DNA of 57,529 nucleotides from Candidatus Treponema caballi (GTDB lineage: Bacteria; Spirochaetota; Spirochaetia; Treponematales; Treponemataceae): positions 1 through 57,529 of the forward strand of contig JAGHRS010000027.1 of assembly GCA_018066285.1 (NCBI GenBank), written 5' to 3'. A model generated the notes under the pieces. It was not told where the DNA came from, ran no database searches, and was given only the letters and a program-made list of their open reading frames with translations. Made by a program: the position numbers and the translations under genes. Positions 1-57,529 of the stretch are shown here, piece after piece. Positions within the stretch are counted from its first letter, which is position 1. Each line of letters starts with the position of its first letter.

Positions 1-75
1 AACTATAAAAAAGAGAAATTGAGTAAAAAGAGAGAATAGATATGTTGTCAGTATTATATGCGGAAGTAAGTTATA

Positions 76-834
76 TCAGTCTACGTAACTGTTCAAAGCC
101 TCGAGCATTTCAAGACCATGAAAATCGCCCTGATCCGCTGCAAGTTTATAGAGACGGCGGGCTTCATCCTTATCTTTTGGTACTCCACGGCCTTTTTCGT
201 ACATGAGTCCGAGCATTGCCTGTGCATGAGCACAGTTCTGTTCAGCGGCACGGGTAAGCCATCCGAAAGCCTCGTTTTCGTCTTCAGTTACCCCTTCACC
301 CATATCATACATGGTTCCAACCTTGAACTGAGCATCTTCATCTCCCTGATTTGCAGCCAGAAGATACCACTTGAAGGCTTCTGTCTTATTCATTTCGACT
401 TCTTCGCCATAGTAATACATCTGTCCAAGATTGTACTGTGCATCTGAGGATCCTTTTTCTGCGGCTTTCTTATACCATTTCAATGCTTCACTTTTATTCT
501 GTTCAGGGTTATCATCTGAATTAAAAAGAATAGCAAGATTATTCATTGCAAGAATAGAGCCCTTTTCAGCTCCTTCCTTAAACAGTTTGAATGCTTTCTT
601 CAAATCTTTTTTGCATCCACAACCATGCATGTAATGCCACCCTAACCGGCCCATTCCATCCGCATAGCCCTGATCTGCAGATTTTTTTGCCCAACTGAAA
701 GAAATTTCGTATATCTCTTTATCCTGATATTTTCCACTAAGATAAAACTGAATCATTGGATCGTGATCTTTTTTTTCTTTTTCGCTGAGTTCATCAAGTG
801 AGAATTCTTTGTGTTTAAGGTTTTCCGCAGTCAT
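76..834 (-). CDS. Sel1-repeat (SLR) protein
   Basis: The 252-residue protein is built of about five tandem Sel1-like repeats of about 36 residues from residue 50 onward. Recurrent signatures are the ALKWYKKAAEKG and AFKWYLLAANQG type, followed by DAQ and a YYYGEEV/YDMGEGV turn. Sel1 repeats form alpha-solenoids that bind other proteins; the partner cannot be deduced. There is no signal peptide or membrane segment, so it is probably cytoplasmic. An AAGGTGA Shine-Dalgarno lies about 5 nt before the ATG, which supports this start. The gene is monocistronic here, separated from the flagellar operon by that operon's terminator. The family call is firm; the function is unknown. Confidence 0.9.
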   Translation of the reverse strand: MTAENLKHKEFSLDELSEKEKKDHDPMIQFYLSGKYQDKEIYEISFSWAKKSADQGYADGMGRLGWHYMHGCGCKKDLKKAFKLFKEGAEKGSILAMNNLAILFNSDDNPEQNKSEALKWYKKAAEKGSSDAQYNLGQMYYYGEEVEMNKTEAFKWYLLAANQGDEDAQFKVGTMYDMGEGVTEDENEAFGWLTRAAEQNCAHAQAMLGLMYEKGRGVPKDKDEARRLYKLAADQGDFHGLEMLEALNSYVD

Positions 835-874
835 GTATCACCTTTTATATGTTCTTACAGAAAGTTACATATGT

Positions 875-880
875 ATTATA
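875..880 (-). promoter_or_regulatory. -10-like box for the Sel1 gene
   Basis: A perfect TATAAT on the minus strand lies about 40 nt before the Sel1 gene start, downstream of the flgE terminator. No convincing -35 hexamer sits at normal spacing; the upstream stretch is A-rich. It could be a weak or activator-dependent promoter. Confidence 0.35.
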
Positions 881-939
881 ACACGCACTTTTTTTTAAAT
901 CTTTATTTTCGTATAAAAAATGGGATAAAAATACAAAAA

Positions 940-967
940 AAAGCCCTGTTTTAACAAACAGGGCTTT
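940..967 (-). terminator. Rho-independent terminator after flgE
   Basis: A perfect 12-bp stem (AAAGCCCTGTTT, loop TAAC, AAACAGGGCTTT) is followed on the minus strand by an eight-T run. It lies about 30 nt past the flgE stop and closes the hook operon. The plus strand also has a short T-rich tail, so it may act weakly in both directions. Confidence 0.92.
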
Positions 968-998
968 CATTTTTCCGGTTTTTTACCGGATTATGTCA

Positions 999-2390
999 TT
1001 AGCGCTTCAGGTTAAGGACTGTATCAAGCAGCGTATCAGCTGTCTGAATTGTCTTTGAGTTAGCCTGGAAACCACGCTGAGTTACAATCATGTCTGTCAG
1101 CTGCTCTGTAAGGTCAACGTTTGACATTTCAAGAGCACCGGCAAGCAGTGTACCCTTTCCGGCAATACCGCTTGAGCTGATGTTGGCAAGACCTGAGTTA
1201 TTTGACTGGGAATATGTATTGTCACCTGCTTTCTCAAGACCGTTCTGGTTGCTGAAAGAAGCCATTGCAATCTGTCCGAGTGCACGAGATGTACCGTTTG
1301 AATAAACACCGGTGATGATACCGCTTGCATCAATCTTGAAGTTATCAAGATAGCCCATCTTGTAACCGTCCTGAGAGAAAGCCTTTGTTGAGCTTGATGC
1401 AGCGCACTGGGTAATTGAGTTCTTCATTGAACCAACTGTACCAACGTTGATGTTCATGACCTGGCGTGCCGGGTTTCCATCTTCATCAGGATTTGCTCCA
1501 GGAACTGTCCATGAACACTGTACTGAAATCTCACCTTCAGGATTTGAAACGTTTCCAGCTGAGTCAGTTACACTTGCAATGCGTCCCAGGTTATCAAATG
1601 TTACTGTAAATGTATTCTGAGTTCCGTCTGTTGTTCCAAGGCCAACGCGAGTCTGTGTTTCAGCAGCATTCTCAATGTCAACGTTTACTGTTGCAGTCCA
1701 CTGGTTGTCTGTATCAGGAACACGTGTGAAAGAAACTGACAGCATATGTTCGTTACCGAAACTGTCGTAAATCTTTGTTTCTGTTCCCCATGTTGCCTTT
1801 GCAACATCCGCATCAGAAGCACCTTCTGCAATGATTGGAGTGCTCTTATTAAGGTTACATGCGAAATCTACATTGGTTGTTGCTTTTGCAGGATCTTTTC
1901 CGCCAACCGGGATAATCAGGTCTTCTACAGAACTTGCTGTATTGATGACCTGTTCTCCGTTTAGTTCCTGAGCCATCCAGCCCTGTACGCGCATACCATT
2001 AGCAGGATTAACAAGTGTTCCATCCTGGTCAACACCGAAGTTACCATTACGTGTATAGAATGTCTCATCGCCGCTCTTCATGACAAAGAAACCGTTACCC
2101 TGAATGGCAAGGTCTGTTGAAACACCAGTTGACTGTAAGTTACCCTGATTGAAGATTGTATCAATGGAAGCGATTGTCATTCCAAGGCCGACTTCCTTAG
2201 GGTTTACACCACCGACTTCATCAGTTGGGGCTGCAGCACCTGCTGTCTGCTGTGAAATCATATCCTGAAAATTAACACGGCCTCTCTTGAAACCTGTTGT
2301 GTTGACATTAGAAACGTTGTTACCAATAACATCCATTCTTGTCTGATGGTTCTGCATGCCTGAAACGCCTGCATAAAGTGATCTCATCAT
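999..2390 (-). CDS. flgE: Flagellar hook protein FlgE
   Basis: This is the hook subunit of the periplasmic flagellum, joining motor-rod to filament. The 463-residue protein has the conserved N-terminal [15 protein letters not shown] segment, the [18 protein letters not shown] motif, and a C-terminal D0 helix with [21 protein letters not shown]. Counting from the first Met of the Met-Met start, Lys is at 165 and Cys at 178 (VDFAC). These are the positions known to form the self-catalysed lysinoalanine cross-link in T. denticola FlgE. AAGGGG lies 8 nt before the first ATG. It is the last gene of flbB-fliK-flgD-flgE, 15 nt after flgD. Confidence 0.97.
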
Positions 2391-2405
2391 AATCGTTACC
2401 CCTTT

Positions 2406-2849
2406 TTAGTCTGCGTAAACCTTAGTTATCTGATCCATGCTGTAGAGCATGCCGTTAATCTGTACTGACGGATTTGTTCCGCGTGTGGCAGCTTCAACCT
2501 GACCTGTCATAATCTGACCGTTCAGATCAACTTCAACAGTTCTGCCGATGACGTTTGATGCTTCTGAAGCTGTAAGCATGTTGGCAAGTTCAGTAAAGCT
2601 TGTTGCCATGTTTGTCATCTGTTCCAGTGATGAGAACTGAGCCATCTGTGCGATAAACTCTGTATTCTCCATAGGACTTGTAGGATCCTGATTTGAAAGC
2701 TGTGTAATGAGCAGCTTTAAGAAATCATCCTTTCCAAGTGACTGGTTCGTTGCCTTTCCAGCTTCTGCAAGATTCTTTGAGTTCTGCAGATTTACAGCAT
2801 TCTGTACTGCAATCTGATCCTGTACACTCATCGTTGTATCAATCGCCAT
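2406..2849 (-). CDS. flgD: Flagellar hook capping/assembly protein FlgD
   Basis: FlgD is the scaffold cap on which FlgE subunits polymerise. The 147-residue protein has the diagnostic N-terminal block: LGKDDFLKLLITQLSNQDP, then PMENTEFIAQMAQFSSLEQMTN. A shortened C-terminal region (VGRTVEVD, then a small beta segment) follows. It is shorter than enterobacterial FlgD (about 230 residues), as is common in spirochaetes. The reading frame opens at a TTG one codon upstream, but the ATG giving MAIDTTMS is preferred because AGGGGAAG sits about 6 nt before it. It lies between fliK (19 nt away) and flgE. Confidence 0.95.
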   Translation of the reverse strand: MAIDTTMSVQDQIAVQNAVNLQNSKNLAEAGKATNQSLGKDDFLKLLITQLSNQDPTSPMENTEFIAQMAQFSSLEQMTNMATSFTELANMLTASEASNVIGRTVEVDLNGQIMTGQVEAATRGTNPSVQINGMLYSMDQITKVYAD

Positions 2850-2868
2850 CAACTTCCCCTGTCTCCCG

Positions 2869-4365
2869 TTATGCTACGAGATTGATATGTGTATTTTCGG
2901 CATAGTATTCAGGAACTGAATCAGGAATGTTATCCTCATATGTTGTTCCATAATACTGTAATCCGAACTGGTTCTGCGAACCGTTATCAGCGGAATTCTG
3001 ACCTTGGCTGCCGTTACTGTCTCCAGCTCCTGCCCATGCCAGGTCGAATCCGCAGGCGTCAAAACCGCTTGCAACGAATGCATTCCGTATGTCTTCAAGA
3101 CTCTGCTTAAAGGCATCGTATGCTTCTTTACTTGCAACTACAATCTTGCCTGTAATCTGATTATCGGATAATTCAAGTTTGACCTTAACATTTCCAAACT
3201 CTTCTGGACGCAAAATAAGGTTGATTGAACCTTTTTTGTTATCCTGCAAGATGATAGAACCTGTCTTTACCAGATCATCCTTTGAAGCTGCCAGTGAATT
3301 GTTCAGCATTAGAGAGAAATCTGCTTTTGAATATCCAGCTTCAAGTGAACCGTTCGCATCTGAACCTGCAGCCTGAACAGGAAGCGTCATGACCATTTCT
3401 GCAGATGTACCGTCAGCGTTGATTGTTGTCGTTGTATTAAGCGCAACGTCTGCAGGTTCTGCATGAGTACGCTCATCTATGATCTCAATCCTGTTTTCCT
3501 GCTGAGCAGAACCGTCTGCTTTAGCCTGAACAGCAGCGAGGCTCGCATTTCCAGCATCAAAAGCTGTCTGCTGAACTTTTGCTGCAGCATCATCTGCCTT
3601 TACAAGCTGAACAGCTTCCTTACCATCTGAAAGTTCAGTCTTTTTCTTTGTCTTCTTATCTGATGAAAGCTCTTTATCTTCAACTTTTTCAGACGCATCA
3701 GTCTCTGTTTCTGTTTCAGCAAGTGCATCTGTTCCTGTAACTGGTTTTGTTTCAAGATGTGAAGCAAGGGCGTTTTTATCAGCCGTCGTGATATCCTCAA
3801 GAGATGATGCATCAAGACCATCAGCAGAAGTATTAATAGAAGAAAGACCTTTTTCGGTTGCTGTTCCTCCGTTTCCTGCATCAGTAATCTCTTCTGCGTC
3901 CGGCATGGTAAGACATGCTTTTTCCGCAGCATCTTCAGCATTCACCAAATCCTCAACAGCAACAGCATCTTCAGTTTTTACAGTGAAAGAGTCAATTTCA
4001 GCATCTGCCTTTTCAATATCAAAGGAAACATCCTTCTCTTCTGGCTGAGCTTTGTCTTCACTCTTCACTTCATCATTTGATTCTGTTTTCTGAGCACGTT
4101 CATCCGTTTTGCCATTACGGACAGACATGTCTTCACGAGGCTCATTCTCTTTTTTTGAAGGAGCTTCCGTTTTTGGTGAGGCATCTTGAGGTTTCTGTGT
4201 GTTTTTTCCTTCCGTGGAGTATGTTTTGTCTGCGTGCTCCAGCATGGAGCTGAACGACATTTCACCCTGCGGCATTTTGCTCATTCCTTGAGCCTTGCCC
4301 GGCTGGACATTCAGCAGATTAAGCAGAATATCCTGCTGTGCAGAGTGAAGGTTCATTGCCTGCAT
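2869..4365 (-). CDS. fliK: Flagellar hook-length control protein, FliK-like
   Basis: This is the secreted molecular ruler that sets hook length and switches export specificity. The C-terminal third (about residues 375-460) matches the Flg_hook domain: INLILRPEEFGNVKVKLEL, then a helix with a KQSLEDIRNAF core. The central 300 residues are Glu/Asp/Lys/Ala-rich and disordered-looking, typical of FliK-family rulers. The first ATG (at 4371) directly abuts GGAGGT. The second, two codons in (MQAMNLHS), has about 7 nt spacing and is preferred. Position and order match the spirochaetal fliK (called flbC in Borrelia) between flbB and flgD. The domain call is solid; the linker is poorly conserved by nature. 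Confidence 0.88.
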   Translation of the reverse strand: MQAMNLHSAQQDILLNLLNVQPGKAQGMSKMPQGEMSFSSMLEHADKTYSTEGKNTQKPQDASPKTEAPSKKENEPREDMSVRNGKTDERAQKTESNDEVKSEDKAQPEEKDVSFDIEKADAEIDSFTVKTEDAVAVEDLVNAEDAAEKACLTMPDAEEITDAGNGGTATEKGLSSINTSADGLDASSLEDITTADKNALASHLETKPVTGTDALAETETETDASEKVEDKELSSDKKTKKKTELSDGKEAVQLVKADDAAAKVQQTAFDAGNASLAAVQAKADGSAQQENRIEIIDERTHAEPADVALNTTTTINADGTSAEMVMTLPVQAAGSDANGSLEAGYSKADFSLMLNNSLAASKDDLVKTGSIILQDNKKGSINLILRPEEFGNVKVKLELSDNQITGKIVVASKEAYDAFKQSLEDIRNAFVASGFDACGFDLAWAGAGDSNGSQGQNSADNGSQNQFGLQYYGTTYEDNIPDSVPEYYAENTHINLVA

Positions 4366-4407
4366 CGGCATACCTCCGATGTAAACACCGGAAGTACTGT
4401 GTGCAGG

Positions 4408-5037
4408 TTAATCCAGACTTAAGGGTTTGCTTGCCATCTTTGTAGAGATTTCAGCAGCCCGTTCGGCAGGCATTAACTGCAGCCAGTAGGAAACCATGGA
4501 AGAACCGCCTTCTGCTTCGGCAATCTCATCTACCTTACGCAGTGTGTCAATTACATCCTGAATATCCATCTGAAGCAGTATTGCAACGGCATTATCCGGC
4601 GGCATGGCGTTCAAATTCCGTGCATTCTTCTCGATATTTACATTTCTATCATCGTACTTTTTCTGGACATTGTTGAATGTTTTTTCGCGTTCTTCCTGAG
4701 AAATCCGTCTGTCTTCAAGTTCCTGCGTAATCTGCGTAATCTGAGCTTCCTGAACAGATATGTCGGCTTCACGATGGTCGAGTTCTTCTGAACGCAGGGC
4801 CAGTTCCTCAAGACGTTTTCCGAATCTGTCTTCATCCAGATCAATTTCAAGCAGCTTGTCTACAGAGGAAACAGTTTCTGATACGTGGGCTTCAAGACCC
4901 AGCATCTGATATACGGGATTAAAAAGAGTTTTAGCGCTGATGACTCCGAGATAATCAAACCAGAGGAGTCCTAAAAAGGTAAGGATGATGACGAGTAATA
5001 AAAGAACTATTGTTTTCCCTACGTTTTTTACTTTCAT
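4408..5037 (-). CDS. flbB: Periplasmic-flagellar collar protein FlbB-like
   Basis: The 209-residue protein has one N-terminal membrane anchor (about residues 8-28, TIVLLLLVIILTFLGLLWF) and a long coiled coil (about 65-140, rich in Glu/Gln/Arg). It ends in a C-terminal MgtE-N-like helical segment (NAMPPDNAVAILLQMDIQDV). In spirochaetes FlbB is a base protein of the motor collar, and flbB immediately precedes fliK, flgD and flgE, as here. GGGAGGCGG precedes the ATG. The first-gene position and a promoter in the 63-nt gap upstream support it as the start of the hook transcription unit. The name rests on architecture plus synteny. Confidence 0.85.
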   Translation of the reverse strand: MKVKNVGKTIVLLLLVIILTFLGLLWFDYLGVISAKTLFNPVYQMLGLEAHVSETVSSVDKLLEIDLDEDRFGKRLEELALRSEELDHREADISVQEAQITQITQELEDRRISQEEREKTFNNVQKKYDDRNVNIEKNARNLNAMPPDNAVAILLQMDIQDVIDTLRKVDEIAEAEGGSSMVSYWLQLMPAERAAEISTKMASKPLSLD

Positions 5038-5056
5038 ATCCGCCTCCCGTAATTTC

Positions 5057-5085
5057 AGTATATCGTTAAATCTCTATAAAGTAAA
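5057..5085 (-). promoter_or_regulatory. Sigma-70-type promoter for flbB-fliK-flgD-flgE
   Basis: On the minus strand, TTTACT (5080-5085), a 17-nt spacer and TATACT (5057-5062) lie about 20 nt before the flbB ATG, inside the only long gap of this gene run. No sigma-28 consensus was seen. Hook genes could therefore be expressed independently of the upstream genes. Confidence 0.55.
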
Positions 5086-5100
5086 CAATAACTTATCTAC

Positions 5101-8100
5101 TTAAAAATTCCATATTCCGAGGATTGATACTTCGTACTTTTTATCGCTGCTGTCGTTCAAAATATAGTACCTCCCGTTTATTCCAAGATTGAACTGCAGT
5201 GAATACAGGCTTTCTACATCAGGAGTCATTACAAAGTTCAATCCGGCGCTTACTGCTTCATATGCAGGATAATCATAAAAGCCATTCAGAATGTTCTTCA
5301 GATTGAATATGCTGAACGAATTAAATGAATAGCCGGAAGGTGTACCGTTTGCAAAAGTCCAGCCGGCATTTACCGTAAAACGGTTACAGTACAGCGGGAT
5401 AAGAGGAAGGCCTCTCTGGATTTCAGCTGAAAAAAGCGTAATGTCAGCATCTGCTGTAAGAAGATTTGTCGGTGTATCAAGGAGAGAGGCAGAGAAGCTC
5501 ACCGGCAGATTATATGTAAGGTTCTGTCTGTATGGAAGCGGCAGAAGACGAGCCAGCTTAAAGCCTCCTGACAGACCTATTCCACCATACGTCTGTTCGT
5601 CGTATTTCTTTAATCCCGTCTTAACATCAAGTGTAATATTGTTTGTGATAAGATATTGATAAAAGAAATTCGTTCCAAGATTGAAACCTGAAACTGCCAG
5701 GGCACTCATTCCCTTTTTTCTGTACTTTCCGTATTGTAAAGACAAGCTGTCAGTTATAGCATATCGTAACTGATGTTCATTATCTTTTCCAAGTTTCGGA
5801 TCGTGAGTCCAGTCGTATACGGATGTACCATTTGCCAGAGTCAGGGTCTCACCGGAATCAGACAGCGGCAGTTTCTCGCCCAAAGCAAGGCGGGCATTAA
5901 GCTCATTGACATCTGCATATTCGTTAAAGGTAATTTTTCCAGCTATATCCCATAGGAAAGTTCCGCCATTCAACTGTGATGAATCACCGAAAAACGTTCC
6001 ATACAGTTCAACTGGATTCATTACAACTGACCCTTCATATGAAGCCATATCAAGCTGTCCACCTGCAGAAACCTCAAAATTAACCTTTCCGTCAGGAGTC
6101 TGAGTCCAGATGGTGGCTCCGATACCTCCCAAACTTACGTTTGTTGAAAAAGAAGAGGTAATTATGCCTGGGATTGGGAACAATACTCCCTTTGTCATAT
6201 AGGAAACCGGATGGTATTCTTCAATTTCAAAAGTGGCAGAAAGCGCTGCTTTTCCGGCTTCAGACTGAACAGGTTCTTCAAAAGCCATCTCTAAAGAAGA
6301 CGTCATTTCTGTATTCTGCAGGGCATAGCAGCGTACAGTGTCGCTTTCATACTCTTTTGAAATGCTGTAGACTTTCCCGCTTTCAGAAACAGCCGGATAG
6401 TGAGTTCCACCTGAAAAGGCCTTTTTCTGGAATGAAAGCTCAGCCTTATCTCCGTTTATTCTGATGACAGCAAGACGTGAAAGCGCACCTGGCTCAGTAT
6501 CAGAGCCTGCGTTCATGCTTTTTGAGGATACCGCTGTATAAAGCGTAAGTACAGAGTCCGTTCCTTCTGAAGATGATAAGCCAATAGGAACAGTATTATC
6601 AGGGAACCGCCAGCTGGAAAGGTTTCCGTCTGTACCGGCAATTGAAAGATACCATACTCCGTCAGTTTTTCGTAAACACGCAGCACCACCTTTCACAGGA
6701 GCAGTATCGTAAATTTCATCAAAAACAGGAAGTTCCATGCGGAAAAGAGGGTCTGGAACAGCAGAATCTGCATTCAAGACGTCATCAAGAAGATACGTGG
6801 AAACAAATGTGTAACTTGCTGCTGATTCAAGACACATGACGTACTGCTTTCCATCAGCGCCCGTTGTAATTACAGCATTCCGGGAGTAAGGAATCTCTGC
6901 CCCGCAGAAACTGCCGCCCTCCATATCAAAAATACGTACCGAATATGCTTCGTCCGTTCCCGTCATGTAACCACTGACGGCAAGCAGCAGACCGTCATCT
7001 GAGAAACTGAGCTGATTTGGCGCGCCATAGCATGAGAAAAGCTCATCATCTTCACGCTTTCCCGGATCATCGAGCCCAATATAGCGTACAGAGCAAGAGT
7101 TTCTCGTATAGACAATACCCTTTTCTTTTCCAGATCTTAATGCAAGTGAAGCGAAACGAGCTTCTTCATCAAGAGAGGAACGTTTATCTTCAGATTCTGT
7201 TTCAGGAACAGGAACCGTTGCAGAAAAAAGCTCCCATGCATCATCGAGCCTCATACCATACACTTGTTTAAAAATGCCGGTGAAACCTGAAAGATGTAAT
7301 GAACTGCATTCTTTCCAGAAATCTGCATACGTACTCATTCCGTATTCATTTTGAAGCCATGCGTTGAAAGCTCCTCCGAAAATGTAGGAAGCAGTCTGAC
7401 CGGGGTATATGTCGCGTGCACCTGAAATATCACGCCAGTCAGGGAAGTTACCTTCAAGCTTTGCCTGAACGACTGGTGACATGGCTTCACCGCTGTTTAC
7501 ACGTCCCTCGCCTTCCCGGCTTTCCATTGAAACCGTAGCGCCTTCTATAAAGAAAAGCTTTGAGTTCAGCAGGAATGGTATTGAGTAAAAATCACCAAAT
7601 AGACTTGCCTTGTTTTTTCCATCCTTGTGGATATTGGAAGTAACGGCATGAACAAGTTCGTGATAGAAAGTATTTATTATCGTTTCAGACTCAACTGCGA
7701 GAGACGCTGAAGTATTAGGCGTATCAAGCAGCATGATGTGATTGTATGGAGACGATGTAAAATATGCGTTGAAAACCTGGGTTTCCGGCTTTATTACAAT
7801 GGGGAAATGCAGCCATGTTTCTGTTTCAAATTCCGCAGCAGCCTTTTCATACAGTTCATCAACGCGGGAAGCAAGAAGACGCGCTGTAATTTCTGACTGA
7901 GAAGGGAAAATGATATCAAAGTATTTTGTTTTAATTACGTTGTCATACGTGACTGTTTTATCGCGCAGTAAAAGCGCTTCCAGAGCGCCATCAGACAATC
8001 CTTCTGTTGCTGGTGTAACAGGTAACTGGTCGTCCTTTTTCCCGGATGCGAAAATGCTAACTGTCAGAAGAATCAGTGCGAAAAAAACGAAAAGCCGTTT

Positions 8101-8112
8101 AGCGCTCCTCAT
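5101..8112 (-). CDS. Predicted outer-membrane gluzincin metalloprotease with propeller and beta-barrel domains
   Basis: The 1003-residue protein has a signal peptide (about 1-23, ending IFASG). A peptidase-like domain follows with HELVH at 151-155 and FIEGATVSME from 188, giving HExxH plus a downstream Glu (about 190), a gluzincin zinc site. Residues about 310-640 have the periodic GKQYVMC/DGVWYLS pattern of a beta-propeller. The last about 320 residues alternate aromatic and hydrophobic strands with turns and end in a terminal Phe (ILGIWNF), typical of an outer-membrane barrel. I infer a protease tethered to the outer membrane; which side it faces is unknown. Its ATG overlaps the hexokinase stop (ATGA), so the two are translationally coupled. 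I do not recognise a named family for the whole protein. Confidence 0.72.
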   Translation of the reverse strand: MRSAKRLFVFFALILLTVSIFASGKKDDQLPVTPATEGLSDGALEALLLRDKTVTYDNVIKTKYFDIIFPSQSEITARLLASRVDELYEKAAAEFETETWLHFPIVIKPETQVFNAYFTSSPYNHIMLLDTPNTSASLAVESETIINTFYHELVHAVTSNIHKDGKNKASLFGDFYSIPFLLNSKLFFIEGATVSMESREGEGRVNSGEAMSPVVQAKLEGNFPDWRDISGARDIYPGQTASYIFGGAFNAWLQNEYGMSTYADFWKECSSLHLSGFTGIFKQVYGMRLDDAWELFSATVPVPETESEDKRSSLDEEARFASLALRSGKEKGIVYTRNSCSVRYIGLDDPGKREDDELFSCYGAPNQLSFSDDGLLLAVSGYMTGTDEAYSVRIFDMEGGSFCGAEIPYSRNAVITTGADGKQYVMCLESAASYTFVSTYLLDDVLNADSAVPDPLFRMELPVFDEIYDTAPVKGGAACLRKTDGVWYLSIAGTDGNLSSWRFPDNTVPIGLSSSEGTDSVLTLYTAVSSKSMNAGSDTEPGALSRLAVIRINGDKAELSFQKKAFSGGTHYPAVSESGKVYSISKEYESDTVRCYALQNTEMTSSLEMAFEEPVQSEAGKAALSATFEIEEYHPVSYMTKGVLFPIPGIITSSFSTNVSLGGIGATIWTQTPDGKVNFEVSAGGQLDMASYEGSVVMNPVELYGTFFGDSSQLNGGTFLWDIAGKITFNEYADVNELNARLALGEKLPLSDSGETLTLANGTSVYDWTHDPKLGKDNEHQLRYAITDSLSLQYGKYRKKGMSALAVSGFNLGTNFFYQYLITNNITLDVKTGLKKYDEQTYGGIGLSGGFKLARLLPLPYRQNLTYNLPVSFSASLLDTPTNLLTADADITLFSAEIQRGLPLIPLYCNRFTVNAGWTFANGTPSGYSFNSFSIFNLKNILNGFYDYPAYEAVSAGLNFVMTPDVESLYSLQFNLGINGRYYILNDSSDKKYEVSILGIWNF

Positions 8113-9458
8113 TTTTCAGCACCGGCAACTGCCGCCCCCAGGGTAATGTCATTCTCTACAGAAAGCAGTTCATAGTACAAGTGTCGCTGAGAGATGAGGA
8201 CATCGTTCAGATAGCCGGTAAAACGCTGCATGAGGTTATGTGTCTTGTAGAATGTAGTTCCGTTGCAGACAACACCTACAGGCAGGGCTGCGCTTGTTCC
8301 CTTTCCACTCTTGATGACTGCAGCTGCAATAAGTGCAGCAGAAAGGCGTGCAGAACGCTCTACAAAGGCATCAAGAATAGTGAAAATAGTATCTGCATCT
8401 GCCTGGGTTCCCTTTGCGGCAATTGAACCGTAGACAGTCTCAGCATTTCGCGGAGCAAAGAAGAACATATCCATATCCTTTGTCTCAGCCTTATCAAGAG
8501 CTTTCAGCGCCTTTGCGACAGGTTCGCTGAAAAGGCCCTCTTCTGCAGCCTGCTTAAGCGCAATAAGGGCAACAGGTCCAAGGTATGCACCAGAACACTG
8601 CTTTTCCATGTAGTACAGACCCGGTGTGTTTGTTGTCCTGTCGAAATCGCGGTCAAAGTCAGAACGCTGCAGCTTGTTGAAGCGGCCTGATTCGCATACG
8701 ACAATCTGTTCAGAAGGTGCACTGTTACCGGCAGAATCTTTCATGCCTGCAATCTTTCCGATTGGCTCTGATTCAATGTATGCGGTGTTCATACCTGTTC
8801 CCAGAATGAAGCCGACATATGAGCTGAATGCACGGCCGCCGGTTGCTGTTGAGGCACCTGCAAGCAGTGCTGCGGTTGTATCATTAAGAAGCGTAATCTT
8901 TTTCGGGCGGTTCCAGCCACGTTTTACGAGCGCATCAGAAAGGCAGGCACCTACCATAGTTCCTTCTACGGCCTTAGCCTTAATCTCTTTTGAGAACTTA
9001 AGGACACGTCCGTCTCCATCAGGAGTAATCTCCATGGCATATGAGAAGCAGAAACCTATGCGGTCTGCCTTATTCTTGAGATGGTCAAGATTCGCTGCGA
9101 CAGCATCGTAGAACTCGTCTTTGCCAAGTTCTTTTCCAATACCAGGCATACTTGTCTTCTCAAGCTCAGAAATCTCTGCTTTTCCCGCAGCATCGAATGT
9201 AACGAGACATGAACGGAAGTTTGTCCCACCAGCATCAATGACGATGATTTTCTGGTTTTTAGGAGCTTCTTTTGGAGGCAGACCCCATGTCGGAATCATA
9301 TCTTCAGCACCAGCCATTGAATCAAGGTCGCCAATACCGTTTGCAAGGCTTTCCTTCATATCATACAGAAGGCCTTCCACGACAGTATTGATGTCATATC
9401 CTGCAGCTGAAAAACCATGTCTGTTGAGAAATGCAGTTACATTCTGATATACGCTCAT
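8109..9458 (-). CDS. hxk: Hexokinase (eukaryote-like type)
   Basis: It phosphorylates glucose and other hexoses with ATP in the cytoplasm, the first glycolytic step. The 449-residue length and the motifs fit the hexokinase family rather than bacterial glucokinase: DAGGTNFRSCLV (phosphate-1), a small-domain GFCFSYAME segment, LLNDTTAALLAG (phosphate-2 with the catalytic Asp) and GFILGTGMNTAYIE. A C-terminal adenosine-binding stretch with GVVCNGTTF follows. Treponemes are known to encode this type. An AGGAGA site inside the end of the upstream gene precedes the ATG. It lies 6 nt after the exported-protein gene and overlaps the protease-barrel gene by 4 nt, an odd operon context for a glycolytic enzyme. 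Confidence 0.93.
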   Translation of the reverse strand: MSVYQNVTAFLNRHGFSAAGYDINTVVEGLLYDMKESLANGIGDLDSMAGAEDMIPTWGLPPKEAPKNQKIIVIDAGGTNFRSCLVTFDAAGKAEISELEKTSMPGIGKELGKDEFYDAVAANLDHLKNKADRIGFCFSYAMEITPDGDGRVLKFSKEIKAKAVEGTMVGACLSDALVKRGWNRPKKITLLNDTTAALLAGASTATGGRAFSSYVGFILGTGMNTAYIESEPIGKIAGMKDSAGNSAPSEQIVVCESGRFNKLQRSDFDRDFDRTTNTPGLYYMEKQCSGAYLGPVALIALKQAAEEGLFSEPVAKALKALDKAETKDMDMFFFAPRNAETVYGSIAAKGTQADADTIFTILDAFVERSARLSAALIAAAVIKSGKGTSAALPVGVVCNGTTFYKTHNLMQRFTGYLNDVLISQRHLYYELLSVENDITLGAAVAGAEK

Positions 9459-9464
9459 TTTTTA

Positions 9465-11858
9465 TTATCTCCTGATTGTAGTTGTGTTTATTCCTGAATT
9501 TGAGGATGAACTTCCGGCACTTGCAAACTGACGGATTACCAGTTCGTAGCGTGAAGAATCCTTATATCCTGTGTCAATTTCACCATCAGAGAAGTCAATT
9601 CTCCAGATGTAGTCAGAATCGTCCGGATCCTGACTTGATGTTGAGTACCATCCGCGCATAAGGCTTGTCTTTCCGAGTGCGCTCAGAGACTTATTGATTG
9701 CATTTCTGTTTCTGTAGATTTCAATCAACTCTGAAAGTGATGGAACAAACCAGCCGTCTGAACATGAAGCAGGAAGGCTGTGTGAAATGCCATAATTCTG
9801 TGCCCACCAGAAGCCCGGATAGGTACTTGATGCATTCCTTGCACCATTTGGATCAAGAGCCTGAACGACAGCCCAGTTATCATAGCCGTCCTTATCACCT
9901 GTCACAGTAACATCATCGTCTGCATACCATGAATTTGATCTTTCACAGGAAATCTCATCAATCATTGCATTGTAACCGTTACAGTACTCTTCCATCATAT
10001 AGATGTTGTCATTCTGTTCCAGTCCCATTCCAAACGGTATAAGTCCGTATTTTGAGAAAGCAACGACAGCTACAGCCTTAGACTTTTGTGTCGCCGTCAT
10101 TCTTGAAGCATCAGCGGCTGCAACTTTGGAGCCGTCACTCAGAATGATGTCTCCGGGAGCCCATGTTGCAGAAACAGAATCGAGAATGCTCAGAGACTCT
10201 GTTATCATGCTTTCGTTGCAGACGAATGTCACGTCATATGAACCTGCTGCATCAGGATAGGTAATGGTTACGGCAGCCTGCGTGTCACTGATGATACGGA
10301 CAGGAGAAGCCTCAAGACCAAACACGATGAACTTATCAGCACTCATGCCCGCGACGGTAAAGTTCTTTCCGTAGATTATTACGGAAATCTCTTCACCGCA
10401 GTAGTCTTTGCTTACATCAGGAAGTTCAACACGTGTAATTTCGGGATCTCCTGCAATCTGGATGCGTCCGGCTGCACTCTGAAGTACTCCGTCAATTGAT
10501 ACCTGAATGGAGAATATGCCACTGTCATAAGGAACCGGAATAAGCGTCTCAATAGTGTTTGAGGTATTTCCTGAACTTCCGGATACGGGACAGACAACCA
10601 TTACGTATACGTCGCTTTCATCCTTGCTTGAATAGGTTTCCCATATATAGCCTTCATCAAAGTTAATTCCCGTAGAATAGCTTGAACTGTACGGATTCTG
10701 TGAACTTGAACGGTAACGGCGGTATCCCATGTCGTAATTAGCGAATTCATAGAACGCGTCATTTATTTCATCACTGTTTCTGTAGATTTCTGCAAGTTCC
10801 CAAAGAGTTGGAATGAACCATCCTGTTTCGTATTTCGTGCCATACAGATTGTATTCTTCGCCATACGTTTCCGCATACCAGAAAGCCGGATAATATTCAT
10901 CCGCTTCGTCTGCATGATCAGGATCTGCCATCTGTATGATATTCCATGCTTCACTTCCGTCATTAAGACCGGTTATTTCTGCATAGGCAACATAATCATC
11001 ATCTGCCCAGGCGTTAAGTTCAGGAATGGAATCATATCCTCCAGCGTAATAACTACACCATCTCATGCCGTTTCCGTTATTTGCGTTTGTAATGCTTGAA
11101 ACACCGACCATATATGGTTCACCATCACGTTCATATGCTATGACACCCATCGGAATGCCCATTCTTCTCTTGTTGTAGTCATCAAGGGCAACTATTGAAC
11201 CATCCTTGAAAACAAGGTCACCGATTTCCCATGAAACACTGACAGAAGGCTCTTCTTCCACAGTCTGGACAGGAGGAGGAAGAACGGTTCTGCATTCTGC
11301 GGCCTCATTGCCATCGGAATCGACGACTGAAATGACCGTTTCTCCACGGATATCGAGGTTACGTCCTGACAGTTTCAATGATATTGCTGTGTCACCTTCA
11401 GAAAAAGCGTCAACTGATATTCTTGAAACAGCAGCAGGAGGGGTAATCTTGATTACAGCTGAAACGTCAGAAATTGATGTAAAGTTTTCAATAACCCGTA
11501 CGGTTATCGTTTCTGTAACATTAGCGGAAGACTGGCCTGTTGGAACAGTAACAACAGCTGTAGCTTCCGTTCCATTGCTGTTTACCTTGCACTGTACAGG
11601 AGACTGGTTCTTTCCGTTTTGAGAAAGCTGGACATGAAGTGCCTTCAATGCATTAAGGTCATATCCGTTGATTGTTACCGTCACACTCCGGTCTGTTTCA
11701 TTACTGCTCAGGTGATCCCTGCTCAATGAAATTGAGGTAACTCCTGTGACTGCAGTTCCAGCAGCCTGGCCACTTTTATTTGAAATAACTTTTGCCTGCG
11801 CATTTACAAGCGTTAAGGTGATGAGAATACAGAAAACTACGGAAACAAGCCGTTTCAT
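9465..11858 (-). CDS. Exported protein with duplicated DUF1566/Lcl-like modules and Ig-like spacers
   Basis: The 797-residue protein has a signal peptide (about 1-21, LVSVVFCILITLTLVNAQA). Beta-rich Ig/TIG-like segments flank two copies of one module. Copy 1 is about residues 208-430 (WEIGDLVFKDGSIVA ... GWFIPTLWELAEIYRN ... GYIWETYSS). Copy 2 is about 563-790 (WAPGDIILSDGSKVA ... GWFVPSLSELIEIYRN ... DYIWRIDFSDGEID). The GWF(I/V)P-LxEL-EIYRN signature resembles the DUF1566/Lcl C-terminal family, frequent in Treponema surface proteins. The C-terminus is Ser/Asn-rich. Function is unknown; an adhesin or surface sensor is plausible. GGAGAG precedes the ATG and a good promoter lies upstream, so this is the first gene of the hexokinase/flagellar run. 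Confidence 0.8.
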   Translation of the reverse strand: MKRLVSVVFCILITLTLVNAQAKVISNKSGQAAGTAVTGVTSISLSRDHLSSNETDRSVTVTINGYDLNALKALHVQLSQNGKNQSPVQCKVNSNGTEATAVVTVPTGQSSANVTETITVRVIENFTSISDVSAVIKITPPAAVSRISVDAFSEGDTAISLKLSGRNLDIRGETVISVVDSDGNEAAECRTVLPPPVQTVEEEPSVSVSWEIGDLVFKDGSIVALDDYNKRRMGIPMGVIAYERDGEPYMVGVSSITNANNGNGMRWCSYYAGGYDSIPELNAWADDDYVAYAEITGLNDGSEAWNIIQMADPDHADEADEYYPAFWYAETYGEEYNLYGTKYETGWFIPTLWELAEIYRNSDEINDAFYEFANYDMGYRRYRSSSQNPYSSSYSTGINFDEGYIWETYSSKDESDVYVMVVCPVSGSSGNTSNTIETLIPVPYDSGIFSIQVSIDGVLQSAAGRIQIAGDPEITRVELPDVSKDYCGEEISVIIYGKNFTVAGMSADKFIVFGLEASPVRIISDTQAAVTITYPDAAGSYDVTFVCNESMITESLSILDSVSATWAPGDIILSDGSKVAAADASRMTATQKSKAVAVVAFSKYGLIPFGMGLEQNDNIYMMEEYCNGYNAMIDEISCERSNSWYADDDVTVTGDKDGYDNWAVVQALDPNGARNASSTYPGFWWAQNYGISHSLPASCSDGWFVPSLSELIEIYRNRNAINKSLSALGKTSLMRGWYSTSSQDPDDSDYIWRIDFSDGEIDTGYKDSSRYELVIRQFASAGSSSSNSGINTTTIRR

Positions 11859-11894
11859 TAATCTCTCCTTTCAGTTCATATTTGTTCGAAAAAA

Positions 11895-11934
11895 TCGACA
11901 TAAGCATTATATAGTCGAAATCACCCTAATTCAA
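11895..11934 (-). promoter_or_regulatory. Promoter of the 11858-to-999 gene run, with flanking inverted repeat
   Basis: On the minus strand TTGAAT (11929-11934), a 17-nt spacer and TATAAT (11906-11911) form a good sigma-70 promoter about 48 nt before the ATG. TCGAC (11895-11899) and GTCGA (11914-11918) form an inverted repeat bracketing the -10 box, a possible operator. It is set back to back with the plus-strand uvrD promoter. Confidence 0.65.
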
Positions 11935-11960
11935 GACGCCCGGATTTTTTCCGTTGTCCC

Positions 11961-11989
11961 TTGTAGGATATTCTTCATTTCTGTACAAT
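11961..11989 (+). promoter_or_regulatory. Promoter of uvrD, apparently leaderless
   Basis: TTGTAG (11961-11966), a 17-nt spacer and TACAAT (11984-11989). Only 7 nt separate the -10 box from the ATG at 11997, so transcription would start at or next to the start codon. No Shine-Dalgarno is present. Confidence 0.55.
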
Positions 11990-11996
11990 GCTCAGC

Positions 11997-14180
11997 ATGG
12001 ATCTTGACGAACTCAAGCATGAACTAAACCCCGAACAGTACCGCGCAGTTACAACAACAGACGGAGCCCTGCTCATAATTGCAGGAGCTGGCTCAGGAAA
12101 GACGCGGGTCATCACGTTCCGCATAGCACACATGCTTGATACCGGCATTCCGCAGAGTGCCATTCTCGCCCTTACCTTCACAAACAAGGCCGCAAAGGAA
12201 ATGGAAGAGCGCGTAAAAAGCCTTACCGGCAAAAAACTGCAGAACCTTACCGTTTCCACATTCCACGCGTTCGGTGTCCGCATTCTCAGGGCAAACATAG
12301 AAAAGCTCGGATGGAGAAACAACTTCAGCATTTACGACGACACTGACAGAAACCAGCTCATCAAGGAATGCGGCCGTGAGCTCGGCTATACGTCAGACGG
12401 TCTTGATGTATATGCAGTGGGAAACCTCATTTCAAACGTGAAGATCGGACGCTGGAGATGGGGAGTAAACGCTAATGAGCAATACAGACCGCTGTATGAA
12501 AAGTACCAGTCAGGTCTCAAACTCTATAACGCAGTTGATTTTGACGATCTCATCGGTCTTCCGATAAAGCTTTTTCATGAACATCCGGATGTGCTTGAGC
12601 GCTATCGGGAACGTTTCAAGTACATCATGGTTGACGAGTTCCAGGATACAAGCCTGCAACAGTACGAGTTCATGCATCTTCTTGCGGATAAGAATGTTGC
12701 CGTTGTCGGTGATGATGACCAGTCAATCTACAGCTGGCGTGGTGCCAACTATGAAAACATCCGCATGTTTGAGCGTGATTTTGCAGATGTTCAGGAGATA
12801 CGCCTTGAGCAGAACTACCGCTCAACGGAGACTATTCTTGCAGCTGCAAACGGCGTAATTTCACATAATACAAACAGAAAGGATAAATCCCTGTGGTCGG
12901 GGAACGGATCTGGAAAACCAATAGAGATTTACATGCCTGAGAATGAGGCTGAGGAAGCTGATTTCATTGCGGAATCCATACAGGGCATCTGCATGGAGGA
13001 AAAGCGGCATTATGATGATTTCGGAGTGCTCATCCGCGCGAATACGCTTTCACGCGCCATAGAAGAGGCGTTTCTTGAGTGTAACATCCCCTACACTATG
13101 TCAGGCGGCACGAGTTTCTTCCAGAAAAAGGAAATTAAGGATGTCATCAGCTACCTCCGCGTTTGCGCAAACCACGACGATGACATCAACCTCCTCCGCA
13201 TCATCAACACACCACGGCGCGGTCTTGGGCGCGGTGCCATAGAGCAGCTCAACAGCATTGCTGCAGCGAAAACGTGTTCGCTTTGGGAAGCAATTGAATA
13301 TCTGATTAAATACTTTTCCGGCTATGGCGTCGGAGAAGCCATTCCAGGCCCTGATGAACTTACAGGAGCTGATGGCGCTGCAAGTGTTGCAGGAACAGCA
13401 TCCGCTTCCGAAGATGACAGCTGGTTTACAAGCGATGATGCAGCTGAAAACGATGTCGTAGCGCGCGCTGCATCCCGTCTGGGCTCAAAAAGCCTTGCCG
13501 ACCTTGAAGCTTTCCACGACCTTATCGTAAACCAGCGCGCTGAACTTCTTGCAAGTAACCGCGGACTTTCAAAAAAGGTCCGTGCGCTTATCGATGCCAT
13601 TGACTACAGAACGTTCCTGTATGCTGAAAACCCTAAAAGCGAGAAGGCGGCTCAGTTCAAGTTCAAGATGATTGAAGATCTGATACAGTCAATCGACACG
13701 TGGGAAAACAATCCTGACAACTTTGACACGGGCCTTTATGCTTACCTTAACCGCATCACGCTGCTTTCACAGAACGATGGCGATGATGACAGTCTTAAAG
13801 GAAAGGTCAACCTGATGACCATTCACGCGTCGAAGGGACTTGAGTTCCCGGTCGTCTTCATTGCAGGCTGTGAGGATGGCATCATCCCGCATGCAAGAAG
13901 CCTTGAGGATGCAGACGGCGGCGGCATTGAAGAAGAAAGACGCCTCTTCTACGTCGCCATAACGCGCGCCCGCGACAAGCTCTTCCTTTCATGCTGCCAC
14001 CACAGAAAGCACATGCAGCAGGTCGCGGAAAGCACACCATCCCCGTTCCTGGATGAAATTCCCGCAAACCTGGTCGAATATCACGAGCCCCAGACTGAAG
14101 TCACCAGCGACAAGCTCGCCGACATGCTCGAAATGATGAAGATGAAATTCGCCCCCGACACGCCTGAAGAAAACGCCTGA
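11997..14180 (+). CDS. pcrA: UvrD/Rep/PcrA-family DNA helicase
   Basis: This is a superfamily 1A 3'-5' helicase for repair and replication restart. Motifs in order: the Q motif region LNPEQYRAV, Walker A AGAGSGKT (29-36), TFTNKAAKEM (Ia), VDEFQDTS (II), GDDDQSIYSWRGA (III), QNYRST (IV), MTIHASKGLEFPVVF (V) and RRLFYVAITRARDKL (VI). At 727 residues it has full PcrA length. Residues about 455-490 form an acidic, Ala/Ser-rich low-complexity insert in the 2B region. An ATG nine nt upstream is in frame, but MDLDELKHELNP is preferred because the -10 box would otherwise overlap the start. Whether it is orthologous to Rep or to PcrA/UvrD cannot be fixed by eye. Confidence 0.93.
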   Translation: MDLDELKHELNPEQYRAVTTTDGALLIIAGAGSGKTRVITFRIAHMLDTGIPQSAILALTFTNKAAKEMEERVKSLTGKKLQNLTVSTFHAFGVRILRANIEKLGWRNNFSIYDDTDRNQLIKECGRELGYTSDGLDVYAVGNLISNVKIGRWRWGVNANEQYRPLYEKYQSGLKLYNAVDFDDLIGLPIKLFHEHPDVLERYRERFKYIMVDEFQDTSLQQYEFMHLLADKNVAVVGDDDQSIYSWRGANYENIRMFERDFADVQEIRLEQNYRSTETILAAANGVISHNTNRKDKSLWSGNGSGKPIEIYMPENEAEEADFIAESIQGICMEEKRHYDDFGVLIRANTLSRAIEEAFLECNIPYTMSGGTSFFQKKEIKDVISYLRVCANHDDDINLLRIINTPRRGLGRGAIEQLNSIAAAKTCSLWEAIEYLIKYFSGYGVGEAIPGPDELTGADGAASVAGTASASEDDSWFTSDDAAENDVVARAASRLGSKSLADLEAFHDLIVNQRAELLASNRGLSKKVRALIDAIDYRTFLYAENPKSEKAAQFKFKMIEDLIQSIDTWENNPDNFDTGLYAYLNRITLLSQNDGDDDSLKGKVNLMTIHASKGLEFPVVFIAGCEDGIIPHARSLEDADGGGIEEERRLFYVAITRARDKLFLSCCHHRKHMQQVAESTPSPFLDEIPANLVEYHEPQTEVTSDKLADMLEMMKMKFAPDTPEENA

Positions 14181-14210
14181 ACACAGAGAAATAACTCTTT
14201 TAAAAGCAAC

Positions 14211-14341
14211 GGGGTGTGGGACACACCTGCAGAAACGCAGAGCCGCGCTGCGGCGCTGTGGTATCTCACTCACATTCGGCTTTGCCGAATGTTCGGGGCC
14301 GATGCACGTCTCTGTGTTTCTTCCAGCGCATCCCACACCCC
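14211..14341 (+). repeat. Long hairpin repeat, copy 1
   Basis: A 131-bp imperfect palindrome. The outer arms GGGGTGTGGGA/TCCCACACCCC are perfect. An inner stem AGAAACGCAGAG (14231-14242) pairs with CTCTGTGTTTCT (14310-14321) through one G-U. The apical hairpin is ACATTCGGC-TTT-GCCGAATGT (14272-14292). Between stems lie the conserved strings GCTGCGGCGCT, GGTATCTCACTC and TCGGGGCCGA, shared with the reverse complement of copy 2. It begins 30 nt after the uvrD stop. It could act as a structured RNA, a terminator-like 3' end or a mobile palindromic element. Confidence 0.85.
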
Positions 14342-14375
14342 TTTTCTCTAAAAAAGGCATTTCTCTGCAACGGGA

Positions 14376-14460
14376 CGTTTTCTTCGGATGCCGCAGCCCT
14401 AATAGTCCGCTTTTACGCGCGGAGCGCGGGGGCTGGCGGGACATGCTTTTAAAGAAAACG
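14376..14460 (+). repeat. Separate nested hairpin between the two long repeats
   Basis: CGTTTTCTT (14376-14384) pairs with AAGAAAACG (14452-14460). Inside, CCGC-AGCCC (14391-14399) pairs with GGGCT-G-GCGG (14429-14438), with one bulged G. An apical CGCGC-GGA-GCGCG hairpin occupies 14416-14428. It shares no sequence with the flanking long repeats. The single-stranded linker CTAATAGTCCGCTTTTA joins the inner stems. Function unknown. Confidence 0.55.
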
Positions 14461-14541
14461 GATTTTCAGGCTTTCTAGGGCGGCTGACATTTGCCTATTT
14501 TAAATAAACTGCTTTCAGCAAAAAAAACATCCCCGATTCTC

Positions 14542-14681
14542 TGAAGCATGGGGTGTGGGACATACCGTAAGAGACACATGGTCGTGCCTCGGCCCCGAGC
14601 GCGCTTGCGCGCGAGTGAGATACCTTAGCGCCGCAGCATGACCATGTGGCTCTGAAGGGAGGGCCCACACCCCATGCTTCA
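14542..14681 (-). repeat. Long hairpin repeat, copy 2 (inverted relative to copy 1)
   Basis: A 140-bp palindrome with a perfect 18-bp outer stem (14542-14559 with 14664-14681; core GGGGTGTGGG/CCCACACCCC). An inner stem runs from AGAGACACATGGTC to GACCATGTGGCTCT with one mismatch. The apical stem is GCGCGC-TT-GCGCGC. Its reverse complement aligns with copy 1 at the loops and junctions, while the stems differ in a base-paired, compensatory way. It ends about 55 bp before the secA ATG. Confidence 0.85.
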
Positions 14682-14700
14682 AAAAAGCACATGTTTTTTC

Positions 14701-14729
14701 TTGCTTAAATCAGTTTTTCTTATTAAATT
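14701..14729 (+). promoter_or_regulatory. Weak promoter candidate for secA, leaderless geometry
   Basis: TTGCTT (14701-14706), a 17-nt spacer and TAAATT (14724-14729), then 6 nt to the ATG at 14736. Both hexamers are only partial matches, but the spacing and distance to the ATG match those of uvrD and folC. There is no Shine-Dalgarno. Confidence 0.35.
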
Positions 14730-14735
14730 AGAATA

Positions 14736-17507
14736 ATGTTAGACGCAATTATGACGCTTTTTTTCGGTTCAAAGCATGAGCGCGACATTAAAGCATTAAA
14801 ACCAATTCTTGAAAAAGTTAACGCTGAGGAAGCATGGGCTTCTTCACTTACCGCAGAACAGTTCCGTGAAACATCAGACGGCTTCAGAAAGCAGATTGCC
14901 GACGGTACTTCCCTTGACGACATTCTTCCAAAAGCATTTGCGCTTGCCCGCGAAGCAAGTAAGCGTATTCTTGGTGAGCGCCCGTATGACACGCAGATTA
15001 TGGGTTCCATCGTCCTGCATCAGGGCAAGCTTGCTGAGCTTAAGACCGGTGAAGGAAAGACGCTTATGACCGTCGCCGCTGCGTACCTTAACGCACTGGC
15101 AGGAAAAGGCGTTCACGTCGTCACTGTAAACGATTACCTGGCAGAGCGCGACGCAAACTGGATGCGCCCTGTCTACGAATATCTGGGCGTATCCGTCGGC
15201 ATCATCGTTGCCGGCATGGATAACGCCGCACGCAAAGCCGCCTACGACTGCGACATCACGTACGGAACGAACAACGAGCTCGGCTTTGACTACCTTCGTG
15301 ACAACATGCAGATCAGCCTTGACCAGAAAGTCCAGCGCGGTTTTGCCTACTGTATCGTCGACGAAATTGACTCCATCCTCATTGATGAAGCCCGTACTCC
15401 GCTCATCATCTCAGGTCAGGGCGAGGATGACACCGCCAAGTTCTACGAGGTCGACAAGTACGTAAACCAGCTCGATGAGGTTGAGAAAGACCCGGAGACT
15501 GGCGATTACCCGGAGGAAAGCCCGCTTCATCCTGATGTGATCATCAAGGGTGACTACAAGCTTGATGAAAAAAGCCGCCGCGTATCATTCACCGATGACG
15601 GCATGAACAAGATCGAGGCAATCCTTCAGAAGCATAACGTCATTTCAGGAAGCCTCTTTGACGAGGAGAACTTCGAGTACATCCATTACTTCACTCAGGC
15701 TGTCCGTGCCCATAAGCTCTACAAGAACGATGTAGACTACGTTGTCAAGGACGGCCAGGTCCAGATTGTCGATGAGTTTACCGGCCGTATCCTTGAAGGA
15801 CGCCGCTATGGAGACGGACTGCATCAGGCAATCGAGGCGAAGGAACACATCCGTATTGCGCAGAGGAACCGCACGCTTGCGACAATCACGTTCCAGAACT
15901 ACTTCCGCATGTACTCAAAGCTTTCCGGCATGACCGGTACCGCAGAGACTGAGGCAATTGAATTCAGTAAGATATACAGCCTTGATGTCGTTGTCGTGCC
16001 GACACACAAGCCGGTCGCACGTATCGATGAAAACGACGAGATTTACCTTACAGAAGACGATAAATGGGAAGCAATCTGCCGCGAAATTCAGGAAGCCCAC
16101 GCAAAGGGTCAGCCTGTTCTTGTCGGAACTGTTTCCATTGAAAAGTCAGAGCACCTTTCTGCCCTGCTCACCAAGAAAGGCATAAGGCACGAGGTCTTGA
16201 ACGCAAAGAACCATGCACGTGAAGCACTTATCGTAGCTGAGGCTGGCGCATATGGCGCTGTCACCATTGCAACGAACATGGCTGGTCGTGGTACCGATAT
16301 CAAGCTTGGTGGAAACGCGAAGTTCCGCGCCGAAAAGCGTGCAGGAACACAGGCAACACCAGAGCAGTATCAGGCCGCATACGAGATTGAGCTTGAGCAG
16401 TGGAAGAAGGACTACGAGAAGGTCAAGGAAGCAGGTGGATTGTACATCATCGGCTCTGAACGGCACGAAAGCCGGCGCATCGACAACCAGCTCCGCGGTC
16501 GTTCCGGCCGTCAGGGTGACCCGGGCCGCAGTAAGTTCTTCATCTCAATGGATGACGATTTGATGCGCCTGTTCGGCGGTGAGCGCATGAAGGTCATGAT
16601 GAGCCGGATTGGCATGCAGCCGGGTGAGCCTATCTACCACCCGCTTATCACCAAGAGCATTGAAAACGCCCAGACAAAGGTCGAGGAGCGCAACTTTGAC
16701 ATAAGAAAGAGGCTGCTTGACTTCGACGATGTCCTTAACGAGCAGAGAAACACCATATACAGCCAGCGCGACAGCATCCTGTCTGACGACAATCTTGCAG
16801 AACGCGTCATGGGCAACGCAGAGGATATGGTCGATGACATTGTCGATGATTTCCTTGAAGCTAACCACAAGAACCCGGCTGCCGCACAGGGTGAACTCAC
16901 GGATGAGCTTAAGCGCGTATTCGCACTGGAAGCAGATCTGCCAGAAATGACCGGGAAAGCTGATGGGGATGCAATAAAAGCGAAGTTTGACGCTGCACTC
17001 AAGAAAGACCTTGAAATGAAGCAGAGCCTTGCAGGTAAAGAAAACCTGAACATGTTCATCCGCTATCAGTACATCCAGGATATCGATAAGAGATGGCTCG
17101 ATCATCTTGAGCAGCTTGAGGCTCTGCGCGAGGCTGTGTACCTCCGCTCTTACAGCCAGAAGAACCCTCTTACCGAGTACAAGATTGAAGGCTTCAACAT
17201 CTTCTACGACATGATGGATGAAATCAGACAGGCCATCGTTTCACGCTTGTTCCGCGTCCGTGTCCAGGTGGGACCGGCAGACGCAAGAATGCGCGGTGCA
17301 ACAGGCCCACGCCAGATGAACGCCCAGCACAACGCCATGCAGTCCTTCAACGGAAACGCAGCCCGCGCCGCCGCTGACAATAGCCCGATGGCCCAGCGCC
17401 GCCAGGGAGACAGCGTCACCGTCGTCCGTCAGGGTCCGAAAGTAGGCAGAAACGACCCGTGTCCATGCGGATCAGGAAAGAAGTACAAGAACTGTTGTGG
17501 AAGATAA
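14736..17507 (+). CDS. secA: Preprotein translocase ATPase SecA
   Basis: SecA is the motor ATPase that drives unfolded preproteins through SecYEG. The 923 residues contain Walker A TGEGKT (104-109), the DYLRDNM segment, VDEIDSILIDEARTPLIISG (DEAD-like motif plus start of the preprotein cross-linking domain), TNMAGRGTDIKLGG, and IGSERHESRRIDNQLRGRSG (motif VI). A helical scaffold with WLDHL follows. The C-terminal zinc-binding SEC-C tail is GRNDPCPCGSGKKYKNCCGR. All domains appear intact. The start codon is the first Met of the conserved MLDAIMTLFFGSKHERD N-terminus. It is monocistronic, closed by its own terminator. Confidence 0.98.
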   Translation: MLDAIMTLFFGSKHERDIKALKPILEKVNAEEAWASSLTAEQFRETSDGFRKQIADGTSLDDILPKAFALAREASKRILGERPYDTQIMGSIVLHQGKLAELKTGEGKTLMTVAAAYLNALAGKGVHVVTVNDYLAERDANWMRPVYEYLGVSVGIIVAGMDNAARKAAYDCDITYGTNNELGFDYLRDNMQISLDQKVQRGFAYCIVDEIDSILIDEARTPLIISGQGEDDTAKFYEVDKYVNQLDEVEKDPETGDYPEESPLHPDVIIKGDYKLDEKSRRVSFTDDGMNKIEAILQKHNVISGSLFDEENFEYIHYFTQAVRAHKLYKNDVDYVVKDGQVQIVDEFTGRILEGRRYGDGLHQAIEAKEHIRIAQRNRTLATITFQNYFRMYSKLSGMTGTAETEAIEFSKIYSLDVVVVPTHKPVARIDENDEIYLTEDDKWEAICREIQEAHAKGQPVLVGTVSIEKSEHLSALLTKKGIRHEVLNAKNHAREALIVAEAGAYGAVTIATNMAGRGTDIKLGGNAKFRAEKRAGTQATPEQYQAAYEIELEQWKKDYEKVKEAGGLYIIGSERHESRRIDNQLRGRSGRQGDPGRSKFFISMDDDLMRLFGGERMKVMMSRIGMQPGEPIYHPLITKSIENAQTKVEERNFDIRKRLLDFDDVLNEQRNTIYSQRDSILSDDNLAERVMGNAEDMVDDIVDDFLEANHKNPAAAQGELTDELKRVFALEADLPEMTGKADGDAIKAKFDAALKKDLEMKQSLAGKENLNMFIRYQYIQDIDKRWLDHLEQLEALREAVYLRSYSQKNPLTEYKIEGFNIFYDMMDEIRQAIVSRLFRVRVQVGPADARMRGATGPRQMNAQHNAMQSFNGNAARAAADNSPMAQRRQGDSVTVVRQGPKVGRNDPCPCGSGKKYKNCCGR

Positions 17508-17525
17508 AGCTGCTTATCGGCTGTG

Positions 17526-17563
17526 CCGCATGACTTCCTTGTCATGCGGTTGCTTTTCTTTAT
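17526..17563 (+). terminator. Rho-independent terminator after secA
   Basis: A 9-bp perfect stem CCGCATGAC/GTCATGCGG with a TTCCTT loop is followed by a T-rich tail (TTGCTTTTCTTTATTT). It begins 18 nt after the secA stop. The tail runs into the end of the convergent aldehyde dehydrogenase gene. Confidence 0.85.
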
Positions 17564-18939
17564 TTCAGGAACATGCCCAGGAGTTTTCTTTTCAGAGTTG
17601 AATAAGGCTGGTTTCTTAACGGGACATCCATGAAGGTTTTTCTTTCTACGATACTTTTTTTCGTGCTGAAAGTGTCAAATCCTACTTTTCCATGATATGC
17701 GCCCATACCGCTTTCTCCACAACCACCAAAACCCATATTATTTGTGGCAAGGTGAATGATGCAGTCGTTCAGGCAACCTCCACCAAAATTAAAGCGACTG
17801 GTAAACTCTTTCATAAGGCTCTTTTTTTCCGTAAAAAGATAGAAAGCAAGTGGTTTTGCCCTGTCTTTCAATACGCCATATACCTCATCATATGATTCAA
17901 ACGTAAGTACCGGCAGAACAGGACCAAATATCTCCTCTCCCATAACGTCATCATACCAGGTTACATTATCCATCACTGTCGGTTCAATCTGTAGTGTATC
18001 ATCCTTTACATGACCACCAATCACCACCTTGTCATGGTCAATCAAACCACAGACTCTTTCAAAGTGCTTCAGGTTTATCATCTTTCCGTAATTTCTGTTT
18101 GCAAGAGGAACAACTCCATATTGAGCCTGTATTTCTTCTTTCATTGCTGAAATGAACGCATCTTTTACCGATGCATGACACAGTACATAATCAGGTGCAA
18201 CGCAGGTCTGTCCACAGTTCAGATATTTTCCCCAGGTAATCCGCTTTGCAGCAAGCTTTATCTTTGCTGATGAATCGATGATGCACGGAGACTTTCCACC
18301 AAGTTCCAGAGTTACCGGAGTCAGGTATTCCGCAGCATGACGAAGTACTTCCTTTCCCACAGACTGACTTCCCGTAAAGAAGATGTAATCAAACTTCTGC
18401 TCAAGAAGGCAGGCATTTTCTGTCCGTCCGCCTGTAACTACAGCCACATATTCAGACGGGAACGTTTTCTGCAGTAGCTTTTGAATGGCTGCTGATGTAG
18501 CTGGTGAATATGCACTTGGCTTAACGACAGCGGTATTACCCGCAGCCAGAGCATCAACGAGAGGATCGAGTGTCAGCAGGAACGGGTAATTCCACGGGCT
18601 CATGATCAGCACGTTTCCATACGGGGAAGTTTTTACGAAACTACGGGCTGGGAAATTTGTCAGAGGCGTTCCGACAGTCCTGTCTTTTGCATATTGTCTT
18701 ACATGTTTAAGCATGTATGATATTTCTGAAAGAACAAGCCCTATCTCACACATGAAAGCTTCAGTCTCACACTTACCGAGATCTGCAGTAATTGCAGCTG
18801 CAATTTCCTTCTCTTCTTCCCTGATATTGTCCCTGAGCTTTTTCAAAGCCTCTTCACGGTAGCTTACAGAAAGCGTTACCCCGCTCTGAAAAAACTCCTT
18901 CTGCGCATCAACAACATTTCTGATAGCCGAACTGTCCAT
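17560..18939 (-). CDS. Aldehyde dehydrogenase (NAD(P)-dependent, class 3-like)
   Basis: It oxidises an aldehyde to a carboxylate. The 459-residue protein lacks the extra N-terminal segment of long ALDHs, as in ALDH3/fatty-aldehyde types. Visible sites: MSPWNYPFLLTLDPLVDALAAGN (cofactor pocket), FTGSQSVGKEV, the general-base Glu in LELGGKSP, the nucleophile Cys in NCGQTCVAPDY, and EEIFGPVLPVL. The frame is open 18 codons further upstream. However, AGAGG six nt before the MDSSAIRN Met selects this start, which overlaps the alcohol dehydrogenase gene by 32 nt. The pair suggests alcohol-aldehyde-acid interconversion; the substrate is unknown. Confidence 0.92.
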   Translation of the reverse strand: MDSSAIRNVVDAQKEFFQSGVTLSVSYREEALKKLRDNIREEEKEIAAAITADLGKCETEAFMCEIGLVLSEISYMLKHVRQYAKDRTVGTPLTNFPARSFVKTSPYGNVLIMSPWNYPFLLTLDPLVDALAAGNTAVVKPSAYSPATSAAIQKLLQKTFPSEYVAVVTGGRTENACLLEQKFDYIFFTGSQSVGKEVLRHAAEYLTPVTLELGGKSPCIIDSSAKIKLAAKRITWGKYLNCGQTCVAPDYVLCHASVKDAFISAMKEEIQAQYGVVPLANRNYGKMINLKHFERVCGLIDHDKVVIGGHVKDDTLQIEPTVMDNVTWYDDVMGEEIFGPVLPVLTFESYDEVYGVLKDRAKPLAFYLFTEKKSLMKEFTSRFNFGGGCLNDCIIHLATNNMGFGGCGESGMGAYHGKVGFDTFSTKKSIVERKTFMDVPLRNQPYSTLKRKLLGMFLK

Positions 18940-20143
18940 CTGCTGCCTCTTTTGCCATAACATCACGGTAGAACTGCTGTAACGCTTCAGCATCCATCAG
19001 AACCGGCACCGGATAAAGCGGATTAGCCTCCTTATCCGCACGTCGCGCGAGTTCCGGAATATCTTCTTCCTTTATGCCTTTCAAAGTTGCCGGAATCCCC
19101 AGCTCTTCATTCAACTTTCTGATATGCTGAATGAACTTTCTGGCGGCAAATTCCTCAGCAGCATATTTATCAACAAGATTGATTGCTCTGGCAAGTTTTT
19201 TCAGTTTCTTATAAATGGCAGGACCATATGCATCTAGTACGTATGGAAGAATTACAGCATTTGCAAGTCCGTGTGGAATGTTATAAGCGCCGCCCAGAGA
19301 ATGAGCAACAGCATGCACATAGCCGACATATGACTGAGAAAAAGCAGAACCGGCATAATTAGAGGCTATCAGCATGTTCTCTCGTGCCTCATAGTCAGTT
19401 CCGTCATCATACGCTTTCTGAATGTTCCGGTTAATCATGCGTACGGCAGTTATCGCCCACTTCCTCGTCTGTTTAGTCGTCGTACGGCCGATGTACGCTT
19501 CTACAGCATGGGTGAGTGCATCCATTCCGGTTGTTGCAGTCAGAAATGCAGGAAGTGAATAGGTTATTTTAGGGTCGAGTACAGCAATTGACGGAATCAG
19601 CGGGAATGAACTTATAGGGTATTTATAATGTGTCTCATCATCAGTAATGACAGCAGCAAGCGTTACTTCAGAACCTGTTCCTGCTGTCGTAGGAATAGCT
19701 GCAAGCAGCGGAAGCTTACGGCGGATTTTCAGAATTCCTTTCATTTGATTGAGTGTCTTTTTAGGATAAGCGACACGTGCTCCGACAGCTTTTGCACAGT
19801 CAATGGATGATCCGCCACCAAAGGCTACAAGAGCTTCACAGCCTGTACATGTGTAAATGGAATATGCTTCTTCTACATTGGAAACTTTCGGATTGGCCTC
19901 TGTCTTATCATAAACGATACATTCAATTCCCTGAGCAGAAAAAAGGCGCTCAAGGTCTGCGGACAGTTTTCTGAGTCCCTTATCCGTAACGAGCATAACT
20001 CTGGAAATATTCCGTTCAGCAAGTTCAAGCGGAAGATCCTGAATTGTATTAAGGATTTCAGGACTTCGATATGGCAGAACCGGAAGTGCAATTTTAAATA
20101 CCGTCTGAAAAAGGCGGCAATACATTTTTTTTGCTTTATTCAT
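18908..20143 (-). CDS. Iron-containing alcohol dehydrogenase
   Basis: This is a group III metal-dependent alcohol dehydrogenase, 411 residues. It shows the NAD-binding GGGSSIDCAKA and PTTAGTGSEVT motifs, and the metal-site histidines in TGMDALTHAVEAY and the AHSLGGAYNIPHGLANAV region. The first ATG touches its AGAGAGGG ribosome site, so the second (MNKAKKMYC, 6 nt spacing) is the likely start. It is co-transcribed with the overlapping aldehyde dehydrogenase. The C-terminal FGYQKCC tail is extra. It probably serves fermentative redox balance or aldehyde detoxification; the substrate cannot be told. Confidence 0.92.
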   Translation of the reverse strand: MNKAKKMYCRLFQTVFKIALPVLPYRSPEILNTIQDLPLELAERNISRVMLVTDKGLRKLSADLERLFSAQGIECIVYDKTEANPKVSNVEEAYSIYTCTGCEALVAFGGGSSIDCAKAVGARVAYPKKTLNQMKGILKIRRKLPLLAAIPTTAGTGSEVTLAAVITDDETHYKYPISSFPLIPSIAVLDPKITYSLPAFLTATTGMDALTHAVEAYIGRTTTKQTRKWAITAVRMINRNIQKAYDDGTDYEARENMLIASNYAGSAFSQSYVGYVHAVAHSLGGAYNIPHGLANAVILPYVLDAYGPAIYKKLKKLARAINLVDKYAAEEFAARKFIQHIRKLNEELGIPATLKGIKEEDIPELARRADKEANPLYPVPVLMDAEALQQFYRDVMAKEAADGQFGYQKCC

Positions 20144-20184
20144 AAACATCCCTCTCTAACAAGGCATCGCCCTGTTAAAAATAC

Positions 20185-20212
20185 ATTATGACAAATTCTG
20201 TCATTTTGTCAA
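20185..20212 (-). promoter_or_regulatory. Promoter plus palindromic operator candidate for the adh-aldh operon
   Basis: On the minus strand TTGACA (20207-20212), a 16-nt spacer and CATAAT (20185-20190) form a strong promoter. A perfect inverted repeat ATGACA-AATTC-TGTCAT (20188-20204) overlaps the -10 box and spacer, where a bound repressor would block RNA polymerase. Confidence 0.65.
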
Positions 20213-20345
20213 TCTGATGTTTATGACTATTTTTTTTCTCCTTTCCGGAAAACCACCAACTGTTTTTAACAGATTCAGTGGTTTTTATGTCAAATATTCG
20301 GGCACTGTCTTTACAAACACAAAAAAACTGTAGAACAAAATAAAA

Positions 20346-20367
20346 AAGACCTCCTTCCGGAGGCCTT
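20346..20367 (-). terminator. Rho-independent terminator after ppdK
   Basis: On the minus strand AAGGCCTCC-GGAA-GGAGGTCTT (one G-T pair) is followed by a T run. It lies about 115 nt past the present ppdK stop but only about 30 nt past the duplicated, presumably ancestral, stop. Confidence 0.85.
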
Positions 20368-20400
20368 ATTTATTTCTGTCTATAATCTGACTTTCAGATT

Positions 20401-20425
20401 ACTTGTTGCGAATAACTGCCTGGGC
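20401..20425 (-). repeat. Duplicated remnant of the ppdK 3' end
   Basis: These 25 bp match 20486-20510 at 23 positions, 85 bp away. Read on the minus strand the remnant encodes the same tail, AQAVIRNK, followed by TAA instead of the present TGA. It looks like the original gene end, displaced by the insert at 20426-20485. Confidence 0.85.
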
Positions 20426-20485
20426 AGGTCGGTGCGCAAGCGCACCTTACCGAGTTCCGCATTGCGGAACTCGCGGGCTATATTC
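20426..20485. repeat. 60-bp double-hairpin insert between ppdK tail copies
   Basis: Two perfect hairpins: GGTGCGC-AA-GCGCACC (20431-20446) and CGAGTTCCGC-ATT-GCGGAACTCG (20451-20473). The insert is flanked by the 25-bp direct repeats of the ppdK 3' end, as in insertion of a small palindromic element with target duplication. There is no open frame in it. Confidence 0.8.
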
Positions 20486-23156
20486 ACTTATTGCGAATAA
20501 CTGCCTGTGCTGCAGCAAGGCGTGCGATTGGAACACGGTATGGGGAACATGAAACGTAGTTCAGTCCTGCGCGGTAGCAGAAATCGATTGTTGCAGGATC
20601 TCCACCATGCTCACCGCAGATACCGAGCTTAATGTCTTTCTTAACACCGCGTGCTCTTTCGCGTGCGAAGTTAATCAGCTCGCCAACACCCTCTTCGTCA
20701 ATTGACTTGAATGGGTCTGAATCAAGGATGTCCTGCTTCAGGTACTCTGGCAGGAACTTTCCTGCGTCGTCACGGCTGAATGCAAATGTCATCTGTGTCA
20801 AGTCGTTTGTACCGAAGCTGAAGAAGTCAGCGAACTGTGCAAGCTTGCCTGCGAGCAGTGCTGCGCGTGGAACTTCGATCATTGAACCGATCTTGATTTC
20901 GAACTCTACGTTCTCGCGTGCGAAGACGTCCTTCATGACCTTCTCGCATGACTTGCGTATGATTTCAAGCTCGTCGTTGTCACAGACGATAGGAATCATT
21001 ACTTCTGGATGAACAGGAACGTTCTTCTTGATGCACTCTGCAGCTGCCAGAGCGATTGCCTCAACCTGCATCTCGTAGATTTCAGGGAAGGTAATTGCAA
21101 GGCGGCATCCGCGGTGACCGAGCATCGGGTTCATTTCGTGCAGTGCCTCGCACTTTGCTGAAAGGCGCTTTACGTCAATGTTCATGACCTGTGCAAGTTC
21201 TTCCTTTTCTGTGTCTGTGTGAGGGATGAACTCATGCAGCGGCGGATCGAGCAGACGGATTGTAACAGGACGTCCGTTCATAGCCTCGAAAATACCGAGG
21301 AAGTCTTTCTTCTGCAGTGGCAGGATGTTGGCAAGTGCTGCCTTTCTCTGCTCTACTGTGTCAGAAACGATCATTGCGCGGAAGTGGATGAGCTTTGCGC
21401 GGTCAAAGAACATGTGCTCTGTGCGGCAAAGTCCGATACCTTCAGCACCGAACTCGAATGCATGCTGTGCATCGATTGGCTGGTCAGCGTTGGCGCGTAC
21501 TGCGAATCCCTTGATTGTGTTGCCATCAAGCTTTCTTTCTGCACCGTTGCGAATCTCATCGCACCAGCCGAGGAATGTATTCAGCTCACCTGCAATTTCA
21601 GGTACGCTGAGAGGAAGCTGTCCTTCATAAACGTTACCGGTTGAACCGTCGATTGTAATGAAGTCGCCTCTTGAGAATGTCTTTCCGTTAATCTTGATCT
21701 TGTCGTCGTCTGTGAAGATAACCTCACCTGCACCAGAAACACAAGGTGTTCCCATACCACGTGCAACAACGGCTGCATGGCTTGTCATACCACCGGTTGA
21801 TGTCAGGATACCTTCTGCAACGACCATACCTGAAATGTCTTCAGGTGATGTTTCCTTGCGGACGAGAACGACCTTCTTGCCGTCCTTGACCCATGACTCA
21901 GCCTCATCTGCTGTGTAGACGATCTGGCCGCATCCTGCTCCCGGAGAAGCGTTGAGACCCTTTGTAAGAACCTCAGCCTTCTTTGCTACCTTTGGATCAA
22001 TCTGCGGATGGAGCAGCTGGTCAATCTGATCAGCTGAAACGCGCATTACAGCCTCTTCCTTTGTGATGAGCTTTTCGCCGACCATGTCGACTGCGCATTT
22101 TACGGCAGCCTTACCGGTTCTCTTACCGTTGCGTGTCTGCAGCAGGAAGAGCTTGCCCTGCTGAACGGTGAATTCCATATCCTGCATATCGTGGAAGTGG
22201 TTTTCAAGGTTACCGCGGATGGCAACGAGCTGGTCGTAAACGGCCTTGTTTTCTTTTTCGAGCTTGTCGATTGTAGCAGGAGTTCTGATACCTGCAACAA
22301 CGTCCTCACCCTGAGCGTTCATCAGGTACTCACCGTAGAACTTGTTCTCACCTGTTGAAGGGTCGCGGCTGAAACATACACCTGTACCGGAATCGTCACC
22401 GAAGTTACCGAATACCATTGACTGTACGTTGACTGCTGTACCTGCAAGGCCCTTGATGTTATTGAGAGCGCGGTACTTGATTGCGCGCTCGTTCATCCAT
22501 GAACCGAATACGGCGTTGATTGCGCCCCACATCTGATCTACAGGATCCTGTGGGAAATCTGTTCCAACGTGCTTCTTGTAGATTACCTTGTAGTTTGCAA
22601 CAAGCTTCTCAAGGTCTTTTGCATCAAGTTCTGTATCGAGCTTTACGCCCTTCTCTGCCTTGATTGCTGAAATTGCATCTTCGAAAGCGTCTGAAGGAAC
22701 GCCCATTGCAACATCACCGAACATCTGGATGAAACGGCGGTATGCATCCCATGCGAAACGCGGGTTTCCGGTCAGTTCTGAAAGGCCGACTACAGCCTTG
22801 TCATTCATACCCAGGTTCAGGATGGTGTCCATCATACCAGGCATTGAAATTGCAGCACCAGAACGTACTGAAACAAGAAGAGGATCCTTTGCGTCACCAA
22901 GCTTCTTGCCCATCAGTTTCTCGAGTCTGTCGAGGTTGAAGGCAACTTCTTCTTTAAGCCCGTCCGGATAGTTCTTGTTGTTCTCATAGAACAACTTGCA
23001 TACTTCTGTTGAGATTGTAAATCCGGGAGGAACGGGAATTCCCAGATTGGTCATTTCTGCAAGGTTAGCGCCTTTTCCACCTAACTCGCCGCGCATGTTG
23101 GCGTCACCTTCGGCCTTACCATTGCCGAAGAAATAGACAAACTTTGTCTTTGACAT
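20484..23156 (-). CDS. ppdK: Pyruvate, phosphate dikinase
   Basis: It interconverts pyruvate + ATP + Pi with PEP + AMP + PPi; in treponemes it probably serves PPi-linked glycolysis. The 890-residue protein has the ATP-grasp N-domain (GGKGANLAEMTNLGIPVPPG, RSGAAISMPGMMDTILNLG) and the swivelling phosphohistidine domain (GGMTSHAAVVARGMGTPCVSG, His near 459). The PEP/pyruvate barrel shows EGIGLCRTEHMFF, GHRGCRLAITFPEI, SFGTNDLTQMTFAFSRDD and the catalytic Cys in LGICGEHGGDP. AAGGAGAAGG precedes the ATG. It is monocistronic. Its last codons are duplicated downstream around a small palindromic insert, leaving the protein end unchanged. Confidence 0.98.
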   Translation of the reverse strand: MSKTKFVYFFGNGKAEGDANMRGELGGKGANLAEMTNLGIPVPPGFTISTEVCKLFYENNKNYPDGLKEEVAFNLDRLEKLMGKKLGDAKDPLLVSVRSGAAISMPGMMDTILNLGMNDKAVVGLSELTGNPRFAWDAYRRFIQMFGDVAMGVPSDAFEDAISAIKAEKGVKLDTELDAKDLEKLVANYKVIYKKHVGTDFPQDPVDQMWGAINAVFGSWMNERAIKYRALNNIKGLAGTAVNVQSMVFGNFGDDSGTGVCFSRDPSTGENKFYGEYLMNAQGEDVVAGIRTPATIDKLEKENKAVYDQLVAIRGNLENHFHDMQDMEFTVQQGKLFLLQTRNGKRTGKAAVKCAVDMVGEKLITKEEAVMRVSADQIDQLLHPQIDPKVAKKAEVLTKGLNASPGAGCGQIVYTADEAESWVKDGKKVVLVRKETSPEDISGMVVAEGILTSTGGMTSHAAVVARGMGTPCVSGAGEVIFTDDDKIKINGKTFSRGDFITIDGSTGNVYEGQLPLSVPEIAGELNTFLGWCDEIRNGAERKLDGNTIKGFAVRANADQPIDAQHAFEFGAEGIGLCRTEHMFFDRAKLIHFRAMIVSDTVEQRKAALANILPLQKKDFLGIFEAMNGRPVTIRLLDPPLHEFIPHTDTEKEELAQVMNIDVKRLSAKCEALHEMNPMLGHRGCRLAITFPEIYEMQVEAIALAAAECIKKNVPVHPEVMIPIVCDNDELEIIRKSCEKVMKDVFARENVEFEIKIGSMIEVPRAALLAGKLAQFADFFSFGTNDLTQMTFAFSRDDAGKFLPEYLKQDILDSDPFKSIDEEGVGELINFARERARGVKKDIKLGICGEHGGDPATIDFCYRAGLNYVSCSPYRVPIARLAAAQAVIRNK

Positions 23157-23180
23157 TGATTTTCCTTCTCCTTAAAATCA

Positions 23181-23194
23181 CACACTAATGTGTG
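23181..23194 (-). promoter_or_regulatory. Palindrome at the ppdK transcription start (operator candidate)
   Basis: A perfect inverted repeat CACAC-TAAT-GTGTG lies immediately downstream of the ppdK -10 box and before its ribosome site. A protein bound here could block initiation. Alternatively it is only a short mRNA hairpin. Confidence 0.4.
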
Positions 23195-23195
23195 C

Positions 23196-23225
23196 ATATT
23201 ACCATTGATAGACAAGCGGTGTCAA
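23196..23225 (-). promoter_or_regulatory. ppdK promoter
   Basis: On the minus strand TTGACA (23220-23225), an 18-nt spacer and TAATAT (23196-23201). The leader to the ATG is about 30 nt and contains the palindrome and an excellent Shine-Dalgarno. It overlaps the divergent capA promoter. Confidence 0.6.
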
Positions 23226-23233
23226 TGTATAAT
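23205..23233 (+). promoter_or_regulatory. Divergent capA-like gene promoter
   Basis: TTGATA (23205-23210), a 17-nt spacer and TATAAT (23228-23233), 18 nt before the ATG. It physically overlaps the ppdK promoter on the other strand, so the two cannot be occupied by polymerase together. Confidence 0.65.
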
Positions 23234-23251
23234 CATATAGTGTTTAAACAT

Positions 23252-24391
23252 ATGAAAAAACGTCATCGTAAGATATTCACAATTTGTCTCATTTTTTCCG
23301 TATTTTTTGTCATATTGTCCGAAACTTCTTCCACACTTTTTGCTGAACCATATCTGCCATCCCTTGACCTGACCTTTACCGGCGACCTGATGGCACACAC
23401 AAGCAACTTCCGGATGGCGGATTACTCGCTCATCTATAAGGACATTGAATACATCACGCGGAACGATGACCTTACGTTCACCAATCTTGAAGTTCCTGTC
23501 GTCGCTGACCAGCCTTATGAAAACTATCCGAATTTCAACATCCAGCCGCCATATGTGGAAGCCGCCATCAATGCGGGATTTGATGTATTCTCGCTTGCGA
23601 ACAACCACACGAACGACCAGTTTGCGAAAGGTATTGCCTCCACGTACGATTATTTCACCGGACTTGAAGCGGATGGAACAGTTGACGCTGCGTGCGGACT
23701 GAAGCCAGCCGGCTCGAAGGACATAACCTGGCGGCTCATTGAGAAAAACGGGTTCAAGGTGCTCTTTGTCGCCGTCACTGAAATACTGAATACGTTCATC
23801 GACATGACACGTATCGACTATATAAGCCCGAACGCAAAAGGACGGGCGGATTTCACCGCATTCTGCAAAAAGCTCCGAGAGGAACATCCGTGTGACCTGT
23901 TCATCGTATCCATGCACGTTGGAGAACCTGAATATGTCAGGACTGTTCCCCTGTCACGGAAGAATTACTTCCATCAGCTGCTGGATGCGGGAGTCGACAT
24001 CATCTGGGGAAACCACCCGCACGTGACACAGGAATGGGAAGTTATCGCTGATGAAAGCGGAGAGCCGTCAAAGCTCATCATGTACAGCATGGGAAACCTC
24101 ATTTCAGGGCAGCGTTATTACTATAATTACAGCGATCCAGGCGCAGACAGGGAATATACGGGAGACAGCCTCATCATGAAGGTTTCGGCTGTGAAACGCG
24201 ATGACGGCTCGGTCCGGCTTGAGTTTGTACAACCGCTTTTCATAACGACAGAGATTGATTCAGAACGCAATTTTGTTATAAAAAGGTATTCGGCAGCATT
24301 CCTTGAAAGCAATTCTGAGAAGGATAATGCCTATTTTACCAAAAGATATGAACTAATAAAGAAAACTACAGGATTAACCATATGCAGATAG
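23252..24391 (+). CDS. CapA-family (PGA_cap) metallophosphoesterase-like exported protein
   Basis: This is the poly-gamma-glutamate synthesis CapA-type fold, a calcineurin-like phosphoesterase relative. It shows FTGDLMAHT (metal-binding Asp), NLEVPV, SLANNHTND, the MHVGEPEY segment, and IIWGNHPHVTQEWEV. The chosen ATG gives MKKRHRKIFTICLIFS, a signal peptide ending near LFAEP; an in-frame GTG 20 codons upstream would spoil it and lies within promoter DNA. The 379-residue protein is probably periplasmic or membrane-attached. No capB/capC genes are nearby, so polyglutamate synthesis is doubtful; a generic phosphoesterase role is safer. Its end overlaps the helicase start by 10 nt. No clear Shine-Dalgarno. 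Confidence 0.85.
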   Translation: MKKRHRKIFTICLIFSVFFVILSETSSTLFAEPYLPSLDLTFTGDLMAHTSNFRMADYSLIYKDIEYITRNDDLTFTNLEVPVVADQPYENYPNFNIQPPYVEAAINAGFDVFSLANNHTNDQFAKGIASTYDYFTGLEADGTVDAACGLKPAGSKDITWRLIEKNGFKVLFVAVTEILNTFIDMTRIDYISPNAKGRADFTAFCKKLREEHPCDLFIVSMHVGEPEYVRTVPLSRKNYFHQLLDAGVDIIWGNHPHVTQEWEVIADESGEPSKLIMYSMGNLISGQRYYYNYSDPGADREYTGDSLIMKVSAVKRDDGSVRLEFVQPLFITTEIDSERNFVIKRYSAAFLESNSEKDNAYFTKRYELIKKTTGLTICR

Positions 24392-26928
24392 ATTTCATGC
24401 AGCTTCCGGTATATCAGCAGAAAAACCGCATTCTGGAAGCGCTCGAAAAAAACCAGGTCATTGTCGTCCAGAGCCCGACAGGTTCAGGAAAGACGACCCA
24501 GCTTCCAATCATCCTGCACGAAGCGGGTTACAGCAAGAACGGCGTCATTGCCGTCACACAGCCACGACGCATTGCAGCGCTTTCTGTAAGCGAGTTCATC
24601 TCAAAGCAGCTGGGAACGAGTTACCCCGGTCTTGTCGGCTACAAGATGCGCTTTGAAGACAAGACGGACGCATCAACACGCATAAAAATCATGACGGACG
24701 GCATTCTCCTTCAGGAGATGAAACTTGACCCATGGATGAGCAAATACAGCGTCATCATGGTAGATGAAGCCCATGAACGGAGCCTCAACATTGACTTTGT
24801 CCTGGGACTTCTGAAGCGCATTCTCGCTGAACGCACTGACTTCAAGGTGATCGTGTCCTCTGCGACAATGAACGCAGAAGCTTTTTCCATGTACTTTGAC
24901 GGCTGCCCTATCGTCACCATAGATACAGTCACGTATCCGGTAACGCTCGTCTACGACCCGCCGGTCATTCCTGCAGGAACAGCTACGGCAGCCGCGGAAG
25001 ACGCACTTCTTGCAAAGATTGAGGACACGATAGACCGCGTGCTTGATAACCGCGGCACCGGCGACATCCTTGTATTCCTTCCGGGCGAAAAGGTCATCAA
25101 GGACTGCATCTGGCGGCTTTCACACGCACGCTTCTCGCGTCACATCCACCTGATTCCGCTGTACGGCAGGCTCGCAAAGGAAGAACAGGAGCGCGTGTTT
25201 GAGAATGCCCCGTTCGGACGGAAGAAAGTCATTGTTTCAACGAACATCGCTGAAACAAGCGTCACCATTCCGGGCATTACCACAGTCATTGACTCGGGGC
25301 TTGCCAAGATGAACTTCTACAACCCCAAGACCTACACGTCTAGTCTTAATGAAACCACAGTCTCAAAAGCGTCGTGCAGCCAGAGAAAGGGCCGCGCAGG
25401 ACGTATTCAGGCAGGTATGTGCTACAGGCTTTACTCACGGCGCGATTACGAAGCACGCCCTCAGTACACCACAGAAGAGATTTACCGGACTGACCTTTCT
25501 GAAGTCGTCCTCCGCATGTCGGAACTGGGCATTACCGACTTTGAGCAGTTCAACTTCATCTCTCCGCCGGGAAAGGAAGGCCTTAAAGGCGCCATTGAAA
25601 CGCTCCGCCTTTTGAATGCGCTCAACGACGACAACACGCTTTCACCCACAGGAAAGCTCATGGCGCAGTTCCCGCTCATGCCACGCATAAGCCGCATCAT
25701 CGTTGAAGCTATGATGCGCTATCCGTCTGTCATTGAGCAAGTCCTCATTGCAGCAGCGTTCCTTTCAGCCCAGTCTCCGTTCGTTCTTCCTCCCGGAGAG
25801 GAAACGGATGCGCGCCAGGCACATCACGCATTCAGGGACATTCAGGGCGATTTCGTCACCTATCTGCGGCTTTTCCGTCAGTTTACGGCAAGCACCAACA
25901 AAGAGAAGTTCTGTGACGTAAACTATCTTGACCAGCGCGTCCTTCTTGAAATCGTGAACATAAAGGAGCAGCTTGAGCTCATTGTCGGTGATATGGGTAT
26001 TCCAGTCTCATCTTCTGGCAGTACCGAAGATTACCTTACCTGTATTGCAGCCGGTCTCATCCAGTTTGTGTGCATCCGCGTCGGACGTGAGAATTACCGG
26101 AGCCTTACAGCAGAGCACATCCAGATTCATCCGGGTTCAGGACTCTTCAAGACGTCTCCGCTGTACATAGTCGCCGGAGAGATTGTCCGCACAAGCCGTA
26201 TGTTCGCCATGTCTGTCTCTCCACTCACAAAAAACATCCTGCAGCGTCTGGATGGTGAGATTGACAGAAAGCTGAACCAGGTCCGCGATATTCCGGAAGC
26301 AGACAGCACGCGTAAAATTGACCGCGTTGCCGCCGCCCGCCACGAGGCAGAACGGAATGGCAACATCCTCAGGCTGGGAACAGGCCTTTTCGACATCAAG
26401 AAAATCAAGGGAAAGAAAATTGCCATCCTGCCCTGGAACAGGCTTTCCGATGCCATATCCAATTACAGCGCTGATGAGCTTTTATACGAGGTACAGGAAC
26501 AAACCCAGAAACAGAAAGACCTTCGCGGCTCAATCGACATGAACGGTTACACGCTTCTTGACGGCGAAAAGTTCGGTACCATTATCCGCGCGGTGAAATT
26601 CCTGAATCTGACGCCTATCAATGAGAAAAACTGGAACCGTAAGCTCAACGTGCATATGCCTGAAGATGCGGATAAGCTTTCTGACGCCCTGGACTGGATT
26701 CTCCGCGTTACTGAAGCAAAAGCGAAAAGCCGTGAAATGGGCTTTATCTGCCTGTTTACCGATGGCTCGGGGAACTACTGGGTCAAGGTTTCACGCGGAT
26801 TTGCAACGGCGCTCAACGAAAGTGTCTCAAGCCTTGAAACGCTCGTTGATGAAAGCGCAGGAGTGTTCAACGTCGAACAGAAGAGCCGCATGAACGCCGT
26901 GCTCAGAAAGCTGCAGCAGTTCTTCTAA
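24382..26928 (+). CDS. DEAH-box ATP-dependent helicase (HrpA/HrpB-like)
   Basis: This is a superfamily 2 RNA helicase relative, 848 residues. Motifs: SPTGSGKTTQLP (I, 33-44), TQPRRIAA (Ia), VDEAHERSLNIDF (II), VSSATMNAEAF (III), STNIAETSVTIPGI (V), QRKGRAGRIQAGMCYRLYSR (VI). HA2 and OB-fold regions follow. It lacks the very long C-terminus of E. coli HrpA (about 1300 residues) and so is closer to HrpB length. Its ATG lies inside the last codons of the CapA-like gene; a second Met five codons in is also possible. The role is probably mRNA or ribosome processing; this is not shown by context. Confidence 0.9.
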   Translation: MQIDFMQLPVYQQKNRILEALEKNQVIVVQSPTGSGKTTQLPIILHEAGYSKNGVIAVTQPRRIAALSVSEFISKQLGTSYPGLVGYKMRFEDKTDASTRIKIMTDGILLQEMKLDPWMSKYSVIMVDEAHERSLNIDFVLGLLKRILAERTDFKVIVSSATMNAEAFSMYFDGCPIVTIDTVTYPVTLVYDPPVIPAGTATAAAEDALLAKIEDTIDRVLDNRGTGDILVFLPGEKVIKDCIWRLSHARFSRHIHLIPLYGRLAKEEQERVFENAPFGRKKVIVSTNIAETSVTIPGITTVIDSGLAKMNFYNPKTYTSSLNETTVSKASCSQRKGRAGRIQAGMCYRLYSRRDYEARPQYTTEEIYRTDLSEVVLRMSELGITDFEQFNFISPPGKEGLKGAIETLRLLNALNDDNTLSPTGKLMAQFPLMPRISRIIVEAMMRYPSVIEQVLIAAAFLSAQSPFVLPPGEETDARQAHHAFRDIQGDFVTYLRLFRQFTASTNKEKFCDVNYLDQRVLLEIVNIKEQLELIVGDMGIPVSSSGSTEDYLTCIAAGLIQFVCIRVGRENYRSLTAEHIQIHPGSGLFKTSPLYIVAGEIVRTSRMFAMSVSPLTKNILQRLDGEIDRKLNQVRDIPEADSTRKIDRVAAARHEAERNGNILRLGTGLFDIKKIKGKKIAILPWNRLSDAISNYSADELLYEVQEQTQKQKDLRGSIDMNGYTLLDGEKFGTIIRAVKFLNLTPINEKNWNRKLNVHMPEDADKLSDALDWILRVTEAKAKSREMGFICLFTDGSGNYWVKVSRGFATALNESVSSLETLVDESAGVFNVEQKSRMNAVLRKLQQFF

Positions 26929-28118
26929 AGCAGCGCTTCGAGGAATTGGTTCAGAAGCAGGATGCCGTCAGCCGTCATGGCGTAGCGCAAGTCGCCATCA
27001 GATGAACTGTATGTGCGTGCAAGACCGCGGTGCTGCCAGTCTGAGAACAGTGCGCCAAGACGCTTTTCAAGGTTTTTTCCAAAGCGTCTTTCATATTCAT
27101 GCGCGCTCACGCCTTCAAGCAGGCGGAAACCCATCATGAGAAATTCAAACTCGCGCGTTTCTTCATCAAGATGCTCTACGTCAGCGGGCGGCTCACAGGT
27201 CTTTTCTGCTGACAGTGCATTCAGGGAATCAGGTCCGTTCCACCAGGTTGTGAACGCGCGGATATCTGCAACTTCAGTCCAGCGGTATGCATCGACCGTG
27301 CCCGCGCCACCAGCGCCTGTTCCAAGATAGTTCTGCATGTGCCAGTACACGCTGTTGTGCCTGCTTTCAAAGCCGGGACGCGCGAAATTGGACACTTCGT
27401 ACTGTGCGTATCCTGCAGAAACGAGCATATCACACCCTTTTAACCACTGGCGGTCGTTCGTTTCATCAGAATAAGAGACAGAACCGTTTCTTACCTCTTT
27501 TTCAAGCCGCGTTCCTTCTTCAATCATGAGCGCATATAGCGAAACGTGATCAGCACCCGTTGCAATAACACGCGCGACTCCCCTTTCAAAAGCTTCATCA
27601 GAAAGGTCTGGCAGTCCTGCAATAAGGTCCAGGGACAAGCGATGTCCCTTTGAAAGCCATTCAGTTTCAAGCAGTTTGAGAGCATGTTCTACACGCTCAG
27701 CATCGGAACGGCGGCCAAGAGCGGCCAGAACCTTCTGGTCAACAGACTGAATGCCCGTAGAAAGTCTGTTCACGCCTGCGCTGTCCAGGAAAGCAAGAAG
27801 TTCTCCGGTGATGTCAGCAGGATTTGCTTCCATCGTGATTTCAGCACCAGGGGAAAGAGGCGCAGCTTTACGGACTGCTTCAAGAATGCGGGAAAGCTGA
27901 TCCTGGGAAAGCAGGCTCGGGGTGCCGCCGCCTATGTATACGGTATCAAAAGACTGTACGTTGAACTGACGGGAACGGAATGCAATGTTGTTGCAGAGCG
28001 CAGAAATGTAGCTGTCGGGAAGAGCGCCCTTTTCAGGCACGGAAAAAAAATCGCAGTAACTGCATTTTGAGCGGCAGAACGGAATATGGATGTAAATACT
28101 AGAGGGCGCTGAATGCAT
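26925..28118 (-). CDS. hemW: Radical SAM protein HemW (oxygen-independent coproporphyrinogen oxidase-like)
   Basis: The 397-residue protein has the HemW-type cluster motif HIPFCRSKCSYC (C15, C19, C22), VYIGGGTPSLL, TMEANPADI, GVNRLSTGIQSVD, LDLIAGLPD, and a C-terminal HemN-like domain with LGTGAGG. HemW is a heme chaperone; true coproporphyrinogen dehydrogenases have an extra Cys (CxxxCxxCxC) missing here. No heme biosynthesis gene is nearby, so the in vivo cofactor role is open. It starts 20 nt inside the preceding signal-peptidase-like gene. Its stop overlaps the stop of the convergent helicase gene by 4 nt. Confidence 0.9.
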   Translation of the reverse strand: MHSAPSSIYIHIPFCRSKCSYCDFFSVPEKGALPDSYISALCNNIAFRSRQFNVQSFDTVYIGGGTPSLLSQDQLSRILEAVRKAAPLSPGAEITMEANPADITGELLAFLDSAGVNRLSTGIQSVDQKVLAALGRRSDAERVEHALKLLETEWLSKGHRLSLDLIAGLPDLSDEAFERGVARVIATGADHVSLYALMIEEGTRLEKEVRNGSVSYSDETNDRQWLKGCDMLVSAGYAQYEVSNFARPGFESRHNSVYWHMQNYLGTGAGGAGTVDAYRWTEVADIRAFTTWWNGPDSLNALSAEKTCEPPADVEHLDEETREFEFLMMGFRLLEGVSAHEYERRFGKNLEKRLGALFSDWQHRGLARTYSSSDGDLRYAMTADGILLLNQFLEALL

Positions 28119-28818
28119 CGAACGGGAAATAGCGCAAAATGGCCTTGCCGCTTATCCGGTCAGCCCTGACTGGACCGTACAGACGGGAATCAAGGGAATG
28201 TACACGCTCATCTGCCAGCAGATAGTATTCATCCTCAGCAAGTGTAAACTCTTCTACATTACCGGTAACACCAATCTGATAATCATGAACTGTAGATTCA
28301 GTGGCAATTTCGTACATTCTGTCTGCAACTTCAAATTCCGTAAGGAAATGAGATTCACCTGCAGGTTTTACATATAAAACATAATCCTTCATGTAGAGTG
28401 TATCGCCCGGTAATCCTACCACACGGCGGAGTGACGGAACTCCAGAAATTTCGTTCTCAGGTTTTATGATGGAAGCCTGTCTGAACGTAAAAAACTCCAC
28501 GAGGAAATTGGCTGCTTTCTTTACAAATGAAACATCACTATCCTCGAGAGGCTTCAAATATACCACACTGCCCCGCTGGATATGATAGCGTTGGAAGAAC
28601 AACGGATGGGCAGGAGAATACGGCACGACAAAAACAAGACTGTTTTCTGAATACTCAGGCGTCATTGCTGAAGTCTGAACCCGTACAGGAAAAAGGATGA
28701 AAACAGTAATAAGCTGAATGACAATACACAGCAGGAAAAAAGCCAGAACAACTAACAGTGTCTTGCGCTGAATCTCTTTTTTGAGTGCAAATGAATAATC
28801 ATATGGATGCGATGCCAT
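28099..28818 (-). CDS. Signal peptidase I homologue lacking the catalytic Ser-Lys dyad
   Basis: The 239-residue protein has an N-terminal membrane anchor (about 20-43) and the S26 fold signatures in altered form. Box B, normally SMxPT, reads AMTPEY, placing Ala51 where the nucleophilic Ser belongs. Box D, normally KRxxGxPGD, reads RRVVGLPGD, with Arg131 in place of the general-base Lys. Box E keeps SLDSR but has ADER instead of GDNR. The DNA reads cleanly (GCA and CGC codons), so this is not a frame error. It probably cannot cleave by the known mechanism; a binding or regulatory role, or an active paralogue elsewhere, is inferred. It overlaps hemW by 20 nt. Confidence 0.82.
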   Translation of the reverse strand: MASHPYDYSFALKKEIQRKTLLVVLAFFLLCIVIQLITVFILFPVRVQTSAMTPEYSENSLVFVVPYSPAHPLFFQRYHIQRGSVVYLKPLEDSDVSFVKKAANFLVEFFTFRQASIIKPENEISGVPSLRRVVGLPGDTLYMKDYVLYVKPAGESHFLTEFEVADRMYEIATESTVHDYQIGVTGNVEEFTLAEDEYYLLADERVHSLDSRLYGPVRADRISGKAILRYFPFDAFSAL

Positions 28819-28840
28819 ACAGTAACAATATCATATGCCC

Positions 28841-28869
28841 TTGCCGTTTTCAAGTATACCGCCTATAAT
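28841..28869 (+). promoter_or_regulatory. smpB promoter, apparently leaderless
   Basis: TTGCCG (28841-28846), a 17-nt spacer and TATAAT (28864-28869), with only 9 nt to the ATG at 28879. No Shine-Dalgarno is visible. The transcript would begin within a few nucleotides of the start codon. Confidence 0.6.
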
Positions 28870-28878
28870 CCTTAGTGT

Positions 28879-29343
28879 ATGCCAGAAGGAACTAAACAGA
28901 TAGCATCAAACAAGAAGGCACGCTTCAATTACTCAATCGAGGAATCCTATGAGTGCGGAATCGTACTTGAAGGAACAGAAGTGAAATCTTTTAAAGCAGG
29001 AAATGTGTCCTTTCCTGATGCTTTTGCCGAAATAGTAAATGGAGAGGTCTGGGTTAAAGGTCTTCACATTTCAGAATATTCGTATTCTTCTGTTTTCAAC
29101 CACAATCCTGACCGCCCGAAAAAGCTTCTGCTTCATGCAGAGGAAATCAAACGCCTCAGCCGTAAGGTTGAGGAAAAGGGATTCACGCTTATCCCACTTG
29201 ATTTCTACCTTAAGGATGGACGGGTCAAAGTCAACCTCGGTGTCTGTAAGGGAAAGAAACAGTTCGATAAACGTGCAGATATAAAGGAACGCGATGTCAA
29301 ACGTGACATTCAGCGGGAATTCAGGAAGAGGCTGGACGGCTGA
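28879..29343 (+). CDS. smpB: SsrA-binding protein SmpB
   Basis: It binds tmRNA and brings it to stalled ribosomes for trans-translation. The 154-residue, full-length protein shows NKKARFNYSIEESYECGIVL, GTEVKSFKAGNVSFPDAFA, the HISEYSYSSVFNHNPDRPKKLLLH block, and GKKQFDKRADIKERD near the C-terminus. The basic tail RDIQREFRKRLDG is the part that enters the decoding site. No tmRNA (ssrA) gene is recognisable next to it. It is followed after 9 nt by an exported-protein gene with a TTG start, probably in the same transcript. Confidence 0.97.
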   Translation: MPEGTKQIASNKKARFNYSIEESYECGIVLEGTEVKSFKAGNVSFPDAFAEIVNGEVWVKGLHISEYSYSSVFNHNPDRPKKLLLHAEEIKRLSRKVEEKGFTLIPLDFYLKDGRVKVNLGVCKGKKQFDKRADIKERDVKRDIQREFRKRLDG

Positions 29344-29351
29344 CCGTTATT

Positions 29352-30212
29352 TTGAACAGACATATCTGTAAAAAGACACTTATTTCCGTTTTTCTCATCA
29401 TCTCGAGCATTGCTCTGTCATTTGCAGATGGAGCACGGCGGAGTGTTGTCTTTTTCGGTTCAGTCTCATCATCTGAAGACACTGCAACCATAAAGCTCAC
29501 AGAAGACCTCTATTATTCCCAGATGCTATCCCTATCCTCAATTTCCTTAAAAAACAGGCGTGATGTCATCTGGAATCCAGACATAGCAAATGAATATGCA
29601 ACTACTGAAGCCACGCTCTTCCACGCTGAAATTCAGGAAAAAAACTCAGGCTGGCAGTGTACACTTACCGCGCTCGACAGTTCGAACGGCCGTGCAGTTT
29701 CAAAAACTTTCTTTTATGAAGGTTACTACAAGATCCTGATGGATGCAAAGAACTCAATACTTACGCTTTTTGAACAGCTTGATTCTGATTCAGGAGTCAC
29801 TACAGGCTTAGAAGCAGCAGAAGCTGCAGGTATTTCAGAAGCTCTATCACAGATAACGCTGGATCAGCTCGCCGGTAACTGGCAGGGTGATTCATACATC
29901 ACAAAAGTCGTCATTCAAAAGACAGGCCGCGGTTTTGTCATTTTCAAGAATGGCGCAACAATGAACATAACACTGTCCATTTCCGGCTCAAACGTGACTG
30001 CCATGCAGGCAAGCGGTACGAACGCCTCATTCTTTCCGGAACTTCCACGTGATGTTGCCCTTAAAATAGCAAAAACCGCTTCCCCTGTTTCATGGTCTTT
30101 TGAAGTAACTGACTGGAACACGCTTACCGGAACAAAACAGACTCTTGCCATGAATGAGGCTGGAACAGAACCAGAACAGCAGACAGTACCCGCTGTCTGG
30201 ACGCGTCTTTAA
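29352..30212 (+). CDS. Exported protein of unknown function
   Basis: The 286-residue protein has a signal peptide (about 8-25, LISVFLIISSIALSFADG) and a mixed alpha/beta mature part without cysteines near the cleavage site, so it is not a lipoprotein. No family is recognised. The second half (about 175-285) is beta-rich, with GNWQGDSYITKVVIQKTGRG and SWSFEVTDWNTLTGTKQTL stretches resembling a small lipocalin/calycin-like barrel; this is a guess. The start is a TTG because no ATG occurs before the signal peptide; the nearest purine-rich site is weak. It follows smpB by 9 nt. Confidence 0.75.
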   Translation: MNRHICKKTLISVFLIISSIALSFADGARRSVVFFGSVSSSEDTATIKLTEDLYYSQMLSLSSISLKNRRDVIWNPDIANEYATTEATLFHAEIQEKNSGWQCTLTALDSSNGRAVSKTFFYEGYYKILMDAKNSILTLFEQLDSDSGVTTGLEAAEAAGISEALSQITLDQLAGNWQGDSYITKVVIQKTGRGFVIFKNGATMNITLSISGSNVTAMQASGTNASFFPELPRDVALKIAKTASPVSWSFEVTDWNTLTGTKQTLAMNEAGTEPEQQTVPAVWTRL

Positions 30213-30251
30213 GCCGCAACGCTTTTTTTTTCACTGTATAATAAACTGCTT

Positions 30252-30809
30252 TTAAATGCGGACGGTTCCCTGTCTTAGAACTGTTATGTTTCCGTCCAGA
30301 ATTGACACAAGAGTTGAAGGAAGCGCACCTTTCTTTTCCCCGTCATCAATGAAGACTGCTGCTTCAGCACCAAATTCAGACTCAATGGCTTCCGGTTCAT
30401 CAAGGACAGGGGAACCAGAACGGTTCACACTTGTTGAATACAGAGGACATCCGGCTTTTTCAATGATATTCCTGAGCCATTCATCTCCCGGGCATCGGTA
30501 TGCAGTTGTTTCCTGCTGCATGCCTTCCTTGTTCCGTACGATAATAGTCAACGGTCCAGGCCATTTTTCAAGAAGCGCTTCTGGTACTTCCTGATCAGTA
30601 TAATCCTTAATGTCTTCCGGATGCGCGATAAGCTGGATGAATGGTTTGGTTTCTGCTCTTCCCTTTATTTTCCTGATGACAGCATCTGTATCCGGAACAA
30701 TGCCCGAAAAACCATAGACTGTATCCGTGGGGATAATGACAACTTTCTTTTCTTTAAGCGCCTTTACAACAGCGTTTTCTGATTCCTGATCAAATTTGCT
30801 GAGCTTCAT
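30252..30809 (-). CDS. tsaC: Sua5/YciO/YrdC-family L-threonylcarbamoyladenylate synthase
   Basis: It makes threonylcarbamoyl-AMP from Thr, bicarbonate and ATP for the t6A37 modification of tRNAs reading ANN codons. The 185-residue protein covers only the YrdC domain: KKVVIIPTDTVYGFSGIV near the N-terminus, KGRAETKPF, PGPLTIIV, RCPGDEWLR, and STSVNRSGSPV. It lacks the C-terminal Sua5 domain, so the short TsaC/YrdC form fits. The ATG lies 20 nt inside the end of the upstream FtsB-like gene. A YciO-type paralogue with another role cannot be excluded. Confidence 0.88.
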   Translation of the reverse strand: MKLSKFDQESENAVVKALKEKKVVIIPTDTVYGFSGIVPDTDAVIRKIKGRAETKPFIQLIAHPEDIKDYTDQEVPEALLEKWPGPLTIIVRNKEGMQQETTAYRCPGDEWLRNIIEKAGCPLYSTSVNRSGSPVLDEPEAIESEFGAEAAVFIDDGEKKGALPSTLVSILDGNITVLRQGTVRI

Positions 30810-31263
30810 ATTCCGGTTCCTGTATGATTAGCTTCCGTTTTTTCCGTAAATCAAGGGCAAGCATCAACAGGGCACTGACTGCAAAAAATCCAAGTCCCAT
30901 TATCTTGCATGTTCTTTCAGAAACAAAAGTTATTTCTGAAAGCCTGATTACTGTACCTGTATCATACATTTCCGGTTCTTTTTCTTCAATTCCATGAATG
31001 GTAATTGCCATTTCGCCATCATGAATAAAGCCTAATTTTCTCGCCTGGGCTTCAATTCTTGCCTGATCAGACTGCAATTCTGCATAATCAAGCTTCAACT
31101 GATCACATGTATTCTGTAATTCCTGTGTCTTCAGGATCAACTTTTCATTCTGTTCATAAAGCTGCTCATATGCCATTATGCCATTTCTTCCGGCAACAAC
31201 AGACATCCCCGTATACACAAGTGTACCGATGCACAGCGCTATCATAAACTTTAAACGAGTCAT
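30790..31263 (-). CDS. FtsB/DivIC-like septum initiator-type membrane protein
   Basis: The 157-residue protein has an N-terminal membrane helix (about 6-25) followed directly by a coiled coil (about 30-72, LYEQNEKLILKTQELQNTCDQLKLDYAEL). Next is the ARKLGFIHDGEMAI element that matches the FtsB/DivIC pattern of a conserved Arg-x-x-G/L segment after the coil. Unlike classical FtsB it has a second hydrophobic helix (about 118-140, IMGLGFFAVSALLMLALDL) and a basic tail, so both ends would be cytoplasmic. A cell-division role is inferred from architecture only. It is the first gene of a two-gene unit with the Sua5-family gene. Confidence 0.65.
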   Translation of the reverse strand: MTRLKFMIALCIGTLVYTGMSVVAGRNGIMAYEQLYEQNEKLILKTQELQNTCDQLKLDYAELQSDQARIEAQARKLGFIHDGEMAITIHGIEEKEPEMYDTGTVIRLSEITFVSERTCKIMGLGFFAVSALLMLALDLRKKRKLIIQEPEYEAQQI

Positions 31264-31295
31264 ACTCTGTTTTTCGACACGATTCTTGAAATTAT

Positions 31296-31308
31296 GAATG
31301 AAACATTC
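31296..31308. promoter_or_regulatory. Inverted repeat between divergent genes
   Basis: GAATG-AAA-CATTC lies 33 nt upstream of the FtsB-like gene start and 109 nt upstream of the acidic-protein gene. It is positioned to regulate either gene. No paired -35/-10 of good quality was found around it. Confidence 0.3.
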
Positions 31309-31416
31309 TGTAAAAATATTTTTGAAACTTTTTGTTAAGTTAATACCCTTCCCTGCCGATAAAAAAGTGAAGTACCCTGCTCTTTTTAGTGAAACAGGGA
31401 GTATAATGGAGTTGGT

Positions 31417-34400
31417 ATGTCAACGGATATTGATGCAAAGACGTCAAATGACGACATTTTCAGTAATCCTCTAGAAGCATTTCCCGAGTTCATTGATGAA
31501 CCCGCTGCTACGGAAGCAGAGTCTTCTGAATCAGAGAATACTGAAAAAGCCGCAGTTTCCACTCCAGAGCCTGAAAAGACGCTTTCTTCATCAAGGCTTC
31601 TTTCTTCCTCGTCTTTCACTGATCCTCTTGATACTATAGAAGAAGTTGACATTTCTTCCCTTTCTTCTGCATCACTCGAGTTATCTTTCACAGAAGATGA
31701 TTCACGTTATCAGGAAGATGATGATTCAGCAAACTCATTCTCCACAAAAACAAACCTGACATTTGGTTCAATAGAATATGAAGATGTCGCCGTCAGAAAA
31801 ATAGACGGATATGCAGATATCGATGACAGCGTTCCTGACGAAGCTTCAGTAACCGAAGAAGTATCTGTAGACGATTTCCTTTCTTCTACTTCAACAGAAA
31901 CCGAAGAAATAGATCTTGACGATTTTCTTGGAGATTCCTCTTCTCCATCATCTGCAACGCCATCCGCAAATGTAACAGAAGAAATCAGTCTCGATGATTT
32001 TGGTGTTGATTTTGGTGGTTTTGACGCATCAGCAATTGACGCGATTGCTTCATCAGCACGTCAGGAAAAGAACGATATCGAAAATGCTCCAGCCATAGAA
32101 ATGGAACTTGAATTCGATGATGAATTCGTTCTTGAAACAAAGGCAAACCCAGAAGATGACATTGACTTCGACTTTGAAGCACTTATGGCTGGAGAATCTG
32201 TTCCTGTTCCCCAGCAGGCTTCTGGTGATGAACTGCTTGATAACTTTGACGATATTTTTGATAACATAGTCGATGAAACTGCTCCTTCAACAGAAAAACC
32301 TGCAGACAACAGTGAATTTGATCCATCTGCAATTGAGGAAGTTTCTCTTGATGATTTCGGAATCGGAAGCTCTTCTTCTGTTGCCGCAGAAACCGGAGAG
32401 TCACTTTCCGAACAGAAAATTGTCTACGATGAAGTTTCAGAATTTGACGACCTTCTTTCCTCATTCTCTGATGAAACTCATGTTGAAGTCGCAGAAAAAC
32501 AGCAGACCATCAACAACAAAACAGGTCCGCATGATTACAACATCATTGTAATCATGGATGAAACTGATGAAACTCCTGTTGCCCAGGCTCCTGTTATTGA
32601 AGAAACAGAAGAAGAGGAAGACTTCAATATCAGTCTTTTCAAGACAGATGAAGAAGCTGAAATGTACAGAAAACATGATGCATATTCAGTTTCTGATTCT
32701 CAAGAGCATAATGAGGAATCTGTTCCTGCTGTAAACATCAGCAGTTCATCAGATTCATTTGAAGATATTTCTCTTGATGACTTTGGTGTTACATTCACCG
32801 ATGAAACTCCAGAGGCAGACAAAGAGCCAGCTCCAGATAAAGAGCCAGTTCTGGAAGAAAAGCCAGTTCTGGAAGAGCCAGCTTCTGAGGAAGAATCAAT
32901 TTCTCAGGATGAACCACCAGTTACAGAGGAAGCCATGGAAGATTTACCTGATTTACCCGACTTACCAGAGAATCCTTTTGAAGATGAAGAATCTGGTAAA
33001 ATCATTGCAGATGAATATGAAGATACAACTTCAGATAATAAAATAAATGTTGATATGTCCGAAAATTATGGTTATAATGAAGATAATACGGAGGACACTT
33101 CCAACATGACTGACGAAAACAAAGAGGAGATGACTGATACAATGAACGAAGGACTTCTTGAAAAAATTGTAAGTGAACTTTCTGTTCTCCGGAATGAAAT
33201 GCAAACCCTCCGGGATGAAGTGCAGACTCTTAAAGGTGGTGTAGAACCAGCTTCTGAACCTGCCGTCCAGGAAGAAGATTTCACTCTTCCTGAAGAACCG
33301 GTTGCTGAGGAACCGGTCATTGAGGAACCAGTCGTCGAAGAACAGTCTTTCGAAGAAACTGTTATCGAGGAACCTGTTTCAGAGGAAACAGTTGCAGAAG
33401 AAACTGTTATTGAAGAATCAGTTACAGAAGAAGCTGCGGCTGAAGACATTCCTCTTCCTGAAGCAGATCCTTTTGCAGCACCTCAGGAAGCCGGCGGATT
33501 CTTCTCTGGCGATGATGATGATGAAACCATTGCCCTTTCTGGTGATGAACTGAACAATATTCTTAACAGCGCTGACTTCACTCATGAAGATGGTTCAAAC
33601 TTCGGCATGGAGGCACCAGAAGGGAGCATCCTTCCAGATGGTCTTTCTGATGAAGTTTCAGATGTTCCTCCTGATGATATTTCACTTGATATTCCAGCAG
33701 AGGAAACTCCTTCAGAAGAATCTGCTTTTGAAGCTTCAATTGAAGACCCTGTTCTTGATGAACCAGCCGCAGAAACATCTTTCGATATCCAGGAAGAGAC
33801 GCCTGCTGAAGAAGCCTCAATTGACGACTTCAACACTGATCTTCCATCTCTTAAAGAAGAGACAGAAACAGCTCCTGCTGAAGAAAGTGCACCTGCAGAT
33901 GACGGCTTCTCTCTTGATGATCTTGATATTCCAGAGCCATCAGTTGAAGAAAGCTCAATTGCAGACATCGACATTGATGCACCGGAAACAGAAACAAAAG
34001 CTGAGGATGATTTCTCTCTTGATGACTTTGACATTCCGGAGCCTTCTGTAGAAGAAAGCTCAATTGCAGACATCAATATTGATGAGCCTTCATCTGAAAT
34101 TGCAGCAGAAGAGCCGGCAATTTCAGATGATGCAGATTTCTATGACAACAGTGACAGTTCTGCAATTTCTGAAGAAGATGTCTCAAACATCGCTGATCAG
34201 GAAAATCTTGAAGAACCTGTTCTTGATGATATTGATTTCGGAATGGACGAGCCACAGGCTGATGATATTTCAATTCCAACAGGAGAAAGCCTTGTTGTAG
34301 ATTCCTCTTCTACTGATTTCCTTGAAGAAGATGACCCTACTCTTGATGAGCAGCTTACTTCAGAAAAAGTAGATTATCTTAACGAGGAAGCTTCTGTAGA

Positions 34401-34938
34401 TGATCTTGGTGCAATGCCAGAAATTGAGGATGTTTCCGCTGTCGAAGGAATGGAAGACTCTCTCGAAGTTGATACTATTGCAACAAGCGAAGATGAAACA
34501 CCAGCAGATGATATGTTTGCTTCTCAGTGGGAAGCTGAGCCTTCAGCTGAAACAATTGAAGAACCAGCTCCTTCTTTCGTTGAAGAAACTGGAGAAGAAA
34601 TTGTTCATGCAGCAGCATCATTTGATGATCCGATTGATTTTGGTATCGAAGAGACTCCTGCTGAAGAACCAGACGTTTCACTTGATGAAGGTATTTCATT
34701 CGATGAGCCTGAACAGGATATTCCAACAGAAGAACCTGTATCTGTAGAGCCAGTTGCAGAAGAGCCTGTAACAGATAATGGCGCACTCGATGATGACATT
34801 AAGCAGGAAGTTAAATCAGTACTTAAGTACATGGATCAGCTTCTTGAAAACCTTCCAGAAGACAAGATTGCAGAATTTGCTCAGTCTGAGCACTTTGAAA
34901 CATACAAAAAACTGTTCAATGAACTTGGGTTAGTCTGA
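31417..34938 (+). CDS. Giant acidic repeat protein with SLDDF motifs
   Basis: The 1173-residue protein is extremely rich in Glu, Asp, Ser, Pro and Ala, with no signal peptide or membrane helix. A short motif recurs: EEISLDDFGVDF, EEVSLDDFGIG, EDISLDDFGVTF and, in tandem, FSLDD(L/F)DIPEPSVEESSIAD. Residues about 576-605 form a coiled coil (LLEKIVSELSVLRNEMQTLR). The C-terminal 50 residues (IKQEVKSVLKYMDQLLENLP ... YKKLFNELGLV) look folded and conserved-like. It is probably a cytoplasmic, largely disordered scaffold. GGAG lies 5 nt before the ATG. An internal promoter, Shine-Dalgarno and in-frame ATG at 33050-33108 suggest a second, shorter product. Its stop overlaps the next start (TGATG). Confidence 0.8.
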   Translation: MSTDIDAKTSNDDIFSNPLEAFPEFIDEPAATEAESSESENTEKAAVSTPEPEKTLSSSRLLSSSSFTDPLDTIEEVDISSLSSASLELSFTEDDSRYQEDDDSANSFSTKTNLTFGSIEYEDVAVRKIDGYADIDDSVPDEASVTEEVSVDDFLSSTSTETEEIDLDDFLGDSSSPSSATPSANVTEEISLDDFGVDFGGFDASAIDAIASSARQEKNDIENAPAIEMELEFDDEFVLETKANPEDDIDFDFEALMAGESVPVPQQASGDELLDNFDDIFDNIVDETAPSTEKPADNSEFDPSAIEEVSLDDFGIGSSSSVAAETGESLSEQKIVYDEVSEFDDLLSSFSDETHVEVAEKQQTINNKTGPHDYNIIVIMDETDETPVAQAPVIEETEEEEDFNISLFKTDEEAEMYRKHDAYSVSDSQEHNEESVPAVNISSSSDSFEDISLDDFGVTFTDETPEADKEPAPDKEPVLEEKPVLEEPASEEESISQDEPPVTEEAMEDLPDLPDLPENPFEDEESGKIIADEYEDTTSDNKINVDMSENYGYNEDNTEDTSNMTDENKEEMTDTMNEGLLEKIVSELSVLRNEMQTLRDEVQTLKGGVEPASEPAVQEEDFTLPEEPVAEEPVIEEPVVEEQSFEETVIEEPVSEETVAEETVIEESVTEEAAAEDIPLPEADPFAAPQEAGGFFSGDDDDETIALSGDELNNILNSADFTHEDGSNFGMEAPEGSILPDGLSDEVSDVPPDDISLDIPAEETPSEESAFEASIEDPVLDEPAAETSFDIQEETPAEEASIDDFNTDLPSLKEETETAPAEESAPADDGFSLDDLDIPEPSVEESSIADIDIDAPETETKAEDDFSLDDFDIPEPSVEESSIADINIDEPSSEIAAEEPAISDDADFYDNSDSSAISEEDVSNIADQENLEEPVLDDIDFGMDEPQADDISIPTGESLVVDSSSTDFLEEDDPTLDEQLTSEKVDYLNEEASVDDLGAMPEIEDVSAVEGMEDSLEVDTIATSEDETPADDMFASQWEAEPSAETIEEPAPSFVEETGEEIVHAAASFDDPIDFGIEETPAEEPDVSLDEGISFDEPEQDIPTEEPVSVEPVAEEPVTDNGALDDDIKQEVKSVLKYMDQLLENLPEDKIAEFAQSEHFETYKKLFNELGLV
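33050..33108 (+). promoter_or_regulatory. Internal promoter and ribosome site within the acidic-protein gene
   Basis: TTGATA (33050-33055), a 17-nt spacer and TATAAT (33073-33078) are followed by GGAGG (33090-33094) and an in-frame ATG (33106). The resulting MTDENKEEMTD start would give a C-terminal product of about 610 residues that begins just before the coiled coil. The surrounding DNA is unusually AT-rich. Confidence 0.45.
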
Positions 34939-35417
34939 TGGGACTTTACAGCAGGATTGTTTCTTACATCAACAATAAGCATCCAGGATTGCTGAAGCTT
35001 GCTGAAAAAGAACTCGAGAACAATCCTGTTGTACTGTTCAACACTGAAATCCGCTCATTGAACATTGAAAAGGCCTGTATACTCGTATGCAATGACGGCG
35101 TTTTCAGGCTTTTTCTTTCTTCAGGTTTTTCTCAGGATAAACTGTCAGATTCCATATCAACTTCTGATTTTTGGGATGGAACGCTTCCTCATCAGGACTG
35201 GGTTCACTATTCCCATGATGAGGCAACCCCTTTCCTTCAGCTTTTTTCAAAAGATGATGTCTCAGATATAGCAAAACTCCATATCAAGCGGTTTTCCGTT
35301 GCTGATATTCAGTATATTTTTATTTCTGCTGAAACTGATACGAACACAGAAGTTTCTGTTGATTCACTTGATCATCTCATCTCATCTTTCAGCCAGTTAA
35401 TCTTAAAAAATGCCTGA
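34938..35417 (+). CDS. Small protein of unknown function in the Maf gene set
   Basis: A 159-residue soluble protein with no signal peptide and an alpha/beta look (NPVVLFNTEIRSLNIEKACILV, DIQYIFISAETD). No family is recognised. Its ATG overlaps the stop of the acidic-protein gene by one base, and its own stop overlaps the first Maf gene by 8 nt, so it is translationally coupled on both sides. It probably works with those proteins. A GAF- or roadblock-like fold is conceivable but unsupported. Confidence 0.75.
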   Translation: MGLYSRIVSYINNKHPGLLKLAEKELENNPVVLFNTEIRSLNIEKACILVCNDGVFRLFLSSGFSQDKLSDSISTSDFWDGTLPHQDWVHYSHDEATPFLQLFSKDDVSDIAKLHIKRFSVADIQYIFISAETDTNTEVSVDSLDHLISSFSQLILKNA

Positions 35418-36930
35418 AAAGCAGACTGAACTTCAGTTTTTCAATGCACGAAACGGTCAGCTGTCATGTTCCGCAGATGGCCGTTTTCTTCATTCATCTT
35501 TTAATCCTGAAAATGAAGCTCTCCGTTTTGTTCAATCAATCAATACACAGTTCATGCCCTCTGCTATTATTCTTCTTGGTGCATGTCTCCCATGGTGTGT
35601 AAAATACCTTCGTGAACAGTTCTCTTCGTCTCTTCTTATATCCGTTCAGTTTGACAGGCGTTTTGAAGAATATGCTGACTACTGGGATTCCGTTTTTTAT
35701 GTAACTGATGCAGACTCTGCTGTTTGTCTCAGTAATGGACTGTTCAATCTTCTTGGAGAAGAAAAACTGGTTACTTCCCTCTTTCTTTCATGGAAAGCCG
35801 CAGAGGGGATATGGCCCAATCAGTATAAGTTTTCCTGGGAAGCAATCAAATCCAGCATGGAAAAAGCACAAAGTATTCTTACCACGCGAAACTGGTTCAA
35901 TATACGCTGGTTTACAAATACAGTAAAAAATCTTTCGCTGATTAAAGAGTATTCTCTTCCAGAAAGGACGTCTTCCAACATCATAGTTACTGCGTCTGGT
36001 CCAAGTTTAACAGCCGCAATTCCTTTTCTCAAAAAAAACAGAAAGTCCTTCATACTTCTGGCAGCATCTTCATCAATCAGTACGCTTCTGTTTAATGACA
36101 TTGTTCCAGATTACTGTATTTCTACTGATGGAGGATGGTATGCAACACGTCATTTACGAGCATATGAAACAGATAAACGCTTGAAGGACGTCCCTCTCGT
36201 CATTTCTGCCGAATCGGCCGTTCCATCCCGCATAACTGGAAGCATCCCAATCATTCTCCTTACATATGGCGATGGTCTTGAGTCTATCCTTGCTGAAAAG
36301 ACAGGAATTCCTTCTGTAAGCGGATTAAGAAACGGAACAGTAAGCGGGACAGCGGCTGCTTTTGCCGCATCACTTACGACAGGAAACGTATATATCTGCG
36401 GCCTTGATCTGGCACCTGGAAAAGGTTTCCAGCATGCAGAACCTAACGAAAACGACGTCGCGCTTTTTACAGGACAGACACGAATCAAGACTCTCGAAAG
36501 TTCTTACACTTCATCACGGTTTGGAAGTGGTTCCCTTTCAATCTACAGAGACTGGTTTTCTCATCAAAATGAAGCTTTTACATCGCGCGTTTTCAGACTC
36601 ATATCAAAAAACGATCGTCTTGAAAAGCTTGGTACAATGCAGGACGTTTATATTGAAGAACTTGATCTTCATAAAGCAGCTCAACCGATGTGTAATAAAA
36701 AGACAGTACTTCCAGATAACGACTCTATAATAAAATCATATCTTACATCCATCTGTACTTCACTTGAAAATAATCCCTCAGACGCAAAAAACAGCATCTG
36801 GTATTCGTCTCTTTCATTAAAACGATACATTAACTATCTGCGGATGAACAGCGAAAAACAGAAGGCAGAACTCGCGCTTCTTGTATCCGAAACCGTCTCT
36901 GTCATCAAGGAAGTGATTTCCGATGTCTGA
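35410..36930 (+). CDS. Maf/DUF115 (MptE-like) motility-associated protein, paralogue 1
   Basis: The 506-residue protein has a central DUF115/MAF_flag10 domain (about 165-340): VTASGPSLTAAIPFL with the GPSL nucleotide-type loop, LAASSSISTLLFNDIVPDYC, and a STDGG acidic site. A Maf-type N-terminal domain (SFNPENEALRFV ... AIILLGACLP) precedes it. Maf proteins in flagellated bacteria transfer nonulosonic sugars to flagellin. It overlaps the preceding gene by 8 nt and the second paralogue by 8 nt. A flagellar glycosylation role is inferred from the family; the sugar-synthesis genes are not in this window. Confidence 0.82.
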   Translation: MPEKQTELQFFNARNGQLSCSADGRFLHSSFNPENEALRFVQSINTQFMPSAIILLGACLPWCVKYLREQFSSSLLISVQFDRRFEEYADYWDSVFYVTDADSAVCLSNGLFNLLGEEKLVTSLFLSWKAAEGIWPNQYKFSWEAIKSSMEKAQSILTTRNWFNIRWFTNTVKNLSLIKEYSLPERTSSNIIVTASGPSLTAAIPFLKKNRKSFILLAASSSISTLLFNDIVPDYCISTDGGWYATRHLRAYETDKRLKDVPLVISAESAVPSRITGSIPIILLTYGDGLESILAEKTGIPSVSGLRNGTVSGTAAAFAASLTTGNVYICGLDLAPGKGFQHAEPNENDVALFTGQTRIKTLESSYTSSRFGSGSLSIYRDWFSHQNEAFTSRVFRLISKNDRLEKLGTMQDVYIEELDLHKAAQPMCNKKTVLPDNDSIIKSYLTSICTSLENNPSDAKNSIWYSSLSLKRYINYLRMNSEKQKAELALLVSETVSVIKEVISDV

Positions 36931-38413
36931 GTGTATATATAAAGGAATGCAGATAGCGAAAAACGGTTCTGCTGTTCCAGTTTTTCAAAACGGACGTACG
37001 CTTTTTTCAGCATATAATCCAGAGCGTGATGCTGAATCTTTTTTCAGCGCCCATAAAGAAGCGTTTGATACAGCAGGTTGTATTCTTGTAGGCGGTATTG
37101 GAAACGGACTTCACTTAAAGATCCTTTCAGAACAGTATCCAGAAAAACAGATTATCGCATTTGAAGCAGATGAAGTTTCTCTCGCCTTTTCAAAAGCAAA
37201 TCTTGTCTGTCCTCTTGAGTCCGTTGTGATGACTGAGATTTCCCAACTAAACTACATTCTTCCCGCTAACTACCTTCCTGCATTACATGGAAACTTCGCG
37301 TTCGCATCTATACGTTCCTGGTCGGATAATCTGAAAGACCGCATGGACACTATTCTTTCTATGATAAACGGAGTGATCAGCACTATTTCTGCAGATTATT
37401 CTGTACAGGCTCAGTTTGGAAAACTCTGGCACCGAAACATACTGGTCAACCTCAAGCATTATGACGCAATACAAGATAAACAGACTTTTGATTTCAACGG
37501 TTTTGAAACAGGTGGTAGAAAGGCCGCCATCATTGGCGCAGGACCTTCTCTTGATGAAAGTATTTTGACACTTATTGAACACAGGAAAGAATTCTGTGTT
37601 TTTTCTACGGATACAGCATTTGGTACGCTCAAAGCGGCAGGTATTACGCCTGATTTTATAGTAACAGTCGATTCTCAGAGCATAAGCGAACAGCATTTTA
37701 TAGGACATAATCTGAAAGGGACCGTGCTTGCAGCAGACCTTACAGCCAACAGTTCTATTATAAGGAAAGCCATTAATCAAAACTGCCCACTCCTTCTGTT
37801 TCATAACAATCACCCGCTTTCCCTTCTTATAGATGAATGGCTTTCATCTGTTAAACATACGGAAAGCCCTTTCCCCTCAATCGATTCAGGTGCGGGGACC
37901 GTTCTTCATGCAGCCGTTGATCTTTCAAGAAAACTGGACTTTCAAGAACAGGTTTTCTTTGGTGCCGATTTTTCTTACATCAACGGAAAGCCATATACAA
38001 AGGGAACATATCTTGAACAACAGTTTTTTGCTTGTGAAAAGAGAACCGCAAACGGTGAAACTGCATACAACAAAGTAATGTTCCGCTCTCCGTTGATTTC
38101 TTTGTCTTCAGACATATATACAACTGAAGTGCTTAAACGCTATCAGAAAGCATTGGAATCGTATCTTGACAATGGATACAACCAGAACAAAATTACTATT
38201 GCTCCACCTCATCCTGTAAAAATGGCTGATTTCACATCATGGTATCTTGAGAAATTACAAAAAAAAGACAAAAAAGTGCTTTTTTCTTTACTTCCTTTAT
38301 TTGCTTGGTATAAAAAAAATTTCTTAAATGCCGATACTGAAAGTGTCTATGCATTTGCTGAACAGAACACAGCAGATGTTGGGAGGATTCAGTGTCATCA
38401 GCGAAAAAAATAA
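36923..38413 (+). CDS. Maf/DUF115 (MptE-like) motility-associated protein, paralogue 2
   Basis: A 496-residue paralogue of the preceding gene with the same layout. The N-terminal domain shows AYNPERDAESFF and GCILVGGIGNGLHLKIL. The DUF115 core is more canonical than in paralogue 1: AIIGAGPSLDESIL, FSTDTAFGTLKAAGITPDF, TVDSQ, and FGADFSYINGKPY. The overall identity looks low, so the duplication is old and the two may use different acceptors or act as a heteromer. The start overlaps paralogue 1 by 8 nt, and the end overlaps the GGDEF-like gene by 22 nt. Confidence 0.85.
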   Translation: MSECIYKGMQIAKNGSAVPVFQNGRTLFSAYNPERDAESFFSAHKEAFDTAGCILVGGIGNGLHLKILSEQYPEKQIIAFEADEVSLAFSKANLVCPLESVVMTEISQLNYILPANYLPALHGNFAFASIRSWSDNLKDRMDTILSMINGVISTISADYSVQAQFGKLWHRNILVNLKHYDAIQDKQTFDFNGFETGGRKAAIIGAGPSLDESILTLIEHRKEFCVFSTDTAFGTLKAAGITPDFIVTVDSQSISEQHFIGHNLKGTVLAADLTANSSIIRKAINQNCPLLLFHNNHPLSLLIDEWLSSVKHTESPFPSIDSGAGTVLHAAVDLSRKLDFQEQVFFGADFSYINGKPYTKGTYLEQQFFACEKRTANGETAYNKVMFRSPLISLSSDIYTTEVLKRYQKALESYLDNGYNQNKITIAPPHPVKMADFTSWYLEKLQKKDKKVLFSLLPLFAWYKKNFLNADTESVYAFAEQNTADVGRIQCHQRKK

Positions 38414-39732
38414 ACACATTCTCGTTTTTCATACTTTTCGTATTTTTGTTTTCTATTTTATATGCAGTACTCTTCCTTGTAAGTACATCTTCAGAACGGA
38501 ATCTTTCTTTCTCTCAGAAAACAACAACCATAACAAACAGACTCCAGACAATCACAAAAAATGAGACTCTCTACTCTTCTTCATATTATCAGGGAATAAC
38601 AGACCTTATTTCTTCTGATCCGACAATCTCCGCCTTTGTTCTGAATCATGACGGTGAACCGGTATATATCTGGCCAGCTGCTTCTTCTTTTATCACAGAC
38701 AATGCGGGAAGTGCGTCAGAAATAAAAACAAACTCACCCATTGTTACAGTCAAAGAAGGTTATTTTATTACCGAAAAAGGACTTACTGAGTATTCAATAG
38801 CATTTTCAAGTATAACATCACAAGATTTATACAAATATCTTTCACATGCATTCATTGCAATACTCACAGCAACTTTAATCACATTAATGGTTATTCTTTA
38901 TATCAGTCTTTTCAGAACTCCAAAATATCCTGCATCTGTAAAAGCAACATCTCAAAAGGAAACAGACAATACTTTTGAGTCTTTCTCAAATGATGAAGAT
39001 GATTATGAGACAGAATATCCATATTCTGTTTCTTTTAACGATGATATTTCATCAGTTTTTGAAGAACAGGATAATGAACCTGCAGTCCATAAAAAGATGG
39101 ATAAAGAAGGAATCCCTGACGAATTTGTCGTAGAAGCTGCACAGCATCAGGCGGCTGTTCATGCATCACCAAAGAAGCGCGTTCTTAAAGAATCAGAAGA
39201 TCCTCTTGGACTTTTTTCAGATCTTACAGGTTTCGGTTGGGAATCATATCTTGAAACAAGACTTGATTCAGAACTTATACGTGCTGCTTCTTCTGAATAT
39301 GACCTTGCTCTTTTCATTGTAAAAATCAAAGATGTTGAAAGAACTCATCCTGCATATAGTGAAATCTGCGGAGCATTGCTTTCATTCTTTAAATTCCGTG
39401 ATATGGTTTTTGAATATGGCTCAGACAGTTTTGCAGGTATTGTAACAGGAATGGATATAAATGGTTGCATGTCATCAGTTGAGCAACTGTATACATCTCT
39501 TTCATCTATTATGAAGAAGAATGGTATGGAAGAAACAATCAGTATCGGTATATCAACAAGATGTCTCCGCATCATTCCAGGTGACAGACTTCTTCATGAA
39601 GCAAAAGATGCAGTTGCAAAAGCTGCTGAAGAACCTTCAATGCCTATTGTTGCTTTCAAAGTCAATCCAGGTAAATATCGTGAATATCTTGAAGAAGAAA
39701 TGGGTATGGTTCAGGAACCTATAGCTTCCTGA
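38392..39732 (+). CDS. Membrane protein with a degenerate GGDEF domain
   Basis: The 446-residue protein has two membrane helices (about 9-28 and 150-172) enclosing a 120-residue extracytoplasmic sensor-like region. An acidic linker and a C-terminal GGDEF-fold domain (about 270-435) follow. The signature loop reads YGSDSFAGI (about 342-350) where active cyclases have GGDEF. The fold is still recognisable by ISIGIST and LLHEAKDAVAKAAEE, which correspond to the SIGIA and ADxAMYxAK elements. It is therefore unlikely to make c-di-GMP and may sense or bind a nucleotide. The start is GTG with GGGAGG five nt upstream, inside the second Maf gene. Its 3' end overlaps the convergent TPR gene by 22 nt. 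Confidence 0.78.
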   Translation: MSSAKKINTFSFFILFVFLFSILYAVLFLVSTSSERNLSFSQKTTTITNRLQTITKNETLYSSSYYQGITDLISSDPTISAFVLNHDGEPVYIWPAASSFITDNAGSASEIKTNSPIVTVKEGYFITEKGLTEYSIAFSSITSQDLYKYLSHAFIAILTATLITLMVILYISLFRTPKYPASVKATSQKETDNTFESFSNDEDDYETEYPYSVSFNDDISSVFEEQDNEPAVHKKMDKEGIPDEFVVEAAQHQAAVHASPKKRVLKESEDPLGLFSDLTGFGWESYLETRLDSELIRAASSEYDLALFIVKIKDVERTHPAYSEICGALLSFFKFRDMVFEYGSDSFAGIVTGMDINGCMSSVEQLYTSLSSIMKKNGMEETISIGISTRCLRIIPGDRLLHEAKDAVAKAAEEPSMPIVAFKVNPGKYREYLEEEMGMVQEPIAS

Positions 39733-40262
39733 TCAACTTCAGGTTCTTTTTCTATTTCTGTTTCTTCCGGCGGATTAAGCTCGTTTAAGATTTCAGAATG
39801 ATTTTTTTTTATCCGTTCGTTATCGGGATCACATTCACAAAGCTCTGCATATAATTGCAGGGCTTTATCTTTTTCGCCTTTTTTATATGTAATATATGCT
39901 AATGCTTCTTTAAGGTTGGTATTATCAGGATCAACTTCCAGCAGTTTTTCGTACAATTCATATGCTTCATTCCATTTATTACTGAGCGTATATGTTCTTG
40001 CCATCTGATAATCTATTTTTATGTAATCTGCTGGATCAGCCTTGTCACGGGCTTTCTGTAAGCATGACAAAGCTTTTTCATATTGATTAATATCAGAATA
40101 CTTTATTGCTAAATCATAGTATTCTGCTGCAAGATTTCTGTCACCAACATCTTTTTCTCCCGGAACGGAAAAACACGAATAGAAGAAATTGCAGCAGAAA
40201 CACATGCAGCATAGAATGAGAAAAGCATTTTTTTTAACTGTTTCTTTCTTACCACACTGCAT
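39711..40262 (-). CDS. TPR-repeat lipoprotein
   Basis: The 183-residue protein has an N-terminal hydrophobic segment rich in Cys and a lipobox-like FYSC with the modified Cys near residue 30. About three tetratricopeptide repeats follow (AAEYYDLAIKYSDINQYEKALSCLQKA; YELYEKLLEVDPDNTNLKEA; ALQLYAELCECDPDNERI). It is probably anchored to the inner or outer membrane facing the periplasm as an assembly platform. It lies 11 nt after the uracil phosphoribosyltransferase gene and ends convergently inside the GGDEF-like gene. No specific partner can be named. Confidence 0.82.
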   Translation of the reverse strand: MQCGKKETVKKNAFLILCCMCFCCNFFYSCFSVPGEKDVGDRNLAAEYYDLAIKYSDINQYEKALSCLQKARDKADPADYIKIDYQMARTYTLSNKWNEAYELYEKLLEVDPDNTNLKEALAYITYKKGEKDKALQLYAELCECDPDNERIKKNHSEILNELNPPEETEIEKEPEVDQEAIGS

Positions 40263-40273
40263 GTGTATTTCTC

Positions 40274-41344
40274 TTAATGACCGCCGAGTACAGTCTGTTC
40301 AATCTTTCTGAGCTGAGAACGGTACAGACCGTTGATATTGAGACCGTAGTCTGCAATCAGCTGGATGATGTTACGTGGTGTATCTTCAGTATCGCGTCCG
40401 TTCAGACGGTCACCTGCATCACCAAGACCTGGCATGATGTAAGCAGATGCATTAAGGACAGGGTCCATCCAAAGTGTGTAGCATGAACAGTTCTCAAGCG
40501 CGCGGACAACGCGGAGACTTCCCTTGAGTGCAGAAATAACATTGAAGAACTTGATTGACTTCGGCTTTACACCCTGGCTTAAGAGATATTTGACGACAGT
40601 TACCAGAGAGCCGCCTGTTGCGTTCATCGGGTCGGCGAAAATCAGATCTTTTCCGTCAAGGTCTTCCAGTTTGTAGAATGACTTCTCGAGGTCAAGAACG
40701 TATTCCATGTTTGTCTCTTTCTTTGACTCATCTCTCTTAATCTTGAAAAGAGCGAATGGAGTTACGTATCCGTGTGATGAATATTCCTCAATTTCTTTTG
40801 ACATAATCATTGAAGGAAGCAGAGCACCGCGGAGCATTACGCACATGACAGTGTTCTCAAGCTTATAGTCAATGTCAGGAATCTTATGGACAGCGTAGTT
40901 CTGTACAGGTGATGTAACTGGTGTCTTTACAACGAGATAGTTCTTGTTGTCAGTGTGGTTCTGTGTATACGCGAGCTTGAAAAGCATTTCGTAAGCACGC
41001 TGTGTGTAGTATACGAACTCGTTGTGACCAGTGCGGATATCGCGGAGCTTTGCAATAACGCGTGAAGCTTCTGCGTGGCTTTCTTCTTCAGTGACGAAAG
41101 AGTAAACGTTAAGTCCTGGAACTTCGTGACAGATTGTCTGCATAAGCTGGCCCATTTCATCAAATACGTCGATTACCTTCTTCTCTTCATTTGCAAGTGT
41201 TGAACTGAATCCACCAGCTGCAATCACTTTGAATGACTTCATTGCCTTGTCATACAATGCATCCATCTGTGAAAGGAAAGACTGATCCTGTTCTGTCAGG
41301 TAACCGTCAAGGTCCTCAGCTTTTAAAATAATCTTTGAATCCAT
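40274..41344 (-). CDS. Uracil phosphoribosyltransferase-family protein with N-terminal extension
   Basis: The C-terminal half carries the UPRT fold: [13 protein letters not shown] (substrate loop), the PRPP site [17 protein letters not shown], and the uracil-binding [17 protein letters not shown] makes UMP from uracil and PRPP. At 356 residues it is about 150 longer than standard Upp (about 208). The N-terminal 160 residues are helical and unrelated to Upp, and there is an additional 35-residue C-terminal tail. The frame opens upstream at a TTG, but the ATG giving MDSKIILK has GGAGG 11 nt before it. It lies 7 nt after a lipoprotein gene. The catalytic role is likely; the role of the extension is unknown. 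Confidence 0.82.
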
Positions 41345-41351
41345 ATAGTTT

Positions 41352-42260
41352 TTATCCTCCAATAAAATACGAAAGTAGTTTTTCTTCCTCAATCATGAAA
41401 TCATGTATTACGAGCGTTCCGTCTTCTGACGTTTCTGCTTCTACATTGAAAGCTTTTGAAATGAGCAGTCTTACAGGAACAAGAGCGCGTTTTTCTTTCA
41501 GACCGACTTCACAATTTACAGAATAAATCTGTTCCGGTTTTTCCGCAACGGTTTCAGTAAGTGGCACAATTCCGGCTGTTCCCTGAACGAGAGAAACATT
41601 TCCAATCAGAGCATTCAGAATGCTTAAACCAAGCGTATCCATTCTGGGTTCTTTTATACTGAACGCAATGCTTTTAGCGGAAAAACTTTCAGGGAATACA
41701 TCGTTATGGTCCAATTCACCATGAATCATGCAATGAACATGTTTATCCTGCATCTTTATGATTGAACCATTACTGAAAAATACGAGATTCTTTTCGGGAA
41801 ACGCAATCTCCATGCCGGATTCATGAACATATTGTACATAACTGGCTTTTATACGCTTTCCGGATGTATCTCCAGGGATTATCCAGCTCATATTGTTCTT
41901 GATTTCTTTCCAGCCGTTCTTTTTGGTGAATGCGAGCGATTTTAATGATGGGAATGATCCTTTAGCGACAACAAAAGTCTGCTTTACAGCAGAATTCTGT
42001 GCCACATACACTGTCTCAAGCATGCCTATGAGCTTCAGACGATCGCTTTCTTCCATTGCAGGGATGTATTTTTCTACAATGGCATTCAGAAGCTGAATAT
42101 TTTCTCTGGCGTCAATGCGGAAATAAATATCTGCATCGTCTGGCAGGAAGTCCACCGGATCTGCCATTGTGGCAGCCGATGGAACTGTCTTACAGCCAGC
42201 GAAAAACAGAAGAACAAGCACAAGGCTTATTACACTTACTATTTCCGCATGTTTTCTCAT
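41352..42260 (-). CDS. Lipoprotein of unknown function
   Basis: The 302-residue protein has a type II signal peptide with lipobox FFAGC (Cys23). The mature part begins with a low-complexity linker, then [21 protein letters not shown], a segment style common in spirochaetal lipoproteins of unknown role. No catalytic motif is recognised. It is encoded 12 nt downstream of ileS and 7 nt upstream of the UPRT-like gene, so it is part of the ileS transcript. AAAGGCG precedes the ATG. Confidence 0.82.
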
Positions 42261-42272
42261 AAACGCCTTTTA

Positions 42273-45200
42273 TTATGCTTTTACGACAGCAGCCTTCCAG
42301 ACCTGGTCTTCAGACTCAATGTCAGTTGCACCTGCAGGAGCAGAACCAGCGAATGTTGCCTCAACCGCAAGAACTTCGTTTGCAACATAGTCCTTGAACA
42401 TATCAAAGGCCTTTGCGCATACATCAGAGCCGGAAACAGTCAGCTTGATTCTGTCTGTAACGTCGAAGCCGCTTTCCTTTCTGAGGTTCTGGATACCGCG
42501 GACGAGGTCACGTACGTAGCCTTCCATCTTGAGTTCTTCAGTAATCTCGGAGTCGAGCGCAACAGTCAGTGTACCGTCGTTTACGACCTTGAGTGAAGCT
42601 TTTTCAAGGCGGTCTACGATGATCTTGTCTGTATCGAGTTCAACAGCCTTGCCCTGAACATCGATAGAAAGCTTAGCGCCATCAAGGATTGACTGAATTG
42701 AAGCGTTGTCGAGAGTTGCAATAACACCGGCTGCAGCCTTCATGAGCGGTCCGAGTTCCTTACCCAGTGTCTTGAAGTTAGCCTTTGCCTTGTATTCAAC
42801 AAGTTCATCTTCCCTTTCGTGGAATACGACTTTCTTTACGTTCAGTTCTTCGCGGATTGAATCTTCCATCTCAACAAGAACGATCTTCTCATCAGGGTTG
42901 CGTGTTACGAACTCAACTGACTTAAGCGGCTGTCTGTTCTTCAGGTTGTACTGGCTTCTGAGGCTGCGTCCCATTGAAACTGCCTTCTGGACAGTGTTCA
43001 TCTTGAATTCAAGCTCAAGGTCACGCTTTGACTCATCGTAGACCGGATAGTCTGTCAGATGTACAGATTCCTTGTCTGCCACCGTCTTAAGGTTCTGCCA
43101 CATTGCCTCTGTGATGAACGGAATGACAGGAGCTGCAACCTGGCTGAATGTCTTGAGTGCGATGTACAGGGCCTCGTATGCTTCCTTCTTGTCTCCGTCA
43201 TTCTCGCTCTTCCAGAAGCGGCGGCGTGAGCGGCGGATGTACCAGTTGTTGACCTGGTCTATGTAAGCAACAATCGGGTCGATAGCCTGTGAAAGGTCGT
43301 ATGCATCGAGTGCGTCTGTTACGTCCTTTACGAGCTTCTGTGTGATTGAAAGCAGCCAGCGGTCAAGCGGATTTACTGGAGACTTGCTGTCGAAAGCGTT
43401 TCCGTCCGGTTGGATGTTGTCAATGTTAGCGTATGTGATGAAGAAGCTGTAGCTGTTCCAGAGCGGAATCAGAATGCCCTTCAGGATGTCGCGTACACCC
43501 TCGTCTGAATAACGCAGGTCATCTGCCTTAACAGCAGCTGAGTGCATGAGGAACATGCGCAGCGCATCAGCACCGAACTGCTGGATTACCAGAGCCGGGT
43601 CTGTGTAGTTGCGTAAACTCTTAGACATCTTCTTTCCGTCAGATGCAAGGACAAGTCCGTTTACGACACAGTTTTCAAAAGCAGGCTTGTCAAAGAGCGC
43701 TGCTGCGAGAACGGTCAGTGTGTAGAACCAGCCGCGTGTCTGGTCAAGGCCTTCAGAGATGAAGTTTGCCGGGAAATGAGACTCAAAGTATTCCTTGTTC
43801 TCGAATGGATAGTGCTGCTGTGCGTATGGCATTGAGCCAGACTCGAACCAGCAGTCAAGAACTTCAGGAATGCGGTGCATTGTGCCGCCGCACGTACATG
43901 GGATGGTGATTTTATCAACGAAGTGCTTGTGCAGGTCGTTTGGATAGGTACCTGAAAGGTCAGCCAGTTCCTGGCGGCTTCCGACGCAAACCTGCTTACC
44001 GCAGTCAGGGCATTCCCAGACCGGAATCGGGTTACCCCAGTAGCGGTTGCGGCTGATAGCCCAGTCGCGTGCACCTTCAAGCCACTTTCCGAAGCGGCCG
44101 TTCTTGATGTGCTCTGGCTGCCAGGTAATCTTCTGGTTTGCAGCAACGATATTGTCGCGGATCTTTACGACGTTGACGAACCAGCTTCCTACAGCGCGGT
44201 AAATCAGCGGGCTCTTACAGCGCCAGCAGAACGGATATGAGTGCAGAATCTGGTCACGCTTTACGAGCTTGCCTTCTTTCTTGAGGCGGTCCATGACGTC
44301 CTTATCGCAGTCTTTTACAAAGCGTCCCTGATAGTCAGGAACTTCTGCGGTGAACTTACACTCGTTGTCTACAGGACAGATTGTCGGAACACCAGATCCG
44401 ATGAATACCTTGTTATCGTCTTCACCAAAGCCAGGTGCTGTATGAACGATACCGGTACCGTCTTCTGTTGAGACGAAGTCTGCGTTGAATACGCGGAAAG
44501 CTCCGATTGATGGCGGATTGCCGTCGCTGCCGTCAGTAGCGTTGTACAGGTCCTTGAAGTAATCGAATAGCGGCTCATAGCGAGAACCGAGCAGTTCGCT
44601 TCCCTTCTTGCGCCATACGATTTCGCATTCCTCAGGCTTCTTGTAATAAGCATGCAGGCGGCTCTCTGCGAGGATGTAATACTCATCGCCGTCGTGCACC
44701 TTTACGTAGTCAATATCAGGACCCATTGTCAGACCGAGGTTTGATGGCAGTGTCCATGGAGTTGTCGTCCATGCAAGGAAATAGGTCGAGCCATTTGCCA
44801 TGTCAGGGTCTTTGGCGTCCGGGCCTGCTTCAGTTACCTTAAAGCGGATGGTGATTGCAGGGTCGTTTACTTCCTTGTAGCCGCCTGTTGCAAGCTCGTG
44901 GTTTGAAAGCGGTGTTGCGCAGTGCGGACATGTCGGCAGAATGTAGTGGCCTTCATAGACAAGTCCCTTGTCCCACAGGCTCTTGAAAACCCACCAGATT
45001 GATTCCATGTACTCTGGGTTCATGGTCTTGTAGTCGTTGTCAAAGTCAACCCAGCGTCCAAGACGTGTGATTGTCTGGCGCCACTCGCTTGTATAGCGGA
45101 GAACACTTGCACGACAGGCTTCGTTAAACTTGTCGATACCGTAGTTCTCGATTTCGGTCTTATCCTTAAGGCCGAGCTCCTTTTCAATAAGGTTTTCTAC

Positions 45201-45473
45201 AGGCAGACCATGGCAGTCCCATCCGAAGCGGCGTTCTACCTTCTTGCCTTTCATTGTCTGATAGCGGGGAATAATGTCTTTAATTGTACTTGGCAGAAAG
45301 TGGCCGAAATGTGGAAGGCCGGTTGCAAATGGTGGTCCGTCATAGAAAACGTATTCCGGACATCCTTCTCTCTGACTTACAGATTTCTTGAAAACTCCAT
45401 TTTCTTCCCAGAACTTCAGGATTTCTTCTTCCTGCTGAGGGAAACTTACTTTTGGATCTACTGGTTTGTACAA
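42273..45473 (-). CDS. ileS: Isoleucyl-tRNA synthetase
   Basis: It charges tRNA-Ile and edits valine. The 1066-residue class Ia enzyme has the HIGH-type motif HFGH (55-58), GWDCHGLPVE, an editing CP1 domain with AWTTTPWTLPSN, EVLDCWFESGSMP, DQTRGWFYTL, and KMSKS near 613-617 (DGKKMSKSLRNY). An anticodon-binding C-terminal region follows. The length and motif style fit the eukaryote-like type 2 IleRS found in spirochaetes, which is usually mupirocin-insensitive (inference). The start is TTG, six nt after a perfect GGAGG; no ATG precedes the conserved MYKPVDPKVSFP. It heads the ileS-lipoprotein-UPRT-TPR operon. Confidence 0.97.
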   Translation of the reverse strand: MYKPVDPKVSFPQQEEEILKFWEENGVFKKSVSQREGCPEYVFYDGPPFATGLPHFGHFLPSTIKDIIPRYQTMKGKKVERRFGWDCHGLPVENLIEKELGLKDKTEIENYGIDKFNEACRASVLRYTSEWRQTITRLGRWVDFDNDYKTMNPEYMESIWWVFKSLWDKGLVYEGHYILPTCPHCATPLSNHELATGGYKEVNDPAITIRFKVTEAGPDAKDPDMANGSTYFLAWTTTPWTLPSNLGLTMGPDIDYVKVHDGDEYYILAESRLHAYYKKPEECEIVWRKKGSELLGSRYEPLFDYFKDLYNATDGSDGNPPSIGAFRVFNADFVSTEDGTGIVHTAPGFGEDDNKVFIGSGVPTICPVDNECKFTAEVPDYQGRFVKDCDKDVMDRLKKEGKLVKRDQILHSYPFCWRCKSPLIYRAVGSWFVNVVKIRDNIVAANQKITWQPEHIKNGRFGKWLEGARDWAISRNRYWGNPIPVWECPDCGKQVCVGSRQELADLSGTYPNDLHKHFVDKITIPCTCGGTMHRIPEVLDCWFESGSMPYAQQHYPFENKEYFESHFPANFISEGLDQTRGWFYTLTVLAAALFDKPAFENCVVNGLVLASDGKKMSKSLRNYTDPALVIQQFGADALRMFLMHSAAVKADDLRYSDEGVRDILKGILIPLWNSYSFFITYANIDNIQPDGNAFDSKSPVNPLDRWLLSITQKLVKDVTDALDAYDLSQAIDPIVAYIDQVNNWYIRRSRRRFWKSENDGDKKEAYEALYIALKTFSQVAAPVIPFITEAMWQNLKTVADKESVHLTDYPVYDESKRDLELEFKMNTVQKAVSMGRSLRSQYNLKNRQPLKSVEFVTRNPDEKIVLVEMEDSIREELNVKKVVFHEREDELVEYKAKANFKTLGKELGPLMKAAAGVIATLDNASIQSILDGAKLSIDVQGKAVELDTDKIIVDRLEKASLKVVNDGTLTVALDSEITEELKMEGYVRDLVRGIQNLRKESGFDVTDRIKLTVSGSDVCAKAFDMFKDYVANEVLAVEATFAGSAPAGATDIESEDQVWKAAVVKA

Positions 45474-45594
45474 AATATTCCTCCGTTCATATCACCAGAC
45501 ATGATGATATAATCTGAAGAATTATGCCATATTTTGCACTTTTATTCTAGATGTTTTATAGAGTTGAAAATACGTGAAAATGCAAGAACAGAAT

Positions 45595-45625
45595 AAAAAA
45601 AGCCCGGTTTTTACCGGGCTTTTTG
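45595..45625 (-). terminator. Rho-independent terminator after the ABC ATPase gene (bidirectional)
   Basis: AAAAAGCCCGGT-TTTT-ACCGGGCTTTTT, a strong 12-bp stem with T tracts on both strands. It lies about 30 nt past the ATPase stop. Confidence 0.92.
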
Positions 45626-45632
45626 AGTTAAA

Positions 45633-45648
45633 AACCGCTTAAGCGGTT
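45633..45648 (-). terminator. Second, upstream terminator-like palindrome
   Basis: A perfect 16-bp palindrome AACCGCTTAAGCGGTT is followed on the minus strand by TTTAA. It sits 8 nt after the ATPase stop, in tandem with the stronger terminator. Without a loop it may form only as an 6-bp stem with a TTAA loop. Confidence 0.5.
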
Positions 45649-45655
45649 CTTAAAA

Positions 45656-46768
45656 CTACTCGCTCTGAACAGATTCACAGATGTTGAGCTCTGTTTCCTT
45701 GTCGAAGAACTTTGACTTCTCCATTACTGGAACGAAGTTTACTGTGTCGCCAAGCTGGAACTTGATGTCCGGTGATGTGCGAACAGTTACAGACTGTGTC
45801 TTTGACTGCAGGAACAGGTTTGTTTCAGCACCGAGAGGCTCGATGACTGATACTTTCATCTGCATATTGTTTACAGCAGCTGGAGAAGCAGCATATTCCA
45901 TATCCTCTGGGCGGATACCGAATGTTACTTCCTTTCCGATGTAATCCTTAAGTGCCTTAGCCTGCTCTTCTGTAGGTGTAATCTCGAATGAGCCTTCATC
46001 TGCAACGAGCTTGCCGCCCTTCTCAAGAATCTTTACGTTGAGGAAGTTCATTGGCGGTGAACCAATGAAGCCAGCAACGAATTTGTTGATTGGGTGGTTG
46101 TAAAGATACATTGGTGAACCAATCTGCTGGATCTTTCCGTCTTTCATAACGACAATCTTGTCTGACATTGTCATAGCTTCGATCTGGTCATGTGTAACGT
46201 AGATCATTGTTGCCTTAAGTCTGTGGTGCAGGTCTGAAATCTCAGCGCGCATCTGAACACGGAGCTTAGCATCAAGGTTTGACAGAGGTTCGTCGAAAAG
46301 GAAGACCTTTGGGTTACGAACGATAGCGCGGCCTACTGCAACACGCTGGCGCTGTCCACCAGAAAGAGCCTTTGGCTTGCGGTCAAGGAGCTTCTCGATA
46401 TCAAGGATACGAGCTGCTTCATTAACGCGGCGCTCAATTTCTGCCTTGTCGACCTTGCGGATCTTAAGACCGAATGCCATGTTGTCATATACTGACATAT
46501 GTGGGTACAATGCATAGTTCTGGAAAACCATTGCAATGTTGCGGTCCTTTGGCGGGACCTCATTCATCAGATCGCCATCGATGTAGAGTTCACCTTCTGT
46601 GATGTCCTCGAGACCTGCGATCATGCGCAGTGTTGTTGATTTTCCGCATCCGGAAGGTCCAACGAATACTACGAATTCCTGGTCGTTTACTGTAATGTTA
46701 GCGTTGTCAACAGCGCGAACGTTACCGTCGTAAACTTTACCAATACCTTTCAGTTCAACTTTTGCCAT
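45656..46768 (-). CDS. ugpC: Sugar ABC-transporter ATP-binding protein (UgpC/MsmX/MalK type)
   Basis: This is a cytoplasmic ATPase that energises carbohydrate importers. The 370-residue protein has Walker A GPSGCGKST (37-45), the Q-loop MVFQNYALYPHMSV, signature LSGGQRQRVAVGRAIVR, Walker B FLFDEPLSNLDAKLR, and the switch His in YVTHDQIEAMTMSD. A C-terminal TOBE/regulatory domain (FGIRPEDMEY, AETNLFL) follows. No permease or binding-protein gene is adjacent, so it is probably a shared ATPase serving several importers, as MsmX does. AGGAGG lies 12 nt before the ATG. A strong promoter with an embedded palindrome lies upstream. Confidence 0.94.
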   Translation of the reverse strand: MAKVELKGIGKVYDGNVRAVDNANITVNDQEFVVFVGPSGCGKSTTLRMIAGLEDITEGELYIDGDLMNEVPPKDRNIAMVFQNYALYPHMSVYDNMAFGLKIRKVDKAEIERRVNEAARILDIEKLLDRKPKALSGGQRQRVAVGRAIVRNPKVFLFDEPLSNLDAKLRVQMRAEISDLHHRLKATMIYVTHDQIEAMTMSDKIVVMKDGKIQQIGSPMYLYNHPINKFVAGFIGSPPMNFLNVKILEKGGKLVADEGSFEITPTEEQAKALKDYIGKEVTFGIRPEDMEYAASPAAVNNMQMKVSVIEPLGAETNLFLQSKTQSVTVRTSPDIKFQLGDTVNFVPVMEKSKFFDKETELNICESVQSE

Positions 46769-46806
46769 TTTAAGCGAAAGCCTCCTAAAGTTATTTTATA
46801 TTTTAT

Positions 46807-46835
46807 ATTTTAGAGTAAAATTTTACGGTTGTCAA
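46807..46835 (-). promoter_or_regulatory. Promoter with palindromic spacer upstream of ugpC
   Basis: On the minus strand TTGACA (46830-46835), a 17-nt spacer and TAAAAT (46807-46812). The spacer contains the perfect 12-bp palindrome GTAAAATTTTAC (46815-46826). The -35 box overlaps the stop of the upstream DUF554 gene. Confidence 0.7.
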
Positions 46836-47563
46836 ACAAAAATTTTCTGAACGCAGACAAAAACAACGACAAAAATAAGTGCGGGAAGATAGTTTGCTGT
46901 CTTGATTTTCTTCAATCCGAGCAGATTTATTCCAATCATGATAATCATTGCACCACCGCATGCAGAAAGCTCATTCAGCATATTCTGGTCAATGTATGGA
47001 GCAACTACCCCCGCCATCAACGTAAGCACTCCCTGATAAACGAGAATGGTGAGACAGGAAAACGCAGTTCCAATTCCCATGGATGCGGAAAATACGATAG
47101 CCATAAATCCATCAAGGATTGATTTGGTATAGATTATGGTATAGTCGTGGTCAATGCCAGCCTTTAAGGATCCCAGTATTGCCATGGCACCAACACAGAA
47201 AAGAACAGAAGCATTCAGAAAAGCATAGGCAAAGTTCTTGTTTCCGTTTTCCTGAGAAAGTTCTGTGCCTTCTCCAGCCTCTGGAACCGGTTTTTTCACT
47301 AATGTTTCAAGTTTATTTCCAAGTTTCAGGATTGCGCCGTCAATATCGATCCAGGTACCGGTTATACCGCCCAGGAAAAGACAGATTGCAAGACAGATGA
47401 TACTCTCATATTCGAAAGCCATCTGCATGCCGATTATCAGCGTTATAACACCGGCACCCGTCTGCACTATGTCAGACAGTGAACTGGAAATCTTTCTTGA
47501 AAAGACGCATCCAATCAAGGCGCCGGCTATAACAGCAGCGCAGTTAACTATAATCGAAGTCAT
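46832..47563 (-). CDS. DUF554 family membrane protein
   Basis: The 243-residue protein has about six to seven hydrophobic helices and the DUF554/YdfK features: IIVNCAAVIAGALIG at the N-terminus, ITLIIGMQMAFEY, FLGGITGTWIDID, AILGSLKAGIDHDYTIIYTKSILDGFMAIVF, and GGAMIIMIGINLLGLKKIKTANYLPAL at the end. It sits in the inner membrane; the substrate or function is unknown. GGAGG lies 7 nt before the ATG. It follows the lipoprotein gene by 41 nt and may be co-transcribed with it. Confidence 0.9.
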   Translation of the reverse strand: MTSIIVNCAAVIAGALIGCVFSRKISSSLSDIVQTGAGVITLIIGMQMAFEYESIICLAICLFLGGITGTWIDIDGAILKLGNKLETLVKKPVPEAGEGTELSQENGNKNFAYAFLNASVLFCVGAMAILGSLKAGIDHDYTIIYTKSILDGFMAIVFSASMGIGTAFSCLTILVYQGVLTLMAGVVAPYIDQNMLNELSACGGAMIIMIGINLLGLKKIKTANYLPALIFVVVFVCVQKIFV

Positions 47564-47604
47564 TTCATATCCTCCAACTCATGCTCATATCCGGAGCATG
47601 ACAT

Positions 47605-48588
47605 TTATCTATCAAGCTGTTTCTGAAGAGTATTTTTACTGTCAATTTCATACTGAATGTCTTTCAGAGCAGAAATTGCACGTGAATCATGATATTTCTG
47701 AACAAGATCATTCATCTCTTCGTATGCTTCCTTGAAATTGCCTTGAGCTTCAAGAATAACAGCGGCATTGTATCCGGCTTCGAAATATCCTCTCGTTTCA
47801 TAAATGTCCAGATACAGCTTTCTTGCATAATCAAGAAGACCGTTTTTGACATACTTATCGGCAGCCTTCATATCAGGATCTTTTGTCTTATCCTTAAGCA
47901 GTGATATTGATTTTGTTTCCGTGTATGGCTGAATTTTCTTCATGATATTATATACAATTTCATTCAGCGTTGGTTTTATAGTCTGATAAGCATCAGGAAG
48001 TTCTTCCGGGTCTTCAATCTCATCGGAATTCTTATAAACATCTTCTGTCTTTGAAGTAATAATCCGGTTTGTTGCGGAATCAACAATCTGATATGTCAGC
48101 GTAAAGCCCACTTCCCTGTAGTAGTATGGAATCTTCAGAGACTCACCGTTTTCCTTCACTGTATGCATTGTTTTCACAATTTCTGTATTATACGAAGAGA
48201 TAATTCCTGTCAGATATACGTCACACGGAGCTTTTTTTGCGTTATTCAAAGCGCTTTTTACTGCATCTGAATATACAAGGCTAAGATAATCTGAATCAGC
48301 AATTCCCTGCTCAAGCTGGTGAGTAAGGTAATCAGCTATATCATAAGCACCGTTTGATTTGTATTCCAATTCATTGAAGAAAGTGATTACATCGCCAATT
48401 ATGGTAACATTCTGAGCCAGATTTCCCTTTTCAGTAATCTGGAATGGCAGGACTGCTATTGTTTCAGCACCATTCAAATCAAGTTCTGCAGGTCTTTCAA
48501 TTGTGGTATGAATGGTGGTAGAACATGAGGTAAACACTGATGTACCGAGAATCAGGACTGCTGCAATAAAAGATAATCCTTTTTTCAT
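47605..48588 (-). CDS. Lipoprotein of unknown function with helical C-terminal domain
   Basis: The 327-residue protein has a lipobox FTSC (Cys22). An alpha/beta region begins GAETIAVLPFQITEKGN, reminiscent of the nucleotide-free Rossmann-like domains in spirochaetal lipoproteins of the CsgG/TolB-N or DUF6340 type. The C-terminal 90 residues form TPR-like helices (ADKYVKNGLLDYARKLYLDIYETRGYFEAGYNAAVILEAQ split across two repeats). I cannot assign a function. AGGAGAGG precedes the ATG and a strong promoter lies upstream. Confidence 0.8.
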   Translation of the reverse strand: MKKGLSFIAAVLILGTSVFTSCSTTIHTTIERPAELDLNGAETIAVLPFQITEKGNLAQNVTIIGDVITFFNELEYKSNGAYDIADYLTHQLEQGIADSDYLSLVYSDAVKSALNNAKKAPCDVYLTGIISSYNTEIVKTMHTVKENGESLKIPYYYREVGFTLTYQIVDSATNRIITSKTEDVYKNSDEIEDPEELPDAYQTIKPTLNEIVYNIMKKIQPYTETKSISLLKDKTKDPDMKAADKYVKNGLLDYARKLYLDIYETRGYFEAGYNAAVILEAQGNFKEAYEEMNDLVQKYHDSRAISALKDIQYEIDSKNTLQKQLDR

Positions 48589-48620
48589 AAAACCTCTCCT
48601 TCATTACTATGGATAAAATC

Positions 48621-48649
48621 AGTATAACTTAGGAAAAACAGTTTTTCAA
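48621..48649 (-). promoter_or_regulatory. Promoter of the lipoprotein-DUF554 genes
   Basis: On the minus strand TTGAAA (48644-48649), a 17-nt spacer and TATACT (48621-48626), about 32 nt before the ATG. It is divergent from the folC promoter. Confidence 0.68.
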
Positions 48650-48670
48650 CATATCCTGATATCTGCCATG

Positions 48671-48699
48671 TGGAAAATCTTTCATTTTCGGTATATAGT
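48671..48699 (+). promoter_or_regulatory. folC promoter, apparently leaderless
   Basis: TGGAAA (48671-48676), a 17-nt spacer and TATAGT (48694-48699), with 6 nt to the ATG at 48706. There is no Shine-Dalgarno. Confidence 0.5.
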
Positions 48700-48705
48700 G
48701 CCATT

Positions 48706-50103
48706 ATGAGCGAAAAACGTGCTGTAGAAGTGCTTGATGAGTGGCTTGATTCTTACCTTAATTTTGAAAAGCTTCCTCAGAAAAACATGTTCTGGCTTGA
48801 TACAATAAAGTTCCTCTGCAACAGATTCGGTAATCCTCAGGAATCATACAAATCATTCCATGTTGCTGGCTCAAAAGGAAAAGGATCTGTATCTACGTTC
48901 ATTTCTTCCATTCTTGAAGAAGCCGGATTTCCATGCGGATTATATACGTCACCTCATATTCTTGATTTATCTGAACGCATAGGATCTGCACACGGCCCTC
49001 TTCCTGAATCTGTCTATGAAAACGCACTCCGCCTCATGGTATGCCGTGTTGAATCGATTATTCCGGAACAGCTTCCAAACGACAGGGAAATTACCTGGTT
49101 TGAACTCATTACTCTGTACGCTTTCCTGTGCTTCAGGGAAGCAGGCTTACCGTGGGCAGTTTTTGAAACGGGGCTCGGCGGCCGTCTTGATGCGACAAAC
49201 GTGCTTCTTCCCCAAATGTGCGTCCTCACGCCTATTGAACTTGAACATACCGAGTTTCTCGGAAACACGATATGTGCCATTGCAGGGGAAAAGGCCGGAA
49301 TCATAAAAGCAGGCGTGCCAGTTTGTTCTTCAGCACAGAAAAAAGAGGCCGAGGATGTGTTCCGTGCAAAAGCGGAAGAGTTTGGTTCCGACATCGTTTT
49401 CATCAATGAAGTGCTTGAAAGCATGGATTATTCTCTTAAAAAGGATGAAAACAGCGGCTTCATCATGCAAACGTCTTTCACCTTCAACAGATTTTTCTCC
49501 CGGCCGCTTTCTGCATGTCTTCATCTGCTGGGACGCGTCCAGGCTGAAAACGCCGCGCTCGCTGCCCTTTCAGTCAAACGCATTTTCCCGGATCTTGATG
49601 AAAGCATAATTGAACGGGGCCTTGAAAAAGCGCGGCTTCCCGGCCGTTGCGAGATTACGGTCAACCCATATGATGAAAGCGGAAAAAGCATCATCGTGCT
49701 CGACGGAGCGCATACTGTAAACAGTCTCTCCGGCATACTGGACACGTTCAGCAGGATTATCGGTAAAGGGACAAAAGCAGACCTTCTTTTTGCCTGTGCC
49801 AGTGACAAGGACATGACGCATATGGTGAAACTCCTGCTTCCGGACGAACCACTTTTTGAAAGCATTACCCTCACGCGCCCCGGCGGGAAAAAGCACTCTG
49901 ATCTTGATACGCTTGCAGACGCATTCATGAAACAGCGGGCGGCGCTTTCTTCAGGAAATGATGTACACTATGCAATTGAAAAAGATTATAAGTCCGGCAT
50001 ACACAATGCACTCAAAGAGGCGGCCGAACGTCACGTTCCGCTTCTCGTAACAGGCTCGTTCTACCTGGTAAGCGAAGTCAAGCAGGCGATGCAGGCTTTA
50101 TAA
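48706..50103 (+). CDS. folC: Folylpolyglutamate synthase / dihydrofolate synthase
   Basis: It adds glutamate to folates (and possibly to dihydropteroate) in the cytoplasm. The 465-residue Mur-ligase fold shows FHVAGSKGKGSVSTF (P-loop 55-61), YTSPHILDLSERI, FETGLGGRLDATNV, LTPIELEHTEFLG, GEKAGIIKAGVPV, the ALP-type GRVQAENAALA, and LDGAHTVNSL. The frame also opens at a GTG 12 codons upstream, but that would lie in the promoter; ATG MSEKRAVEV is preferred. Its 3' end overlaps the convergent RluA-like gene by 6 nt. Other folate genes are not seen here, so bifunctionality is open. Confidence 0.93.
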   Translation: MSEKRAVEVLDEWLDSYLNFEKLPQKNMFWLDTIKFLCNRFGNPQESYKSFHVAGSKGKGSVSTFISSILEEAGFPCGLYTSPHILDLSERIGSAHGPLPESVYENALRLMVCRVESIIPEQLPNDREITWFELITLYAFLCFREAGLPWAVFETGLGGRLDATNVLLPQMCVLTPIELEHTEFLGNTICAIAGEKAGIIKAGVPVCSSAQKKEAEDVFRAKAEEFGSDIVFINEVLESMDYSLKKDENSGFIMQTSFTFNRFFSRPLSACLHLLGRVQAENAALAALSVKRIFPDLDESIIERGLEKARLPGRCEITVNPYDESGKSIIVLDGAHTVNSLSGILDTFSRIIGKGTKADLLFACASDKDMTHMVKLLLPDEPLFESITLTRPGGKKHSDLDTLADAFMKQRAALSSGNDVHYAIEKDYKSGIHNALKEAAERHVPLLVTGSFYLVSEVKQAMQAL

Positions 50104-50883
50104 GCCGATTGCACGCAAAGCGATTTCATCAAGTACATTTTCAGCAATCTTAACCGACAGCCCCACTTCCTTCAGCTCAAGCCCCGACGCGAAGAAGAGC
50201 ATGCGTTCGTCTTCTGCTGACTCTTCAACTCTTTCATCCCTGCCCGATTGACCACCGTAGAGCGCGTCTCCGATGACGGGGTACCCAGTGGCCGCCAGAT
50301 GCGAGCGCACCTGGTGGCGGAAACCTGCAGTGATGGAGCAGCGCGCGCGTATGACATGCGCAATCGGCTCGAGTGCGAGCACGGTCGTACGATACACAGC
50401 ACTGCCCGCTTTCTTCAGATCGGCGCGCGTGGCCTCACCTTCGAACACAGGCTTTACCATGGCGCCCTTCTCGCCGAGCGGGCGGAAACGCGACTCGATT
50501 GTGTATGGAAGATTTGCGGCTATAAAACGCGGCGCTTCGGTCATGCAGTACGCGGTGTAATATTTCACGAAACTTCCCGATTTCTGCGCTGTCTGCGCCT
50601 GGTCGTAAAAGTCCTGTGTCCGCGCAACAAGAAGCAATCCGGCGGTTTCTTCATCAATTCTGTGAATAAGACCTCCCTCTGCGGCGTTTTTTCCCTTTAC
50701 AGAGAGGATTTCAGGAAAACCGGCAGAAACCGCCTCAAGTGCAGAACGCTTTCCGCTCTTGAGAGGCGCGCTCGGAATTCCCGCGCTTTTAAGCAGAACG
50801 AGATAATCCGGTGTTTCAGAAAAAACGGCAACATTCCCGCGTACAGAAAGCGCCTTCCTCACTTCTTCCGTCGTAAGTTTCAT
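50098..50883 (-). CDS. RluA-family pseudouridine synthase (no S4 domain)
   Basis: It isomerises uridine to pseudouridine in rRNA or tRNA. The 261-residue protein has the catalytic motif GLIHRIDEETAGLLLVAR (Asp near 75), ITAGFRHQVRSHLAATGYPVIGDALYGG (RluA motif III), and a KYYTAYC strand. The usual second Thr-Ser-Gly reads ETAG. The N-terminus is too short for an S4 domain, so it resembles RluA/TruC-like forms. Its ATG overlaps the stop of the neighbouring RluD-like gene (ATGA). The substrate position cannot be told. Confidence 0.9.
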   Translation of the reverse strand: MKLTTEEVRKALSVRGNVAVFSETPDYLVLLKSAGIPSAPLKSGKRSALEAVSAGFPEILSVKGKNAAEGGLIHRIDEETAGLLLVARTQDFYDQAQTAQKSGSFVKYYTAYCMTEAPRFIAANLPYTIESRFRPLGEKGAMVKPVFEGEATRADLKKAGSAVYRTTVLALEPIAHVIRARCSITAGFRHQVRSHLAATGYPVIGDALYGGQSGRDERVEESAEDERMLFFASGLELKEVGLSVKIAENVLDEIALRAIGL

Positions 50884-51866
50884 CGGGAAACGCCTCCGTT
50901 TTCACGCGGCCACTTTCTGTGCAGGACGCGCATCACTTTTCGGAAACGGCGAGGAACAGGAGCTTCGAAAACGCTGAACTCATCCGCTCCAGGAAGGCGG
51001 ATGGCCATCTTCCTGGAATGCAGCATAAGCGTGGCTGAGTCAAACAGGCCGTCTTTCCTGCTGTAGATGGGATCTCCTAAAATAGGACAGTTTATATATT
51101 TCATGTGTACGCGGATCTGATGCGTACGGCCGGTCTTAAGACAGAGACGCATCAGCGAATACGGACCATATGTCGCTACACACTGATATTTCGTCCACGC
51201 GAACTTTCCCTGTGTCGTTCCGGTTTTTGCAACAAAGCGCTTTCTGTCAGACGGGTCGCGCAGTATCTGCGTCTTGATTTCTCCGCTTTTTGAAGGCGGC
51301 TTTCCCTTTACTATGGCAATGTATTCTTTGTAGACATGACGCGACTGAAACTGTTTCTGGAGCGTTTCAACAGCATCTCGTGTCTTTCCGCAGATGATAA
51401 GGCCTGAAGTGTCTTTATCCAGACGGTGTACAATCCCCGGTCGTGCTGCATCAGAAACTGTTCCTGCGGACGTTTTCTGCTCATCCGCAGCAACAGCGCT
51501 CATCCCCCAACGGTATAAAAGCGCATTCACGAGCGTTCCCGTCCAGTTTCCTGCTGCAGGATGCACGACCATGCCCTGCTTTTTATTGACGACCAGCACA
51601 TCCGCATTTTCGAAGACTACATCCAGAGGTATGTCTTCAGGAATGATAGTCTCGGGAACCGGGTCATCCCATTCAATTTCAACTTCCTCACCACCAGTCA
51701 GCTTATATGAAAGCTTTACGGCTTTTCCGTTCACTGTAATTGATGCAACTCCGTTTTTAAGGCGGGAACGGCTTATTCCTTCTACTGAAGAAGCATACAC
51801 ATCAAGGCGGACGGGGTTATCACGTAAAGTGTCGGCATCGGCAGTAAAGCTTATTCTGTTCATCAT
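50880..51866 (-). CDS. rluD: RluD-like pseudouridine synthase with S4 domain
   Basis: A 328-residue synthase with an N-terminal S4 RNA-binding domain (about 15-75, SRSRLKNGVASITVNGKAVK). It carries DVVFENADVLVVNKKQGMVVHPA, the catalytic GIVHRLDKDTSGLIICGKT (Asp near 148), YKEYIAIVKG and LKTGRTHQIRVHMKYINCPILGDPIYS. The domain order is that of RluD/RluC, which modify 23S rRNA. The S4 domain and length favour RluD (positions 1911/1915/1917) but this is inference. It overlaps the small membrane-protein gene by 4 nt upstream and the second synthase by 4 nt downstream. Confidence 0.9.
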   Translation of the reverse strand: MMNRISFTADADTLRDNPVRLDVYASSVEGISRSRLKNGVASITVNGKAVKLSYKLTGGEEVEIEWDDPVPETIIPEDIPLDVVFENADVLVVNKKQGMVVHPAAGNWTGTLVNALLYRWGMSAVAADEQKTSAGTVSDAARPGIVHRLDKDTSGLIICGKTRDAVETLQKQFQSRHVYKEYIAIVKGKPPSKSGEIKTQILRDPSDRKRFVAKTGTTQGKFAWTKYQCVATYGPYSLMRLCLKTGRTHQIRVHMKYINCPILGDPIYSRKDGLFDSATLMLHSRKMAIRLPGADEFSVFEAPVPRRFRKVMRVLHRKWPRENGGVSR

Positions 51867-52330
51867 TCTCCGCCATTAGCCGGAAGTGGCGTTATCGTAA
51901 CGTTCTGGGCTGTATCAGACGCTTTTTCTTCTTCTGTTTTTTTACTTTCAGAGCGTTTGACACAAGAAATGATGAAGTCTGCAATTCCCGTTGCAAGACT
52001 TAAGGCTGCAGACACAGTGATAATGCCAATCTGTTCATCTGAAGTAAGATTTGCTGCGGATGAAGACTTTGCAAGCGGGTTTGGGAAATAGTCTTTGTCA
52101 AAATCATTTTCAGCATAGCGATATATTGAATAGGCAAGCGTAACAGAGAGTGTCGTAAATGGGAGAGAACCAAGCGTTATTATTTCTGCGCGGCGCACAT
52201 CCAGAAGCCAGTCAGGAAATTCACCTTCATGATACGGCTCAATCTGGATTGTGGGCTCTACAGCAAATAGAACAGATGGCAGAAAAACGAGGAGCATCAG
52301 GATAGCGGCGAACTTCCTGAAATCATGCAT
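51863..52330 (-). CDS. Small exported or membrane protein of unknown function
   Basis: The 155-residue protein starts at MHDFRKFAAIL with a signal peptide (about 8-22, ending VLFAVEP). A second hydrophobic stretch (about 47-65, ITLGSLPFTTLSVTLAYSIY) and a third (about 97-118, IGIITVSAALSLATGIADFII) follow, with a charged Lys/Glu C-terminal tail. The pattern looks like a short membrane protein of the P13/TM type seen in spirochaetes, but no family is recognised. The longer frame (13 codons upstream) is inside the yggS gene; this ATG overlaps the yggS stop by 8 nt. Confidence 0.72.
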   Translation of the reverse strand: MHDFRKFAAILMLLVFLPSVLFAVEPTIQIEPYHEGEFPDWLLDVRRAEIITLGSLPFTTLSVTLAYSIYRYAENDFDKDYFPNPLAKSSSAANLTSDEQIGIITVSAALSLATGIADFIISCVKRSESKKTEEEKASDTAQNVTITPLPANGGE

Positions 52331-53033
52331 ACACGCGTTCTCCGAAAATAGCGGTTCCCACGCGGACAAGTGTACTGCCCTCTTCTACGGCAATCTCAAA
52401 ATCATGCGACATGCCCATGGAAAGCTCAGTAAGCGGTAACTCCGGGAAACGCGCCTTAATCATATCCGCTGTCTTCACAAGGCTCCTGAAAGACGCGCGG
52501 ATTGCTTTTTCATCGTCGGTGAGAGGCGCCATTGTCATGAAGCCCGCACAAACAATGCCCTTTTCGCTAAGTGTTGCGGTGTAATCGACAGCCCGGATAA
52601 GCTCATCCGCATCCGTAAAGCCTGATTTTGACTCTTCGCCAGTATGTACTTCAAACAGCAGGCTGAGCTTCTTTTCCGGGCAGAGCTTATCCTTCTGCTT
52701 TGCGATTTCTTCTATAAGTTCGAGACGGTCCACTGACTGGATGCAGGAGACAAGCGGCAGAATCTGCTTTACCTTGTTGCGCTGCAGGCTTCCGATAAGA
52801 TGAAGTTCAGCTTCCGGATGAGAAGCAAAAATGTCAGGGAACTTTCCGCACGCTTCCTGAACGCGGTTTTCGCCGAAAAGCGTAATGCCCGCGCCAAGAG
52901 CTTCTACAACCGCGTCCGCAGGATGAAACTTGCTTACCGCCATCAGTTTTACAGAACCTTCAGGACGACCGGCACGGGCTTCTGCAGCATGAATTTTATC
53001 AAGAATCAGCTCACAGTTTTCTTTAATACTCAT
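52323..53033 (-). CDS. yggS: YggS/PLPBP-family PLP-binding protein
   Basis: This is a pyridoxal-phosphate homeostasis protein of the alanine-racemase-like fold. The 236-residue protein shows LMAVSKFHPADAV (PLP Lys), LFGENRVQEA, LHLIGSLQRNKVKQILPLV, IQSVDRLELIEEIAK, LLFEVHTGEESKSGF, GFMTMAPL, and ELSMGMSHDFEIAVEEGSTL with VRVGTAIFG. All the single-domain PLPBP signatures are present. The start overlaps the rsmA stop (ATGA), and the end overlaps the small membrane-protein gene. Confidence 0.95.
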   Translation of the reverse strand: MSIKENCELILDKIHAAEARAGRPEGSVKLMAVSKFHPADAVVEALGAGITLFGENRVQEACGKFPDIFASHPEAELHLIGSLQRNKVKQILPLVSCIQSVDRLELIEEIAKQKDKLCPEKKLSLLFEVHTGEESKSGFTDADELIRAVDYTATLSEKGIVCAGFMTMAPLTDDEKAIRASFRSLVKTADMIKARFPELPLTELSMGMSHDFEIAVEEGSTLVRVGTAIFGERVYA

Positions 53034-53902
53034 TTTTGTATTCCTTCAGCGATAACGTCGCTCAATGCAAGCATCTGGTCTACAGTAAGCACTTCAGCGC
53101 GGAGCGTCGGCGCAAGTCCTGCCTTTTCAAGAAACTCATCAACACGACCTTTTGTTTCAGGAAGCGCATTGAGGTTATTCTTTATTGTCTTACGGCGCTG
53201 TGCAAAGAGTGCGCGTACCAGCTTCATGAAAAGTGACGGATCGCTGCAGCGCGGGAAAGCTTCTTTCTTCACCATTTTGACGGCTCTTGAATCAACATTA
53301 GGACGCGGCCAGAATGAACCGCCTGCAAGATCAATTATGTTTGAAACGTCGTACGCCCACTGACAGAGCACTGAAAAGGAGGAATAGTCATCATCACCCG
53401 GTTTTGCAGTGATGCGCTGGGCGACTTCCTTCTGCACGGTGATGACCGCCTTATCAAAACGGACGCCAGCTGAAATCATGTCCGCAACTATGGCCGCTGC
53501 AACATTGTACGGAAGATTTCCGAAAAAGCGCTCAGGAACGCCGTTTTCCTTCCACTCACCTTTCCATGTCTTTAATACGTCGCCTTCAACGAGCCTGAAT
53601 GTAGCGCCATCTCCCTTCATATAATCTGCAAGTTCTTCACGAAGGCAGGAAGCAAAACCGCGGTCTATCTCAAAAGCGGTAAGGCGTGCGCCATCTGCAA
53701 GAATCATGCTTGTCATGGAGCCAAGGCCGGGACCGACTTCCCAGACTGAAGTGCCAGGCTCAAGTTCAAGCGCATCAACAAGACGGCGGCGGGCCTGCGC
53801 ATTTACGAGAAAGTTCTGGCCGAATTTCTTCTGCATGGCCATTCCGTGCGCATCAAGATAAGCTTTCAGGGCTGCTGGTGAATCGTAGTCAATTCCTGAC
53901 AT
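53030..53902 (-). CDS. rsmA: 16S rRNA (A1518/A1519-N6,N6)-dimethyltransferase
   Basis: It dimethylates two adjacent adenosines near the 3' end of 16S rRNA (KsgA). The 290-residue protein has KKFGQNFLVN, the SAM motif VWEVGPGLGSMTSMIL, LTAFEIDRGF, LVEGDVLKTW, the catalytic NLPYNVAA, VQKEVAQRI, and PRPNVDSRAV. The helical C-terminal domain is complete. GAGG lies 4 nt before the ATG. It follows comEC by 27 nt, the largest gap in this eight-gene series, and overlaps yggS by 4 nt. Confidence 0.96.
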   Translation of the reverse strand: MSGIDYDSPAALKAYLDAHGMAMQKKFGQNFLVNAQARRRLVDALELEPGTSVWEVGPGLGSMTSMILADGARLTAFEIDRGFASCLREELADYMKGDGATFRLVEGDVLKTWKGEWKENGVPERFFGNLPYNVAAAIVADMISAGVRFDKAVITVQKEVAQRITAKPGDDDYSSFSVLCQWAYDVSNIIDLAGGSFWPRPNVDSRAVKMVKKEAFPRCSDPSLFMKLVRALFAQRRKTIKNNLNALPETKGRVDEFLEKAGLAPTLRAEVLTVDQMLALSDVIAEGIQK

Positions 53903-53929
53903 GTAACCTCGCTCAGGACGCAGATAGCA

Positions 53930-55225
53930 TCACTGTAGAATAATTCCAGGAATCCCGGCAAAAAGCATGACGAGACGCCTGATAACAGTATACAGACAAT
54001 TCATTATAACGCCAACGGGTTTCAGGAGAAAAGGGAGAATGAGCACACCGGTAAGTCCTGCAATGCCGCCTGTCACAAACCATGAAGCAAGCGGAGAAAC
54101 AATGACGGATGCGATTATTCCCCCGGGACGGCACTCACCGAAAAGCAGGATGCTCACCGGCGCTGTACAAAGCTGCGCTCCAATGGATGCGCTCACGGAC
54201 GCTGCTACGGATGGCGGGAAATACCGTGAAATGAGCGGTTTCACGTATCTGTCGCCGAAGTAAAGCCCGATTAGCGCTCCGTAAGACAGCAGAAACGCTG
54301 CAGTTCCGGCGTCCTCAGGAAGGATTGAGACATGGATGAGAAAAGATACGCACACTTTTTCAAGAACATTCACGCTTACACAAGCCACGCCGGCGCACGC
54401 TGTCACGCACATGGAGATAAGTGCCCGTACCAGAGACGGAGACGCGCCTGCAAACCAGACAAACAGCGCCGACGTTGAAAGTGTGAGCACGGGCTGAAGC
54501 TTCTTTCCCAGTGCACGGCCGGCGGTCTGCTCTGTCAAAGATGAAAAAAGCGAAAGATGCATTCCAGACAGTGCAAGAATGTGCGACAGGCCCGCTCCCC
54601 TGAAAGCATCAGAGACATCCTGTTCAGTGTATTCACGTGCTCCGCAGATGAGCGCAAGTAAAAGTCCGCCGGCCGCTTCCCATGCAAAGAGAATGCGCTT
54701 CAACTGCAATCTGAGCAGCGCCCGGATGTAGTCTGCCCTGCTTCTCCAGCCTGAAAAGCTGATTGTGTCAGCATAGTACTGCGGAGGATCAATCTGGCAC
54801 GCAACAGCTTTTTCTGAAACGCGGTCAACAAACCGGACATCTGCGGATATGAGGGCTCCCGTTTCTGCTATGAAAACATCGTGCTCTCCCACACTTTCAT
54901 AAACACTTCCAGCTGGAACTGCGGCAGAGTACAGTTTTCCAGGAAGCAGTGCTTCAACGGTTTCTGCGTCTATATAGAGCTTTATCCGCCCCGTTGCCGC
55001 TGACGAAAAGTGCACACTCTCCGCTTCTGAAAGCTCTACCAGCACCGAGTATGACGTGCCGGAAGACGATTTTGCCGGGCTTGAAGCTATGGTGCCTGAA
55101 ATGCGCACAATGTCTTTTTCACTGATGAGCGTACGCACGTCATGACGCGGACATACGCTTACCAGACCAGAATAAATGAGGAATGCCGTTATTGCGGCTG
55201 ATAGAACTGCAGGACTCTTTACCAC
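53930..55225 (-). CDS. comEC: ComEC/Rec2-family DNA-uptake channel protein (core only)
   Basis: The 431-residue polytopic membrane protein has an N-terminal OB/DUF4131-like soluble part (about 25-150, VRISGTIASSPAKSSSGTSY) and the competence core with LLLALICGAREYTEQDV and FRGAGLSHILALSGMHLSLF, the ComEC hallmark. At least eight hydrophobic helices follow. The C-terminal metallo-beta-lactamase nuclease domain of full-length ComEC is missing; the protein ends after the helices. It would import single-stranded DNA across the inner membrane; whether this organism is competent is unknown. The start is GTG, 7 nt inside the upstream HEAT-like gene. Confidence 0.85.
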   Translation of the reverse strand: MVKSPAVLSAAITAFLIYSGLVSVCPRHDVRTLISEKDIVRISGTIASSPAKSSSGTSYSVLVELSEAESVHFSSAATGRIKLYIDAETVEALLPGKLYSAAVPAGSVYESVGEHDVFIAETGALISADVRFVDRVSEKAVACQIDPPQYYADTISFSGWRSRADYIRALLRLQLKRILFAWEAAGGLLLALICGAREYTEQDVSDAFRGAGLSHILALSGMHLSLFSSLTEQTAGRALGKKLQPVLTLSTSALFVWFAGASPSLVRALISMCVTACAGVACVSVNVLEKVCVSFLIHVSILPEDAGTAAFLLSYGALIGLYFGDRYVKPLISRYFPPSVAASVSASIGAQLCTAPVSILLFGECRPGGIIASVIVSPLASWFVTGGIAGLTGVLILPFLLKPVGVIMNCLYTVIRRLVMLFAGIPGIILQ

Positions 55226-56376
55226 TTCAGTCTCGCGAGTGCTTCGCGGGACGCAAGGATGACTTCATCCGGATATGAAACGTAAGAAACATACAGCAAT
55301 GCATCAAATGCGACTTTATCACCAAGCGATCCCAGCGATGAAATAACAGCGAGCACAACAGGAACGCTGCAGGAAAGTCCATTCTCAACATTCGCATTTA
55401 TATAATTCAGATAATCAGTAAACAGAGTTCCTGCCTTGACGACAGAAAGCTCCTTTACAGATTCAATAACCTCAATGAATTGACCAGGAAGCAGGTTGCC
55501 CGCTTCAAATTCACTTCTTGCAACAGAGAAGAAGTCTGCTGCAAGACTGGCAGATTTCGTCCAGGAAAGACGCCTCAATTCTGCAAGAGCCATCATCTGT
55601 AAATCAATCAGCGAAGAATCAAATGTATCTCCTGCATGTATTATGGACGTGGACAGGGCACTTTCTGCCGCTTCTGCACGCAAAATATCAGAATTCATCT
55701 CATTTTCCAGAATCATCTGGAGTGCACTGAGTTTATTTGGAACTGGCGAATCGGTAATTATTGACAGCATTGAAATGCGGTACACATCTGTCAATCTGTT
55801 CATCGCAGCAAGAGCGGCACTTTTTACTTCATCAGAAAGATAGGGACTTGAAGCATAATCAAAAAGCACGCGGAACGAAGTATTACTGTGTATTTTATCA
55901 AGGACTGCAATGCACGAAAGCAGATGTCCTTCGTCATCATTTCTTTCATTAAGTAATGTAACTGCGTAATTTTCTATAATGGAGGCAGTTTTATCGGATG
56001 TTCTTTTTGTTTTGAGGAGATAGTTGAATGCAGCCTGCCGTACTGAGGAATCGGAAAACTTCTGGAAAATGTTCATCACCAGATTATATGTTTCTGCTCC
56101 ATCGCATTTATCAGCATTCTGAACTGCTTTTGCAGCAAGGCTGATCATTGGCTGTTCATTATCAAAAAGGGATGCATTGGTATCTGCAAAGGAAAGACCA
56201 TCTGCAATAAGTCTTTCTGCACCAGGATATTCTGCAGCTTTTTCTATAACCTCCGTTTTATCGGTAATAGTCCCGCTTACAAATACTTTCTTGAGATTCA
56301 GATACATTTCATTCTGAGCAGGAAGAGCCGTTATCATCAATACAGCTGCAAGAATCAGTACTATTTTCTTATTCAC
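55219..56376 (-). CDS. Exported HEAT-like helical-repeat protein
   Basis: The 385-residue protein has a signal peptide (about 4-20, IVLILAAVLMITALPAQ). The mature part is entirely helical with irregular repeats of 35-40 residues, such as SVRQAAFNYLLKTKR, EVKSAALAAMNRLTDVYR, and DEVILASREALARLKW at the end. This is the pattern of HEAT/ARM solenoids that scaffold complexes in the periplasm. No enzyme motif is present. It overlaps the PilZ gene by 4 nt and comEC by 7 nt. A link to the flagellar or envelope machinery is possible through the PilZ neighbour but is inference. Confidence 0.75.
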   Translation of the reverse strand: MNKKIVLILAAVLMITALPAQNEMYLNLKKVFVSGTITDKTEVIEKAAEYPGAERLIADGLSFADTNASLFDNEQPMISLAAKAVQNADKCDGAETYNLVMNIFQKFSDSSVRQAAFNYLLKTKRTSDKTASIIENYAVTLLNERNDDEGHLLSCIAVLDKIHSNTSFRVLFDYASSPYLSDEVKSAALAAMNRLTDVYRISMLSIITDSPVPNKLSALQMILENEMNSDILRAEAAESALSTSIIHAGDTFDSSLIDLQMMALAELRRLSWTKSASLAADFFSVARSEFEAGNLLPGQFIEVIESVKELSVVKAGTLFTDYLNYINANVENGLSCSVPVVLAVISSLGSLGDKVAFDALLYVSYVSYPDEVILASREALARLKW

Positions 56377-57529
56377 GGGAAGAACTCCTCTTCTTCATCT
56401 TCTTCATCTTCATCATCCTCATCAGGATAAGGGGTCTCATAATCAGGAATGCCCTCATGCGCATTATCATCAGGATCTTTTCCGGGGATAACCTCATTTG
56501 CAGCTGCAGCATCCATTTCTTCATCCTTTTCTGCTGCTGCAATTGCAGTAAGCTCATCCTTCTTATCCTGTGGCAGTATGTTATACACATATGTCAGGAT
56601 TGCATTACGTACAACAGGATCAGGCATGACATACTCAAAATGCAGTCTTGACTGGTTTGTCTGCTGATTGTACTCAACAGCACGGATGATACCGAACATG
56701 ACAACCATCTTATCATCAAGCGGGAACTGAACCTTGATTGCGATATCCTTTTTTCCGGCTCCTCCGATACGTATCATTGCGCCATCTTCGGAAATATCCT
56801 CAATAAGACATTTCAAACCGGGTTCAACCTCAACGGACGTTCTGTCCATATCAGGTCTTATCAGATAAAGTTGTGCAAAAATCTGGCATGCGCACCGTAC
56901 TGATTTCCGTTTCTGGGTCCTGACCAGACTGTCTGAATGTGCCAGGAACAGAGATGTCTTGTTGCCTGCGGTAACAGAATTGTGGACCTGAGTGTCAAAA
57001 ACGTAACTTGCATCTCCCGGTCTGTTGAGATATACGCTTATTCCCTTACCGACCCATTCAGGTCCCGGAATATACGGCATTCCCGGCTGTACCGGCAACT
57101 CTATGACAAGCTCCCTTCCGGCATTTATGACTCGTGATGAAAAAACTCCCCTTCCCCTCAGGACGACACGAAGGCGCTGTCCCGGAGAAAGCGATTTTGT
57201 CGTTTTCATGGAGTGGCTGTTACGCGGGTCAAGTTCAACTTTTGTCCGGTATTTATACATTTTTGAAAGAAAAGACTGTATTTTTTCGGAACTTTCCGTT
57301 CCATTGGAGCGTGCATCTTTAAGGATTGTCGCAATTCCCTGATTCAGTGCAGGAACAGACCAGAACAGCGCGGTTGGCTCCTCCAGTTCTGCCTCTTCTG
57401 CAATATGGTGAAGAAGCATGATTTCTGAGAATTTGAAACCCGAGTCAAGTCCTGTTGTGAAAAAATCGATTATATCCTTATTAATTGCAAAAAAGCGTAT
57501 GATAAGCGCAAATATAATCAATACTAATG
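56373..57529 (-). CDS. Membrane-anchored PilZ-domain protein (5' end beyond window)
   Basis: At least 382 residues are visible. The first 15 (IIFALIIRFFAIN) are hydrophobic and the frame is open to the right edge. The apparent TTG start is therefore probably not real and the gene is 5'-truncated by the window. The middle segment resembles a YcgR-type N-domain (beta-rich, about 95-190). The PilZ domain carries the c-di-GMP-binding RKSVR (RxxxR, about 206-210) and DISEDGAMIRIGG (D/NxSxxG, about 240-246). The C-terminus is Asp/Glu-rich and low-complexity. It probably senses c-di-GMP and acts on motility or the envelope. It heads the eight-gene overlapping operon as far as can be seen. Confidence 0.85.
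   Translation of the reverse strand, partial: LVLIIFALIIRFFAINKDIIDFFTTGLDSGFKFSEIMLLHHIAEEAELEEPTALFWSVPALNQGIATILKDARSNGTESSEKIQSFLSKMYKYRTKVELDPRNSHSMKTTKSLSPGQRLRVVLRGRGVFSSRVINAGRELVIELPVQPGMPYIPGPEWVGKGISVYLNRPGDASYVFDTQVHNSVTAGNKTSLFLAHSDSLVRTQKRKSVRCACQIFAQLYLIRPDMDRTSVEVEPGLKCLIEDISEDGAMIRIGGAGKKDIAIKVQFPLDDKMVVMFGIIRAVEYNQQTNQSRLHFEYVMPDPVVRNAILTYVYNILPQDKKDELTAIAAAEKDEEMDAAAANEVIPGKDPDDNAHEGIPDYETPYPDEDDEDEEDEEEEFFP

Follow-up and report, generated by a model that had tools for sequence, protein, structure and literature searches.

Paired hairpin elements next to secA in Candidatus Treponema caballi: a dispersed family of possible mobile palindromes whose arms mirror neighbouring DNA

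Two opposed hairpins between a helicase gene and secA

The window, which here means the whole 57,529-nucleotide stretch of Candidatus Treponema caballi DNA that was analysed, contains two long intergenic hairpins with a UvrD/PcrA-type helicase gene (11988-14180, plus strand) on one side and secA (14736-17507, plus strand) on the other, both genes being named from their translations. The 3' end of the helicase gene abuts the first hairpin. A sequence-only reading had placed two inverted copies of one element at 14211-14341 and 14542-14681, and both were found there in that orientation, with element 1 spanning 14205-14346 and element 2 spanning 14541-14684. We designated the more stable strand of each window copy as strand A, which is the minus strand for element 1 (-81.3 kcal/mol vs. 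-73.1 for the plus strand) and the plus strand for element 2 (-87.8 kcal/mol vs. -85.9 for the minus strand). Both strands of both copies surpassed all 200 dinucleotide shuffles in folding (z of -7.6 to -9.8). The conserved tip and its adjoining stems lie at 14228-14323 on the minus strand in element 1 (77.1 bits with model R1, see below) and at 14568-14656 on the plus strand in element 2 (94.5 bits, the top R1 score in the genome). Junction strings and outer arms (GCTGCGGCGCT, GGTATCTCACTC, TCGGGGCCGA, GGGGTGTGGG) align between the two copies as had been described, and between them the sequences of the apical, middle and outer stems are unlike, with pairing kept.

The pairing extends past the coordinates given in that reading. 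The end of the uvrD/pcrA-type gene together with the following bases (14166-14202, plus strand) pairs with an inverted copy of itself at 14349-14385 (minus strand) on the 5' side of element 1 strand A, in which 30 of the 33 aligned bases are identical (score 18.5 vs. at most 16.5 in 2000 shuffles). Likewise, the secA leader and first codons (14691-14778, plus strand) pair with an inverted copy at 14442-14530 (minus strand) on the 5' side of element 2, identical at 64 of 78 aligned bases (score 30.5; shuffle maximum 19). Given that the coding bases alone give weak signals (p 0.08 and 0.03) and that one swapped control, the uvrD end against the left flank of the other hairpin, reached p 0.02, the case for mirroring in the window, above all for uvrD, rests on the coding and adjoining bases together. 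A small extra inverted repeat (GCAGCCC...GGGGCTG) is located between the two mirrored flanks at 14386-14441 and is part of neither. Conservation of an element alongside secA across species was ruled out; the start of secA (N-terminal 200 aa) was recovered in six congeners, and the region upstream of it differs and is without the element.

The family and its folded strand

A DNA search and a core pattern gave about 15 sites in the source genome. A covariance model (R1, built from 18 source-genome copies) found 23 copies there at E < 1e-4, all of them intergenic and dispersed, and no match outside the source genome among the 59 genomes searched; weak matches in a congener proved to share the architecture while differing in tip sequence. 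Models R2 and R3, iterations to which congener copies were added (R3 is 63 nt long), detected 12 copies in genome G005, a single one in G002 and, in G001, six candidates, some of them in tandem. Further copies therefore exist, and at E <= 0.01 R3 matched 57 of the 274 genomes searched in the bacterial family. The carriers belong to just two genera, that of the source genome and a second, large one (g4), and the 18 other genera among these 274 genomes have none. The same reading did not recognise the family, and Rfam, at gathering as well as relaxed thresholds, returned nothing meaningful over the elements. Exact core patterns gave no matches, or five in unrelated phyla that are taken as chance, among 85,000 species genomes and viral contigs, and plasmid, phage and viral contig records showed no similarity to the elements.

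In the fetched loci the long hairpin reaches well outside the 63-nt model, giving an element of about 150-300 bp with each arm mostly 35-120 nt. The copies are dispersed, with a tandem arrangement only in G001; loci L132, L135 and L138 of this genome, at contig ends, are tandem arrays of about 280-bp units with the hairpin, and a 113-bp tandem repeat lies beside one of them. Several g4 elements (L164:1435-1902, L166 and L221) bear a further hairpin module of the CCTAGNGAGCGT...GTAGG type adjoining the tip, as if one structured piece sits inside another. Another observation is a neighbouring hairpin at L174:1652-1866 whose terminal repeat is nearly the same but whose tip and bulge (AAATGTATATAGTTAC) differ; it may represent a sister subfamily missed by the models.

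Along strand A, the tip is ordered as P2 stem, S, CGAG, hairpin, CGAG, a bulged U, S', a bulge (A)RAUACCWUA and P2', the 3' bulge ARAUACCWUA being conserved. The two CGAG strings oppose each other as tandem G-A pairs, presumably sheared, and the tip may resemble 23S rRNA near the L1 site. The S-S' pair covaries (CG in 18 copies, GC in 9), as does the closing pair of the tip (GC/AU), and P2 covaries between species with its register unchanged. Outward of the tip, inspection revealed conserved 3x3 GNA-type loops in the source genome and other loops in g4.

Covariation, whose absence would have counted against the earlier reading, is strong. Among the 18 source-genome copies, double changes are present at 20 of 26 pairs, double-change cells number 99 vs. 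35 +/- 4.5 after shuffling, and the covariation score is 0.497 vs. 0.158. The mismatches are also asymmetric, with G-A against C-T on strand A at 148:33 in the own genus and 155:31 in g4, and G-T against A-C at 73:43 (p 0.007) and 112:52 (p 3e-6), respectively. Because G-A and G-T outnumber their complements on strand A, we read the constraint as acting on a single folded strand, either RNA or single-stranded DNA.

Mirrored arms, movement and the alternatives

Arms of different copies are unrelated (median likeness 8 vs. 7 shuffled), and arms within one copy are complementary (median 28 vs. 7 with swapped partners in the source genome). As an independent check, the complementarity of 70-nt arms taken outside the model exceeded the 95th percentile for swapped partners in 57 of the 66 copies. 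Coding ends reappear inverted across the hairpin for mutS2 (...GKTYVTLK*), a glnQ-like ABC ATPase (...FLSSVL*), an EamA-type transporter (aligned over about 75 columns), and also for MATE-type transporter, RNase H and nagB-like genes, all named from their translations; for a desulfoferrodoxin-type gene end the mirroring is seen by eye and the test is not significant. Fifteen of 67 gene edges rank among the highest 5% of swapped edges (expectation about 3), and many copies have no detectable mirrored coding end. Since protein-recognisable gene ends and starts are taken as the originals, the arm opposite the gene is the copy. Because the outer arms often invert the neighbouring gene end, the apparent covariation of the arms is in part copying of target DNA and not only compensatory change. 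The earlier view that stems varied in sequence yet paired denote selection on the fold is therefore retained for the conserved single-strand fold, but not in full for the outer arms, which are at least partly inverted flanking DNA. In the recent copies of genome G138, the outer flanks differ between copies and are self-complementary above or near the 95th percentile of swapped flanks in 7 of 12, and these comparisons suggest that the mirror copy would arise at insertion or soon after.

Across 375 alignment columns the two-hairpin units at C17 and C35 share 90.4% identity in unrelated surroundings, and about 15 copies in G138 have a common block at unrelated loci (median identity 90.6%, 12 measured); near-identical blocks at unrelated loci require movement. 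Head-to-head pairs are present in the source genome at C30 (the window), C17, C35, C61 and C7, as well as in two g4 loci. The original proposal of a structured RNA, a mobile palindromic element, or both was accordingly the right frame, with mobility indicated by the 23 dispersed copies, the duplicated two-hairpin unit and the near-identical copies at unrelated sites, and a conserved single-strand fold besides. Copies have matching positions in a few species pairs, and in one such case (L182/L215) the orientation is opposite, an arrangement that points to independent insertions at that gene end. A AATGTCGAGTTTT-type terminal inverted repeat (TIR) marks the ends in about ten g4 loci and not in all copies. 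No consistent direct repeat indicative of target-site duplication was present at eight TIR-bounded copies, and no empty site was seen.

Two side observations concern the surroundings of the copies. Loci L067 (G000:C19) and L141 (G001:C88), from two species, have differing tips in the same interval between a nagB-like gene and a ROK-type regulator, with flanks about 71% identical. Also, another dispersed repeat (GGTGGTTGAGCCAAGTCG / CTCAACCACCAC) is located near many elements of G138 (L190, L192, L194, L200, L203).

Many of these features look RNA-like, namely the tandem G-A motif, the bulged U, the conserved asymmetric bulge, the G-U excess and the strong covariation, and four orthologous copies are almost unchanged in their interior. 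They could be expected of a multicopy structured non-coding RNA family, in which putative strand A transcripts would bind a host protein via the tip, selection at each locus would keep the fold, and dispersal would be secondary. No shared promoter is evident, however, because a promoter-like site is absent at the window copies and the near-identical G138 copies are without common upstream sequence; moreover, the orientation relative to genes is mixed, the family has no Rfam match, and the inverted copies of coding ends are left unexplained. We consider this explanation unlikely.

Within the near-identical G138 block, the unpaired parts do not vary, nor do several stems, and ten pairs are changed on both sides. 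These double changes are in interior stems and occur almost without one-sided intermediates, as would also be produced if ordinary replication template switching at an existing hairpin copied the flank across the axis and kept correcting the arms, with no element-specific insertion. Such growth in place would account for the inverted copies of the flanks, but the mismatched loops between the changed stems persist, and since long fold-back copying would erase them, selection or short-tract repair is needed in the interior stems. Also, the near-identical blocks at unrelated loci need movement, and the asymmetry follows strand A, being scored by element orientation and not by replichore. This alternative appears less probable again.

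The copies are also polar relative to their neighbours. Gene 3' ends are closer on the 3' side of strand A (median 63 vs. 117 nt, p 1.5e-4), as are gene starts (median 128 vs. 252 nt, p 2e-5), and nine of the ten best-scoring mirrored gene 3' ends are on that side; compared by side, mirrored ends amount to 9/32 vs. 1/17, a difference that is not significant alone (p 0.13). That the host keeps the copies as bidirectional transcription terminators or as hairpins at mRNA 3' ends, as the many copies just past gene 3' ends and the A/T runs at the outer ends of some arms might indicate, is very improbable, given that a scan for a stem followed directly by a U run gave no site on the long hairpin and only three weak ones vs. 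1.4 expected, that as many copies face gene starts, and that the conserved fold is antisense to the abutting gene when the gene 3' end is on its 3' side.

A proposed mode of insertion and comparison with known systems

We contend, with a probability of about 0.5, that both hairpins of the window are copies of one mobile palindromic element that is non-autonomous, in which the folded strand A tip would be recognised in trans and the outer arms would be produced by fold-back copying of the 3' flank. Starting from the folded strand, the movement and the mirrored flanks as observed, we postulate the enzyme recognition, the order of joining and the fold-back synthesis as follows. A trans-acting enzyme would recognise the tip of folded strand A, as single-stranded DNA or possibly RNA, and on insertion the 3' side of the element would be joined to the target DNA. 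The opposite strand would then fold back and be extended with the 3' flank as template, and this extension would give the 5' side a mirrored version of that flank and produce a longer hairpin, the stems of which would later drift under selection for the fold. Counting against the scheme are the mismatched loops kept between changed interior stems in G138, which long fold-back copying would erase, so that selection or short-tract repair must be at work there as well, and the many copies for which no mirrored coding end was detected. Because the mirrored coding ends record which flank is the original, this mechanism is directly testable.

The family could not be linked to a transposase, an integrase or a reverse transcriptase. 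The source genome has a single Y1 (RAYT-type) transposase gene (L114, G000:C26:13850-14176 and flanks), flanked by its own GGGGACGGTTCTC / GAGAACCGTCCCC repeats, and this is a separate REP system of the source genome that is absent from six congeners. RAYT as the mobiliser was ruled out, since this transposase has a different repeat and none is found in the element-carrying G005. Reverse transcriptase gave two matches in the source genome and none in G005, an element carrier whose genome is 88% complete, which fits poorly with a role as the mobiliser.

If the proposed mechanism is true, a bacterial mobile element could be defined by a folded tip and not by sequence, with an insertion that leaves a mirror of its target. 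It can tentatively be speculated that these hairpins are mobile elements of a new kind, in which one folded strand of a small hairpin would be recognised by an enzyme, insertion would take place beside genes, and the outer arms would be the adjoining target strand copied across the hairpin, so that each copy mirrors its neighbour. Strong covariation in palindromic repeats could then stem from DNA copying, which calls for caution in covariation-based RNA discovery.

The literature searched (subscription journals and supplements fell outside its scope) contained no description of the family, which may be an undescribed one set among the small mobile palindromes, and its target-mirroring may be categorically new. 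MITEs and small interspersed repeats such as BOX, RUP, ERIC, Correia and bcr are small, non-coding, dispersed and palindromic, and some form RNA structures. The elements share the first four of these properties, but, in contrast to MITEs, terminal repeats are restricted to some family members, target duplications were not found, and the arms are non-homologous between copies and mirrored from the target.

Integron attC sites conserve structure while their stem sequence varies and have strand-specific unpaired features. The elements are alike in both respects, although they are mostly outside cassette arrays, and identity with attC was ruled out, with paired RYYYAAC / GTTRRRY boxes (R''/R') in 0 of 76 copies vs. 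3 shuffled. Similar to REP/REPIN (BIME) sequences with their RAYTs, the elements are intergenic, multicopy, hairpin-forming, non-autonomous and often in head-to-head pairs, and being recognised as a folded single strand may plausibly be another common trait. However, REPs are 20-40 bp long (PMC3733652) and their copies share sequence, whereas these elements measure about 150-300 bp, their arms are unrelated and their internal-loop tip is conserved, and no RAYT is flanked by the element repeat, the sole Y1 transposase having a GGGGACGGTTCTC-type repeat. Sponge mitochondria are described as having repetitive hairpin-forming elements that invade intergenic regions (PMC2800124); these are likewise invading intergenic hairpins, but of organelle genomes, and the likeness is one of description. 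While failing the tests that define either REPINs or attC sites, the elements may work somewhat like both, in that a folded strand would be the unit.
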